Shown piece by piece: positions 1-49,254 of a stretch of 49,254 nt of DNA. Source of the stretch: Paramuribaculum intestinale (GTDB lineage: Bacteria > Bacteroidota > Bacteroidia > Bacteroidales > Muribaculaceae); NCBI RefSeq assembly GCF_003024925.1, contig NZ_PUED01000003.1, positions 1 through 49,254 of the forward strand, written 5' to 3'. Numbering within the stretch: the first letter of the stretch is position 1; each line of letters begins with the position of its first letter. The position numbers and the translations under genes were made by a program. The notes beneath the pieces are model-generated. The model ran no database searches. It was given only the letters and a program-made list of their open reading frames with translations, and had not been told where the DNA came from.

Positions 1-1881
1 CTTTATATGTTGCAGAATGGTATTGGCAATGGCACGCGCCATGAGAGGCGGAACGGCATTGCCCACAAGTGTATATTGTGGAATTTCTGATTTACGTTTA
101 TTGCCACCAGTCTGTCGTTTGCCTTGGAAAACGAATGAATCATCAAATGATTGAAGACGTGCCATTTCTCGGACCGTCATAGCACGATGGGCGGCATAAT
201 GTATAAAATCATCAGGCATGGTAACGACGGTCGGGCTTTGACCTTTAGGATTCAACACGGTATAGTTGCGTTTGTTGGAATCGAGCCCGAGTTCAGATAG
301 TTCCTGTTTGCAATCTGCGTCATAGGCACCGTGTCTGGCGATTATAGATAGCCGTTGTTTCACTTCATCGCTCTGTGAGCTTGTCTGATGATTATAAAGA
401 GCAGGTTCCTCACAAAAAAGATTGTTTTTCAAATCATCGATAGAGCGTACATAAAAAGGCTCACAAGAAAAAGTAAATCTATGGGAGAAACGACCTGTTT
501 TCGACCATTCAGCGAAGGTGTGAGCATTGTCGGATTGAGAAAGTCTTCCTTGAACTTCGCGAGTGCGGATTAGAGGTTCGCAATCTTCAATTACTCTTCT
601 TTTGCCATAACTGGTTTCCATACTGCCGTTACCGATAAAATCAAGGTCATGTATAGCTTCATATACAGTAACTTTTTCTTCATCACTAACGGTTGCCGGT
701 ACATCGTCTATTAACTGCTGGTCTTTTCTGCAACCAATGAAAAGGACTCGTTCTCGATTTTGCGGTACACCGTAGTTCGCAGACAGAGCTACAATGGGGC
801 GAGCGACACGATAAAGTCGAATGGCTTCAAGATGAGAGTTGAATTCATCTTCGCTTTTGTCAGAAATAGCGTAAGAGCGGATAAAGTCGAATGTTTCGTC
901 AAGAGTGTAAGCATACAACTTTATCATTTCACGGAACTCTTTTACCTCGTTAGAGGTATGATCAAACTCCGTGAAAGTGTCAATGGCAGATAGAATGGTG
1001 TTGATGATTGTAGAATCATCTATCATAGACAGGAAGCTGTTGAACCCATTTACAAAGAAATCATTATCAATGTCGGCATGGGTCTTTTCATTTATTATCG
1101 CAGCAGAAATGGCATTACGTTCATCTGTCCGACGAAGAAGATTTAATCCATGACGAATCGTAGCGATATTGATATTGGACTTGCTTAAACGATAGTCTAT
1201 TTTACGAGTAATGGATTTGAACTGCGTGTCAAGAACCGCAATGAAATTATCACGCTCCATGATTGCCTCGTTATCTTCTGAGACTTCGATTTTTACTTTA
1301 GTGAGAATACAGTTTTTTACAAATGAAGATGCAGTCTTATCAAGCAACTTACTTAAGTAAAGAACAAAATCCGGGATATTCGAGTCATCAATGATTGACC
1401 GTATCTCGTGGATGATAGCATCTTTGAATTTGCCTTTATCCTTCGTAAGCAAACCTTTGACGTTCTCCATTACAAAGTATTTTGGACGAAGTTTGCGGAT
1501 GACATTAAGATAATGTAAGAAAAGGTTATCTCGTTTGTCAAAACGTTTACGTCGACCAGAGAGACTGAATGACTGACAACTTGGTCCTCCCGTAACAACA
1601 TCTATTTCTTGATCTTCAAGTTTCTCAAGAAGATGTGGAATAAATGTTGGAGACATAATATCTTCAGTAAGAAATTTTGTGTCAAGACCAAATTGGTGAT
1701 TATAACGAACCGTATGCGTTAATTCGCAATTTTCGTTTATGTCGCTTGCAAGAACAAACTTAAAATACTTATCACGAGTGTATGCCTGTAAAAAACCCTC
1801 GCTGATGCCACCGGCGCCAGCAAACAAATCAAGAAAAGTTACAGGTTTTCTCCCTTTGAGAAATTCTTTTTTCTCTGCCAT
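1..1881 (-). CDS. DNA (cytosine-5-)-methyltransferase, C-terminus cut by window edge
   Basis: Transfers a methyl group from S-adenosylmethionine to C5 of cytosine in a specific DNA site. The frame is open from the ATG at 1881 to the left edge (627 codons seen), so the stop lies outside. Visible motifs in order: motif I DLFAGAGG (residues about 17-24), motif IV GGPSCQSFS with the catalytic Cys near residue 99, motif VI ENVKG near 137, motif VIII QNRERV near 374, motif IX REMARLQSF near 570, motif X YTLVGNAVPP near 605, so only a short tail is missing. About 235 residues separate motifs VI and VIII, far more than the roughly 40 of M.HhaI-type enzymes. The sequence is clearly more AT-rich than its neighbours, which suggests transfer. 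No in-frame start lies between the TAA at 1927-1929 and the chosen ATG. A restriction partner, if any, lies beyond the left edge. Confidence 0.93.
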   Translation of the reverse strand, partial: MAEKKEFLKGRKPVTFLDLFAGAGGISEGFLQAYTRDKYFKFVLASDINENCELTHTVRYNHQFGLDTKFLTEDIMSPTFIPHLLEKLEDQEIDVVTGGPSCQSFSLSGRRKRFDKRDNLFLHYLNVIRKLRPKYFVMENVKGLLTKDKGKFKDAIIHEIRSIIDDSNIPDFVLYLSKLLDKTASSFVKNCILTKVKIEVSEDNEAIMERDNFIAVLDTQFKSITRKIDYRLSKSNINIATIRHGLNLLRRTDERNAISAAIINEKTHADIDNDFFVNGFNSFLSMIDDSTIINTILSAIDTFTEFDHTSNEVKEFREMIKLYAYTLDETFDFIRSYAISDKSEDEFNSHLEAIRLYRVARPIVALSANYGVPQNRERVLFIGCRKDQQLIDDVPATVSDEEKVTVYEAIHDLDFIGNGSMETSYGKRRVIEDCEPLIRTREVQGRLSQSDNAHTFAEWSKTGRFSHRFTFSCEPFYVRSIDDLKNNLFCEEPALYNHQTSSQSDEVKQRLSIIARHGAYDADCKQELSELGLDSNKRNYTVLNPKGQSPTVVTMPDDFIHYAAHRAMTVREMARLQSFDDSFVFQGKRQTGGNKRKSEIPQYTLVGNAVPPLMARAIANTILQHIK

Positions 1882-2013
1882 AGATATATCAGAACTTCCA
1901 TGTAGGCAGACGGGCGACCAAACCTTTTACGACTACAAGGAAGTTTCTTGATTTGTTGATGAGTTGTCACTTACATTGGGTGGTCATTTGTCTGCTCGAG
2001 CGTGTTTACAATG

Positions 2014-2021
2014 CAAATTTA
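2014..2021 (-). promoter_or_regulatory. Bacteroidetes -7 element upstream of methyltransferase
   Basis: On the minus strand the sequence is TAAATTTG, a match to TAnnTTTG. It would start a transcript near 2009, leaving a leader of about 125 nt before the methyltransferase ATG at 1881. No clear TTG box is seen at the right distance. The 1882-2073 stretch holds no other gene I can support. Confidence 0.4.
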
Positions 2022-2073
2022 CGAATTTTTTTTGAACTATATCATTTAGCCGCAAGGCAGTGTTTGTTCAGCC

Positions 2074-3120
2074 TTATCTAATGCCTCTGCGGTCGAGCTC
2101 TTTCTGGTAGCGTCGGGCGTTGGCCTGATGTGTGGGGTAGTCGGCTGCGAAATTGTGGTAGCCTGAAAAGTCTTCACGCGCGCACATGTAGATGTAGTTG
2201 TGGAGCGGCGCCTCAAGCACGGCGTCGATGGTGCGCCGGTCGGCGATCCTTATCGGACCCGGGGGGAGTCCGTGGTGAAGATATGTGTTGTAGGGCGACT
2301 GCACCGCGAGGTGTCGCCGGGTGATGCGGCGAAGGGTGGGGTCGCCGGTGGCGAACTTCACTGTCGGGTCGGCCTGAAGGAGCATGCCTCGTTTCAGCCG
2401 GTTGAGATACAGGCGTGCCACGGTCGGGCGTTCGTCGGCCTTGGCGGTTTCCTCCTCGACAATCGAGGCGAGGGTGGCTACCTCGGCGGGAGTCATGCCG
2501 AGATCGGCGGCGCGCTGTCGGCGGCGTTCGTCCCAGAAGTTGTTGCGCGCTTCGAGCATCCGTTCCGCCAGCCGTTCGCCGCTGTCGGTCCAGTAGGCTT
2601 CGTATGTGTCGGGCATGAATGCTGCCGGAAACTGCTGACGCCTGAACCCGTGGCGTGGCAGGAGGGTGTCGCATGCCTCAAGAAATTCTTCGGAGCCGAT
2701 CTCTACGTTGCGGGTTACTTTCGATGCCATATCGGCGAGATCGCGGGCATAGTTGAATGTCACCTTCACGGGCGACTGTGTGCCGTTTTTAAGGCGTCGG
2801 GCTGCGCCGGCCGAGCTTGTCGAATGGTCGAACCTGTAGGCTCCATGGGCGCGCGAGGGTGTGCCTCCCATGGTTCGCCAGATGGTGTACACGCGGTTGC
2901 CGCATGTGATGCCAAGTGCCGAGCGCAGCGAGTCGGCCACGGCTGCGCGGTCGGCGCCCGCGGGTATTCTCACCCATCGCGGCTGATCGGTGGGTGTTGC
3001 GGATTTCATGCAGAATATCAAGCATCCTACTGCCAGTAATATTGCCGAAATTGCGGCGATCAGCACTCCGAGGCGAATCCCTCCGGTGGTCTTCTTTTTC
3101 TTTTTTTGTGTGGTAGTCAT
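2074..3120 (-). CDS. mltG: Endolytic peptidoglycan transglycosylase MltG (YceG-like)
   Basis: Inner-membrane lytic transglycosylase that cuts nascent glycan strands and ends their growth. The 348-residue protein starts with a Lys-rich cytoplasmic tail (five Lys at 6-10), then one membrane helix at about residues 16-37, then the YceG domain. The catalytic region reads ASIVEEETAKADERP around residues 218-232, with the Glu of VEEET at the position of the E. coli catalytic Glu218. Further family motifs are LQADPTVKF near 248-256 and GLPPGPI towards the C-terminus. Length is normal for the family. A -7 element (3129-3136) lies only 8 nt upstream of the ATG, so the mRNA leader is probably very short. 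Confidence 0.95.
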   Translation of the reverse strand: MTTTQKKKKKTTGGIRLGVLIAAISAILLAVGCLIFCMKSATPTDQPRWVRIPAGADRAAVADSLRSALGITCGNRVYTIWRTMGGTPSRAHGAYRFDHSTSSAGAARRLKNGTQSPVKVTFNYARDLADMASKVTRNVEIGSEEFLEACDTLLPRHGFRRQQFPAAFMPDTYEAYWTDSGERLAERMLEARNNFWDERRRQRAADLGMTPAEVATLASIVEEETAKADERPTVARLYLNRLKRGMLLQADPTVKFATGDPTLRRITRRHLAVQSPYNTYLHHGLPPGPIRIADRRTIDAVLEAPLHNYIYMCAREDFSGYHNFAADYPTHQANARRYQKELDRRGIR

Positions 3121-3128
3121 GATGTGTG

Positions 3129-3136
3129 CAAAGTTA
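3129..3136 (-). promoter_or_regulatory. -7 element of mltG
   Basis: Minus-strand TAACTTTG, an exact TAnnTTTG match, ends 8 nt before the mltG ATG at 3120. A start site 4-5 nt past the G would leave a leader of only a few bases. No good TTG box is visible upstream. Confidence 0.55.
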
Positions 3137-3261
3137 CAAATTATAGATGCTATGAAAAAAGTTTTGAAGGGCGTTTTTGTCTAAATCGTGTATAATCAGT
3201 GGTTAATGCTTCGTCGAGGAAGCGTTGTTAAAAAAAATCGTAAAAAAATGTCGAAATATTA

Positions 3262-3291
3262 TTGTCAGTTCAAAAAATGGTAGTAACTTTG
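3262..3291 (+). promoter_or_regulatory. Promoter of the tRNA-Val cluster
   Basis: TTG at 3262-3264 and TAACTTTG at 3284-3291 are separated by 19 nt, an excellent fit to the Bacteroidetes -33/-7 promoter (TTTG-N19-21-TAnnTTTG). Transcription would begin near 3296, about 15 nt before the first tRNA. Confidence 0.8.
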
Positions 3292-3310
3292 CATCGCTTT
3301 CGGAAACGAA

Positions 3311-3388
3311 GGGCGCTTAGCTCAGCTGGTTCAGAGCGTCTGCCTTACAAGCAGAGGGTCGGGGGTTCGAATCCCTCAGCGCCCACCA
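3311..3388 (+). tRNA. tRNA-Val (anticodon UAC), copy 1
   Basis: A complete cloverleaf: 7-bp acceptor stem GGGCGCT/AGCGCCC, D arm GCTC/GAGC with a 10-nt loop, anticodon stem TCTGC/GCAGA with loop CTTACAA (anticodon TAC at 3346-3348), T arm GGGGG-TTCGAAT-CCCTC, discriminator A at 3385 and encoded CCA at 3386-3388. Reads valine GUA and, by wobble, other GUN codons. Confidence 0.98.
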
Positions 3389-3435
3389 CGATTCCCGAAA
3401 ATCGTTGCCGGAAGCATTTCACCTCGAACAATCGA

Positions 3436-3513
3436 GGGCGCTTAGCTCAGCTGGTTCAGAGCGTCTGCCTTACAAGCAGAGGGTCGGGGGTTCGAATCCC
3501 TCAGCGCCCACCA
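3436..3513 (+). tRNA. tRNA-Val (anticodon UAC), copy 2
   Basis: Identical in sequence to copy 1, with the same cloverleaf, anticodon TAC and encoded CCA. It starts 125 nt after copy 1, and no promoter is seen in the spacer, so it is probably processed from the same transcript. Confidence 0.98.
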
Positions 3514-3561
3514 CTAATTCGGGAAATCGTCGACCGAAAATATCTCACCTCGAATAATCGA

Positions 3562-3639
3562 GGGCGCTTAGCTCAGCTGGTTCAGAGCGTCTGCCTTACA
3601 AGCAGAGGGTCGGGGGTTCGAATCCCTCAGCGCCCACCA
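3562..3639 (+). tRNA. tRNA-Val (anticodon UAC), copy 3
   Basis: Identical to the first two copies and 126 nt after copy 2. A rho-independent terminator follows 24 nt after the CCA end, which marks it as the last member of the tRNA transcript. Confidence 0.98.
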
Positions 3640-3662
3640 CTAATTTAAGAGTTTTAGATTAC

Positions 3663-3695
3663 TCCCATGTTGATAAAGCATGGGATTTCTCTTTT
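3663..3695 (+). terminator. Terminator of the tRNA-Val operon
   Basis: Stem TCCCATG (3663-3669) pairs with CATGGGA (3679-3685) across a 9-nt loop and is followed by TTTCTCTTTT. The following TPR gene begins only 3 nt later, so it either uses read-through or an unseen promoter. Confidence 0.8.
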
Positions 3696-3697
3696 AT

Positions 3698-3979
3698 ATG
3701 AATACCGATATCGACATATCTGCAGCTCTGTCGCTTGCCGCGGAGGGCAGGGTAGAGGAGGCTATCGCTCTGCTCGGTGATATGGCTGCTGTATGTCCTG
3801 ACTGCGATGAGATTTTTTTCTGCAGGGGCAAATTGCTGTGGAAACTCGGTCGTCGCTCTGAAGCTACTTCCGATTATATCAAGGCAGTTTCGATCAATCC
3901 GTCGAGCAAGGCTGCCCGGGCGCTGGAAATGGCGCGCGAGGTGGAGAGTTTTTTCAATCCCGATCTGCTTAATCCCTGA
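3698..3979 (+). CDS. Small TPR-repeat protein
   Basis: A 93-residue protein with one to two tetratricopeptide-like helical hairpins: residues around 8-25 (ALSLAAEGRVEEAIALLGD) and around 38-72 (GKLLWKLGRRSEATSDYIKA) carry the small/large residue spacing of TPR helices, followed by VSINPSSKAA, a typical TPR turn. Such proteins act as protein-binding scaffolds; no partner can be named. The ATG at 3698 is chosen because an upstream ATG at 3680 lies inside the terminator hairpin of the tRNA operon. No signal peptide. Confidence 0.75.
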   Translation: MNTDIDISAALSLAAEGRVEEAIALLGDMAAVCPDCDEIFFCRGKLLWKLGRRSEATSDYIKAVSINPSSKAARALEMAREVESFFNPDLLNP

Positions 3980-4078
3980 CAATCTTTTCCTTTCTGCAGC
4001 GTCTCATGAAACTGTGGCGCTTCATGAGCATTCCGGTTCTCTGATCCGTCCCTTGTGGTCTGCGTTTTGCAGTTCGGC

Positions 4079-4336
4079 TCAGAAGAGTGAGAGTTGCTGT
4101 GGTCTCCGGCTGTCGGCCGGTGATGTTCCGAACATCAGGTGTAGTTCCTCAACCCATCCCTGCGAGCCGTTGCGAAGCCGCAGGCTGGTCATTCCGATGA
4201 TGCCGTGTAGGGCTTTCTTGATGTATTCTATGACCTGGCCGAGGTCGGAAAGGCCGCTTATGCGGAGGTTGGCCACGTTTCGGCCGTACTGTGTCAGACT
4301 GGCTATGATCACGTCGGAGGAGTTGATGTGTTTCAT
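4079..4336 (-). CDS. Small protein of unknown function (85 aa)
   Basis: I do not recognise a named family. The 85-residue protein has no signal peptide or membrane segment; its centre (residues 22-50) predicts an amphipathic helix and it ends in the sequence QQLSLF. Coding status is supported by a well-placed promoter: minus-strand TAACTTTG at 4362-4369, 25 nt before the ATG. It stands alone, with the TPR gene convergent on one side and the ClC gene on the other. Confidence 0.65.
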   Translation of the reverse strand: MKHINSSDVIIASLTQYGRNVANLRISGLSDLGQVIEYIKKALHGIIGMTSLRLRNGSQGWVEELHLMFGTSPADSRRPQQLSLF

Positions 4337-4361
4337 TGTACTTTGCGTTTGTTTTCTGACG

Positions 4362-4369
4362 CAAAGTTA
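4362..4369 (-). promoter_or_regulatory. -7 element of the 85-aa gene
   Basis: Minus-strand TAACTTTG, an exact TAnnTTTG match, 25 nt before the ATG at 4336. A T-rich GTTTTCG lies about 20 nt further upstream and may serve as the -33 region. Confidence 0.65.
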
Positions 4370-4504
4370 TCAACATGGGTGTGCGAAAACGTGGCACACC
4401 TGAGTTAAAAGGTTGTATAGACGTGATGATTTACTGATTTTCCCTGAATAGACTTGACGGATTTGAGAGAAATATCGTATCAGTCCGATGTTTTCTGTTG
4501 TCTG

Positions 4505-6349
4505 TCAGTCTTCAGAATAGTGCCGGAGCACCCGCCGGTAGGAGTTGAAGATCTTTGATTTGCTGACAAAGCCTACGTAGGTGCCGTCGGGTTCCACCAC
4601 CGGCAGATTCCACGCTCCTGTGTCGTCGAAGGTCTTCATCACCTGTTCCATGCTTTGTCCGATGACGACCCGTCCGGGGGGTATGCTCATGAATTTGTCG
4701 ACATACATGCGTCGGTAGAGATCGGGGCGGAACATGATGTTGCGGATTTCGTCGAGCAGCACCACTCCCTGCAGGCGGCCCTCTTTGTCGAGCACGGGAT
4801 ACAGATTGCGGTTGGAGCGCGAGATTACACCCACCATCTCCTTCAGGTTCATGTTGGGGTCGACAGGCATGAAGTCGGTTTCGATCACGTTGTCAACTTT
4901 CAGCAGCGTGAGCACAGCCTTGTCCTTGTGGTGGGTCAGAAGCTCGCCGCGCTGTGCCAGTCGCATGGCGTAGATGCTGTAAGGTTCGAACAGTTTGATA
5001 GTGCCATACGACAGGGTCGACACTATGAGCAGCGGCAGAAACAGCTCGTAGCCTCCGGTCAGTTCGGCCGTCAGGAAGATGCCCATCAGCGGTGCATGCA
5101 TGACGGCCGACATCACTCCGGCCATGCCCATCAGAGCGAAGTTTTTAACCGACAGATCGAGTCCGAACAGTTCGTTGAGCAGATAGGCGAAGAAGAATCC
5201 GGCCATGCACCCTACGTAGAGCGATGGCGCGAACGTGCCTCCTATGCCGCCGGCTCCGGTGGTGGCCGATGTGGCGAATGCCTTGGCCATGATAATCATG
5301 CCGATAAACAGCAATATGAACCACACATTGTCGCGGTCGGAATAGAATATGGATCCGTCGACTATGCTGGAGATATTGCCGCTGAGCAGTGCAACGATCG
5401 ATCCGTAGCCTTCGCCGTAGAGCGGCGGCAGCAGGAATATGAGGGTAGAGAGCAGCACGGTGCCGGCACCGAGTCGCCACCACGGATTGTTGATCTTTCT
5501 GAAGGTGTTCTCCATCAGGTTCATTACGCGGGTGAAGTAGAGCGACACGAGTCCGGTGAACACCCCGAGCAGTATGGCGAACGGGATGCGGGCGGTCATG
5601 AACGGTTCGCTCTGCACGAAGAAAAACTCCACGTCGTAGCCGGTGAAGATGTAGGCTATCGTGGCGGCCGTGATGGATGAGATAAGCAGCGGCATCACCG
5701 AAACGGTGGTCAGGTCGATCATCAGCACCTCGAGTGTGAACAGCATACCGGCTATCGGGGCTTTGAAAATTCCGGCTATGCCGGCCGCCGCGCCGCATCC
5801 CACAAGGATCATCAGCACCCTCGGCGACATGCGCAGCCATGAGCCGAGCGTCGATCCGATGGCGGCTCCGGTGTAGACTATCGGGCCTTCGGCTCCGACC
5901 GATCCGCCGAAGCCGATGGTGATTGAGCTTGCCACGAGCGAGGTGTAGGTATTGTGGCGTTTCAGGCGGCTCTTGTTCTGCGATATGGCATGCAGCACCC
6001 GGGTGACACCGTGGGATATGTTGTCGCGCACCACATAGCGCACAAACAGAGCGGTGATGAGCACTCCCACTGCCGGATAGATGAAAAACAGCCAGTTGCC
6101 TCCGGTTATCGACAGGTGCGATGTGAGAGCCGACGAGATCAGATGTATCAGCGTCTTGAGCAGGAGTGCGGCCAGACCGCCGAGTATGCCAACTATCAGC
6201 GAAACGAAGATGACGAATGTCTTCTCCTTGACATGTTTCTCACGCCAGGTGAGAAACTTCATGAAGAGGTTGTGGGCGCGTCCGTTGTGACGCACGTCGC
6301 TGTAAGTCGTGGCATCGCTGGTGCCTTTATCGGTCGTAGGGTCGGTCAC
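4505..6349 (-). CDS. ClC-family chloride channel/transporter with C-terminal CBS pair
   Basis: Moves chloride across the inner membrane, as a channel or a Cl-/H+ antiporter. Multiple hydrophobic segments fill about residues 40-450. The motif GSVGAEGPIV contains the gating Glu of the ClC GxEGP motif, and GGIGGTFAPSLYVG matches the GxFxP anion-binding motif. Two CBS domains follow (about residues 475-525 and 550-605), usually binding adenine nucleotides for regulation. The start is taken as GTG at 6349, which overlaps the TGA of tsaC (GTGA), giving 614 residues and translational coupling; homologous sequence appears to begin a few residues before an internal ATG at 6262, so a start there would clip the conserved WREKH helix region only slightly. 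The frame remains open to 6556 inside tsaC, but that part is a shadow. Confidence 0.92.
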   Translation of the reverse strand: MTDPTTDKGTSDATTYSDVRHNGRAHNLFMKFLTWREKHVKEKTFVIFVSLIVGILGGLAALLLKTLIHLISSALTSHLSITGGNWLFFIYPAVGVLITALFVRYVVRDNISHGVTRVLHAISQNKSRLKRHNTYTSLVASSITIGFGGSVGAEGPIVYTGAAIGSTLGSWLRMSPRVLMILVGCGAAAGIAGIFKAPIAGMLFTLEVLMIDLTTVSVMPLLISSITAATIAYIFTGYDVEFFFVQSEPFMTARIPFAILLGVFTGLVSLYFTRVMNLMENTFRKINNPWWRLGAGTVLLSTLIFLLPPLYGEGYGSIVALLSGNISSIVDGSIFYSDRDNVWFILLFIGMIIMAKAFATSATTGAGGIGGTFAPSLYVGCMAGFFFAYLLNELFGLDLSVKNFALMGMAGVMSAVMHAPLMGIFLTAELTGGYELFLPLLIVSTLSYGTIKLFEPYSIYAMRLAQRGELLTHHKDKAVLTLLKVDNVIETDFMPVDPNMNLKEMVGVISRSNRNLYPVLDKEGRLQGVVLLDEIRNIMFRPDLYRRMYVDKFMSIPPGRVVIGQSMEQVMKTFDDTGAWNLPVVEPDGTYVGFVSKSKIFNSYRRVLRHYSED

Positions 6350-6924
6350 GGGCGTATGATTTTGATGACACCTCCATCGGAGATCTTGATTACTGACGAG
6401 GGACGTGCACCGCTCTCTGACTGCTGACGACGGCTGGTGGCCACGTAGTCGACAGCGCTTTTGATTTCTTCGCTTATGTCGGCGAAGCAGGCCGGAGCGG
6501 GCTCTCCGCTGATATTGGCCGAAGTCGACACCAACGGACGGCGCAGACGGCGGCACAGGCGCTGGCAGAATTCGTCGGAAGCGATGCGCAGGGCTGCGCT
6601 TCCGTCGGGGGCGAGAAGTCCGGGCGCCAGTCCGCGCGGACGGTCATAGATTATGGTCAGCGGCCTGACAGCCACTTTGGCAAGCTGCATGGCGGCTTCG
6701 GGTATTTCGTTGACCCATCGTTCCAGCATGGCCACATCGCTCACGAGCGATATCATCGCTTTGGAGTCGACTCGGTGTTTGATGCTGTAGACGCGCGCCA
6801 CGGCCTCCGGACGTGTGGCATCGCAGCCTATGCCCCATACGGTGTCGGTGGGATAGAGGATTACTCCGCCCTTTTTGAGGATGTCGGCTGCTGATTCCAG
6901 GTCGGTTATTGTTTCTTTCGTCAT
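6346..6924 (-). CDS. tsaC: L-threonylcarbamoyladenylate synthase (Sua5/YrdC/TsaC family)
   Basis: Makes threonylcarbamoyl-AMP from threonine, bicarbonate and ATP, the first step of t6A modification of ANN-decoding tRNAs. The 192-residue protein is a single YrdC domain without the Sua5 C-terminal domain. Seen motifs: GGVILYPTDTVWGIGCDA near residues 14-33, the basic loop IKHRVDSKAM near 48-57, and LVSTSANISGEPAP near 130-143, all typical of the family. Its stop overlaps the GTG start of the ClC gene. A -7 element lies 17 nt upstream of the ATG. Confidence 0.93.
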   Translation of the reverse strand: MTKETITDLESAADILKKGGVILYPTDTVWGIGCDATRPEAVARVYSIKHRVDSKAMISLVSDVAMLERWVNEIPEAAMQLAKVAVRPLTIIYDRPRGLAPGLLAPDGSAALRIASDEFCQRLCRRLRRPLVSTSANISGEPAPACFADISEEIKSAVDYVATSRRQQSESGARPSSVIKISDGGVIKIIRP

Positions 6925-6941
6925 ATTTTGTCAATATGCTG

Positions 6942-6949
6942 CAAAAATA
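6942..6949 (-). promoter_or_regulatory. -7 element of tsaC-ClC operon
   Basis: Minus-strand TATTTTTG, matching TAnnTTTG, 17 nt before the tsaC ATG. No clear TTG box at the right spacing. Confidence 0.5.
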
Positions 6950-6995
6950 GCAAAAAAAACCGTCGGGCCATAGCGTATGTTACGAAAAAATATTT

Positions 6996-7003
6996 TACTT
7001 TTG
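6996..7003 (+). promoter_or_regulatory. -7 element of the DUF4301 gene
   Basis: TACTTTTG matches TAnnTTTG and lies 79 nt before the ATG at 7083. It is divergent from the tsaC promoter about 50 nt away. Confidence 0.5.
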
Positions 7004-7082
7004 GGGTCGGATTGCCTGAAGCTCTGTGTGGGGGCTTACGGCGACCGTTGACCGGAAATTATAAACCAACAATATCAATATC

Positions 7083-8603
7083 ATGTTACAACCTGAAGAT
7101 CTGGCACAGCTTGAGGCCAAAGGCATCACTGAGTCACAGCTCGACGCACAGCTACGACGCTTCGAACAAGGATTCCCGTTTCTCGATATTTTAGCTGCCG
7201 CCCGTCCGGGACGCGGCATAACTCTGCTTTCGCCTCAGCAGGAGGAGGAAGCCCGTCAGCGTTGGCACCGTTATCTTGCAGAGGGTGGCGAGGTCACCAA
7301 GTTCGTGCCGGCTTCTGGAGCCGCATCCCGCATGTTCAAGGCTCTGTTTGAGTTTGTCGACGGCGAGGACGACACTCCGGCGCCCGGCTCGCCAGTGGCT
7401 CAGCTTGTGGAAAATTTCACCCGTCTGCCATTTGCCGCCGAGCTCGACGCCACGGCAGTGAAGCTCTATGGAGTCACAGCCGGCGAGCTGATAGCCGCCG
7501 GTCGCATAAAAGAACTCATCTCTGCTCTCATCAAGCCTGAAGGGATGAACTATGGAGGCCTTCCTAAAGGTCTGCTGAAGTTTCACAAGTATGCCGACGG
7601 ATCGCGCACTCCGCTCGAGGAGCAGATGACCGAAGGCGCCCAGACAGCAGCCAATTCGCTCGGAACGGTCAATCTTCACTTCACTGTTTCGGCCAATCAC
7701 CGCAAGCTTTTCGAGGAGAAGATAGCCGAGGTGTTGCCGGCCACAGAGAAGCGCACCGGAGTGAAATTCAATATTTCGCTCTCGGAGCAGAAACCGTCGA
7801 CCGACACAGTGGCCGCTAATCCCGACAACACGCCTTTCCGTGAGGACGGAAAGCTGCTCTTCCGTCCCGGAGGACATGGAGCGCTCATAGAGAATCTCAA
7901 CGACATCGACTCGGCTGTGGTGTTCATAAAGAATATCGACAATGTGGTGCCCGACGCGCTCCGTCAGCCCACGGTGCGTTATAAAGAGGTCATTGCCGGC
8001 TATATGATGCAGCTCCGCGACAGGATTGTCGAATATCAGATGGCTCTCGCCGACGGAAAGTATGACGAACCGCTGCTTGACGAGATTTTCGTGTTCATGC
8101 GCGACCGTCTGTCGCTCTCCGACAAGAATTTCACCAAGATGGATATACCTCATCGCGCCGTGTATCTCCACGACAAACTCGACCGGCCTCTGCGTGTGTG
8201 CGGCATGGTGCGCAACGAGGGTGAGCCGGGCGGCGGTCCGTTCGTAGCTGTCAATCCCGACGGCTCGGCTTCGCTGCAGATACTTGAAAGCCATCAGATC
8301 GACAAGAACAATCCGGAATATATGGCCATGCTCAAGTCGGCCACACATTTCAATCCGGTGGATCTGGTATGCTACATCAAAGATCGTCATGGCGACAACT
8401 ATGACCTGACGGCACACACCGATCCGGCCACAGGCTTCATCTCCTCCAAGTCGTCGCACGGCAAGGAGCTGAAAGCGCTCGAACTCCCCGGACTGTGGAA
8501 CGGCGCCATGAGCGACTGGAATACGGCCTTTGTGGAGGTGCCGGTCGAAACCTTCAATCCCGTCAAGACGGTCAACGACCTTCTGCGCCCGGCCCATCAG
8601 TGA
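7083..8603 (+). CDS. DUF4301 family protein
   Basis: A 506-residue cytoplasmic protein of a family common in Bacteroidetes and still uncharacterised. The N-terminus has the family block KFVPASGAASRMFK near residues 78-91, and the middle holds LLFRPGGHGALIENLND near 260-276. The second block resembles the sugar-nucleotide pyrophosphorylase motif PGGHG, so a nucleotidyltransferase-like fold acting on a sugar phosphate is a plausible inference, not a demonstrated function. No signal peptide or membrane segment. It is flanked by its own promoter and a strong terminator, so it is probably monocistronic. Confidence 0.88.
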   Translation: MLQPEDLAQLEAKGITESQLDAQLRRFEQGFPFLDILAAARPGRGITLLSPQQEEEARQRWHRYLAEGGEVTKFVPASGAASRMFKALFEFVDGEDDTPAPGSPVAQLVENFTRLPFAAELDATAVKLYGVTAGELIAAGRIKELISALIKPEGMNYGGLPKGLLKFHKYADGSRTPLEEQMTEGAQTAANSLGTVNLHFTVSANHRKLFEEKIAEVLPATEKRTGVKFNISLSEQKPSTDTVAANPDNTPFREDGKLLFRPGGHGALIENLNDIDSAVVFIKNIDNVVPDALRQPTVRYKEVIAGYMMQLRDRIVEYQMALADGKYDEPLLDEIFVFMRDRLSLSDKNFTKMDIPHRAVYLHDKLDRPLRVCGMVRNEGEPGGGPFVAVNPDGSASLQILESHQIDKNNPEYMAMLKSATHFNPVDLVCYIKDRHGDNYDLTAHTDPATGFISSKSSHGKELKALELPGLWNGAMSDWNTAFVEVPVETFNPVKTVNDLLRPAHQ

Positions 8604-8640
8604 CCTGACGCCCGGAATCTTTCCGGGATTAAACGATAGT

Positions 8641-8680
8641 CAGCGGCTCCGTAAAAACCTTACGGAGCCGCTGTTGTTAT
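8641..8680 (+). terminator. Terminator after the DUF4301 gene
   Basis: A 14-bp perfect stem, CAGCGGCTCCGTAA (8641-8654) with TTACGGAGCCGCTG (8660-8673), has a 5-nt loop and is followed by TTGTTAT. Confidence 0.85.
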
Positions 8681-8751
8681 CACTATGGACGGGTGGAGTG
8701 TTTCATGGCCAATCCCGGCGATCTCCGCCTCGCCCCCGATGGATATTTACT

Positions 8752-9810
8752 ATGGTCATGGAAAAGAAAGACGCTGCACGTAAAATATGGAAGGAGTGCT
8801 TCGGCTACTCCGATACCCGCATCAGCCGGATGCTTGATGCGGTCTGTGACGATAACGACATACTGCTGCTCGAGAAGGGCGGTCAGCCGGTCAGTACGCT
8901 CGAGATGCGTCGCTTCGATTTCCTGTTTCACGGCGAAATGGTCGGTCTTTCAATGATATCGCACTGCGCCACGCGCAGGTCTTCGCGCGGCAACGGCTTT
9001 ATGTCGGAACTTATGATGTCGGCGCTTGAAGCGGCTCGCCGTCGCGGCGATATGATTGCGGCACTTGTGCCTACGCACGACTGGCTCAGCTTTCTTTTCG
9101 GTCGCTGGGGATTTTCGACGGTTTTTTATCACGACATACAGCGCTTTACGTCGTTACACACATTCGGCAACGGGCACGGTTATCATCCGGTCGATAATCC
9201 GGCATCGGATGAAGTCTACATGGCTTTCCGTGAAATGGAGATGCAGCGGCCGTGCACATTAATCGTTTCTCGGACGGATTTCCAGCGTCGTGTCATGGAG
9301 TCGATCGGCGCTGACGCTACGGAGTCGTTTGTGGCTATGGCCGATAGTGAAGGGCGTGTGGTGTCTATGGCGTGGGCCTCGTTGTCGGCCGACGGTGAGC
9401 TGTTGACTGTCACCGATCTGCTCGGTGTTGATACGGAAGCGATCAGGGCGGCGATGCATGAGCTTCGGCGCATGTATCATGATGTGGCCGTGAGGATAAT
9501 GGCTCTGCCGGGCGACGGAAACAGACATCTTTACGGGTATGGCATGGCCCGTATCGTGGATGTGGGTCGGTGTCTGTCGGCAGTCGCTGCCGCTTATCCC
9601 GAATTGTGCACCACGATGCGCGTCACCGATCGGATCATACCCGACAATTCCCACTACTATGTGATCGAGAATGGCTCGCTGTATCTGGCCGACGAGCGGA
9701 CAGACGCTCCGGCATTCGACATAACTGCCGAAGTGTTGTGCCGCATGGCGTTCTCTTCACCGAAAATCGGCTCGGTTCTCGGTTTTCCCTCGGTAAGACC
9801 AGTGCTGTGA
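8752..9810 (+). CDS. Eis-like GNAT N-acetyltransferase
   Basis: A 352-residue protein that probably transfers acetyl groups from acetyl-CoA to an unknown amine substrate. Residues about 5-150 form a GNAT domain: an opening ARKIWKECFGYSD helix, then TRRSSRGNGFMSELMMSAL, in which RSSRGNGF occupies the acetyl-CoA pyrophosphate-binding loop (R/Q-x-x-G-x-G/A). The remaining 200 residues fit the second GNAT-like plus sterol-carrier-like layout of the Eis family, ending in the short strands typical of it. The start at 8752 is chosen because the longer frame back to 8530 overlaps the preceding gene and its terminator; a second ATG at 8758 is equally possible. Confidence 0.8.
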   Translation: MVMEKKDAARKIWKECFGYSDTRISRMLDAVCDDNDILLLEKGGQPVSTLEMRRFDFLFHGEMVGLSMISHCATRRSSRGNGFMSELMMSALEAARRRGDMIAALVPTHDWLSFLFGRWGFSTVFYHDIQRFTSLHTFGNGHGYHPVDNPASDEVYMAFREMEMQRPCTLIVSRTDFQRRVMESIGADATESFVAMADSEGRVVSMAWASLSADGELLTVTDLLGVDTEAIRAAMHELRRMYHDVAVRIMALPGDGNRHLYGYGMARIVDVGRCLSAVAAAYPELCTTMRVTDRIIPDNSHYYVIENGSLYLADERTDAPAFDITAEVLCRMAFSSPKIGSVLGFPSVRPVL

Positions 9811-10088
9811 CGCGTCTATGTGACGTATGTGCGTGATGACAACCCGATGTGCGAGAAGGTGTACATGTATATGGAATCGGCCTGCATCAATATGAGTGTG
9901 ACCCAGCACGCGGCGCTGTGCACTACAATCCCGGAGTCGGTTTATTAGGCTATAATGGAAAACGACTGGAAGAGCGCCAAGAGGCTGAAACGTCAGGGTG
10001 ACGTATGTTTTCTTCGGATGTGGAGAAGCTTGAGTAGGTGGTGGTCAATATATCAAATTCGAGCCGGATAGCTGATCAACCGGAAAAT
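9811..10088 (+). pseudogene. Possible decayed coding remnant
   Basis: A 378-base gap (9811-10188) holds no intact gene. Directly after the acetyltransferase stop, the same frame reads 45 protein-like codons (RVYVTYVRDDNPMCEKVY... to PESVY) before TAG at about 9946-9948. A second frame then continues with GLLGYNGKRLEERQEAETSG, followed by TGA, MFSSDVEKLE, TAG, VVVNISNSSRI. The switching of plausible sequence between frames with single stops suggests an old gene broken by frameshifts. I do not recognise the family, and chance is a real alternative. The remainder of the gap is a terminator. Confidence 0.3.
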
Positions 10089-10090
10089 TG

Positions 10091-10138
10091 AAAAAATGGC
10101 GTCGTGTCAGTATGATTGTGACACGGCGCCATTTTTTA
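10091..10138. terminator. Bidirectional terminator
   Basis: ATGGCGTCGTGTCA (10096-10109) pairs with TGACACGGCGCCAT (10119-10132) with one G-T pair. It is preceded by AAAAAA and followed by TTTTTT, so it can stop transcription from both sides, including the ABC-2 operon ending at 10189. Confidence 0.85.
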
Positions 10139-10188
10139 TGGTTGCTTCCGTTTATGGATGCGCCGGATGTATAGGCGCGACGTTGGGC

Positions 10189-11505
10189 TTATTTGTATCG
10201 GGCCCAGCGTATGAGATCCTTTATAGAGGGTTTTTTGCCATACATGAATATGCCGACGCGGTAGATCTTTGCGGCGATCCATACCATCAGAAGGAAGCTT
10301 GCGTAGAGTATAGCCAGTGACAGGCCAATCTCCCACATAGGTATGCCCGAGGGCACGCGGGCCATCATCACCATCGGTGAGGTGAACGGAATGAACGAGG
10401 TCCATATCGCGGCCGGCGACGATGCGTCGCTTGCAGCCGTCATGCCGAATATGATGCCTATGATTATGGGGAATATGACAAACGACTGAAGCTGACTTGC
10501 GTCCTGGATATTGTCGACAGCCGAGCCTATGGCAGCATATATGGCCGCATAGAGCAGAAATCCTCCTGTCAGGAAGAGTATCAGCAGCCCGAAGAGCTGG
10601 AGTATGTAGCCTACATTGCTCATGAGCGACATGGCCTGAAGTATTTCCACATCCATGCTGGCGCTGGTGGCATCGAGTGTGCCGGCATTGAGCGCCGACA
10701 TTTCCGTCAGAGCCGTGTCTGGTATTATGGCAGGCAGCACGAAGGCCGACATCGCGGCTATGAGCACTCCCCATATCAGTATCTGCGTGACGGCTACCAG
10801 ACCGATGCCGCAGATCTTGCCGAGCATGAGATGCGTAGGTTTGACCGACGACACGACGATCTCGAGTACGCGGTTGTTTTTCTCTTCGATGATGCTCGTC
10901 ATCACCATCTGTCCGTAGAGCAGCAGACACATGTAGAGCAGGAATGTCAGTATGATGCCTATCAGATAGCTGACGGCCGCCGAGGCCGATTGTGACTCGC
11001 CATCCTCCTTGTCGTTGCGGATGCTCATCAGTTTCACGTCGCTGTGCACCTCTTCGAGTATCTTGTCGAGATTCTCGATGTCATACTGCTTGAGGCGCTC
11101 CTCCTCGATTATGCCGTCGATCTGCGAGCTGACATTGTTTTCGAGCGCTATCGACGACGAGCCGTTGGTGTAAAGACGCGGACTCACCTTGCCGTCCATG
11201 ATACCTGCCGGTATGTAGAGCACTCCGGCCACTTCTGTATCGGCCAGCGCAGAGTCGAGCGGAGTGGATTCGAGCAGAGTGAAGTGTGTCTCTTTGTCGC
11301 TCTGCAGCCGTGCTCCGATAGTGCCGGTTTCGTCGATCACCGTAATACCGCGTTCTTCGCTGCCTGTCACCATCATGATGAGTGCCGGAGCGGCCATCAT
11401 GGCGAGCATGAACACCGGCATAAGTATGGTGGTGATGATAAAGCTCTTTTTCTTTACTCGTTCGAGAAACTCGCGTCGTATGACGAGCGATATGTTGTTT
11501 GCCAT
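10189..11505 (-). CDS. ABC-2 type exporter permease (NatB-like)
   Basis: Membrane subunit of an ABC exporter. The 438-residue protein starts with the family block IRREFLERVKKKSFIITTI (residues about 8-27), a first membrane helix to about 47, a long extracytoplasmic domain (about 50-175), and then five or six membrane helices to about 420. A conserved EEKNNRVLEIVVSSVKP loop near residues 205-222 is typical of the Na+-exporter-like group. The ATPase gene lies 3 nt upstream, so the two form an operon and transporter. The substrate is unknown; sodium or drug export is only suggested by family resemblance. Confidence 0.9.
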   Translation of the reverse strand: MANNISLVIRREFLERVKKKSFIITTILMPVFMLAMMAAPALIMMVTGSEERGITVIDETGTIGARLQSDKETHFTLLESTPLDSALADTEVAGVLYIPAGIMDGKVSPRLYTNGSSSIALENNVSSQIDGIIEEERLKQYDIENLDKILEEVHSDVKLMSIRNDKEDGESQSASAAVSYLIGIILTFLLYMCLLLYGQMVMTSIIEEKNNRVLEIVVSSVKPTHLMLGKICGIGLVAVTQILIWGVLIAAMSAFVLPAIIPDTALTEMSALNAGTLDATSASMDVEILQAMSLMSNVGYILQLFGLLILFLTGGFLLYAAIYAAIGSAVDNIQDASQLQSFVIFPIIIGIIFGMTAASDASSPAAIWTSFIPFTSPMVMMARVPSGIPMWEIGLSLAILYASFLLMVWIAAKIYRVGIFMYGKKPSIKDLIRWARYK

Positions 11506-11508
11506 AGG

Positions 11509-12441
11509 TCAGTCGTTGTTTTCGGTTTGTTTTACGGTTTTAATGAAAATGTCGTTCATCGACGCCATCACGCGTCCCACTTCGATCAGGTCGGTCGCCT
11601 CGTTGGCGGCTGCTATCACGTCGCGCAGTTTCACCTCTGGAGCCAGCTTGAGCTCGAGGCGTTGCTCGGCGCCCTTCGGCTCGTCGAGGAAAAATTCGCT
11701 CGACATCGGCTGCAGGCGCTCCATAAGCAGGCGCGGATCGCCTGTGAACGTGAGCGAGCAGCGTCCGTCGCTGAAACGGTGGCGCAGTTCGTCGACATTG
11801 CCGGTAAGTATGTTCTTGCCCTTGTTGATAAGGGTTATGTCGGAGCATATCTCTTCGACCGATCCCATGTTGTGGGTCGAGAAGATGATCGTGCTGCCTT
11901 CGTCGCGCAGCTGCAGTATCTCCTGTTTGAGCAGATTGGCGTTGATGGGATCGAATCCGGAGAACGGTTCGTCGAATATGAGCAGTTTCGGACGGTGGAG
12001 CACCGTGACTATGAACTGCACTTTCTGCGCCATGCCTTTTGACAGTTCTTCTATCTTTTTGTCCCACCAGTCGGAAATGCCGAATTTGTCAAACCATCGC
12101 TTGAGCTGCGTCGTGGCGTCGGCTTTCGAAAGTCCTTTGAGACGGGCGAAGAATATGGCCTGTTCGCCCACTTTCATTTTCTTGTATAGTCCGCGCTCTT
12201 CCGGCAGATACCCTATCTGGCTGACGTCGTCGGCCGTCAGAGTATGGCCGTCGAACATCACGGTGCCGCTATCGGGAGCCGTGATATGGTTTATGATGCG
12301 GATGAGGGTGGTCTTTCCCGCTCCGTTGGGTCCGAGAAGACCGTACACAGTGCCCGGGGCGATGCTTATGCTTACGTCGTCGAGGGCTTTGTGGCCGGTA
12401 TAGTGCTTGCTTACACCGATTACTTCAAGTATATTGTCCAT
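11509..12441 (-). CDS. ABC transporter ATPase (NatA-like)
   Basis: Energises the ABC-2 permease encoded 3 nt downstream. In 310 residues it has Walker A GPNGAGKTT near 37-45, the Q-loop region IGYLPEERGLY near 76-86, signature LSKGMAQKVQF near 132-142, Walker B LLIFDEP near 152-158 and switch His in STHNMGS near 185-191. The signature LSKGM replaces the usual LSGGQ, as is common in NatA-like proteins. The last 90 residues form a C-terminal domain of the kind seen in ABC-2 exporters. A -7 element lies 16 nt upstream. Confidence 0.93.
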   Translation of the reverse strand: MDNILEVIGVSKHYTGHKALDDVSISIAPGTVYGLLGPNGAGKTTLIRIINHITAPDSGTVMFDGHTLTADDVSQIGYLPEERGLYKKMKVGEQAIFFARLKGLSKADATTQLKRWFDKFGISDWWDKKIEELSKGMAQKVQFIVTVLHRPKLLIFDEPFSGFDPINANLLKQEILQLRDEGSTIIFSTHNMGSVEEICSDITLINKGKNILTGNVDELRHRFSDGRCSLTFTGDPRLLMERLQPMSSEFFLDEPKGAEQRLELKLAPEVKLRDVIAAANEATDLIEVGRVMASMNDIFIKTVKQTENND

Positions 12442-12457
12442 TGCATGAAATTTTGTC

Positions 12458-12465
12458 CAAAGTTA
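12458..12465 (-). promoter_or_regulatory. -7 element of the ABC-2 exporter operon
   Basis: Minus-strand TAACTTTG, an exact TAnnTTTG match, 16 nt before the ATPase ATG. Confidence 0.6.
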
Positions 12466-12496
12466 TTCCTTTATTTTAATTTGACGCATATAACCT

Positions 12497-12535
12497 GTGA
12501 AAATTTCACGGCACGCCAAAAATTGTCTAATTTTG
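12497..12535 (+). promoter_or_regulatory. Putative promoter of ABC-F gene with 13-nt palindrome
   Basis: TAATTTTG at 12528-12535 matches TAnnTTTG and ends 4 nt before the ATG at 12540, predicting a leaderless mRNA. A perfect inverted repeat GTGAAA-A-TTTCAC lies at 12497-12509, overlapping where a -33 box would be; it could be an operator, but that is speculation. No TTG box is seen. Confidence 0.45.
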
Positions 12536-12539
12536 TGGT

Positions 12540-14417
12540 ATGGCACTGAATTCGTTTCTGCAGATAGAGGGTCTGACCAAAAGCTATGGCGACCGGATGC
12601 TTTTCGCTGATGTCACTTTCGGCATCAATGAGGGCGACAAAATAGGTATTGTGGCCAAAAACGGCACTGGCAAGTCAACCATGCTGCGTATCATAGCCGG
12701 GGAGGAAGCTCCCGACAGCGGTACGGTGACGGCGCGGAGCGGCCTGCGCATAGGCTATCTGCCGCAGTTGCCGGTGTATAGTCCCGGTACAACCGTGCTT
12801 GATGCCTGTCTGATGGCCGACACTCCGGCTGCAAAGGCTGTGGGTGCCTATCGCAAGGCTCTTGCGAGTGGCGACGACATGCTTATAGCCGAGGCCACGC
12901 ACCGCATGGACGAAGCTTCGGCTTGGAACTTCGAGGACCGCCTGACGCAATTGCTCGCGCAGCTGCGCATCAATGACACCTCCCAGCCTATGGATCATCT
13001 CTCGGGCGGACAGCGTAAGCGCGTGGCGCTTGCGGCCACGCTGCTCGACGAGCCTTCGATGCTCATACTCGACGAGCCTACCAATCATCTGGATCTCGAC
13101 GTCATAGAGTGGCTTGAGGCATATCTCACCAAGTCGCGGGCCACGCTGCTCATGGTGACTCATGACCGATATTTTCTTGACCGTGTGTGCAACCGGATAA
13201 TCGAGATCGACCGTCAGGAACTGTTTTCCTACGACGGCAATTTCGAATATTATCTGCGGCGGCGCGAGGAGCGCTATGAGGCTATGGCTGCCGAGCTCGA
13301 CCGCGTGCGCAACACTCTGCGGCGCGAAACCGAGTGGATGCGCCGCCAGCCGCAGGCAAGAGCCGGGAAGGCCAAGTACCGTATCGACGCCTATCATGAT
13401 CTGCGCAAACGCTCCATGGTCAACCTGTCGGAGCGAAAGGTCAATCTTGATGTCGACTCCTCCTATATAGGGTCAAAGATATTCGAGGCCGAACACATAT
13501 CCAAGAGCTTCGGCGACAAGGTGATCCTGCGTGATTTCTCATACGTGTTCGCGCGTTACGAGAAGCTTGGCATCATAGGCCGCAACGGTGCCGGCAAATC
13601 CACATTCATAAAGATGCTCATGGGTCTGGTGGATCAGGACGGCGGCAGATGGAATGTAGGCGAAACGGTGCGCTTCGGCTACTACAGCCAGGAGGGAATG
13701 GAGTTTGACCCCGACAAGCGGGTGATCGACGCCATCACCGACTATGCCGAGGAGGTGAGCGTAAACGACGGGGGAGCGCGGTATTCGCCCATGCAGTGGC
13801 TGAAGCGGTTTATGTTTGAGCCGTCGGAGCAGCAGAAGTATATACGCACGCTCAGCGGGGGAGAGCGTTGCCGGCTGCAGCTGGCAACGGTGCTGATGCG
13901 GTCGCCCAACTTCCTGATACTCGACGAGCCGACCAACGATCTTGACATCATGACTCTCGGCATACTTGAGGAGTATCTTGCGGAGTTCAAGGGGTGTCTT
14001 ATAGTGATAAGTCACGACCGATTCTTTCTCGATTCGATCGTCGATCATCTGTTTGTGCTCGACGGCACCGGCGAAGTGTATGACTTCCCCGGCAACTACA
14101 CGGAGTGGAGAGCCTGGGAGGACGAAAGGCAGCGCGATACGGAGGCGTCGTCGAAACAGTCGGCTTCCGAACCGGTCAGGGAAAAGCAGCGGTCGGAGCC
14201 GGAGCGGCAGAAGCTGACATTCAAGGAGCGTAGAGAGTTTGAGTCGCTTGAAGCCGAACTTGAGGATCTCAATGACGAGAAGTCGCAGCTCGAGGCTCTA
14301 TTCAACTCAGGAGCGTCCTCCGAAAAGATTGCCTCGGCATCGGTCAGATACCAGGCTGTGATGCAGGCTCTTGACGAAAAAGAGATGCGATGGCTCGAAC
14401 TTTCGGAAAAAGCTTGA
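12540..14417 (+). CDS. ABC-F family ATPase (Uup-like)
   Basis: A cytoplasmic protein with two ABC domains and no membrane segments; ABC-F proteins act at the ribosome or in DNA maintenance. Domain 1: Walker A AKNGTGKST near residues 39-47, signature LSGGQRKRVALA near 155-166, Walker B MLILDEPTNHLD near 178-189. A charged linker (about 245-310, with WMRRQPQARAGKAKYR) follows. Domain 2: GRNGAGKST near 347-355, LSGGERCRLQLA near 439-450, FLILDEPTNDLD near 460-471. The C-terminal 90 residues are a charged coiled coil, as in Uup. Length 625 is normal for this group. The start agrees with the usual family N-terminus shortly before LQIEGLTKSYG. Confidence 0.93.
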   Translation: MALNSFLQIEGLTKSYGDRMLFADVTFGINEGDKIGIVAKNGTGKSTMLRIIAGEEAPDSGTVTARSGLRIGYLPQLPVYSPGTTVLDACLMADTPAAKAVGAYRKALASGDDMLIAEATHRMDEASAWNFEDRLTQLLAQLRINDTSQPMDHLSGGQRKRVALAATLLDEPSMLILDEPTNHLDLDVIEWLEAYLTKSRATLLMVTHDRYFLDRVCNRIIEIDRQELFSYDGNFEYYLRRREERYEAMAAELDRVRNTLRRETEWMRRQPQARAGKAKYRIDAYHDLRKRSMVNLSERKVNLDVDSSYIGSKIFEAEHISKSFGDKVILRDFSYVFARYEKLGIIGRNGAGKSTFIKMLMGLVDQDGGRWNVGETVRFGYYSQEGMEFDPDKRVIDAITDYAEEVSVNDGGARYSPMQWLKRFMFEPSEQQKYIRTLSGGERCRLQLATVLMRSPNFLILDEPTNDLDIMTLGILEEYLAEFKGCLIVISHDRFFLDSIVDHLFVLDGTGEVYDFPGNYTEWRAWEDERQRDTEASSKQSASEPVREKQRSEPERQKLTFKERREFESLEAELEDLNDEKSQLEALFNSGASSEKIASASVRYQAVMQALDEKEMRWLELSEKA

Positions 14418-14455
14418 CCAGCGGGTCGATACAGGCCGGTACGGATATATATATG

Positions 14456-14500
14456 ACAGAAGCCACCTCTCCTTGCGGAGATGATGGCTTCTGTTGTCTT
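14456..14500 (+). terminator. Terminator after the ABC-F gene
   Basis: Outer stem ACAGAAGCCA (14456-14465) pairs with TGGCTTCTGT (14485-14494), inner stem TCTCC/GGAGA, followed by TGTCTTTG. Confidence 0.8.
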
Positions 14501-14548
14501 TGATCGGGTGTGTACCCGTATGTTACGTTGCCTATGGGCGTGTGAGGC

Positions 14549-15271
14549 TTAGCGCATGGATAGCGTGCCGGCTTCGGCCTGTTCGATCATCTGCTTGCTT
14601 GCAGTGATGTAGATCTCCACACGACGGTTCTGCTGGCGCCCTTCGGGAGTGGCGTTGGAAGCCACATAGTCGGCCATGGGTATGCCTTCGGCTGTCAGAC
14701 GGTTGGCTGCGACTCCGCTGTTGAGCAGGAACTGACGCACGGCGTTGGCACGTCCGTCGGCCACACGTGTGTTGACAGCCATTGTGCCGGTATCATCGGT
14801 AAAGCCGTAGATTTGCACGTTTGTGTCAGGATTGTTGAGCAGCGATGTGGCAAACGGCGTCAGGTCATTGCGTGCCGATGTGCTGAGGGTAGTACCGTTG
14901 GTGGGGAACAGGATGCCGGAGCTGAATGTCACCTTGATGGCCTGGAGTCCGTTCTGATCTTTAACCTCTTCCACCTGAGCCTTTTCGGCCAGTTCGCGCT
15001 GCAGTTCCTGCTGCTGCTTGTCCATTTTCTTGCCGATGAGCGCTCCTGCGCCTGCACCGACGCCGGCTCCGATAGCGCTGCCGATAGCCGCGCCCTTGCC
15101 GCCGCCTATGATAGCGCCCAGACCGGCTCCAAGGGCGGCTCCGCCGCCACCGCCGATAAGTGCTCCTTTGCCGGTATTGGTCATGCTGCTACAGCCGGCG
15201 CTTATGAGCAGGCAAAGTGCCATGACACTTGCTCCCATGATTTTCAGAGTCTTTTTCATTTTTCGAATCAT
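14549..15271 (-). CDS. OmpA-family lipoprotein with glycine-zipper region
   Basis: A predicted lipoprotein (lipobox LISAGC, Cys near residue 26) that anchors the outer membrane to peptidoglycan. After the lipid site comes a Gly/Ala-rich glycine-zipper (about residues 33-80, repeats such as GAGLGAIIGGGKGAAIG), a short helix KKMDKQQQELQRELAEKAQ, and the OmpA C-terminal domain (about 105-225). The peptidoglycan-binding signature is visible as GFTDDTG (155-161) and NRRVEIYI (218-225). The start at 15271 is the longest; an ATG at 15259 (MKKTLK) is equally good and removes four residues. A -7 element lies 34 nt upstream. Confidence 0.92.
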   Translation of the reverse strand: MIRKMKKTLKIMGASVMALCLLISAGCSSMTNTGKGALIGGGGGAALGAGLGAIIGGGKGAAIGSAIGAGVGAGAGALIGKKMDKQQQELQRELAEKAQVEEVKDQNGLQAIKVTFSSGILFPTNGTTLSTSARNDLTPFATSLLNNPDTNVQIYGFTDDTGTMAVNTRVADGRANAVRQFLLNSGVAANRLTAEGIPMADYVASNATPEGRQQNRRVEIYITASKQMIEQAEAGTLSMR

Positions 15272-15305
15272 TTAATAAATTTCACATTTGTCGGTTATGA
15301 GTCTG

Positions 15306-15313
15306 CAAAGTTA
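15306..15313 (-). promoter_or_regulatory. -7 element of the OmpA-like lipoprotein gene
   Basis: Minus-strand TAACTTTG, an exact TAnnTTTG match, 34 nt before the ATG at 15271. Confidence 0.6.
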
Positions 15314-15454
15314 AGAAAAAAATCCAACTTATAGTTTGAGAACGTATTCGTGGCGCTGTTGGTTTAGATCCATCGCCTATGTTGTGTTTAGGGCAGTGCG
15401 GACGGTGGTCGGGAAATAGTGGGGAAATGCTATGATTATGTTATAAATAATGCG

Positions 15455-15462
15455 TATATTTG
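15455..15462 (+). promoter_or_regulatory. -7 element of the EamA transporter gene
   Basis: TATATTTG matches TAnnTTTG. Transcription would start near 15467, which excludes the upstream ATG at 15450 and supports the start at 15504. Confidence 0.6.
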
Positions 15463-15503
15463 CAGTCGCTAACAACCTGAAACGACATAAACCACCGATC
15501 CGC

Positions 15504-16421
15504 ATGGCTTATTTCAACATAGATCACAGAGAATCACGTTCCGGTGTGATATACCATCTGGGTGCTCTTCTGGCGGTTAGCGCCTGGGGAGCATCATTTA
15601 TTTCCACAAAGGTGCTGCTGCAGTGCGGCATGTCGGCAGTGGAGATTTATGTGTATAGGTTTGTTTTGGCATATTTATGCACTTTTCTGTTCTGCCCGAG
15701 GCCGTTCGTTTCGAATTCGTGGCGCGACGAGCTTAAATTCGCTCTTTGCGGCATCTGTGGCGGATCGGTATATTTCATAGCCGAAAATACCGCCGTGACA
15801 TATACTCTGGTGAGCAATGTGTCGCTGCTGGTGTCCACGTCGCCTCTGATCACCGTAGTGATGGTGGCTCTTCTTTATAAGAGCGAACGCATATCCAGAG
15901 CCATGATGGCCGGTTCGCTCGTGGCTCTCGTCGGCGTAGGGTGCGTGATATTCAATTCGAGCATGAATCTTCAGGTAAATCCTTTGGGCGACATGCTTGC
16001 TCTGCTCGCCGCGCTCTGCTGGGCGGTCTACTCGATAGTTCTTCGTCCGTTGAGCACCGTCTACAGCAGTTGGTTCATAATACGCAAGACGTTTTTCTAT
16101 GGCATTGTCACCGCATTGCCCTTCTTCTTTATGGAAAGCGAGCATTTTCCGATGGCGCGTATGCTCGAAACGGAAGTGCTGTTCAATCTGCTCTTTCTGG
16201 GTCTGTTCTGCTCCATGATAGCGTATCTCCTGTGGGGACAGGCTGTCAAAGGCCTTGGTGCGGTGACTTCAGGCAATTACATGTATTTCTGTCCGGTGGT
16301 CACTCTGGTGCTGTCGGCTGTGATGCTTGGCGAGAAAATTTCGCTGATCGGCTGCGTAGGATGCGCTCTTATACTGGGCGGTGTCATAGCCGGCGACCGT
16401 CTTGGCTCGCGGAGTCGCTGA
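15504..16421 (+). CDS. EamA/DMT-family transporter (10 TM)
   Basis: An inner-membrane carrier of the drug/metabolite transporter superfamily; the substrate cannot be read from sequence. The 305-residue protein has ten predicted membrane helices in two EamA repeats of about 140 residues, starting at LGALLAVSAWGASFISTKVL and at DMLALLAALCWAVYSIVLRP. The conserved AWGASF and CWA-YS blocks at each first helix are typical. An ATG 54 nt upstream in frame is rejected because it lies before the likely transcription start. The gene converges on the AlkD-like gene with 12 nt between the stops. Confidence 0.88.
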   Translation: MAYFNIDHRESRSGVIYHLGALLAVSAWGASFISTKVLLQCGMSAVEIYVYRFVLAYLCTFLFCPRPFVSNSWRDELKFALCGICGGSVYFIAENTAVTYTLVSNVSLLVSTSPLITVVMVALLYKSERISRAMMAGSLVALVGVGCVIFNSSMNLQVNPLGDMLALLAALCWAVYSIVLRPLSTVYSSWFIIRKTFFYGIVTALPFFFMESEHFPMARMLETEVLFNLLFLGLFCSMIAYLLWGQAVKGLGAVTSGNYMYFCPVVTLVLSAVMLGEKISLIGCVGCALILGGVIAGDRLGSRSR

Positions 16422-16433
16422 TCTGCGACGCGC

Positions 16434-16988
16434 TTACTCTCCGGCGAGAAAGTCGATCTCTTCTACCAGACGGGCTGCCAGTGCGGCGTGATCGCCTCCT
16501 TGACGGGCTGCCTCGGCCGCAACCGGGCGCAGAGAGGGCGAATGCTGTGGTATGAGATTCCACATCAGCCTTATTCCGGCATATCGCCGCAAAGGGGCGT
16601 TTTCGGGTGATGTTTCGGTCGTCCACCTGATGGCAGTGTTCACCGGATCGGATATGCGTCGGAGAAGTTTCAGACACAACACATCGACCGCCTCTGCCGA
16701 CAGCATGGCGTCGCACCAGCGAGTGGCCTCGTCGTGGTCGATCATGGCCGGATCGGCTATCATGGAAGCCATGAGCTGGCTTTCGCGCGTGTGGTTGTCG
16801 GCCAGAAGCGTTTCGGCCATTTCGTGGTTGCAGCCGGTGACGCGCGCTATCTCGGAAATCTGCGGCAGATTAAGGCCGAATATGATGCGGTAGGGCGATC
16901 CGGCTTTGCGCAGCGTGTCGGCGACAATGCCGTTGCGCATTGCAAAAAAACGACGTTTTATGGTCTGTAGCGGATTGAATTGTGTCAT
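16434..16988 (-). CDS. DNA alkylation repair-like (AlkD-like HEAT) protein
   Basis: A 184-residue all-helical protein with HEAT-like repeats, resembling the AlkD-type alkylpurine glycosylases that flip no base and grip DNA through the helical superhelix. Visible features: IKRRFFAMRNGIVADTLRKAG at the N-terminus, LPQISEIARVTGCNHEMAETL, and later repeats with WCDAML and RRYAGIRLMW. It is shorter than AlkD (about 230 residues), and I cannot identify the catalytic Asp and Trp set with certainty, so enzymatic activity is unproven. The start at 16988 is preferred over 17006, since the -7 element at 16994-17001 lies between them. Confidence 0.6.
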   Translation of the reverse strand: MTQFNPLQTIKRRFFAMRNGIVADTLRKAGSPYRIIFGLNLPQISEIARVTGCNHEMAETLLADNHTRESQLMASMIADPAMIDHDEATRWCDAMLSAEAVDVLCLKLLRRISDPVNTAIRWTTETSPENAPLRRYAGIRLMWNLIPQHSPSLRPVAAEAARQGGDHAALAARLVEEIDFLAGE

Positions 16989-16993
16989 GAGCG

Positions 16994-17001
16994 CAAAATT
17001 A
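16994..17001 (-). promoter_or_regulatory. -7 element of the AlkD-like gene
   Basis: Minus-strand TAATTTTG ends 5 nt before the ATG at 16988, predicting a leaderless transcript. A TTG (17024-17026, minus) is 22 nt upstream. Confidence 0.5.
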
Positions 17002-17014
17002 GTCAAAAAATACG

Positions 17015-17022
17015 TAACTTTG
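17015..17022 (+). promoter_or_regulatory. -7 element of the LysM-protein operon
   Basis: TAACTTTG, an exact TAnnTTTG match, 34 nt before the ATG at 17057. It overlaps the upstream region of the divergent AlkD-like promoter 13 nt away. Confidence 0.6.
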
Positions 17023-17056
17023 CCAATCGAATCAATCCAACACTGACAAATAACGC

Positions 17057-19144
17057 ATGAACAGACGACTGATATATTTTGCAGCGGCCGCGCTTGTGAC
17101 GCTGGCGGCGGTTGCTTCCGACGGTCTTGACAATCTGCCCGTAAAGCAGGTCAATGGCCGCGACTGCCGTTACTATGAGGTGGCGCAGGGTGAAACGGTC
17201 TACTCCATAGCCCGCAAGCTTCACATATCGCGCGAGGAGATAGAGAAGGCCAATCCATCTGTGCGCGACGGTCTGAGAGCCGGACAGATATTGTATTTCC
17301 CGGTGGAGTCATCGACATGGAAACCACGCCGCCATACGGTCCAGTCAAAAGAAACCATCTATGGCATCGCGCGCGCATACGGTATCACCACCGATCAGCT
17401 GATCGAATGGAATCCGCAGGCACGCGACGGCATACGCAAGGATCAGGTGCTGATAGTCAGTGATCCGACATATCGTCCGGCAACGCTTGCCGTGGCGGAT
17501 TCCCGCACGTCTGAGCCGTCAGCTTCCGTTTCTGAAATTCCGCAACAAAGCTCGCCGAAGGTTGTCGACACACCGGCTCCGACCGTCACCTACCGTATAG
17601 GAGAAAAGGAGAGCCTCTATCGCATAGCTGTCAATCACAACACTACAGTCAGCACTCTGCTGGCTCTTAATCCCGGGCTTGACGAGAGACATTACGAAGC
17701 CGGACAGACCATACTCGTTCCAGGCGTATCGTCGTCGCCGGCCGGTGAGGCAGTGGCGTCCAATGTAGAGCATCGCCAGGTGGCTCCGGCTTCTGGTGCC
17801 GATGTCGTAATGGGGCGTTACAGGGTGAAGAGCAAGGAAACATTCTATTCGATAGCCCATGCCAACGGTCTGACCATAGAGGAGCTTGAAAAAGCCAATC
17901 CCGAGGTCGGCGTGCTCAAGGAAGGAATGATACTCAATATACCGCTTGCCGGTCAGGTCGCATCCTCTGATAATGGTGACGAGGATAATAATTCTTCTGA
18001 CAATATCGATCCCACCATGGCCGTCCCCGGCGAGAATCCGGTGGCGGCCGACGACGTGCCTTCGGCCGTGCAGACTGCCGGCCGTCAGGAGGTGAACGTG
18101 GCGCTTATGCTTCCGCTGATGCTCAATCAGTCACAGCAGCCTAAGAAGGCGCAGCTTTATACTGAGTTCTACAAAGGATTTCTGCTCGCTGTCGATACGA
18201 TGCGCCGCTGTGGCACTCCTATTAATGTGAGTGTTTTCGATACCGAAGACTCTGCCATGCGTGTGGGTTCGTTGCTCCGGGATTCATCTTTGACCGCTGC
18301 CGGAGTGATTATCGCGCCCGACGACGAGACGCAGCTGTCGATGCTCGGCAATTTCGCTCGTGTCAAGGGTCTCAATGTGCTCAATCTTTTTGTGGTGAAA
18401 GATACCACATACCGAAGCAATCCATCGATGATGCAGGGCAATATACCTCACTCGATGATGTATGACAAGGCCATCACAGGGCTGCTCCGTAATTGCGGGG
18501 AGTATACGCCGGTGATAGTGAGCCACAGCGAGTCGCCCGACGACAAGGCGGAGTTTGTCACCGCTCTGAAACATCGTATGGATATGGAGGGTCGTCAGTA
18601 TCATCAGGTGACATTCGACAATGTGTTGCGTCTGAACGATCTTTCGCAGCTCGATCAGGATGGACGATATGTGTTCATACCCGTGAGCGGACGTCAGGCC
18701 GAACTCAACCGTCTGACCGGCGCCATATCTGAATTTCGCGAGAAGTCGTCTCAGTCTGATCCGGTAAGGATATTCGGATATCCGGAGTGGATCACATTCC
18801 GCGGAGAAACGCTGGTCAACATGCATAAACTCAACACAGTAGTATTCTCGCGTTTTTATACTGTTCCCGACGATCCGGCTATGCGCGGGGTTGATGAAGG
18901 TTTCCAGCGCTGGTATGGAGAGCCGATGGCCAACTATGTTCCGCGTCAGGGTACATTCGGTTATGATACAGGACTGTTCGTGATCAATTGGCTCCGCTCG
19001 CAGCAGTCCGAAACACCGGCATCGCATGTCGGCCTACAGAACGGGTTCAACTTCATCCGTGTGCCTGAGGGGGGCTGGGTCAACGATCAGCTGTATCTGA
19101 TCAATTTCCGTCCGAGCGGTCTGATTGACAAAATATCACTCTGA
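17057..19144 (+). CDS. LysM-repeat protein fused to a periplasmic-binding-like domain
   Basis: An envelope protein of 695 residues. A signal peptide covers about residues 1-22. Four LysM peptidoglycan-binding modules follow, near residues 38-82, 96-138, 176-220 and 254-296 (openings RYYEVAQGETVYSIAR, HTVQSKETIYGIAR, YRIGEKESLYRIA and YRVKSKETFYSIA). After an acidic linker rich in Asp/Asn/Ser, residues about 345-690 resemble a type 1 periplasmic-binding fold as in LpoA/YraM and amino-acid-binding proteins (NVALMLPLMLNQS, GVIIAPDDETQLSML, VFIPVSGRQAELNRL). It probably senses or regulates cell-wall synthesis, by analogy with LpoA; this is inference. It overlaps the next gene by 1 nt (TGATG). Confidence 0.88.
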   Translation: MNRRLIYFAAAALVTLAAVASDGLDNLPVKQVNGRDCRYYEVAQGETVYSIARKLHISREEIEKANPSVRDGLRAGQILYFPVESSTWKPRRHTVQSKETIYGIARAYGITTDQLIEWNPQARDGIRKDQVLIVSDPTYRPATLAVADSRTSEPSASVSEIPQQSSPKVVDTPAPTVTYRIGEKESLYRIAVNHNTTVSTLLALNPGLDERHYEAGQTILVPGVSSSPAGEAVASNVEHRQVAPASGADVVMGRYRVKSKETFYSIAHANGLTIEELEKANPEVGVLKEGMILNIPLAGQVASSDNGDEDNNSSDNIDPTMAVPGENPVAADDVPSAVQTAGRQEVNVALMLPLMLNQSQQPKKAQLYTEFYKGFLLAVDTMRRCGTPINVSVFDTEDSAMRVGSLLRDSSLTAAGVIIAPDDETQLSMLGNFARVKGLNVLNLFVVKDTTYRSNPSMMQGNIPHSMMYDKAITGLLRNCGEYTPVIVSHSESPDDKAEFVTALKHRMDMEGRQYHQVTFDNVLRLNDLSQLDQDGRYVFIPVSGRQAELNRLTGAISEFREKSSQSDPVRIFGYPEWITFRGETLVNMHKLNTVVFSRFYTVPDDPAMRGVDEGFQRWYGEPMANYVPRQGTFGYDTGLFVINWLRSQQSETPASHVGLQNGFNFIRVPEGGWVNDQLYLINFRPSGLIDKISL

Positions 19145-19845
19145 TGAAGATTTCGTTGTTCAGATCATTGATCGCGGCGGCCGCAGTCGTGGCCGCCGCG
19201 GCGTCGGCATCGGCCCAGCGCCAGTATGAGCCGAAGTTCTATCTTGGCGGCAAGGCGGGCGCCACGTTTTCAAATATGCAGTTTTCACCCCATGTCAAGC
19301 AGGCTCTTGTGCAGGGTGTGACAGCCGGTTTGACGGCCCGTTACACCGAGGAGAATATATTCGGTCTTGTCGGCGAGCTGTGTGTCGCACAGCGCGGATG
19401 GAAAGAGGGGTTTGAGAAGGACGAGGGTCAGTGGCTCTACGAGCGTACTCTCACGTATATTACCCTTCCGGTTTTGTGTCATATTTATTTCGGCACTGAC
19501 CGGGTGAAGGGATTTGTCAATCTTGGACCCTCGGTCAGCTACATGCTCTCGAGCGGCATCAGGTCAGACTTTGATTACGCCAATCCCGATATGGGTCCAG
19601 ACTCTCCGTTCCGCTACCGCGAAACGGAGCAGATGACTCTTCCGGTCAAAAACCGTATGGACTATGGCATCCTCGGCGGGGCTGGCGTGGAATTTGTGTT
19701 TGCCCGCCGTCACAGTCTGATGCTTGAGGGACGGTATTATTTCGGCCTGGGCAGCATCTTCTCGTCGAAGAAGCGCGATCCGTTTTCGGCATCGCGCTGC
19801 ACTTCGATAGAGGTTTCGCTCGGATATATGTTTCGGGTGAAGTGA
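19144..19845 (+). CDS. PorT-family outer-membrane beta-barrel protein
   Basis: A 233-residue protein with a signal peptide ending near ASAQ (residue 24-25), followed by alternating polar/hydrophobic strands typical of an eight-stranded barrel: FYLGGKAGATFSNMQFS, GVTAGLTARYTEE, GLVGELCVAQRGW, LMLEGRYYFGLGSIF, and the final strand SIEVSLGYMFRVK with a C-terminal aromatic pattern. It belongs to the broad outer-membrane beta-barrel (PorT-family) group rather than the T9SS PorT itself, which is encoded at 32476-33192. The 1-nt overlap with the LysM gene suggests a functional pair linking peptidoglycan and outer membrane. Confidence 0.85.
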   Translation: MKISLFRSLIAAAAVVAAAASASAQRQYEPKFYLGGKAGATFSNMQFSPHVKQALVQGVTAGLTARYTEENIFGLVGELCVAQRGWKEGFEKDEGQWLYERTLTYITLPVLCHIYFGTDRVKGFVNLGPSVSYMLSSGIRSDFDYANPDMGPDSPFRYRETEQMTLPVKNRMDYGILGGAGVEFVFARRHSLMLEGRYYFGLGSIFSSKKRDPFSASRCTSIEVSLGYMFRVK

Positions 19846-19849
19846 TCTC

Positions 19850-20890
19850 TCAGAACGAGATATCGCCCTGACAGGTGAGAATCCTGAATATGAGGTCGTG
19901 GAGCAGGTCGGCTGCGTTCTGACGTGACCCGACCCCTTTCGACTGTACGTCGGCCTTGCGGATGGCCGATATGATCTCGATTACCTTGAATGCATTATAG
20001 TTGGGGAGTGCTATGCTGAATTTCTTCAGCTGCACGTCCCATTTCAGCCCCAGGGCGCTTTTCAGTCCCGAGGGCGACTTGTCCTTGGTGAAGTGTGCGA
20101 TGAGCAGGTCGGAGAAAAATGTGAACAGTGCCGCGATGGTGACCACCGTAGGGTTGGGTTTTGGATTTTTGGCGAAATAGTCGGCTATGGCAAATGCCTT
20201 GCGTGCGTCTTTCGAGGCAATGGCGTCGATCAGCTCAAAGTTGTTGTAGTCCTTGCTGACTCCGATGTTGCGTTCGATGCTTTCGGGAGTGATCGTGGCT
20301 CCTTTGCCGAGTATCATGGCCATTTTCCCGATCTCGTTGTAGAGCTTGGCCGCATCCACGCCGATGTAGTCGGTAAGCATCGCTATCCCTTTGGGTTCGA
20401 TATGGAGTCCGGCATTGCGCACAAGCGCCTCTATGGTCGGGGCGATCGCGGCGGGTCGCAGACGTGTGCTCTCGAACACCACTCCTTCCCCTTTTTTGAC
20501 AGCTTTGACCACCTCGGCAGGTTTCACGGCCTCGCCACGCGACGCCATGACGAGCAGGGTAGTGGGCGATGGCTTTTCAAGATAAGCGCACAGCTTTGAT
20601 CTCCACCGCGAATCAACGCTCTGCAGCTCCTTCACGATCACCACCTGGCGCTTGGCAGTGACAGGAAAACGCCGGCATGTGTCGGCAATCGCTCCCGGAG
20701 TGGTGTCGGGAGCATACACCACCGTCATGTCGAAGGCTCTCTCGTTTTCGGGCAGTATGTTCTCGAACCGCCTGACGAGTTCATCGATAAAGTAGCTCTC
20801 CTCGCCATGAAGCAGATACACGCTGCTCGGCGCTCCGTCGCGTACGGAGCGCATCATCTGGTCGAATGTGGGTGATGTAGCGGCCGCCAT
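19850..20890 (-). CDS. holA: DNA polymerase III delta subunit
   Basis: Clamp-loader subunit that opens the beta sliding clamp. The 346-residue protein has the typical opening YLLHGEESYFIDELVRRF near residues 24-41, then AFDMTVVYAPDT, the block RRFPVTAKRQVVIVKE near 88-103, and the all-helical collar domain from about 210 (PTVVTIAALFTFFSDLL). Like most delta subunits it lacks a functional ATP-binding P-loop. Length is normal. It diverges from the HsdR-N gene across 48 nt. Confidence 0.95.
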   Translation of the reverse strand: MAAATSPTFDQMMRSVRDGAPSSVYLLHGEESYFIDELVRRFENILPENERAFDMTVVYAPDTTPGAIADTCRRFPVTAKRQVVIVKELQSVDSRWRSKLCAYLEKPSPTTLLVMASRGEAVKPAEVVKAVKKGEGVVFESTRLRPAAIAPTIEALVRNAGLHIEPKGIAMLTDYIGVDAAKLYNEIGKMAMILGKGATITPESIERNIGVSKDYNNFELIDAIASKDARKAFAIADYFAKNPKPNPTVVTIAALFTFFSDLLIAHFTKDKSPSGLKSALGLKWDVQLKKFSIALPNYNAFKVIEIISAIRKADVQSKGVGSRQNAADLLHDLIFRILTCQGDISF

Positions 20891-20915
20891 ATTGTGGTTT
20901 GTCAGAATTATTGTG

Positions 20916-20923
20916 TAAATTTA
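20916..20923. promoter_or_regulatory. Symmetric -7-like element between holA and the HsdR-N gene
   Basis: The palindrome GTAAATTTAC (20915-20924) presents TAAATTTA, one base off TAnnTTTG, on both strands in a 48-nt divergent gap. A TTG at 20892-20894 is 21 nt from it on the plus strand. It could serve both genes. Confidence 0.3.
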
Positions 20924-20938
20924 CGCAATATTTCCGAC

Positions 20939-21436
20939 ATGACAGATATTCCAGCGTTAAATCTGCCGGCGGCAGCACCTGACATCCGCATGATGGCAGA
21001 GTATAAGGAGGTTTACGATCCGTTGCGGCGCCGATGGGTAGCGCTCACTCCCGAGGAGTGGGTGCGTCAGCTTTTTGTGGCGTGGCTGACAGGGGCGCTC
21101 GGATATCCGGCGAGCCTGATGGCCAATGAGGTGGGTCTGCGGCTCAACGGCACGCTCCGGCGCTGCGACACGATAATCTACGACCGCTCGCTGCGTCCGC
21201 TCGTTGTAGTGGAGTATAAGGCGCCTTCCGTGACTATAAGCCAGCGTGTGTTTGATCAGATAGCACGTTACAACTTGGTGCTTCGGGCGCGGGCGCTGAT
21301 GGTCAGCAACGGGCTTTTACATTATTGTTGTATTTATTGTCCTGATGGCACCTATCGGTTTCTGTCTGAAGTCCCGTCGTATGGACAGCTGACCGGAATG
21401 CTTGCGGTTTTTGACCGGCAAACTGCACAGAAGTAA
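20939..21436 (+). CDS. Standalone HsdR N-terminal-domain protein, PD-(D/E)XK nuclease fold
   Basis: A 165-residue protein corresponding to the N-terminal nuclease domain of type I restriction enzyme HsdR, with no helicase, methylase or specificity gene nearby. The fold's active-site residues are visible: Glu in ANEVGLRLNG, Asp in RCDTIIYD, and Glu-x-Lys in VVVEYKAP. The protein may be an active nuclease with a housekeeping role, since similar genes sit next to holA in other Bacteroidales (recalled, not checked). The ATG at 20939 is chosen because the alternative at 20894 lies upstream of the -7-like element. Confidence 0.85.
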   Translation: MTDIPALNLPAAAPDIRMMAEYKEVYDPLRRRWVALTPEEWVRQLFVAWLTGALGYPASLMANEVGLRLNGTLRRCDTIIYDRSLRPLVVVEYKAPSVTISQRVFDQIARYNLVLRARALMVSNGLLHYCCIYCPDGTYRFLSEVPSYGQLTGMLAVFDRQTAQK

Positions 21437-21464
21437 AGAAATAGTGCAAAAAAATCAGAGCGGA

Positions 21465-21497
21465 TTGTTACTGTTTTGTCGGAAATTTGTAACTTTG
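21465..21497 (+). promoter_or_regulatory. Promoter of serine palmitoyltransferase
   Basis: TTG at 21465-21467 and TAACTTTG at 21490-21497 are 22 nt apart, close to the Bacteroidetes consensus. The start site near 21502 leaves a leader of about 50 nt. Confidence 0.65.
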
Positions 21498-21552
21498 CAG
21501 CCTGATTGTGCCTTGATGGCATTACAACAGAAGTCACTCAACGTTAGAGAAA

Positions 21553-22740
21553 ATGAAATTATTACAATCCAAACTTGCCCAATACATTGAGCCCCAGAAA
21601 GCTAAAGCGGCCGGGGTGTATCCTTATTTCAGGGCTATTTCGAGCGAGCAGGATCCCGAGGTCACCATCGACGGACGCAAGGTGCTGATGTTCGGCTCCA
21701 ACTGCTATACCGGTCTGGTCAACGACCCGCGGATAAAGGAAGCCGCCATAGAAGCAACACGCAAGTATGGCACCGGATGTGCCGGCTCGCCGTTTCTCAA
21801 CGGAACGCTCGATCTGCATAAGGAACTGGAGCACAAGATAGCCGAATATATCGGCAAGGAGGATGTGATGATATACTCTACCGGCTTCGGAGTGAATCTC
21901 GGAGTGGTATCGGCTCTGACGGGCCGCGAGGATTACATCCTTTGGGACGAACAGGACCATGCCTCGATCATCGAAGGCCGTCGTCTGTCGTTCAGCCAGT
22001 CGCTCAAATACAAGCACAACGACATGGTATCGCTTGAGAAGCAGCTCCAGAAATGCGATCCCGACAAAGTGAAGCTCATCGTTACAGACAGCGTGTTCTC
22101 AATGGAGGGCGACGTGGCCGACGTGAAGGGCATCGTGGAGCTTGCGAAGAAATACGATGCGAGCGTGATGGTCGACGAGGCGCACGGCATAGGCGTGTTC
22201 GGTCCGGGCGGACGTGGCGTCTGCCATCATTTTGGCGTGGCCGACGATGTAGATCTCATTATGGGCACGTTCTCCAAGTCGTTTGCGTCGCTCGGCGGAT
22301 TTATAGCCACCGACAAGGAGATCACCAACTTCCTCCGTCATCACTCGCGCTCCTACATCTTCACTGCAAGCATCACTCCGGCATCGACTGCCGCGGCTCT
22401 CAAGGCCATGGAGATCATGCAGAGCGAGCCTGAGCGTCAGGAAAACCTCTGGGAGCTTACCAACTATGCTCTCGACGGTTTCCGCAACATGGGCTGCGAG
22501 ATAGGCCACACGTCGACGCCGATCATACCGCTTTTCGTGCGCGACAATTTCAAGACATTCGCCATCACACGCGACCTTCTCGAGGAGGGCATCTTCGTCA
22601 ATCCGGTCGTTTCGCCGGCTGTCGCTCCCCACGATACCCTGATTCGTTTCAGCCTCATGGCCACACACTCCAAGGATCAGGTGACCACGGCGCTTGAAAA
22701 GATACAGAAGGTGTTCCGCGCCCACGGCATAATTAAGTAA
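21553..22740 (+). CDS. spt: Serine palmitoyltransferase (2-amino-3-oxo acid synthase family)
   Basis: PLP enzyme of the alpha-oxoamine synthase family that condenses serine with a long acyl-CoA, giving the first intermediate of sphingolipids. Bacteroides-type sphingolipid producers use this enzyme. Visible in the 395 residues: the PLP Asp and His in MVDEAHGIG (Asp208, His212), the Schiff-base Lys242 in GTFSKSFASLGG, and the substrate block GCAGSPFLNGTLDLH near 75-89. The sequence matches the serine palmitoyltransferase-type N-terminus more than 2-amino-3-ketobutyrate ligase or BioF, but these relatives cannot be fully excluded by eye. It has its own promoter and terminator. Confidence 0.88.
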   Translation: MKLLQSKLAQYIEPQKAKAAGVYPYFRAISSEQDPEVTIDGRKVLMFGSNCYTGLVNDPRIKEAAIEATRKYGTGCAGSPFLNGTLDLHKELEHKIAEYIGKEDVMIYSTGFGVNLGVVSALTGREDYILWDEQDHASIIEGRRLSFSQSLKYKHNDMVSLEKQLQKCDPDKVKLIVTDSVFSMEGDVADVKGIVELAKKYDASVMVDEAHGIGVFGPGGRGVCHHFGVADDVDLIMGTFSKSFASLGGFIATDKEITNFLRHHSRSYIFTASITPASTAAALKAMEIMQSEPERQENLWELTNYALDGFRNMGCEIGHTSTPIIPLFVRDNFKTFAITRDLLEEGIFVNPVVSPAVAPHDTLIRFSLMATHSKDQVTTALEKIQKVFRAHGIIK

Positions 22741-22779
22741 ACCATTCAGAGCCGGGCGTCAGGCACGATATCGATACAG

Positions 22780-22838
22780 CAGTCCCCGCACATGTCGGCC
22801 ACGAGGTCGGAGATGTGCGGGGACTGTCGTTGTGTTTT
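22780..22838 (+). terminator. Terminator after spt
   Basis: A 14-bp perfect stem CAGTCCCCGCACAT (22780-22793) with ATGTGCGGGGACTG (22813-22826) and a T-rich tail TCGTTGTGTTTT. The loop is 19 nt. Confidence 0.75.
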
Positions 22839-22850
22839 ACTGATGCGTGT

Positions 22851-23837
22851 TCAGAGCTTCTGAAGCAATTCGGCTATAGAGCTTACGGGCTGACCGTTGA
22901 GTGTGATGCCTTGGTCGGTGGCCATGATCTCCGGCAGGGCGGCAGAGTCTGTTTCAGTCACCCGGTAGCCTGTGCGGCGCAGCGCCCGGGCAGTGAGGTT
23001 GAACGCCGCTCCTGATCCCGATATGGTGACTATCCTTTCTGAAACCGGGAGTGCGATGCGGAATGTGGCCGTCGAGGCGTCAAATGTTATTGCTGAGCTG
23101 CAGAAAAATTCCGCGAGTCGACCAGAAAGCATCATATCCTCGGGCGTGCCGTCGACAAAAACTCCATTGCCGAGCATCCAGATGCGGTCGGCCAGCTGCA
23201 GGGCTATCTCTACGTCGTGAGTGGTGAGCAGAATGGTCTTGCCGCGTTCGGCTGCGAGCGTATGCAGCAGGCTCATGGTCTCCACCTTGCTCGGATAGTC
23301 GAGAAACGCCGTAGGCTCGTCGAGCAGTATGATCGGTGTGTGCTGTGCGAGGGCTTTGGCTATCATTACTTTCTGACGTTCGCCGTCCGACAGTGTGTCG
23401 ACGCTGCGTTGTGCCAGATCGGTGATGCCGGTGAGGGCCATAACTTCATCCACTTCGCGCTCGTCGTTGTCCGACATACGTCCCCAGAAACCTGTATACG
23501 GGCTGCGCCCGAGTGCCACGAGCTGGCGTGCGGTCATGTCGGGCAGGTTGAAACGGTCGGTAAGCACAACGCTGACAAGTTTCGAAAGCTCGCTGCTTGA
23601 ATAGCTCTCAAGACTGCTGCCGTTGATCTCAATTGTCCCGGCAAGCGGTCGGAGCAGTCCGGTGAGTGTGCGCAGGAGTGTGGATTTTCCGGCGCCGTTG
23701 GGGCCGAGAAGGCATGTTAGTCCGCCGCGGTCAAGTGACGCGCTGATGCACGACGCCACTGTCTTGGTGTTGCCACCGGATGTGTATCCGAGCGAAATAT
23801 CGCGGAGCTGTAGGGGGTATTCTTGGTCTGTAGCCAT
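22851..23837 (-). CDS. Orphan FecE/BtuD-like ABC transporter ATPase with C-terminal extension
   Basis: ATPase of the iron-siderophore/cobalamin import group. Within 328 residues: Walker A GPNGAGKST near 44-52, Q-loop VVLTDRFNLPD near 91-101, signature LSDGERQKVMIA near 149-160, Walker B IILLDEPTAFLD near 170-181 and switch His in TTHDVE near 203-208. The signature has Ser-Asp in place of Ser-Gly. About 80 residues past the normal end (from about 250) are an extension of unknown role. No binding protein or permease is nearby, so it is an orphan. A -7 element ends 4 nt before the ATG. Confidence 0.88.
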   Translation of the reverse strand: MATDQEYPLQLRDISLGYTSGGNTKTVASCISASLDRGGLTCLLGPNGAGKSTLLRTLTGLLRPLAGTIEINGSSLESYSSSELSKLVSVVLTDRFNLPDMTARQLVALGRSPYTGFWGRMSDNDEREVDEVMALTGITDLAQRSVDTLSDGERQKVMIAKALAQHTPIILLDEPTAFLDYPSKVETMSLLHTLAAERGKTILLTTHDVEIALQLADRIWMLGNGVFVDGTPEDMMLSGRLAEFFCSSAITFDASTATFRIALPVSERIVTISGSGAAFNLTARALRRTGYRVTETDSAALPEIMATDQGITLNGQPVSSIAELLQKL

Positions 23838-23841
23838 TTTG

Positions 23842-23849
23842 CAAAGATA
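23842..23849 (-). promoter_or_regulatory. -7 element of the orphan ABC ATPase
   Basis: Minus-strand TATCTTTG matches TAnnTTTG and ends 4 nt before the ATG at 23837, predicting a leaderless mRNA. A TTG box is 17 nt upstream. Confidence 0.55.
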
Positions 23850-23962
23850 TTCAGACGCGACGACAGCAAGATATGTTTGGGGGTTAAAATATATTAATTG
23901 AACGCGCTGTGTGTTTCGGAGATCTCAAAGCCGATGTGGTCGAAAAAAGTAATCGGCTCTGA

Positions 23963-23994
23963 TTTTGTCGTAATGGCAAAATTGGTTATTTTTG
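23963..23994 (+). promoter_or_regulatory. Promoter of murB-murA
   Basis: TTTTG at 23963-23967 and TATTTTTG at 23987-23994 are 19 nt apart, a full -33/-7 match. The -7 element ends 4 nt before the murB ATG at 23999, so transcription should start at or next to the start codon. Confidence 0.75.
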
Positions 23995-23998
23995 CGAT

Positions 23999-25033
23999 AT
24001 GATAACCGAATTGAAAGATTTTGATCTGACACGCCACAATACTTTCGGTATGCGTGTGAAGTGTGCCAGATGGATAGAATACACATCGGCCGGCGATCTG
24101 CCTGAAATTATGCGGCAGATAGGCGATCTCCCCTTCAAGGCCATAGGGGAGGGGAGCAATCTGCTGTTTGAGGGCGACTACGACGGAGCATTGCTGCATT
24201 CGCGGGTGCTCGACATGGAGGCCGGAATCGACAATAACGGCGACTTTCTGCTGACGGCCGGTGCCGGACTGATTTTTGACGATGTCGTGGCTCACGTCTG
24301 CCGTGCCGGTATCTCTGGCATGGAAAATCTCTCGGCGATTCCGGGGCAGGTCGGGGCTGCTGCTGTGCAGAACATCGGTGCCTACGGCGTCGAAGTGGCC
24401 GACATAATCGACGAAGTGTTGTGCTACGATACCGCGGAGCGTCGTGAAGTGGCTTTCACGGCGTCGGACTGCCGATACGGCTACCGCATGTCGGTGTTCA
24501 AGACTCCGGAAGCGGCCGGGCGGTATATCGTCACCTCGGTACGCTTCCGTCTGCCCGCCGGAGCGGGTCCGCGTCTGGATTACGGCAATCTTCGTGCGTC
24601 GCTTGGCGACAAGGAGCCTACGCCGCTGTCGGTGCGTGAGGCTGTCATTGCAGTGCGCGATGCTAAGCTGCCTGCGGTCGATGAATTTGGCAGCGCCGGC
24701 AGTTTCTTCAAAAACCCGGTAGTCGACAGGAGTCTGTTTGAACGCATCGCGGCTCGGTATGACACCCTTCCTCCCCACTATGACCTTCCCGAATCGAAAG
24801 TCAAGATTCCGGCGGCATGGCTTATAGAGCAGTGCGGATTCAAGGGCATGGAGCGGGGCAATGTGGCCGTGTGGTCGCGCCAGCCGCTTATAATAGTCAA
24901 TCTCACGGGGCGCGCCGAGCCGCAGGAGATCATAGAGATGCAGCGCGACATCACCGAGGCTGTAGGCAAGCGCTTCGGCATCACGCTCCATCCTGAAGTA
25001 GAACATGTAATATCACCCCAAAACAAACCATAG
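23999..25033 (+). CDS. murB: UDP-N-acetylenolpyruvoylglucosamine reductase
   Basis: FAD/NADPH enzyme that reduces enolpyruvyl-UDP-GlcNAc to UDP-MurNAc in peptidoglycan synthesis. The 344-residue type I enzyme shows the FAD-binding block GEGSNLLF near 50-57, SAIPGQVGAAAVQNIGAYG near 112-130, YGYRMSVFK with the catalytic Arg163, SAGSFFKNP with the proton-donor Ser235, and the C-terminal HPEVE block with Glu333. It is followed with zero spacing by murA, so the two consecutive pathway steps form an operon in reverse pathway order. Confidence 0.96.
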   Translation: MITELKDFDLTRHNTFGMRVKCARWIEYTSAGDLPEIMRQIGDLPFKAIGEGSNLLFEGDYDGALLHSRVLDMEAGIDNNGDFLLTAGAGLIFDDVVAHVCRAGISGMENLSAIPGQVGAAAVQNIGAYGVEVADIIDEVLCYDTAERREVAFTASDCRYGYRMSVFKTPEAAGRYIVTSVRFRLPAGAGPRLDYGNLRASLGDKEPTPLSVREAVIAVRDAKLPAVDEFGSAGSFFKNPVVDRSLFERIAARYDTLPPHYDLPESKVKIPAAWLIEQCGFKGMERGNVAVWSRQPLIIVNLTGRAEPQEIIEMQRDITEAVGKRFGITLHPEVEHVISPQNKP

Positions 25034-26350
25034 ATGAGCACTTTTGTAATTGAGGGCGGCCACAGGCTTGCCGGAGAGATCGAACCACAGGGAGCCAAAA
25101 ACGAGTCGCTTCAGATCATAAGCGCTTGTCTGCTTACGCCGGAAGAGGTTCATGTCACAAACATCCCGGAGATACTCGATGTGCGCAATCTTATCGGACT
25201 GCTTGAGTGTATGGGAGTGAAGGTGGAGCGCAGGGGCAAGGGCGACTATCTGTTCAAGGCCGACGATATCGACACTGACTATATCACGTCGGAGGATTTC
25301 GTGAGGCGTTGCGCGTCGCTCCGCGGGTCGGTGCTCGTGGTCGGTCCGCTGCTGGCGCGTTTCGGAGAGGCGTTTTTCGCCAAGCCTGGCGGCGACAAGA
25401 TCGGTCGGCGCAAGGTTGATACACATATCACCGGAATGATGAATCTCGGGGCTTCGCTCGATTACGACGAAGCCAAGCGGGCATATCGTCTTACTGCGCC
25501 CGAAGGGGGGCTTCACGGCACATATATGCTGCTCGACGAGGCGTCGGTCACCGGCACGGCCAATATCATCATGGCTGCGGCTTTGGCTCATGGCACCACT
25601 ACGATATACAACGCCGCCTGTGAACCATACGTGCAGCAGCTGTGTCGGTTGCTATCGGCCATGGGACTGGAAATAGAGGGTATAGCATCGAATCTGCTGA
25701 CCATACATGGCGCGGAGCGGCTTCACGGCGCCGAACACCGTATATTGCCCGACATGATCGAGGTGGGCAGTTTCATAGGCATGGCAGCGCTCAACTCGAG
25801 CGAGATCACGGTCAAGAATGTGTCGTATGACAATCTTGGCATCATTCCCGACAGTTTCCGCCGGCTGGGTATCGCGCTTGAGCGTCGCGGCGACGATATA
25901 TATGTGCCGGCGCAGGATGTTTATGAGATAGAAACTGCGCTCGACGGCTCGATACTGAATATCGCCGACGCGCCATGGCCGGGGCTAACGCCCGACCTGC
26001 TGTCGGTGATGCTCGTAGTGGCCACGCAATGTCGCGGCTCGGTGCTGATACATCAGAAGATGTTCGAGAGCCGTCTGTTCTTCGTCGACCGTCTGATCGA
26101 TATGGGTGCACAGATAATGCTGTGCGATCCGCACCGTGCTGTCGTGATCGGTCTTGACCACAAAAACACTCTGAAGGCCAACCGTATGCTGTCGCCCGAC
26201 ATCCGTGCGGGCATTGCTCTGCTGCTGGCGGCCATGTCGGCCAAAGGCACGAGCGAGATAGGCAATATCTCCCAGATCGACCGTGGCTATGAGGATATCG
26301 ACAATCGCCTGAATGCGCTTGGCGCGCATATATTCCGTCGTCCTGATTGA
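25034..26350 (+). CDS. murA: UDP-N-acetylglucosamine 1-carboxyvinyltransferase, Asp in place of active-site Cys
   Basis: Adds enolpyruvate from phosphoenolpyruvate to UDP-GlcNAc, the first committed step of peptidoglycan synthesis. The 438-residue protein has the family start EGGHRLAGEIEPQGAKNES (Lys22 and Asn23 are substrate contacts). The catalytic loop reads AKPGGDKIGRRKVDTH: Asp121 (codon GAC at 25394-25396) stands where E. coli has Cys115. Enzymes with Asp there stay active but cannot be alkylated by fosfomycin, as is known for Mycobacterium and Chlamydia MurA. The C-terminus NISQIDRGYEDI is also typical. Starts directly after the murB stop. Confidence 0.95.
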   Translation: MSTFVIEGGHRLAGEIEPQGAKNESLQIISACLLTPEEVHVTNIPEILDVRNLIGLLECMGVKVERRGKGDYLFKADDIDTDYITSEDFVRRCASLRGSVLVVGPLLARFGEAFFAKPGGDKIGRRKVDTHITGMMNLGASLDYDEAKRAYRLTAPEGGLHGTYMLLDEASVTGTANIIMAAALAHGTTTIYNAACEPYVQQLCRLLSAMGLEIEGIASNLLTIHGAERLHGAEHRILPDMIEVGSFIGMAALNSSEITVKNVSYDNLGIIPDSFRRLGIALERRGDDIYVPAQDVYEIETALDGSILNIADAPWPGLTPDLLSVMLVVATQCRGSVLIHQKMFESRLFFVDRLIDMGAQIMLCDPHRAVVIGLDHKNTLKANRMLSPDIRAGIALLLAAMSAKGTSEIGNISQIDRGYEDIDNRLNALGAHIFRRPD

Positions 26351-26388
26351 TGGACGGTACTGACGTTTTTTTCCAACTGCATAATAAA

Positions 26389-26440
26389 CTGACGGCGCTG
26401 TATCCGGGGTTGAATCCCGTACAGTGCCGTCAGTTGTTTC
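26389..26440 (+). terminator. Terminator after murA
   Basis: CTGACGGCGCTGTA (26389-26402) pairs with TACAGTGCCGTCAG (26420-26433) with one G-T pair, followed by TTGTTTC. It also separates murA from the convergent T9SS operon. Confidence 0.8.
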
Positions 26441-26463
26441 AATAATTTCTATCTTGCGTCATC

Positions 26464-27543
26464 TCATTTGCGCCTGTTGCGCACGCTACGTGTTGCAGCG
26501 GGAGTGGAGCGTCGACTGCGCGACTTTTTCTTGACAGTTTTGTCAGCTTTCTTAGAGGCGCCACGCGCTGCCGAGATCCGTCGCGACTTTGGTGCGTCGG
26601 CTGTAGCTGCGGTCGTGGTGTCGGATGCGGCTTTCATCTCTTCACGTCGGGCGATTTCTTCGGGATCGGGCACCCACAGGGCGTCGGCAAAAGCGTCGAT
26701 GCGCTTGTCTATGCTGTCGCGTGCATGTTTCAGATCGTCGGGATCGGGATATAGCTGCGACATCGACTTGTTGCGCAGATTGCGAGTCTTGAATATCTCG
26801 CCGTTGTAGAGATTGAGGTTGAAATAGTCTTCGAGAGTTGATGACGCCACGTGATTTTCATCGCTCAGAAACACCGATGTAAGAGCTAGATGCGGTTTCA
26901 GATCGTCATATCTCACCCAGAACATCGGATATCTGACAGCTTCCTGTCCGAACTCTTCGGTGCGGTGGAGCACCGGACATATGGCCTCTATGCGGCGGCG
27001 CATGCGCGAGTCGCGACGGTCGAATTCATTGCTTTCGATGATGAAGTAGCTGAGTATTTCGGTCGAAGGCATGTCCACATCGGCGATCTCGTAGAGAGGG
27101 CGTCGTTCGGTCGATCCTTTGGCGTCGGTGTGCATGATCTGGAAGCGGTCGAGCATATCCTTTACGTTCAGCCGGTTGGTTTCGCTGAAGTTTTCACGGC
27201 CGTCGAGATACTCGTAGGCCGTAATGTTATTGCCGGCGATAAGTCGTAGCATCAGCCTGAAGAGATTGTCCTGGCCGTCGGCGGCCTCTTCGGGATAATA
27301 CAGCACTGCGTTGGCCGGATCGTTGAGGTCAAGCGATCGGTACACGACATTCATCCATGCCGGATCAGTCGTTTTTACCTCGGTGGCGCTGCCGGCAGCC
27401 GTATTGACGCCGCCGCGTGCTGTTGTGCGGTGTGTATCGGAGGTGGCGCTTTTACGGCTGATGCCGCTGCTGACGCTTTTCTGCGCCATGATGCAGGGCA
27501 TTGCTGCCGACATTATTATTATGGCTGTGAGTATGCGTTTCAT
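26464..27543 (-). CDS. porN: Type IX secretion component PorN/GldN
   Basis: Periplasmic protein that forms, with PorK, the large ring under the outer membrane in the type IX secretion system. The 359-residue protein has a signal peptide ending near CIMAQ (residue 20) and the GldN block WMNVVYRSLDLNDPANAVLYYPEE near residues 64-87, then IFKTRNLRNKSMSQLYPDPDD. The last 45 residues are strongly basic (stretches such as KKADKTVKKKSRSRRS), unlike the rest. It is the last gene of the operon, 19 nt after porM. Confidence 0.92.
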   Translation of the reverse strand: MKRILTAIIIMSAAMPCIMAQKSVSSGISRKSATSDTHRTTARGGVNTAAGSATEVKTTDPAWMNVVYRSLDLNDPANAVLYYPEEAADGQDNLFRLMLRLIAGNNITAYEYLDGRENFSETNRLNVKDMLDRFQIMHTDAKGSTERRPLYEIADVDMPSTEILSYFIIESNEFDRRDSRMRRRIEAICPVLHRTEEFGQEAVRYPMFWVRYDDLKPHLALTSVFLSDENHVASSTLEDYFNLNLYNGEIFKTRNLRNKSMSQLYPDPDDLKHARDSIDKRIDAFADALWVPDPEEIARREEMKAASDTTTAATADAPKSRRISAARGASKKADKTVKKKSRSRRSTPAATRSVRNRRK

Positions 27544-27562
27544 TTCCTGATAATGGATTTGG

Positions 27563-29128
27563 TCAGTTGACTATTACTTCCACCGGGCTGAGGGTGCGTT
27601 CTGACCCGTCGGGTCCGATGGCTTTGATGCGTGATATGAAGAAGCGTTTTCCTCGCGAGAGGCGCCGGAACTGTTCGAGCTGACGGCGCGAGAAGTCGGC
27701 TCCGTCCGATTTTTCAAGCAGGGCGTTGCCCATCGAGTCGAAAAATACTGTTTCGAACGACTGGACTTTGAAGTCGATGTCAAGCACTCCGTCATCGATC
27801 GCCGCTCCGAGTCCCTTTGAGGCAAGCAGTGACGCCTTGGCTATCGGACGTCCTCCCTTGTAGCGTTCGGTGCGTCCGTCGGCCGATCCGACGGCGATGT
27901 AGGCCGATGGATCGGGAAGCTGCCTCACCTTGAATGTGTGGGTAGCCACAGGCTGTACGGCTCCGTGGCCGTTGACGCTGACTTTGATCACGGCTTCCGA
28001 TACTTTGGCGTCGGGGCGTGCGTTCCAGTGTCCGGCATTGCGTGTTAGCTGTCCGCCGGTCATTGTAGCGGTGACCTGTTCGGTTGCAGCGCCGGGAACG
28101 GCTATCTCAATGGGGTTGTCTATGCCTGCGTAGAGCACATTCATCATGGTGGCCGAAACGGCTGCTGTCGGCTCGATAACAGTATATCCCGATTCAAAAG
28201 GATGGCTCGCCACGGAGCCGTCGCCAAGCGGCACCTCGAGCGATCCTTTCAGTGTGAATTCTCCGCTTGCAGCCGGTGAGAATTCATATCTTGCCACTCC
28301 GGGTTCATAGCGTCGGCCTCCGATCACCATTACCGGACGTGCCGTCGTGTCGAGTGCTGCAAGCACTATGTCGGCCGAATACCGGCTGCCGCGCATCACG
28401 TAGCGCGATTCGGGTATGACAAACGCTTTCAGAGAGTTGACGCGGACGTCGCCGGCGTCGACCGACGCAAGCAGCGACGACAGGGCCTCGCCTTCGGAAT
28501 ACAGGATGTCGTTCTGCAGCTTGGTGAGCAGCGCCACCGCCGCCACCACGGGCTGATTCTCGAAGCGGATGTTCTCCCAGCGGCGTTCCACGTCGGATCC
28601 TTCGGTGCGTTTCCCGTCGGTCGACAGCATCGACGCTATGCCGCGGCGTTTTATGGAGTCGCTGACCGCTTCGGCGGCAATGGTGCGGAACGATTCTATG
28701 CTGTGGCGTAGCCGCTCTCCGTTGCGGGTCAACGGATTGAGCATCACGACCGACGACGCCTCAAGATTTTCGCGGTTGTCGATATGGTCGAGTGTTGCGT
28801 CGTCGCCGTCGACATACCGCACAATTGCGAGTTTGAGTGAGTCGATCATGCCCACAAGCCGTGATGCTTCGTCGCGCAGCTCTTTCGCGCGCCGGTGCCA
28901 CCCGGCGGCTTTGTCGGGATTATTGTCGGCTGCAGTGGCGAGAGTATGATATACAGCATCGTTGCGGCGGGCTACGGTCTGGTTCGACAGGTCGAGTCCC
29001 TCCTCAACCTGCGTGAAGCCGTCGAGCACGTCGCTTGAAACATTGAGCGCAAGCATGGCTGTCAGGACGATATACATGAGGTTTATCATCTTCTGACGCG
29101 GCGACATGCGTGATCCTGAGGATGCCAT
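27563..29128 (-). CDS. porM: Type IX secretion component PorM/GldM
   Basis: Inner-membrane motor subunit: one N-terminal membrane helix (MINLMYIVLTAMLALNVSS near residues 13-31) pairs with PorL to convert proton motive force into movement, and a long periplasmic part reaches the PorKN ring. The 521 residues follow the GldM plan: helical D1 domain after the membrane segment, then three beta-rich domains, ending in SRIKAIGPDGSERTLSPVEV. Four nt separate it from porL. Confidence 0.94.
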   Translation of the reverse strand: MASSGSRMSPRQKMINLMYIVLTAMLALNVSSDVLDGFTQVEEGLDLSNQTVARRNDAVYHTLATAADNNPDKAAGWHRRAKELRDEASRLVGMIDSLKLAIVRYVDGDDATLDHIDNRENLEASSVVMLNPLTRNGERLRHSIESFRTIAAEAVSDSIKRRGIASMLSTDGKRTEGSDVERRWENIRFENQPVVAAVALLTKLQNDILYSEGEALSSLLASVDAGDVRVNSLKAFVIPESRYVMRGSRYSADIVLAALDTTARPVMVIGGRRYEPGVARYEFSPAASGEFTLKGSLEVPLGDGSVASHPFESGYTVIEPTAAVSATMMNVLYAGIDNPIEIAVPGAATEQVTATMTGGQLTRNAGHWNARPDAKVSEAVIKVSVNGHGAVQPVATHTFKVRQLPDPSAYIAVGSADGRTERYKGGRPIAKASLLASKGLGAAIDDGVLDIDFKVQSFETVFFDSMGNALLEKSDGADFSRRQLEQFRRLSRGKRFFISRIKAIGPDGSERTLSPVEVIVN

Positions 29129-29132
29129 CGGA

Positions 29133-29963
29133 TCAGTCGGGATTTGTGGCCGACGTCTGCCTGTTCGACATGTTGACTGTCATTGCCTGAAGCATGCGTT
29201 CGTAGATCAGGTTGAGCTGCTGCATGTGTGAGGTGAGTTTTTCCGCTTCCTGATGGTATTGCTCGCTCCGTCGGGCTGTTTCCTCATACATCCGGCGCAT
29301 GTCGGTCATGCCGCGGTTGACGCTGTCGAATGCGTCGAGCTGCGCTGCCACGTTGCGAAGTTGCACGTCATAGATGGTGTTGAGCCCGGATATGTTGCGG
29401 TTGAGCGTGGTCATCTGTTCGATATATCCGTCGAGTGTTTCTCCGAGGGTTTTGACGCTCTGCTCAATCTGTGCGGATGCCTCGGCCGGGAACGGTGTCT
29501 GTCCGCCGGCCGTTGTCGGAGTCCCTGCGGCTATGACTGCATGCTGTCCGGAGGCAGTGGCGAAGACGGTATGCTGCGCTTCCGCCTGTCGTGGTGCTGC
29601 GGATCGTTGTGGTGCGGCTGGTGAGTCATTCTGTAGTGGCGCAGTGCCGGCGGGTGTTGAAGCAGGCTGGATTGTCGTCGCGGCCCCTTCTGCCACGGTA
29701 TGGCTGCCGGTCAGGATATGTTCCCAGTCGGGTTCGCGCGGGGGACGGTCGAAAGCTGTAAGTATGAACATCATCACCTCCGTGCCCATGCCGATCGACA
29801 GCAGTGTGTCGCCCCCTGAAAGATGGAGTATCTTGAACAGGGCGCCGAGTATGACGATGGCAGCGCCAAGAGAGTAGGCTATATTGAAGAAACGCTGTCC
29901 GTTCTCACCGGAGAGGAAGCGCTCCACTACGTTGCGGTATCGTTTGATCTTTCCCATAATCAT
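29133..29963 (-). CDS. porL: Type IX secretion component PorL/GldL
   Basis: Inner-membrane motor subunit of the type IX system, forming a pentamer around PorM dimers. The 276-residue protein has two membrane helices near residues 24-42 and 50-68 (FFNIAYSLGAAIVILGALFKIL and LLSIGMGTEVMMFILTAF). The first carries the family's conserved Lys-Ile-Leu-His (KILH) edge and the second a Glu in GTEVMM; PorL membrane acidic residues are linked to proton flow. A Pro/Ala/Thr-rich stretch (about 85-150) and a helical C-terminus follow. The ATG at 29963 overlaps the porK stop (ATGA); the longer frame to 30230 lies inside porK and is rejected. Confidence 0.93.
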   Translation of the reverse strand: MIMGKIKRYRNVVERFLSGENGQRFFNIAYSLGAAIVILGALFKILHLSGGDTLLSIGMGTEVMMFILTAFDRPPREPDWEHILTGSHTVAEGAATTIQPASTPAGTAPLQNDSPAAPQRSAAPRQAEAQHTVFATASGQHAVIAAGTPTTAGGQTPFPAEASAQIEQSVKTLGETLDGYIEQMTTLNRNISGLNTIYDVQLRNVAAQLDAFDSVNRGMTDMRRMYEETARRSEQYHQEAEKLTSHMQQLNLIYERMLQAMTVNMSNRQTSATNPD

Positions 29964-31411
29964 TTTCTTTTTTTGTTGCCGCCCTGACCTTGGGCGAATC
30001 CTATGTTGGTGCGCACACACCGGAAGCCGATGAACGATCGCTGTTCGTTCTGGTATTCCCACATGCGTATGTCTGATCTGATGTTGTGTGCCACATCTTT
30101 CCATGATCCTCCGCGCACTATCTTGCGTTTCAGGCGGTAGGGGTCGTCGGGTGCGGCATTGTAGCGGTATTCCGGGTTGAGATCGCTCTTGATGGTGCTT
30201 ACGCTCTCGGTGTAGGCTGTGGATGTCCATTCGCTGACGTTGCCGGCCATGTCGTAGAGTCCGAAATCATTGGGAGCGTATGTCCCTACCCGTGATGTTA
30301 TGATATGTCCGTCCTGCACATAGTTGCCCTCCTGTGGCTTGAAATTGGCATAGAAGCACCCTTTTTCCTCTGTCAGTGGCAGATCGCCTTCCCAGGGATA
30401 TTTATTGTCGCTGACGCCGGCTCTGGCGGCATACTCCCATTCGGCTTCGGTGGGGAGGCGGTATGGCTCAATATATACGCCCTCTCGGCCTATCGAGCGA
30501 CGGAGGAATGCCGTGCGCCATGCGGCGAAGGCATTGGCCTGCTCCCAGCTGACTCCTACCACTGGATAATCGTTGTAGCCGCCGTGGGAGAAATACATTC
30601 TCACGTACGGCTCGTTGTAGGCGTTGTCAAAGTCGTTGATCCACGCCGTAGTGTCGGGGTACACGTTGACAATATAGGTGTTGACAAAGTCGTATTCGCT
30701 TGAGAGCGCACGCGATATTGTGCGGCGTATGATTTCGCCGTCCTCGTCGATCCATGCGGTGTCTTTTGTTATTACCGGCACGTCGGTCGGCACAGGGCGG
30801 TCGGTGTTGTATTCGCGACGGCGCGGGTCGCGACGGTATTTGCGTCTGACGGCTTCCGACTGGTCGTAGACTTCGTACCGGTAGTTGAGCTGTGTGTCGT
30901 CAAGCTCGCGTGCTCCGGTGATAGGGTTGGTGCGGTAGAGGCTTTCGATGGCTCTCTGCTCGTCTTCGTCGGGATTGCGCCATGGTATCGGCTTGGCCCA
31001 GTTGAGATGTGGCGTCACCGGATTTCCGTCGCGGTCTTCGTCGATCTTGTATTCCTCATTGCCTCCGTAGGCCGGATCGGCGAGGCGCTCGCGTATGATG
31101 GAGTCGCGCACCCAGAATACAAATTGTTTGTATTCGGCGTTTGTCACTTCGGTTTCATCCATCCAGAAGGCGTCGACCGAAATGCCGTGTGCGTCGGCCC
31201 GGAGTCCCCAGAGCGAATCGGACTCCTGCGGGCCGGCTTTGATTGATCCGCGGTCTACGAGTGCCATTCCGTAGGGAGCGGGTTCGGCCCATGTAGCTGC
31301 GCCCACGCCTGTCAGTTCGCCGCCCGATGCGTTGCGGCTTCCTGAAGCGCATGAGGCCAGCACGATCGAAGCCGTGGCTGCAGCGATATATGTCCTAAAG
31401 TCTGATGTCAT
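29960..31411 (-). CDS. porK: Type IX secretion lipoprotein PorK/GldK (FGE-sulfatase domain)
   Basis: Outer-membrane lipoprotein forming the periplasmic ring with PorN. Signal peptide with lipobox LASC (Cys21). The body has the formylglycine-generating-enzyme fold used structurally: FWMDETEVTNAEYKQF near residues 80-95, PVVGVSWEQANAFAAWR near 270-286, LPTEAEWEYAARAG near 306-319, and the C-terminal GGSWKD...SFIGFRCVR. Active-site Cys residues of true FGE enzymes are not evident, consistent with a scaffold role. Overlaps porL by 4 nt and follows porP by 27 nt. Confidence 0.94.
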   Translation of the reverse strand: MTSDFRTYIAAATASIVLASCASGSRNASGGELTGVGAATWAEPAPYGMALVDRGSIKAGPQESDSLWGLRADAHGISVDAFWMDETEVTNAEYKQFVFWVRDSIIRERLADPAYGGNEEYKIDEDRDGNPVTPHLNWAKPIPWRNPDEDEQRAIESLYRTNPITGARELDDTQLNYRYEVYDQSEAVRRKYRRDPRRREYNTDRPVPTDVPVITKDTAWIDEDGEIIRRTISRALSSEYDFVNTYIVNVYPDTTAWINDFDNAYNEPYVRMYFSHGGYNDYPVVGVSWEQANAFAAWRTAFLRRSIGREGVYIEPYRLPTEAEWEYAARAGVSDNKYPWEGDLPLTEEKGCFYANFKPQEGNYVQDGHIITSRVGTYAPNDFGLYDMAGNVSEWTSTAYTESVSTIKSDLNPEYRYNAAPDDPYRLKRKIVRGGSWKDVAHNIRSDIRMWEYQNEQRSFIGFRCVRTNIGFAQGQGGNKKRK

Positions 31412-31438
31412 ACTATGTATTATGCTGTATGTCGTTGT

Positions 31439-32479
31439 TTACATAAATCTGATGCTTTTCTGCTTATGGCGGTTTTTTTCGCCCAGATCAAGTTTCATCG
31501 CATAGCCTGCGAATATCTCGTGGCTTCCGGAGCTTGCCACGGATATCTTGCCGGTGGGATAGTCGTAGGCATATCCGAGAAAGAACCCGCGGAATTCGCC
31601 CGACAGGCTGACGCTCAGCGTATCGTCGTGACGATATCCGACTCCCAGCGATACCATCTTTTTCCACCGCAGTCGCGCTGTCAGTGAAAGTCGTGTGAAT
31701 CTGAAGTCGGTGGCCATCATGGCGGAGGGCATCAGTTCAAATAACGTGGAACTTATCGGAATATTGCCTCCGGTCATCAGATATAGTGTGCGGCGGGCCT
31801 GGAACTCGTATTCTCCGGCGCTTCCGTTGCTTCCGGAGGAAGAGGATGATCCGTTTTCGTCTGATTCGTCTTCGCCGGCACGTGATGTGACCGGTGAATC
31901 GGTTGAGAATGTGACCGTAGGCGCATTAAGATGGGTCATGGATGCGGATGCCCAGAAGTTGCGTCGGCTGTAATATATGCCGGCTCCGATGTCGAGCGCT
32001 GATCCACTGACGTCCACCCGTGGTATAGCTTCGTCCGTGTCGTCGTGATATTCGTCGTCGGCAGGTATGTAGACTTCCGATCCTCTGAACTTTTCGTTGA
32101 GCACTCCCGGCTGCACTCCTATCGCGAGGTAGCCTCCAGCCAGTTTGATGTGATAGCTCAGCTGCAGTCCCATGTTGAGATCGTCGTAGAGTCCCTGCTT
32201 TTCCTGACGGATGGCGATTCCGGCTCCGAAACGCTTGCCTGTGAGGCGAAACGGGGAGTCGGCTACGCCGATGAATGCGCGTGGAGCATTGTCTATGCCG
32301 GTCCATTGCATGCGTGAGCCTAACCTGAAACGCATCAGGTCGGTTGTGCCGGTAGCTGCTGGATTGTAGAATGATTTTACCTCATAGTACTGCGACAGCA
32401 GAGGATCGGTCTGCGCGATGACCGGCGCTGACGATAGCGAGAGTCCTAAGGCCAGAGATGTGTAAAGGCGGCGCATCAT
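31439..32479 (-). CDS. porP: Type IX secretion membrane protein PorP/SprF
   Basis: Outer-membrane beta-barrel of the PorP/SprF family, which links T9SS surface or cargo proteins to the machinery. Signal peptide ends near VIAQ (residue 23). Family marks: DPLLSQYYEVKSFYNPAATG near 25-44, and repeated barrel strands ending in EIFAGYAMKLDL. A low-complexity acidic/serine loop (EDESDENGSSSSSGSNGS, about residues 203-220) looks like a surface loop insertion. The start overlaps the porT stop by 4 nt (ATGATG context). Confidence 0.92.
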   Translation of the reverse strand: MMRRLYTSLALGLSLSSAPVIAQTDPLLSQYYEVKSFYNPAATGTTDLMRFRLGSRMQWTGIDNAPRAFIGVADSPFRLTGKRFGAGIAIRQEKQGLYDDLNMGLQLSYHIKLAGGYLAIGVQPGVLNEKFRGSEVYIPADDEYHDDTDEAIPRVDVSGSALDIGAGIYYSRRNFWASASMTHLNAPTVTFSTDSPVTSRAGEDESDENGSSSSSGSNGSAGEYEFQARRTLYLMTGGNIPISSTLFELMPSAMMATDFRFTRLSLTARLRWKKMVSLGVGYRHDDTLSVSLSGEFRGFFLGYAYDYPTGKISVASSGSHEIFAGYAMKLDLGEKNRHKQKSIRFM

Positions 32480-33192
32480 TCGAAATAGAAAGTGAGTACG
32501 ATCATTTTCGACCGTGCTTTCAGCAGCGATCGGGTGATATCCATGCGTTGCGGATCATCAGCCAGGTCGGGACGCCGACGTTGCAGCACGTCGGTCAGTC
32601 CGAGGCAGAATCTGATCTCCGGGTTGAGTTTGAAGTAGGGCAGATAGAAGTCGCATCCAAGCCCCATGGTCAGGTATATGTCGGCGGGCTTGAGTTTGAT
32701 GAAATCATTGCGTTTTTTCGCAACATCGACCGCCGGCATGATTCCGGCTGTGATATAGGGCCGTGAATTGAGATAGCGCACCGATGAGAATTTGATGTCG
32801 ACGGGCACCACGACAAACGTTGATTTCATGTTCTGCTTCTGTTCTTCGCCCGTTGTGGTGTCGAGCATCTTTATCTCTCGGTTGCCCATCCACAGGCCGG
32901 GGGCTATGCGCAGGTTGAAGTAGTCGTTGAGGCGCATGTCGATCAGGCCGCCCACGCAGAATCCGGGCGAATGCGAGGGCTGATCCATAAACCATGTGCG
33001 CCCGTCGTCGGTGATGTATCCGCTGTGGGTCAGGGACAGATCCTGCGCGTGTACTCCCACTGAAAAGCCGAGATGCCACGCTCTGCCGTCGGAATAAGGG
33101 CGGTTGAGCGGTCCGTGGCCGAAATCGGCCGCGCCGGCTGTGGCTGCAGTGAAGGCGGCTATGCTCAAGAGTGTTTTCCTAATGACGTCCAT
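32476..33192 (-). CDS. porT: Type IX secretion outer-membrane protein PorT
   Basis: Outer-membrane beta-barrel needed for T9SS function in Porphyromonas. The 238-residue form starts at ATG 33192, whose first 22 residues are a good signal peptide; the longer frame back to 33321 reaches into the divergent promoter region and is rejected. PorT-like blocks: WHLGFSVGVHAQDLSLTHSG near 37-56, DYFNLRIAPGLWMGNRE, FKLNPEIRFCLGLTDVL near 193-209, and the end SKMIVLTFYFE. It is the first gene of the operon porT-porP-porK-porL-porM-porN, joined to porP by a 4-nt overlap. No clear promoter of the TAnnTTTG type is seen before it. Confidence 0.85.
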   Translation of the reverse strand: MDVIRKTLLSIAAFTAATAGAADFGHGPLNRPYSDGRAWHLGFSVGVHAQDLSLTHSGYITDDGRTWFMDQPSHSPGFCVGGLIDMRLNDYFNLRIAPGLWMGNREIKMLDTTTGEEQKQNMKSTFVVVPVDIKFSSVRYLNSRPYITAGIMPAVDVAKKRNDFIKLKPADIYLTMGLGCDFYLPYFKLNPEIRFCLGLTDVLQRRRPDLADDPQRMDITRSLLKARSKMIVLTFYFE

Positions 33193-33272
33193 CACGATTG
33201 ATAACGTGCCATAATGCGCGATATTGCATGTGTTGTCGGAAAATCGGATTTTATCTTTTTTTATAAAGGCGG

Positions 33273-33305
33273 TTGCAGCGCTCTCAACATTTTTCACTAA
33301 ATTTG
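33273..33305 (+). promoter_or_regulatory. Promoter of the SurA-like/OstA-like operon
   Basis: TTG at 33273-33275 and TAAATTTG at 33298-33305, 22 nt apart. Start near 33310 excludes the ATG at 33224 and supports the GTG start at 33335 (29 nt after the element). Confidence 0.6.
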
Positions 33306-33334
33306 CCCCATTGTTTCCCACAAATACCTACACA

Positions 33335-34696
33335 GTGAAATTTCGAAACATTATTTCGTTTGCCGCCATGCTGTTTACGGCGGTGGCTATCAACGCTCAG
33401 AACAATGTGGCCGAAGAGGTGGCATGGGTTGTGGGCGACCAGCCCATCTGGAAATCGGAGATCGAAGACTATTATAACAATCTGATTTATCAGCAGACTC
33501 CTATCAAGGGCGATCCTTACTGTGTCGTGCCCGAGATGATAGCAGTCGAGAAACTTTATCTGCATCAGGCCGATATCGATACAGTGGAGGTGTCCGACGC
33601 GATGGTCATGGCCGAGGTCGATGCCCGTATAAACCAGTTTGTCAACCAGTTTGGCTCGAAAGAAAAGGTCGAGGAATATTTCCGTCGCTCCATGCCCGAC
33701 ATAAAACAGCAGATGCTTGAGAATATCAAGAACACTTATCGTGTGCGTGAAGTGCAGCGGTCGCTCACCAAGGATCTGAAAGTGACTCCCTCCGACGTCA
33801 GAAAATATTTCCAGCAGCTCCCGGCCGACAGTGTGCCATACGTGCCTCTGCAGGTGGAAGTGCAGGTGATAACATTCCATCCGACCATACCGCGTCAGGA
33901 GATAGAGGATGTGAAATCGCGTCTGCGCGACTTCACCGAGCGGATCAACAAGGGTGAGAGTGAGATGTCGACACTTGCCATATTGTATTCCGAAGATGTC
34001 GGCACTGCCATGCGTGGCGGCGAGACCGGCTTCCTCGGACGTGGAGAGCTTGATCCCGAATATGCTGCCGTGGCGTTCAATCTCAACGATACCCGCAAGG
34101 TGTCGCGCATCGTGGAGTCGGAATATGGATATCACATCATCCAGCTTGTCGAAAAACGAGGCAATCGTATCAATACACGTCATATACTGCTGCGGCCCAA
34201 GGTGTCGGACAATGACATAAACGAGGCAATGCAGCGTCTCGACTCGCTCCGTACGGATATCGTAGATCATAAACGGTTTAAGTTTGACGAGGTGGTGAGC
34301 TACCTCTCTCAGGACAAGGATACGCGCTACAACAAGGGTATCATGGTAAATGACAAGGATGGCACGACGCGTTTTGAGATGAAGGATCTTCCTCAGGACA
34401 TAGCCAAGCAGGTGAGCCAGCTGCAGCCCGGCGAGATTTCCAAACCGTTCCTGATGATAGACCAGAAGCTCAACCGCGAAGTGGTGTCGGTCGTCAAGCT
34501 GACAGCCCGTATCGAGGGTCACAAGGCCAATCTGTCGGACGATTATCAGCTGCTGCTCTCGATGTACGAGCAGTCGCTCAATGAGAAGACCATACGCGAG
34601 TGGCTCAGGCAGAAGATAGCCCAGACGTATGTGCGCATAGAGGACGGATGGCGCAATTGTGAGTTTTCCCACGAAGGCTGGATCAAGGAGAAATAA
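33335..34696 (+). CDS. Periplasmic peptidyl-prolyl isomerase (SurA-like, PpiC domains)
   Basis: Periplasmic folding chaperone for outer-membrane proteins. GTG start at 33335 gives 453 residues; the upstream ATG is before the likely promoter. Signal peptide (KFRNIISFAAMLFTAVAINAQ region, cleavage near residue 22), an N-terminal helical chaperone part (about 30-170), a first parvulin domain (about 175-290, with LGRGELDPEYAAVAFNL and YGYHIIQLVEKR) and a second, more diverged PpiC domain (about 295-400, starting INTRHILLRP). The second domain's core is less typical and may have lost catalysis. First gene of an operon with the OstA-like protein, 65 nt upstream. Confidence 0.9.
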   Translation: MKFRNIISFAAMLFTAVAINAQNNVAEEVAWVVGDQPIWKSEIEDYYNNLIYQQTPIKGDPYCVVPEMIAVEKLYLHQADIDTVEVSDAMVMAEVDARINQFVNQFGSKEKVEEYFRRSMPDIKQQMLENIKNTYRVREVQRSLTKDLKVTPSDVRKYFQQLPADSVPYVPLQVEVQVITFHPTIPRQEIEDVKSRLRDFTERINKGESEMSTLAILYSEDVGTAMRGGETGFLGRGELDPEYAAVAFNLNDTRKVSRIVESEYGYHIIQLVEKRGNRINTRHILLRPKVSDNDINEAMQRLDSLRTDIVDHKRFKFDEVVSYLSQDKDTRYNKGIMVNDKDGTTRFEMKDLPQDIAKQVSQLQPGEISKPFLMIDQKLNREVVSVVKLTARIEGHKANLSDDYQLLLSMYEQSLNEKTIREWLRQKIAQTYVRIEDGWRNCEFSHEGWIKEK

Positions 34697-34761
34697 TGCA
34701 GTCTCCGGCTTCCAAGGTCATGGTTTCGCTATACATTCGAGGGCTCTAAATACGGGATACT

Positions 34762-36678
34762 ATGTCGGCTCATAGGTCAATGAAACTGTCGCTTCGTCAG
34801 GTCGCGGCCATAGTCGTATTTGCGGTTCTGGCATTGCCGCCGATGATAGCCTCGTCGTCATCGTCGGGGGTATCGGCTCCGGCTGTTGCGGCTCCGGCCG
34901 ACACGCAGCAGCTCCGCCCGGTGATACCCGGCGCCGACCGGTATCAGGAGGGCAAGGTGTTTCTCGAGCATGCCGATACGTGGAGCTATCTTGAGCAGCC
35001 GGGTGTAGCGCCCGATTCGCAGTATCAGGTGCTTACCGGGAATGTGGTGTTTCGCAAAAACGACATGTTCATGTACTGCGACAGCGCGCATTTCTATGAA
35101 GCTGCCAATTCGTTCGACGCATTCAGCAATGTGCGCATGGAGCAGGGCGACACGCTGTTTGTATATGCCGACGAACTTGAGTATTCCGGCGTCGACGAGA
35201 TGGCGGTGCTCTATGCCTATCCGGGTAAAAAGGTCAGGCTCATAAACCGCGACGTGAAGCTGTCGACCGACGTGTTCAATTATGATCTCGCATCCAATAT
35301 CGGATTCTACAATGTAGGCGGTGTGCTTGACGATGCGGTCAACAGGCTGCGATCTCTCGAAGGTGAATATCATCCGGATACGAAGTATGCCTATTTTTAC
35401 TACAATGTGGATCTTGAGGCTCCCAACGGCAAAGACACACTGCGTATGTACACCGATTCGCTCGTGTACAATACCGGCACGCATCTTTGTGAGCTGATAG
35501 CCCGCACGAGAATAGTGAGTGCCGACGGAGAGATACTGTCTTCGTCGGGCAAATACAATACGCTCACCGGACTGGCCGATCTTTACCGGCGCTCTCTGGT
35601 GATTACCAATCAGGGCAATACGTTGACCGGCGATACGCTGTTTTATGACCGTAACCGGGGTATCGGCGAGGCTTTCGGCGACATGGTGCTCATGGATTCG
35701 GCCAGAAAGTCATCGCTTCATGGCGATTACGGATGGTACAATGAATTGTCCGACAGTGCTTTTGTTACAGGCAGAGCATTGGCCAAAGAATATTCCGGCG
35801 CCGACACGCTCTATCTTCACGGTGATACCATCTATGCTTACGTCGATACGGATTCATCCCGGGTGATGAATGTCTATCGCAATGTGCGTTTTTTCCGGTC
35901 CGACATGCAGGGTATATGCGATTCGTTAAGCTCTACGGAGCGCGATTCGCTCATGCACATGTATCATCATCCGGTGGTATGGAGCGGACGCCGTCAGGTG
36001 TTCGGCAATATTATCGAGGTTCATGTCAATGATTCTACGGTCGACTGGGCGCGTCTGCCTGAATTCGGTTTCACGGCAGAGCATATCGCCGAGGACTGTT
36101 ATCAGCAGATGAGCGCTTCGGAAATGACCACATGGTTCAATGACTCTACCATAAGCCGTCTGTATGCCGAGGGCAATGTGATGCTCATCATGTTCCCGAT
36201 GGAGAGCGATTCCACCTACAACAAGTATGCCTATGTGGAAAGCTCGGAAATGGATGCCTATTTTCGCGACAACGACATAGAGTCGGTACATTTCCGTCCG
36301 GCTACTACAGGCAAAGTTACGCCGCTGTATCTGGCGAAGCGTAATTCTTATTTTCTCCAGCGGTTTGCATGGTATGAGGATATGCGCCCTGTGTCGCCTG
36401 ACGATGTGTTCGAGGTGCCGCAGAGTCAGCTTGATCTGATGCGTTCGGAGATTCCGGCTCCTGAGGCTGCCGAGGCCACGCGTCGGCGCAAGGAGATACG
36501 CAAGGTGCGCCAGACAGGGTCGGAGCAGGCTGATGCTGACCGGCCTTCGGGGGCTGCAGAATCCGATAAGGTTCGGACGGCCGCTAAGCCGGTTCAGGCG
36601 GCGGCTTCCGTGTCCGACAGTATCGTTGCTGTGCCTAGGCCGGTATCTCTGCCGGTCGATTCGATACAGGTTCGTTGA
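34762..36678 (+). CDS. OstA/LptA-like envelope protein
   Basis: A 638-residue protein with an N-terminal signal peptide (about residues 1-30) and repeated OstA-type beta segments (YQVLTGNVVFRKNDMFMYCD, EILSSSGKYNTLTGLADLY, NTLTGDTLFYDRNRGIGEAFGDM), the pattern of proteins that bridge lipopolysaccharide across the periplasm. Unlike E. coli LptA it is much longer and has a Ser/Ala/Pro- and charge-rich C-terminal tail of about 80 residues. The neighbour is a SurA-like chaperone, fitting an outer-membrane assembly role. The alternative start at the seventh codon (34780) would leave the signal peptide intact. Confidence 0.85.
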   Translation: MSAHRSMKLSLRQVAAIVVFAVLALPPMIASSSSSGVSAPAVAAPADTQQLRPVIPGADRYQEGKVFLEHADTWSYLEQPGVAPDSQYQVLTGNVVFRKNDMFMYCDSAHFYEAANSFDAFSNVRMEQGDTLFVYADELEYSGVDEMAVLYAYPGKKVRLINRDVKLSTDVFNYDLASNIGFYNVGGVLDDAVNRLRSLEGEYHPDTKYAYFYYNVDLEAPNGKDTLRMYTDSLVYNTGTHLCELIARTRIVSADGEILSSSGKYNTLTGLADLYRRSLVITNQGNTLTGDTLFYDRNRGIGEAFGDMVLMDSARKSSLHGDYGWYNELSDSAFVTGRALAKEYSGADTLYLHGDTIYAYVDTDSSRVMNVYRNVRFFRSDMQGICDSLSSTERDSLMHMYHHPVVWSGRRQVFGNIIEVHVNDSTVDWARLPEFGFTAEHIAEDCYQQMSASEMTTWFNDSTISRLYAEGNVMLIMFPMESDSTYNKYAYVESSEMDAYFRDNDIESVHFRPATTGKVTPLYLAKRNSYFLQRFAWYEDMRPVSPDDVFEVPQSQLDLMRSEIPAPEAAEATRRRKEIRKVRQTGSEQADADRPSGAAESDKVRTAAKPVQAAASVSDSIVAVPRPVSLPVDSIQVR

Positions 36679-36697
36679 TATCCCTGTGTGCGGTATT

Positions 36698-37780
36698 ATG
36701 CGAAAAGCATTGTTGTTTAATCCTGAAAATGATCTTGCGCTTGCCGATGGCAGGGCGTGCTACACTCCGCCTCCGGCGGCTGTGGCTCTTGCGCGTGCCG
36801 GAGCGTTGTTGCCTATGTGGTGGGGCGATCCGGGCGATGTTGTCATGGCATCGGATGCGGACTGTCATGGAACCGAATCTCTTGGACGTGACTTCGGGCT
36901 GAAATCCGTAGTGGGATCGGCCGGCGATTTTGCGGCGGTGGATGGCTGTGAGCCATGGGGATGGAGTCATGCTGCGTTAAGACGGTTGGCCATGGCCGGT
37001 GTGCGGAGTGAAGTTTTGCCGTCGGCAGCAAGCATGGATGATATTCGTCGGATCAGTCATCGAAGCGTGTCTGTCAGCCTGTTGACCCGGCTCGGGGTTT
37101 CAGATGACTCGCTGCCGGTAGAGGCTCGTAGCCGGGAGGAGGCATTGCAGGCTATCGGTCGTTTTGGCGGCAATGCTTTCATCAAGCTGCCGTGGTCGAG
37201 CAGCGGTCGCGGAGTGTTTGATGTCCGACGTCTTAACCGCTCCACTCTTTTGCGATATGTCGATGGGTTTATCCGACGGCAGGGGAGTGTCATGGTGGAG
37301 CGCAGCCGCAATAAGGTGTCGGATTTCGCAATGCTGTTCAGATGTGCCGGTGGTAAAGCGGTGTTCGAGGCTTTGTCGGGCTTTCATACCGATGCCGGAG
37401 GACGCTATCTCGGCAATATGATCGCTTCGGATGATGCGATAGTGAGTCATCTTGGTATCGATCCGCGCGGATGGGCTGATCCGCTTGCCGGAGCGGTATC
37501 GTCGGTGATTGCTCCGTATTACGACGGATGGGTCGGTGTCGACATGATGACAGAGTGTGAAACGTCGGGCGCTCGGCTTGGCATAGTGCCGTGTGTCGAA
37601 GCCAACGTGAGAATGACGATGGGTGTTGTGGCCAAATATGTCTACAATCGTCTGGGACGGAATATGTTGCTGTCGGTCAAGACTGACAGCCGGTTGCCGG
37701 CCGGCAGTGTCGATCTCTCTCCGGTGGCGTCTTCGCCGGGAATGCGTTTCGTCGCTTCTCCGACGGCCGGATCAGAGTGA
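36698..37780 (+). CDS. Unknown protein with ATP-grasp-like core
   Basis: A 360-residue cytoplasmic protein of a Bacteroidales family I know only as hypothetical. Its start ALLFNPENDLALADGRACYTP and the block GNAFIKLPWSSSGRGV near residues 155-170 (a lysine followed by a Ser/Gly-rich loop) resemble the nucleotide-binding part of ATP-grasp ligases, and VEANVRMTMGVVAKYV near the C-terminus resembles their Glu/Asn metal-binding end. Possible peptide or small-molecule ligase; no substrate can be named. The start at 36698 is chosen since the longer frame overlaps the OstA-like gene. The stop overlaps the Maf stop by 9 nt, tail to tail. Confidence 0.72.
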   Translation: MRKALLFNPENDLALADGRACYTPPPAAVALARAGALLPMWWGDPGDVVMASDADCHGTESLGRDFGLKSVVGSAGDFAAVDGCEPWGWSHAALRRLAMAGVRSEVLPSAASMDDIRRISHRSVSVSLLTRLGVSDDSLPVEARSREEALQAIGRFGGNAFIKLPWSSSGRGVFDVRRLNRSTLLRYVDGFIRRQGSVMVERSRNKVSDFAMLFRCAGGKAVFEALSGFHTDAGGRYLGNMIASDDAIVSHLGIDPRGWADPLAGAVSSVIAPYYDGWVGVDMMTECETSGARLGIVPCVEANVRMTMGVVAKYVYNRLGRNMLLSVKTDSRLPAGSVDLSPVASSPGMRFVASPTAGSE

Positions 37781-38362
37781 TTTGAGGAGTGTGTATAGCC
37801 GGTGTACGGGCAACCCCATCACGTTGTAAAAGCTTCCGTCGATACGGCTCACGCCTACAGCCCCGATCCACTCCTGTATGCCGTATGATCCGGCTTTGTC
37901 GAGCGGACGGTATTGGTCGACATACCAGATGATTTCCTCTTCTGTCAGTGGCGCGAACTCAACGAAAGTCGATGCCGAGAGGCTGTGGATCTCTCCGTCG
38001 GCCACAACGGCAACGCCTGTCACTACCTGATGCACGCGGTTTGACATCAGCTTTAGCATCAGCCGGGCATCCTCGTCGCTCTTGGGCTTGCCGAGAACTT
38101 CGCCTCCGAGTATCACCACAGTGTCGGCTGTGATGATCAGATCGTCGGGGGAGGCCTGCAGGGCGTAGGCGGCCGCTTTCTTGCGTGCGAGGTATTCGGG
38201 AACGTAGTCGAGCGCGATTGTCGACGGATATGACTCTTCGACCTCGATGCCGCGCATCACTTCAAACTCTATGCCCAGCATCCCGAGCAGCTCTCTGCGT
38301 CGCGGAGAAGCGCTTGCGAGCTTCACATTGTAGCGTTTCAGATTTTCAAGCGGATTTTCCAT
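37772..38362 (-). CDS. maf: Maf-like nucleoside triphosphate pyrophosphatase
   Basis: Hydrolyses noncanonical or dTTP/UTP nucleotides to monophosphates. The 196-residue protein has the Maf signature ASASPRRRELL near 16-26, ADTVVILGGEVLGKP near 79-93 with the catalytic Asp, and a KAGSYGIQEWIG block near 155-166. The ATG at 38362 fits the family N-terminus; the alternative at 38386 overlaps the kdsC stop by 7 nt. Part of the tight minus-strand cluster with kdsC, DUF2520 and nitroreductase genes. Confidence 0.9.
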   Translation of the reverse strand: MENPLENLKRYNVKLASASPRRRELLGMLGIEFEVMRGIEVEESYPSTIALDYVPEYLARKKAAAYALQASPDDLIITADTVVILGGEVLGKPKSDEDARLMLKLMSNRVHQVVTGVAVVADGEIHSLSASTFVEFAPLTEEEIIWYVDQYRPLDKAGSYGIQEWIGAVGVSRIDGSFYNVMGLPVHRLYTLLKSL

Positions 38363-38379
38363 ATAGCCTCTTAGCGTTG

Positions 38380-38904
38380 TTACCATCCGAATGCTTTGGC
38401 ATCAGACATCCATTCTCCACGATCGCGAAGCACCTGTTCGATCAGGTCGCGCGCCACTCCGTAACCTCCCGCCACAGGCGATATGTAGCCGGCGGTCTCT
38501 TTCACTTCGGGGGCTGCATCGGCCGGTGCTATGGCGAGTCCGGCATGGCGCATGGCCTCTATGTCGGGTATGTCGTCGCCGGTATATGCCACCTCATCAG
38601 GCGTAAGTCCCTCCTTTGCCATCCAGTCGGTAAGCACGGGGAGCTTGACAGAGGCTTTCAGATATATGTCGGTGATGCCGAGTCCGGCATATCTGACGCG
38701 CAGAGCCGGGCTGTCGGCGCCGCTGATGATCGCAATTCTAAGCCCGCGCTTCACTGCGAGCTGAAGTGCGTAGCCGTCCTTGATATTGACCATTCTCTGC
38801 GGGTTGCCGTTGATATCCATGGGTATTGTCGACGGAGAGAGAACGCCGTCGATATCAAACGCCATGCCGCGTATCTTGCTCAAGTCATAATTGATCGCGC
38901 TCAT
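38380..38904 (-). CDS. kdsC: KdsC-like 3-deoxy-D-manno-octulosonate 8-phosphate phosphatase
   Basis: HAD-family phosphatase that dephosphorylates KDO-8-phosphate for lipid A-core synthesis. In 174 residues: motif I FDIDGVLS near 16-23 with the catalytic Asp pair, motif II SGADS near 59-63, Lys in LKASVK near 81-86, and motif III TGDDIPDI near 105-112. It lacks a cap domain, as in C0 KdsC. The start at 38904 overlaps the DUF2520 gene by 20 nt; the longer frame to 38988 is a shadow. Confidence 0.9.
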   Translation of the reverse strand: MSAINYDLSKIRGMAFDIDGVLSPSTIPMDINGNPQRMVNIKDGYALQLAVKRGLRIAIISGADSPALRVRYAGLGITDIYLKASVKLPVLTDWMAKEGLTPDEVAYTGDDIPDIEAMRHAGLAIAPADAAPEVKETAGYISPVAGGYGVARDLIEQVLRDRGEWMSDAKAFGW

Positions 38905-39670
38905 TGGGGTGGTATCGGTTGATGATTTTTTCGGAAACGGTGCGGTAGAGTTCTGAGTGTTCGGGCGAAAGCAGTCGGGCGTGTCCATCCATCACTCCCT
39001 TGTCGTTGCGGCGTGCCGGCCCGGTCTGCACTGCGGCCGGATCGCCTGTGGCCTCCATCTTGCGCATCGTTTCCTCTATCAGGGGGAACAGTACGCTGAT
39101 GTCATCGCCCTCTTCGCGGAGTATGTCGTCGGCCACACTCCACATGTAGTTGACAAAGTTGCAGGCGAACACTGCCGCCGCATGCAGCCGCCGCCGGCGT
39201 GAACTGTCGGCGAGGCTCACACGCCGGCTTATGCGGCCGGCGATTTCGAGCAGGCTCTGTCGCGATGCAGCGTCGGATCCTTCGATGTAGAGCGGCACTT
39301 CGCTCATTTCCACAGTTATGCCGCGTGTGAATGTCTGCAATGGATAAAACACTCCGTAGGTATCGGTGATGTCCGACAGCACGTCGGCGTCTACTGATCC
39401 GGAGGTGTGCGCCCACAGGCCGCCGAATCCCTTCATCCGTTGGGCTATTGGGCGTATGGCATCGTCGGTTACCGACACAAGGTAGAGATCCTCTCCCTGT
39501 CGGATCTGCGACAGATCCGCTATGGGCTGCGCCGGAATTTTAAGGGTGGAGGCAAGACGGGCTGCATTGTCGGGGTTGCGGCTCCATATCTGACTGATTT
39601 CGAGGCCGGCGGTCTCAAGAGCCGGAGCAAGCGCCGAGGCTACATTCCCGGCTCCGATGATCACAGCCAT
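38885..39670 (-). CDS. Rossmann-fold DUF2520 protein
   Basis: A 261-residue putative NAD(P)-dependent reductase. The N-terminus carries the dinucleotide-binding loop IGAGNVASALAPAL near 4-17, followed by a Rossmann half to about 110 and a helical DUF2520 half (about 120-250) with the FYPLQTF and FVNYMWSVADDIL blocks. The fold resembles ketopantoate reductase and pyrroline-carboxylate reductase, but the substrate is unknown. The start at 39670 overlaps the nitroreductase stop by 10 nt; clustered with kdsC and maf, an arrangement I recall from other Bacteroidales. Confidence 0.82.
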   Translation of the reverse strand: MAVIIGAGNVASALAPALETAGLEISQIWSRNPDNAARLASTLKIPAQPIADLSQIRQGEDLYLVSVTDDAIRPIAQRMKGFGGLWAHTSGSVDADVLSDITDTYGVFYPLQTFTRGITVEMSEVPLYIEGSDAASRQSLLEIAGRISRRVSLADSSRRRRLHAAAVFACNFVNYMWSVADDILREEGDDISVLFPLIEETMRKMEATGDPAAVQTGPARRNDKGVMDGHARLLSPEHSELYRTVSEKIINRYHPNERDQL

Positions 39671-40197
39671 GATCCGATATGCACCTTTTCCCACTCGAGC
39701 CGCGACGGGTCGATGGGCTTGCGTTGCTCGTCCTTATGTCCGATGGTTATGATGCAGAGTGTGTTGAGCTGTTCGGGTATGCCGAGCAGTTCGGCCACAT
39801 ACTCTTCCGACAGTGTCTGGTCGGCTGTCATGCGTCCTCTTACCTGTATCCAGCATGATCCGAGTCCGAGATCTGCGGCCTGCAGCTGCATCATTATGGC
39901 AGCCACCGAAGCGTCCTCGATCCACGGATCAGACTTGGTGGAGTCGCCCACTACCACGATGGCCAGCGGACAGGCTCCGATCGGTGCTGCGCCCAGCGGC
40001 TTACACTGTGCCAGACGCTGCAGCATATCCTTGTCATCGACGGCGATGAACTGCCACGAGCGTGAGCTTTTCGATGTGGGAGACATCAGGCCGGCCTCAA
40101 GTATAAGACGCACGTCGTCGGCAGCCACAGGCTCATCGGTGTAACGGCGTATGCTGCGACGGTTTATGATCAAGTCGTGGAATGATGGTGATGACAT
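39661..40197 (-). CDS. Nitroreductase-family flavoprotein
   Basis: FMN-dependent NAD(P)H oxidoreductase of the nitroreductase fold, 178 residues. Family block INRRSIRRYTDEPV near residues 11-24 supplies FMN-phosphate-binding Arg residues, SPTSKSSRSWQFIAV near 39-53, and LGLGSCWIQVRG near 110-121. Electron acceptor unknown; quinone or nitro-compound reduction is the family role. First gene of the cluster ending with maf. Confidence 0.9.
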   Translation of the reverse strand: MSSPSFHDLIINRRSIRRYTDEPVAADDVRLILEAGLMSPTSKSSRSWQFIAVDDKDMLQRLAQCKPLGAAPIGACPLAIVVVGDSTKSDPWIEDASVAAIMMQLQAADLGLGSCWIQVRGRMTADQTLSEEYVAELLGIPEQLNTLCIITIGHKDEQRKPIDPSRLEWEKVHIGSWL

Positions 40198-40239
40198 GGC
40201 TTGAATATGGTTACGGTTGGTATGTCGTGTGTCGGTGGT

Positions 40240-41169
40240 TCAGCGCGCGCGATACACCCAGCCGTCGGGATGCAGACTATTGAAAGCCTGATCGTTCATC
40301 GGGCGCTGTGCTTCTTCGATGGTGGCTCCTGTGGCGGCGTATACGCGGAAGCGTCCGTCGCGTTCAAGTATTTCGAGCTGTTCGGTGCTTCGTGCGGCTA
40401 TATAGTCTTCGGCCTGACGGCGTGTGGCGTGCGATGCCACAACAAGAAAATATTTATGGTCGGCGGGCTTGACCGGCGCAGCGTCCTCACAGGTTGCCAC
40501 GGCGTCGGCCGGTGGCATCTGTATGTAAAGTGTCGGTATGTCGGTGTCGGCGGTTTCGGGAGCCGATATGGCTATAGGACGTCCTGAAGTGATCTCCGGG
40601 CCGGTAAGCGATGCAAAGTCGTGGTTCTGGCGGTCGATGAGCACGGGGGTGGACAAAACGAATCCGAGCAGTGTCAGCACGGCTATGGATGCCGCCACCC
40701 GAATGGCTCTGCGCAACGGCATGAAACGCGGTGTGCGTTCTGTCGGGATGTCAGTCTCCTCTGAGGCGAGTGCGAGCGCGGGAAGTCCGAAATACGGTGA
40801 GTTTGCGATGCTGTCGGCGGCTGGGGAAAAGATCATTGATCCGTTGTCGTCGCGTGTGAAGGTGCCTATCCGGTCAATGCTGACCTCGCCGTTGACGTCA
40901 TAGATGTTTCTGAGTTCGTCCACTCCATCTCTGACGATCGAATCGGCCACCTGATAGCTTATGCCGTCGCGGCGGGCGATGCTCGATGCAAGCATTCCGT
41001 CAGTGTGGGTCAACGCCTGGTTGAACCCGATCGAACGACAGGGCGGCGTGAGCCGTCCGTCCGTCAGACGCGAGTGGCTGACGGAGGCCACAAGGGCTCC
41101 CCATCCGGGTATTACCACGCAGTCATTGTTGACAATAAGGTATTGTATGTGGGGTGTCAGAGTTTTCAC
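40240..41169 (-). CDS. SPOR-domain protein with HU-like N-terminus
   Basis: A single-pass membrane protein of 309 residues. The N-terminus (HIQYLIVNNDCVVIPGWGALV) matches the HU-CCDC81-type domain, a DNA-binding-fold relative. A membrane helix lies near residues 158-178 (IRVAASIAVLTLLGFVLS), and the periplasmic C-terminus is a SPOR domain (KYFLVVASHATRRQAEDYI) that binds denuded glycan at the division septum. The GTG start at 41169 is preferred: it matches the family's short lead before HIQYL, and a -7 element ends 5 nt upstream. Longer starts at 41187 and 41205 exist. May link chromosome and septum, as inference. Confidence 0.78.
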   Translation of the reverse strand: MKTLTPHIQYLIVNNDCVVIPGWGALVASVSHSRLTDGRLTPPCRSIGFNQALTHTDGMLASSIARRDGISYQVADSIVRDGVDELRNIYDVNGEVSIDRIGTFTRDDNGSMIFSPAADSIANSPYFGLPALALASEETDIPTERTPRFMPLRRAIRVAASIAVLTLLGFVLSTPVLIDRQNHDFASLTGPEITSGRPIAISAPETADTDIPTLYIQMPPADAVATCEDAAPVKPADHKYFLVVASHATRRQAEDYIAARSTEQLEILERDGRFRVYAATGATIEEAQRPMNDQAFNSLHPDGWVYRAR

Positions 41170-41174
41170 AAGTG

Positions 41175-41182
41175 CAAATTTA
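41175..41182 (-). promoter_or_regulatory. -7 element of the SPOR-domain gene
   Basis: Minus-strand TAAATTTG matches TAnnTTTG and ends 5 nt before the GTG at 41169. It decides the start: upstream starts would be before the transcript. No good TTG box at the right spacing. Confidence 0.45.
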
Positions 41183-41225
41183 GGCATTTTTTGCAAAACT
41201 GGCATAGTGATGAAGCAAAAATGTT

Positions 41226-43124
41226 TCAGAGCCGGCTGGCCAGTTCATCGATGGTGATGATGCTGACGATCAATCGGCCGTCGGGGGTATAATTGGGGGT
41301 CTTGAGGCTGAACAGTGAGGCTATGAGATGATCCATTTCTTCGTCGCTCAGCTGTTTGCCCGGTCGGACTGCGGCTGCCGAGGCCATCGACAGCGCCAGC
41401 CGTTGTCGCAGTGAGTCGGCGGGTTTGTCGCCGCCTTCGGTTTCATCCTCGATGATGCGTAGCAGAGTGTCGACGGGATTGACGTCGCCCAACACTGCCG
41501 GAGCGCCGTTAAGACTCCAGTCGCCGTCGCCAAGCGGCGACAGGTCGAAGCCTATAGCCGACACTTCCGGGAGCAGACTTTCGAGCACTGCCGCCTGAGC
41601 GGGCGAAAGCCTCACTATCTCCGGGAACATCATGCGCTGTGTGGCAAATGACGCTTCGGACGACATCTCCATGAATTGGTCGAACAATACCCTGAGATGT
41701 GCTCTGTGCTGGTCGATGACCATCAGACCGGAGCGCGACGGACTGACTATGTAACGGCCGCGTACACTTATGCAGTGGCGCTGCGGCATGTCTGATACAG
41801 CTGTGTCGCCGAATATGTCGGGAGATTCCTCGCCGAGCATTTCTGACGGCATGGAGTTGAGGGCGCTTCCGGCCACTGTGGTGGGGCTGCTTTCGTTGCT
41901 GAATCCTTCATAGAGCCGTTCCCAGTCGCGCGAGGCCTGACGAAGTGCGTCGCCGCTCCGGAATGTGCGCCCGGAGCTTGTGGGGGCGCTGACATGGGGT
42001 GTGTCAGACATTTCTGCCGGTTGTTCGAATGGATTGTAGTCTGGATCGAGATTGAGCTGTGTGTCGGCTTCGAAATTGGGGTTGAAAAGCGGCAGTGATG
42101 CGTCGTCGGTCGAGAAATCGATGCCGGGCATGCCGTTGAAGCGTCCGAGCGACTCTTTTATGGCTGCGACAAGTATCTGCCAGATAGCCTGTTCGTCTTC
42201 AAATTTGATTTCGTTTTTGGTCGGGTGTATGTTGACATCGATCGTCGACGGGTCTACCTCGAAGTTTATGAAGTAGTTGGGCTGTACGTCGGGAGCTATC
42301 AACGGCTCGTAGCAGCTCATTGTGGCTTTGTGGAAATAGGGATGGCGCATGTTGCGTCCGTTGACAAAGAAATACTGCAATGCGTTGCGTCGGCGGCCGC
42401 TTGACGGAAGTCCGATAAATCCGCTTATTTTGACGATGGAGGTTTCGGTATGTATTGGTATGATCTGTTTCTCAAGGCTTTTGCCGAAAAGATCCACAAT
42501 GCGTTGTTTCAGCGATCCTTTGAGAAGCTGGTGCATCACGCTGTCGTTGTTGATCAGAGTGAATTCCACTTCGGGGTTGACAAGAGCCAGCCGCTCGAAT
42601 TCGCGCATGATATTGGCAAGCTCAACCGAGTCTTTTTTCAGGAATTTGCGGCGTGCGGGGACGTTGAAAAACAGGTTCTTGACCATCATGTTGCTTCCGG
42701 GTACCGATGCTTCCGGCTCCTGACTCTCCACGACCGATCCGTTGATTATCAGACGTGTGCCTACCTGCGAGTCGTGGCGCATGGTGCGCAGGTCCACCTG
42801 TGCCACAGCGGCAATCGAGGCGAGCGCTTCGCCTCTGAAGCCCATGGTCGACAGGTTGAAAAGGTCGGTCGCGGCAGCTATTTTCGATGTGGCATGGCGT
42901 TCGAATGCCATGCGTGCGTCGGTGTCGGTCATGCCGCATCCGTTGTCGACCACCTGTATGAGTGTGCGTCCGGCATCGCGAATGATGATCTGTATGGATG
43001 TGGCGCCGGCGTCGACTGCGTTCTCCACAAGTTCTTTGACAACAGACGCAGGGCGCTGTATCACTTCTCCTGCAGCTATCTGATTGGCTACCGAATCGGG
43101 CAAAAGTCTGATTATGTCGCTCAT
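41226..43124 (-). CDS. mutL: DNA mismatch repair protein MutL
   Basis: Couples mismatch recognition by MutS to strand removal. The N-terminal GHKL ATPase has ELVENAVDAGATS with the catalytic Glu near residue 32-36, DNGCGM near 61-66 and GFRGEALASI near 94-103. The linker is Ser/Pro-rich. In the C-terminal domain the endonuclease motif expected as DQHA-x2-E-x4-E reads DQHRAHLRVLFD (near 41671-41718), lacking the key Glu, and the other metal-ligand motifs (ACHxxxRAG and CPHGRP) read SMASAAAVRPG and TPDGRLIV. The 632-residue length is normal. A -7 element is 67 nt upstream. Confidence 0.95.
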   Translation of the reverse strand: MSDIIRLLPDSVANQIAAGEVIQRPASVVKELVENAVDAGATSIQIIIRDAGRTLIQVVDNGCGMTDTDARMAFERHATSKIAAATDLFNLSTMGFRGEALASIAAVAQVDLRTMRHDSQVGTRLIINGSVVESQEPEASVPGSNMMVKNLFFNVPARRKFLKKDSVELANIMREFERLALVNPEVEFTLINNDSVMHQLLKGSLKQRIVDLFGKSLEKQIIPIHTETSIVKISGFIGLPSSGRRRNALQYFFVNGRNMRHPYFHKATMSCYEPLIAPDVQPNYFINFEVDPSTIDVNIHPTKNEIKFEDEQAIWQILVAAIKESLGRFNGMPGIDFSTDDASLPLFNPNFEADTQLNLDPDYNPFEQPAEMSDTPHVSAPTSSGRTFRSGDALRQASRDWERLYEGFSNESSPTTVAGSALNSMPSEMLGEESPDIFGDTAVSDMPQRHCISVRGRYIVSPSRSGLMVIDQHRAHLRVLFDQFMEMSSEASFATQRMMFPEIVRLSPAQAAVLESLLPEVSAIGFDLSPLGDGDWSLNGAPAVLGDVNPVDTLLRIIEDETEGGDKPADSLRQRLALSMASAAAVRPGKQLSDEEMDHLIASLFSLKTPNYTPDGRLIVSIITIDELASRL

Positions 43125-43191
43125 AAGGATTTTTTGAAACTAAAACGATGTGATGCATGATCCCTTTGGGATATGCTGCGTTTAGAAGCCA

Positions 43192-43199
43192 CAAAAGTA
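43192..43199 (-). promoter_or_regulatory. -7 element of mutL
   Basis: Minus-strand TACTTTTG matches TAnnTTTG, 67 nt before the ATG at 43124. Confidence 0.5.
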
Positions 43200-43326
43200 G
43201 TAAATCGCCGTGCAAGGTCGAAATCGACTTTTCGACATGATGTAGAAAACTTCGCAGTTTTTGTAGATAACTTTTTCAGTGGGATGGATACAACCGGCAG
43301 GGAGAGAGCGACTGACGGGTGTGGAT

Positions 43327-43366
43327 GAAAAATCCCGGCCGATGGATTGCACCGGCCGGGATCTGC
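43327..43366 (-). terminator. Terminator after the 11-mer-repeat gene
   Basis: ATCCCGGCCG (43332-43341) pairs with CGGCCGGGAT (43353-43362). On the minus strand the stem is followed by TTTTTC, so it terminates the gene ending at 43382. Confidence 0.8.
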
Positions 43367-43381
43367 TTTTGTGAATAAATG

Positions 43382-43789
43382 TCAGTCTTTGAGTTTTGAA
43401 GCCAGATTGTGGACTGCGTTGGCGCCTGATTCGAGTGCGTCGGCTGCCATATCCTTCAGCTTGTCGGTAAATCCTGAGATCTTGTCGGCAGCCTGATCTT
43501 TGAGATCGCCGATTTTGTCGGAAGCCTGTGATGCGAATTCGCCAGCCTGCTCCTTGAGATCGTTGATCTTGTCGGAGGCCTGGTCTTTGATATCACCGAT
43601 TTTGTCAGCGGCCTGATCCTTGATGTCGCCGATCTTGTCGGCTACATTCTGCTTCTGCTGGCAGGCATCGCTCTTGACGGACTGCATTTCTTCGGATGCA
43701 GCTGCTTTCGCGGCCTGTGCGCTTATCTTTGCGGCGTCGGCCGAAACTTCTGCGGCCTGTTTGGCCACCTGGCTGTTGATGTTGTCCAT
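43382..43789 (-). CDS. Amphipathic 11-residue-repeat protein (LEA/apolipoprotein-like)
   Basis: A 135-residue, Ala/Lys/Asp-rich, entirely helical protein with no signal peptide and no membrane segment. The centre is built of 11-residue units of the form DKIGDIKDQAA, seen near residues 52-62, 63-73, 74-84 and 92-102, with a spaced variant between. The unit puts Ile/Leu and Ala on one face and Asp/Lys on the other, as in group 3 LEA proteins and exchangeable apolipoproteins. This suggests a stress, desiccation or membrane-surface role, by analogy only. A weak -33/-7-like pair (TTTTTG, TAATACTG) precedes it. Only two Cys-free low-complexity stretches flank the repeats. Confidence 0.82.
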   Translation of the reverse strand: MDNINSQVAKQAAEVSADAAKISAQAAKAAASEEMQSVKSDACQQKQNVADKIGDIKDQAADKIGDIKDQASDKINDLKEQAGEFASQASDKIGDLKDQAADKISGFTDKLKDMAADALESGANAVHNLASKLKD

Positions 43790-43869
43790 AGTGCTACAGT
43801 ATTAAGAATTCGATGTTTACATTATCAAAAACATGTTTTGGCGCTGAAAGGTTCAGTCGTTGGATGCTG

Positions 43870-46800
43870 TTATGGCTGGCGTGTGAGCAGCGAGTGGAGC
43901 ATGGCGCTGCGGTCGCGCAGATCGGGCTGCAATATCGAGGCCTCGGAGGGATCGACCATTTTCAGGTCGGCATAGCGGTCCTCTCCGTTGATGAAATCGA
44001 TAAGGCTGTCGGTCTGCGGGTCGGGTGAATCGATGGTCAGCGGGTTCTTGCCCTGCGCTTCGAGTCGCGGATCAAACCGGTAGAGCGGCCAGTAGCCGGT
44101 AGCCACAGCACGGCGCTGTTCCGTCATGGAGTGTCCCATGCCGTTGCGAATTCCGTGGGCTATGCACGGGCAGTAGGCGATCACGATCGACACACCCGGA
44201 TATGACTCGGCTTCGCGCAAGGCCGTAATGGCCTGGCTGTAGTCGGCGCCGAGGGCTATTGATGCGACATATACAGTGCGGTAGGTCATCATCATCCGTC
44301 CGAGATCTTTTTTTACGGTCCGTTTGCCATCGGCTGCATATTTTGCCACTGCGCTCAGCGGGGTGGCTTTCGACATCTGGCCGCCGGTGTTGGAATAGCA
44401 TTCGGTATCCATCACGAGCAGGTTGACATTCTCGTTCTGTGCGGCCACATGGTCGAGTCCGGCAAATCCTATGTCGTAGGCCCAGCCGTCGCCCCCTATG
44501 GCCCAGATGCTCTTGCTTCCGAGTAAATCCGACCGCCCGGCAATGGAGGCGAGAAGCGGTGTGCGTGGCGACCGGCCGATAATCTCCGTGAGGGTCTGTC
44601 CGGTTGTGTAGGACAGATCAGGCTCGTCGCAGGCGGCAATCCATGCTTCAAGCGCCTTGGCAATATCAGGCGGTGTCAGCGGATCCGATGCGGCCTTTGT
44701 CGCGTCGGCCTTGAGCGCCTCGCGCCGGTAGCGCAGCGCGCACGCTATTCCGTAGCCATACTCTGCATTGTCCTCAAACAGTGAGTTGCCCCAGGCCGGT
44801 CCGCGTCCGTCGGATCTTACCGTGTAGGCGTTGCTCGGATAGTTGGCTCCCCATATCGAGGAGCATCCGGTGGCGTTGGCTATTACCATCCGCTCTCCGA
44901 ACAGTTGTGTCAGCAGTTTCACGTAGGGTGTTTCGCCGCATCCGCCGCATGCTCCTGAAAACTGCATGAGCGGTCGTTGGAGCTGTGATCCCTGGATGGT
45001 GAACCGGGGAAGGAGCTGTGGCTTCTCGCTCACGTGTTTTTCGCTCCATGCATGCATCAATTCCTGTTGCTGAAGCTGGGTGGCTATCGGACGCATTGTC
45101 AGTGCATGTCCCGGACAGACCACCGCGCATGAAGAGCATCCGGTGCAGTCGGCCGCATAAACCTGAATACGGTAGCGCATTCCCTTGAAAGATCCTCTGC
45201 CTCCGGCGGTGACAAATCCGTCGGGCGCACCGTCGGTTTCAGCAGTTGTGGCTACTACGGGTCTGATGGCGGCGTGGGCGCAGACGAGCGAGCAGAGCGT
45301 GCACTGCACGCACTTGTCGGGATCCCACTCCGGAACATTGATCGCTATACAGCGTTTTTCGTAGGCGGTAGTGCCCATAGGTATTACTCCGTCGGGTCTG
45401 AAAAGCGATACGGGCAGAGAATCGCCATTCAGTCTCATGCATGGACGTGCTATGCGGCTGATGAATTGCGGAACGGTCGGTTGATCGGCCGGATGATCTT
45501 TCTCTTGCGCCCATGTGGCGGGATAATCGATCTGTTTTATCGCTGCCGGAGCGGCGTCGATGGCAGCCATGTTGGCCTCGACCATGGCATTGCCCTCATG
45601 GCGGTAGGCTGCACTGACAAGCTCGCGGAGCTGCGCGACAGCCTTGTCGTAGTCGATCACGCCGCTCAAACGCAGATATACGGTGGCCATTATGGTGTTG
45701 ATTCGCGCTCCGAGTCCGTTGGCGGCTGCGATGGAAGTGGCGTCGACGGCATAGAATTTCAGCCGTCTGCCGGCTATGGTTCTTTTCATGGCTGCCGGAA
45801 TTCTGGATTCCATATCCTGCACCGACATGGAGGTGTTGAGCACGAACGTGCCGCCGTCTCTGATCTTGTCGAGCAGCTCGAACCGGCCTATATAGGAGTC
45901 TTTGTTGCATCCGACATAGTCGGCGCTCTCGATTGCGTATGCGGCTCTGATCGGGTGTGGGGCGATCCGTAGCTGTGAAATGGTGTATCCGCCCGATTTC
46001 TTTGCCGAGTAGTGGAAGTAGGCCTGTGCATACAGTCCCTCTTCCGAGCCGGCTATCTGTGTTATCTGGCGTGTGGCGCCTACGGTGCCGTCTGATCCCA
46101 TGCCATAGAATATGGCCTGATGCATGTCGGGCGGTGTGAGATCGTCCGTCGTGTCGACATCAAGCGACAGATGACTGACATCGTCGGTGATTCCGACCGT
46201 GAAGCGCCGTCGGGGCTGCTGTCGGGACATCTCGTCGAATACAGCCATGACCATGGCGGGATTGAAGTCTTTGCTCGACAGTCCGTAGCGTCCGCCGATC
46301 ACTTTAATGTCGCGTCGCGACTCCAGAACGGCCGATGCAACGTCGAGCAACAGAGGTTCGCCTTCCGATCCCGGCTCTTTGCAGCGGTCCATCACCGCAA
46401 TGCTTCTGACCGATGCCGGTATCGCTTTAATCAATGCTTCGGCGGAGAACGGGCGGAAAAGCCTGACGCTTATAACACCGGTGTGCTGCCCGCGGCGATT
46501 AAGCGCTTCGGATGTCTGCGAGGCCACTTCAGCTCCCGACCCCATGATCACTATCACGCGGTCGGCATCTGGATCGCCGTCGTAGTCAAACAGATGATAT
46601 CTCCGGCCGGTGGCTTCGGCCACGCGGTCCATGGCACTCTGCACAATGGCAGGAAACCGGTCATAGAAGGGATTGGCGGCTTCACGGAACTGAAAATATA
46701 CGTCGGGGTTCTGTGCCGTGCCGCGCATGTCGGGATGATCGGGGTTCATCGCCGAAGCCTTGAAAACGGATATTTTCTCTCCGTTGACCATTCCGGCAAT

Positions 46801-47373
46801 TGTGTCGTAGGAGATGGTGTCGATGGTCGAAATCTCGTTGCTCGTGCGCCATCCGTCGAAGAAGTGCAACACCGGCACTCTCCCTTCTATGGCCGCAAGA
46901 TGGGCCACAAGTCCGAGATCCATCACTTCCTGCACGCTGCCGGAGGCAAGCATTGCGAATCCAGTGCCACGGCAGGCCATCACGTCCTGATGATCGCCGA
47001 ATATCGACAAGGCGTGGGCGGCTATGGAGCGGGTGCCTACATGGAACACTACCGGGAGAAGTTCGCCGGCGATCTTATACATGTTGGGTATCATCAGCAG
47101 CAGTCCCTGCGAGGCGGTGAATGTCGTAGCCAGAGCGCCGGCCGCGGCTGCGCCGTGAGTGGCTCCGGCCGCACCGAGCTCGCTCTCCATTTCCTTTACT
47201 TCCATAGGACGCCCCCATATATTTAGCCGACCATGAAGTGCCCATTTGTCGGCGGTTTCTCCCATCGATGCGATCGGGGTTATGGGGTATATTGTGGCTA
47301 CTTCGCTGAGGGCATAGGCTATATGAGTGGCAGCCGTGCAGCCGTCCATTATCTGTTTGTCGGGTTCGTTCAT
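43870..47373 (-). CDS. nifJ: Pyruvate:ferredoxin (flavodoxin) oxidoreductase
   Basis: Oxidatively decarboxylates pyruvate with CoA to acetyl-CoA, CO2 and reduced ferredoxin, central to anaerobic energy metabolism. The single 1167-residue chain has all PFOR domains in order: pyruvate-binding N-terminus (YPITPIASMGETADKW near 30-45, SIFGDHQDVMACRGTG near 140-155), two 4Fe-4S binding motifs CVQCTLCSLVC near 688 and CTGCSSCAVVC near 747, the GACGGCGETPYVK block near 810 with cluster Cys, and the thiamin diphosphate site GDGWAYDIG near 964. ATG at 47373 is chosen; the extra 31 residues from 47466 fall in a terminator hairpin. Confidence 0.96.
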   Translation of the reverse strand: MNEPDKQIMDGCTAATHIAYALSEVATIYPITPIASMGETADKWALHGRLNIWGRPMEVKEMESELGAAGATHGAAAAGALATTFTASQGLLLMIPNMYKIAGELLPVVFHVGTRSIAAHALSIFGDHQDVMACRGTGFAMLASGSVQEVMDLGLVAHLAAIEGRVPVLHFFDGWRTSNEISTIDTISYDTIAGMVNGEKISVFKASAMNPDHPDMRGTAQNPDVYFQFREAANPFYDRFPAIVQSAMDRVAEATGRRYHLFDYDGDPDADRVIVIMGSGAEVASQTSEALNRRGQHTGVISVRLFRPFSAEALIKAIPASVRSIAVMDRCKEPGSEGEPLLLDVASAVLESRRDIKVIGGRYGLSSKDFNPAMVMAVFDEMSRQQPRRRFTVGITDDVSHLSLDVDTTDDLTPPDMHQAIFYGMGSDGTVGATRQITQIAGSEEGLYAQAYFHYSAKKSGGYTISQLRIAPHPIRAAYAIESADYVGCNKDSYIGRFELLDKIRDGGTFVLNTSMSVQDMESRIPAAMKRTIAGRRLKFYAVDATSIAAANGLGARINTIMATVYLRLSGVIDYDKAVAQLRELVSAAYRHEGNAMVEANMAAIDAAPAAIKQIDYPATWAQEKDHPADQPTVPQFISRIARPCMRLNGDSLPVSLFRPDGVIPMGTTAYEKRCIAINVPEWDPDKCVQCTLCSLVCAHAAIRPVVATTAETDGAPDGFVTAGGRGSFKGMRYRIQVYAADCTGCSSCAVVCPGHALTMRPIATQLQQQELMHAWSEKHVSEKPQLLPRFTIQGSQLQRPLMQFSGACGGCGETPYVKLLTQLFGERMVIANATGCSSIWGANYPSNAYTVRSDGRGPAWGNSLFEDNAEYGYGIACALRYRREALKADATKAASDPLTPPDIAKALEAWIAACDEPDLSYTTGQTLTEIIGRSPRTPLLASIAGRSDLLGSKSIWAIGGDGWAYDIGFAGLDHVAAQNENVNLLVMDTECYSNTGGQMSKATPLSAVAKYAADGKRTVKKDLGRMMMTYRTVYVASIALGADYSQAITALREAESYPGVSIVIAYCPCIAHGIRNGMGHSMTEQRRAVATGYWPLYRFDPRLEAQGKNPLTIDSPDPQTDSLIDFINGEDRYADLKMVDPSEASILQPDLRDRSAMLHSLLTRQP

Positions 47374-47404
47374 GATGGATTGAAAGTGTGTAAACGTAGA
47401 GTAG

Positions 47405-47460
47405 ATCGGAAAAGAGTGTGGCCGCCGGCATACGGTCGATTGCGACGTATCCCGACGGCC
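47405..47460 (-). terminator. Terminator between AEC carrier and nifJ
   Basis: Minus-strand stem GGCCGTCGG/CCGGCGGCC (plus 47420-47428 and 47452-47460) with an inner ATACG/CGTAT stem, followed by ACACTCTTTTCC. It ends the AEC transcript, so nifJ needs its own promoter; only a weak TACGTTTA is seen upstream of nifJ. Confidence 0.7.
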
Positions 47461-47489
47461 ATACATCTGTAGTGGTCAGAGCGTTGCCG

Positions 47490-48482
47490 TCAGATAGCGA
47501 CGCCGGGTATGTTGCCCACACACAGTTTCGTGATCCATATCCATAGCGGGCAGAATGCCATGAAAAGCACTACGGATATGGCAAGTGACGAAGTGCCTGT
47601 AGCCACATAGGTATCGTTCTGGTCGGCGATGATGATGCCGGAGAATGCAGGTGGAAGAGCTCCGGCGACAACGAGCATGGCCAGATTGTCGGGCGACATC
47701 TTGAATATCAGGCCGACGATGAGCAGCATGGCCGGCATGACGATCAGTTTGAGTATCACACCGAGTATAGCCTGCCAGTTGACGGTGACTTTTACCGACG
47801 ACAGCGTGATGCCGGCGGCGAATACTGCCATAGAGGCATTAGCTCCCTTGATGAGGTCAAACGAGGGGCTTGCCCATGCAGGCCATGGAATGCCGATGAT
47901 CACCCACACGACGGCCAGGATAGGCGCCCATGCCACGGGTTGTGCGAGGGCGTGAAGCACCGGTTTCCAGGGATTGGGCTTGGTGCCGCCTTTTTTAGCC
48001 AGTTCGGCATCGTTTCCGGCGTTCATCAGCGACAGACCGACGGGAATGCCGACGGCGTTGACCACTATGCCGACGATAGCAACGACGAGGGCCACGTATG
48101 CGTTGGTGCCGAAAATAGGCTCAAGCACTGCAAAGCCGAGGAATCCGATGGTGGGAGATCCGTTTATAAGAGCCATGACGGCGGCATCGGCCTGCGTGAC
48201 TCCGTCTTTTCTGAAACAGTATTTGTAGATCCAGTAGACGAGCATGAACACGAACATGATCACTACAAGCGATATTATCGACAGTTTCAGATCCGAAACG
48301 AGCATCTTGCGGTCGGCGTCGACAATCGATACAAACAATGCTGCCGGCAGTGCGAAATCAAGCACCACCTTATTGAATGCCTTGCCGTCTTTGGCCGAAA
48401 ATACCCCTTTTTTGCCGGAGATATATCCGGCGGCCATCACCACAAGTATAGGTATGATGGCGTAAAGAATGATGTGTAGCAT
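47490..48482 (-). CDS. AEC-family (auxin efflux carrier-like) permease
   Basis: A 330-residue inner-membrane carrier with about ten helices in two halves. Family marks: the opening YAIIPILVVMAAGYISGKKGVFSAKDG, VVLDFALPAALFVSIVD near 37-53, the broken-helix Asn/Gly/Pro motif INGSPTIGFLGFAVL near 106-120, and the second half LVVAGALPPAFSGIIIADQ. AEC carriers move small organic acids such as malate, malonate and, in this context, possibly oxalate/formate. The next upstream gene (48595 on) is oxalyl-CoA decarboxylase, which supports oxalate or formate as substrate, but a terminator separates the two. Confidence 0.88.
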   Translation of the reverse strand: MLHIILYAIIPILVVMAAGYISGKKGVFSAKDGKAFNKVVLDFALPAALFVSIVDADRKMLVSDLKLSIISLVVIMFVFMLVYWIYKYCFRKDGVTQADAAVMALINGSPTIGFLGFAVLEPIFGTNAYVALVVAIVGIVVNAVGIPVGLSLMNAGNDAELAKKGGTKPNPWKPVLHALAQPVAWAPILAVVWVIIGIPWPAWASPSFDLIKGANASMAVFAAGITLSSVKVTVNWQAILGVILKLIVMPAMLLIVGLIFKMSPDNLAMLVVAGALPPAFSGIIIADQNDTYVATGTSSLAISVVLFMAFCPLWIWITKLCVGNIPGVAI

Positions 48483-48524
48483 GATAGGGGATTATTGATT
48501 AAAACTATTGTTGTCCGAAACGTG

Positions 48525-48579
48525 AAAACCGAAAAGCCCGCGACCAGTCCGGCCTATGTCCGGCGATCCCGGGCTTTTC
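48525..48579 (-). terminator. Terminator after oxalyl-CoA decarboxylase
   Basis: GAAAAGCCCG (48531-48540) pairs with CGGGCTTTTC (48570-48579), with an inner CCGG-based stem. On the minus strand it is followed by GGTTTTC. It partly separates oxc from the AEC carrier gene. Confidence 0.75.
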
Positions 48580-48594
48580 ATGTTTTGGGGATGA

Positions 48595-49254
48595 TCATAC
48601 GACGATGTCGATGAGCGGCGCCGGGTTGAGGTAGCCGATATGTCCGCTCTCCTTGCCCGAGTCGGCGGCGAGCTGCACGTCGATAAGACATGGTTTCTTC
48701 GAGGCTACGGCCTCGGCCAGCGCGCTTCCGAGCTGGGCGGGAGTGGTGACATAGTAGGTCTGCGCACCGAATGCGTCACCCAGCTTGTCATAGCGAGCCT
48801 TTACATCGAGCGTTGTCGGAGCGGGGTCGCCATCCTTGCTGAGATTTTCACCTATGCCGTTGTATATGCCGCCATTGTTGAATATGACTACCGTCACGGG
48901 GAGGTTGAACCGGCAGATGGTGCTGAAGTCCATGCCTGAGAAGCCAAATGCACTGTCGCCTTCGACGGCCACAACACTCTTGCCTGTAGCCACGGCTGCA
49001 CCGATGGCCGATCCCATGCCCATGCCCATGATGGCCCATGTGGCGCAGTCGATGCGGTGACGCGGCAGGAACATATCGACACTGTCGCGGGTGTCGTCGA
49101 GCGTATTGGCTCCCTCGTTGACCAGTATCGTGTCGGGGTTGGCCTCGAGCACCTTTTTGACGGCACTGAGGGCGCTCCAGTGGGTCATCGGCACGGTCTG
49201 CGGCGCGAGCCTCTCGAGGAATTTCGCGTTTTTGACTTTCGACTCGTCCTGAAT
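48595..49254 (-). CDS. oxc: Oxalyl-CoA decarboxylase, C-terminal part (N-terminus beyond window)
   Basis: TPP-dependent enzyme that decarboxylates oxalyl-CoA to formyl-CoA in anaerobic oxalate use. Only the last 219 residues are in the window; the frame is open to the right edge. It has the conserved LVNEGANTLDDTRDSVDM block, the TPP-binding motif GDSAFGFSGMDF, NNGGIYNGIG, and the C-terminus SGHIGYLNP, as in Oxalobacter formigenes Oxc. Acetolactate-synthase-type relatives are excluded by the VNEGANTLD block. The formyl-CoA transferase gene (frc) would be expected nearby but beyond the edge. Confidence 0.93.
   Translation of the reverse strand: MQDESKVKNAKFLERLAPQTVPMTHWSALSAVKKVLEANPDTILVNEGANTLDDTRDSVDMFLPRHRIDCATWAIMGMGMGSAIGAAVATGKSVVAVEGDSAFGFSGMDFSTICRFNLPVTVVIFNNGGIYNGIGENLSKDGDPAPTTLDVKARYDKLGDAFGAQTYYVTTPAQLGSALAEAVASKKPCLIDVQLAADSGKESGHIGYLNPAPLIDIVV

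Follow-up and report, generated by a model that had tools for sequence, protein, structure and literature searches.

Messenger RNAs of Bacteroidota largely lack Shine-Dalgarno (SD) sequences, and mapped leaderless messages form a small fraction of them; the element TAnnTTTG is the known −7 box of the phylum. In the parts of the published studies used here, about 3.7% of the 5′ UTRs defined by dRNA-seq in Bacteroides thetaiotaomicron are shorter than 10 nt (PMC7366714), 5.5% of the mRNAs of Flavobacterium psychrophilum are leaderless (PMC9723704), and 87% of the leaders of F. johnsoniae are longer than 10 nt, hence 13% are of 10 nt or less (PMC6847099). As a general trait, leaderless and short-leader messages are already known in the phylum, where they form a minority. 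B. thetaiotaomicron uses the same box as the DNA studied here; its 5′ ends were measured, whereas ours are predicted, and the short-leader examples named in that passage are transposases, sensor kinases and transporters (PMC7366714). Flavobacterium belongs to another order than the Muribaculaceae, and the passages concerned (PMC9723704, PMC6847099) contain no gene-by-gene conservation. In passages of PMC3160421 and PMC5397173, leaderless genes were inferred from a promoter-like signal beside the start codon, by the same reasoning as here. According to the passage in PMC3160421, signals there were classified by comparison with the −10 box of E. coli, by which TAnnTTTG may be overlooked; many genes of Bacteroidetes came out as 'atypical'. 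Kasugamycin spares leaderless translation, and the antibiotics passage of PMC9581028 is consistent with this.

The window, by which we mean the whole stretch of 49,254 nucleotides that was analysed, is one contig of the 2.87-Mb draft genome of Paramuribaculum intestinale. The original prediction had placed six TAnnTTTG elements directly before start codons, and all six were re-found in the sequence at the same positions (Table 1). The −7 box of the Bacteroidota housekeeping (sigma ABfr) promoter is present at 6/6 of these genes; their products are, by Pfam, YceG/MltG, ABC-F, DNA_alkylation (AlkD-like), an ABC ATPase, MurB and a protein with two HU-CCDC81 domains. The last gene had been labelled SPOR, a name that was not borne out: the window protein has no SPOR model match in Pfam at E 0.5, and it matches the HU-CCDC81 domains and, weakly, HU instead. 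SPOR was also not found in NCBIfam at E 1 when three homologues were searched. By eye, the conserved tail is SPOR-like in alignment A1, which holds 25 of the 30 HU-CCDC81 proteins. The murB promoter is complete (TTTTG-N19-TATTTTTG), its ATG is the earliest start possible downstream of the preceding stop, and the MurB protein is 81% identical to that of an uncultured Muribaculaceae MAG.

Table 1. Coordinates of the near-start promoter elements and of the HU-CCDC81 gene in the window
Feature	Position	Strand	Details
mltG (YceG family) −7 box TAACTTTG	3136-3129	-	8 nt before ATG 3120
ABC-F −7 box TAATTTTG	12528-12535	+	4 nt before ATG 12540
AlkD-like −7 box TAATTTTG	17001-16994	-	5 nt before ATG 16988
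orphan ABC ATPase −7 box TATCTTTG	23849-23842	-	4 nt before ATG 23837
murB promoter	23963..24001	+	TTTTG 23963-23967, spacer 19, TATTTTTG 23987-23994, CGAT, ATG 23999; box to ATG 4 nt
HU-CCDC81 gene (formerly labelled SPOR) −7 box TAAATTTG	41182-41175	-	5 nt before GTG 41169
HU-CCDC81 gene	40240..41169	-	from GTG 41169; Pfam HU-CCDC81_bac_1 and _2; hydrophobic stretch and SPOR-like tail by eye in alignment

The passage on F. psychrophilum places the box at −12 to −5 (PMC9723704). For F. johnsoniae, the passage counts 434 candidate boxes upstream of predicted start sites, of which the 241 separated from the site by 4 or 5 nt were taken as probable promoters (PMC6847099). Given this gap of 4–5 nt in the Flavobacterium RNA-seq data, a box located 4–5 nt before a start codon therefore predicts that the message begins on that start codon or one base ahead of it. 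We consider it probable that the near-start −7 boxes of the housekeeping sigma factor give mRNAs whose 5′ ends coincide with the start codon or precede it by a few bases. At the genes with boxes at 4–5 nt, the box would be so close that the mRNA begins on the start codon itself; the mltG mRNA would begin a few bases before its start codon; and such mRNAs would be translated leaderless or near-leaderless, beside the majority of leadered, SD-less ones. Judged from the sequence, leaderless or near-leaderless transcription of the six genes is likely. The original prediction had let transcription start at or next to the start codon throughout, which agrees with the 4–5 nt boxes and has to be softened for mltG, where a box at 8 nt predicts a leader of ~3–4 nt. 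From the positions, statistics and conservation observed here, we infer box use, the exact start sites, leaderless translation and any regulatory meaning.

Alternatively, the start codons could be misplaced, the true starts lying downstream, behind ordinary leaders. The GTG start of HU-CCDC81 in the window and in the sister species could be read in this way, as could the AlkD-like start, which was shifted downstream by the coding-score caller. Against this, the start codon is backed by homology at the N-terminus for ABC-F, HU-CCDC81 and murB: ABC-F homology starts at residue 1–6 across relatives, HU-CCDC81 homology runs from residue 1 in the 25 aligned proteins, and residue 1 of MurB is matched in the window's own protein, the sister and several others. 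Misplaced starts are in our judgement very improbable, and mRNAs beginning at or near the called start codons remain the preferred reading.

The frequency of short spacing was determined on a baseline of 971 ATG starts, taken from 0.82 Mb of the window's own genome and 0.80 Mb from six relatives, in stretches that were not motif-chosen; the relatives' contigs G252:C3, G205:C3 and G233:C40 are in the sample because they bear murB. The first ATG of an ORF was accepted if it lay ≤45 nt from the coding call, and starts from coding score alone were dropped, being too imprecise near the 5′ end. The window and 13 motif-chosen contigs were excluded from the baseline counts and included in the −33, folding and start-codon comparisons. 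TAHHTTTG occurs within ~100 nt upstream of 268/971 starts; the nearest box lies at 0–2 nt in none of them, at 3–8 nt in 18, at 9–14 nt in 8, at 15–25 nt in 47, at 26–40 nt in 97 and further away in 98. The 18 at 3–8 nt compare with a mean of 1.62 and a maximum of 5 in 200 dinucleotide shuffles; none of the 200 reaches 18, and the short-spacing class is therefore real. The counts at 9–14, 15–25 and 26–40 nt also exceed those of all 200 shuffles, and control motifs at 0–8 nt before ATG number 1 (reversed) and 2 (reverse complement). Three of the 18 are the sister's counterparts of window genes; their inclusion, if it has an effect, pushes the baseline up.

The 3–8 nt class accounts for 6.7% of the box-bearing starts (18/268; 95% CI 4.0–10.4), and for 9.7% (26/268) when the eight at 9–14 nt, all actually at 9–13 nt, are added. 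Short spacing is a minority class, about 4–10% of the genes with a recognisable box in the sampled genomes. The arrangement had been put forward as notable; in amount it is ordinary for the phylum, 6.7% being near the published 3.7–13% (definitions vary). Short spacing is more frequent in the window than elsewhere (4/30 versus 18/971, Fisher P 0.003), but the window was picked for the motif.

Within the 3–8 nt class, the counts from d3 to d8 are 1, 5, 2, 3, 4 and 3, and 4 nt is not a sharp peak. The trough at 9–14 nt (8 versus 18 at 3–8 nt) has a P of 0.08. In a stricter set, composed of genes without another start codon nearby, 104 genes bear a box, 6 of them at 0–8 nt, 0 at 9–14 nt and 98 beyond. 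Raw TANNTTTG-Nd-ATG counts in 59 family genomes are 2384 for d2, 2798 for d4, 2361 for d5 and 2797 for d9 (21, 47, 35 and 39, respectively, in the window's own genome). Although d4 is higher than d2 and d5 (paired P about 1e-4 each), it equals d9 across the 59 genomes, and there is therefore no special peak at 4 nt. The proposed excess of short distances stands relative to shuffled sequence; relative to longer distances it does not, since d4 equals d9 and, per position, 3–8 nt spacing is rarer than 26–40 nt spacing. A sharp maximum at d=4 in a first histogram (10/362 genes) proved artefactual, because 13 of the sampled contigs had been selected for TAACTTTGNNNNATG matches. Phylum-wide d=4 counts (198 genomes; 47 in the own genome versus 12 for the reversed pattern) were set aside because reversing the pattern does not provide a good control.

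Upstream of the box, TTTG at 18–21 nt was found in only 3/29 short-spacing ATG-start genes, with 2 at the control spacing (window and motif-chosen contigs included). Support from the −33 element is therefore limited to murB, the HU-CCDC81 family and a few others, and the remainder rely on the −7 box.

In the sister species (genome G252), spacing is held within 1 nt for 5/6 genes; the own/sister values, in nt, are 4/4 for murB, 4/4 for ABC-F, 5/5 for AlkD-like, 8/7 for mltG and 5/5 for HU-CCDC81. The sixth gene, the ABC ATPase (4/7), has TATATTTG 7 nt before its ATG in the sister, where the start codon is shifted. For murB, 30 loci were examined out of 35 genomes with a match, and short spacing is present in 3/30 (own, sister and one outlier); at one locus (L106), an additional ATG in frame, at d=3, was left uncounted. 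ABC-F has it in 3/29 loci (own, sister and one distant relative) and the ABC ATPase in 2/28, the other 26 showing one box, at 37 nt; 1/30 and 2/30 loci, respectively, had been dropped for short flanks. For AlkD-like and mltG, 12 genomes each were used, of 56 and 57 matching, and the ten added ones were chosen by an alignment starting near residue 1. With own and sister included, AlkD-like shows short spacing in 6/12 genomes and mltG a box at 3–8 nt in 4/12, with two more at 11 nt. HU-CCDC81 shows short spacing (3–8 nt) in 24/30 homologues and 12/16 genera; the 30 loci were cut from 58 genomes with a match and include same-genus genomes, and the homologues are therefore not independent.

Without own and sister, and compared with the baseline of 18/971, the counts are 1/28 for murB, 1/27 for ABC-F, 0/26 for the ABC ATPase, 2/10 for mltG (P 0.014), 4/10 for AlkD-like (P 2e-5) and 22/28 for HU-CCDC81 (P 3e-33), where the P values ignore relatedness. 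Among these relatives, only HU-CCDC81, AlkD-like and mltG, of the six window genes, are above baseline. The short spacing of murB and ABC-F is lineage-specific in the relatives examined, and that of AlkD-like and mltG is recurrent among relatives. These counts also bear on chance as an explanation, according to which TAnnTTTG-like words are common upstream and the six were picked by eye. Relatives of murB, ABC-F and the ABC ATPase at background are what chance would give, as are equal raw counts at d4 and d9; the shuffles, the spacing conserved in the sister and the HU-CCDC81 loci outside own and sister speak against it. We give chance very little credence and retain the boxes as candidate promoters.

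The HU-CCDC81 promoter is unusually complete beside those of the other short-spacing genes. TTTG lies 19–20 nt upstream of the box in 18/24 short-spacing homologues, exactly at 20 nt in 14 of them, compared with TTTG at 18–21 nt in 22/171 leadered genes; the window copy has TATG (41206-41203) at the −33 place instead of TTTG. The start codons at the 30 loci are ATG in 20, GTG in 9 and TTG in 1, whereas GTG makes up 80/1362 of the called starts overall; own and sister both start with GTG. The column of residue 1 is invariant across 25/25 aligned proteins, and the GTG starts are supported because their residue 1 lines up with the ATG starts of relatives. Six homologues are exceptions: four start with ATG and have the box at 16–29 nt, the start of one (L239) is poorly placed and its box lies at 26 nt, and one (L258) has the one-letter variant TAATTTCG 4 nt before GTG. 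Folding at the 5′ end is weak in the 30 loci, with a mean of −2.4 versus −5.1 kcal/mol for 400 other starts.

Another explanation accepts the boxes as genuine and takes them for minor or internal promoters, with the main mRNAs coming from further upstream and translation being mostly leadered. At murB, a second TATGTTTG 119 nt before the gene would suit such an mRNA, but it carries a G at a position that is nearly G-free in the F. johnsoniae promoters of the passage in PMC6847099, and it is without counterpart in the sister's listing. The HU-CCDC81 gene lies downstream of a mutL-type gene in the same orientation, and in the window the in-frame ATGs at 41187 and 41205 are usable by an upstream transcript. 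Own and sister have further upstream in-frame ATGs, after which the codons differ by P-to-S changes; on the other hand, 23/30 homologues have no other upstream in-frame ATG or GTG. Three of the genes are, moreover, divergent from their neighbours, namely murB (161 bp from the orphan ABC ATPase gene), ABC-F (98 bp) and AlkD-like (68 bp), which argues against transcripts entering from further upstream. We regard minor or internal promoters as unlikely, and favour boxes whose main transcripts would begin at or near the start codon.

Whether HU-CCDC81 is a maintained leaderless gene seems to us evenly balanced. If it is, selection would keep, in most genera, a −33/−7 promoter abutting AUG or GUG, the latter being unusually frequent (9/30), while leaders drift at genes such as murB. 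The gene may then be one of a few fixed members of such a set, possibly together with uvrA and a Fur-family regulator, and their output would follow the state of the translation machinery and not leader signals. The HU-CCDC81 protein gave no tblastn match in ten loci outside the family. A conserved leaderless HU-CCDC81 was not found in print among the matches listed, in a search that covered mostly open-access literature, and gene-level conservation of short spacing at HU-CCDC81 seems to be new. HU-CCDC81 keeps short spacing in most of the related genera examined and is worth testing. Leaderlessness kept at some genes across the family and drifting at others would, if shown, turn a percentage into named, testable genes; a GUG start that stays leaderless from genus to genus would, if true, be a useful case for start choice by SD-less ribosomes.

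Leaderless translation had been proposed to characterise cell-wall and envelope genes. The short-spacing genes of the baseline do not support this. Pfam was run on 15 of the 18, the remaining three being the sister copies of window genes; 11 had a match, mostly to proteins of repair, translation, regulation and transport, and 4 had none. The matches are UvrA (two genomes), Fur-family (two), LepA, a GidB-like protein, a THUMP-like methyltransferase, an M20 peptidase, a Na/H exchanger, a PMT-type protein and a RapZ/APH protein. The box lies 6 nt before the ATG in both sampled copies of uvrA (L042:2487-5306, own genome; L150:10519-13362, G233), and 8 and 7 nt before the ATG of the Fur-family genes L096:10375-10848 (own genome) and L157:4891-5358 (G254), respectively. 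The identity between the sampled copies is 66% for UvrA and 54% for the Fur-family protein. These pairs hint that uvrA and the Fur-family gene are in a fixed short-spacing set, with n=2 each and both found by their short spacing.

Some minor observations were made in addition. The divergent gap between the AlkD-like gene and the LysM gene at 17057 extends over 16989-17056; the 60 nt upstream of the AlkD-like ATG differ from the sister by one base, the proteins being only ~72% identical. Read from its sequence, this gap is a putative short two-way promoter region, strongly conserved. Another contig of the own genome (G000:C338:906-1079) carries a 98% identical second copy of the last 58 MltG residues, perhaps an assembly overlap or a partial duplication. 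In genome G241, the same TAACTTTGTATCATG occurs near several contig ends (C1:12, C17:15, C26:11 and others), and this repeat is perhaps a mobile element with a leaderless-type first gene.
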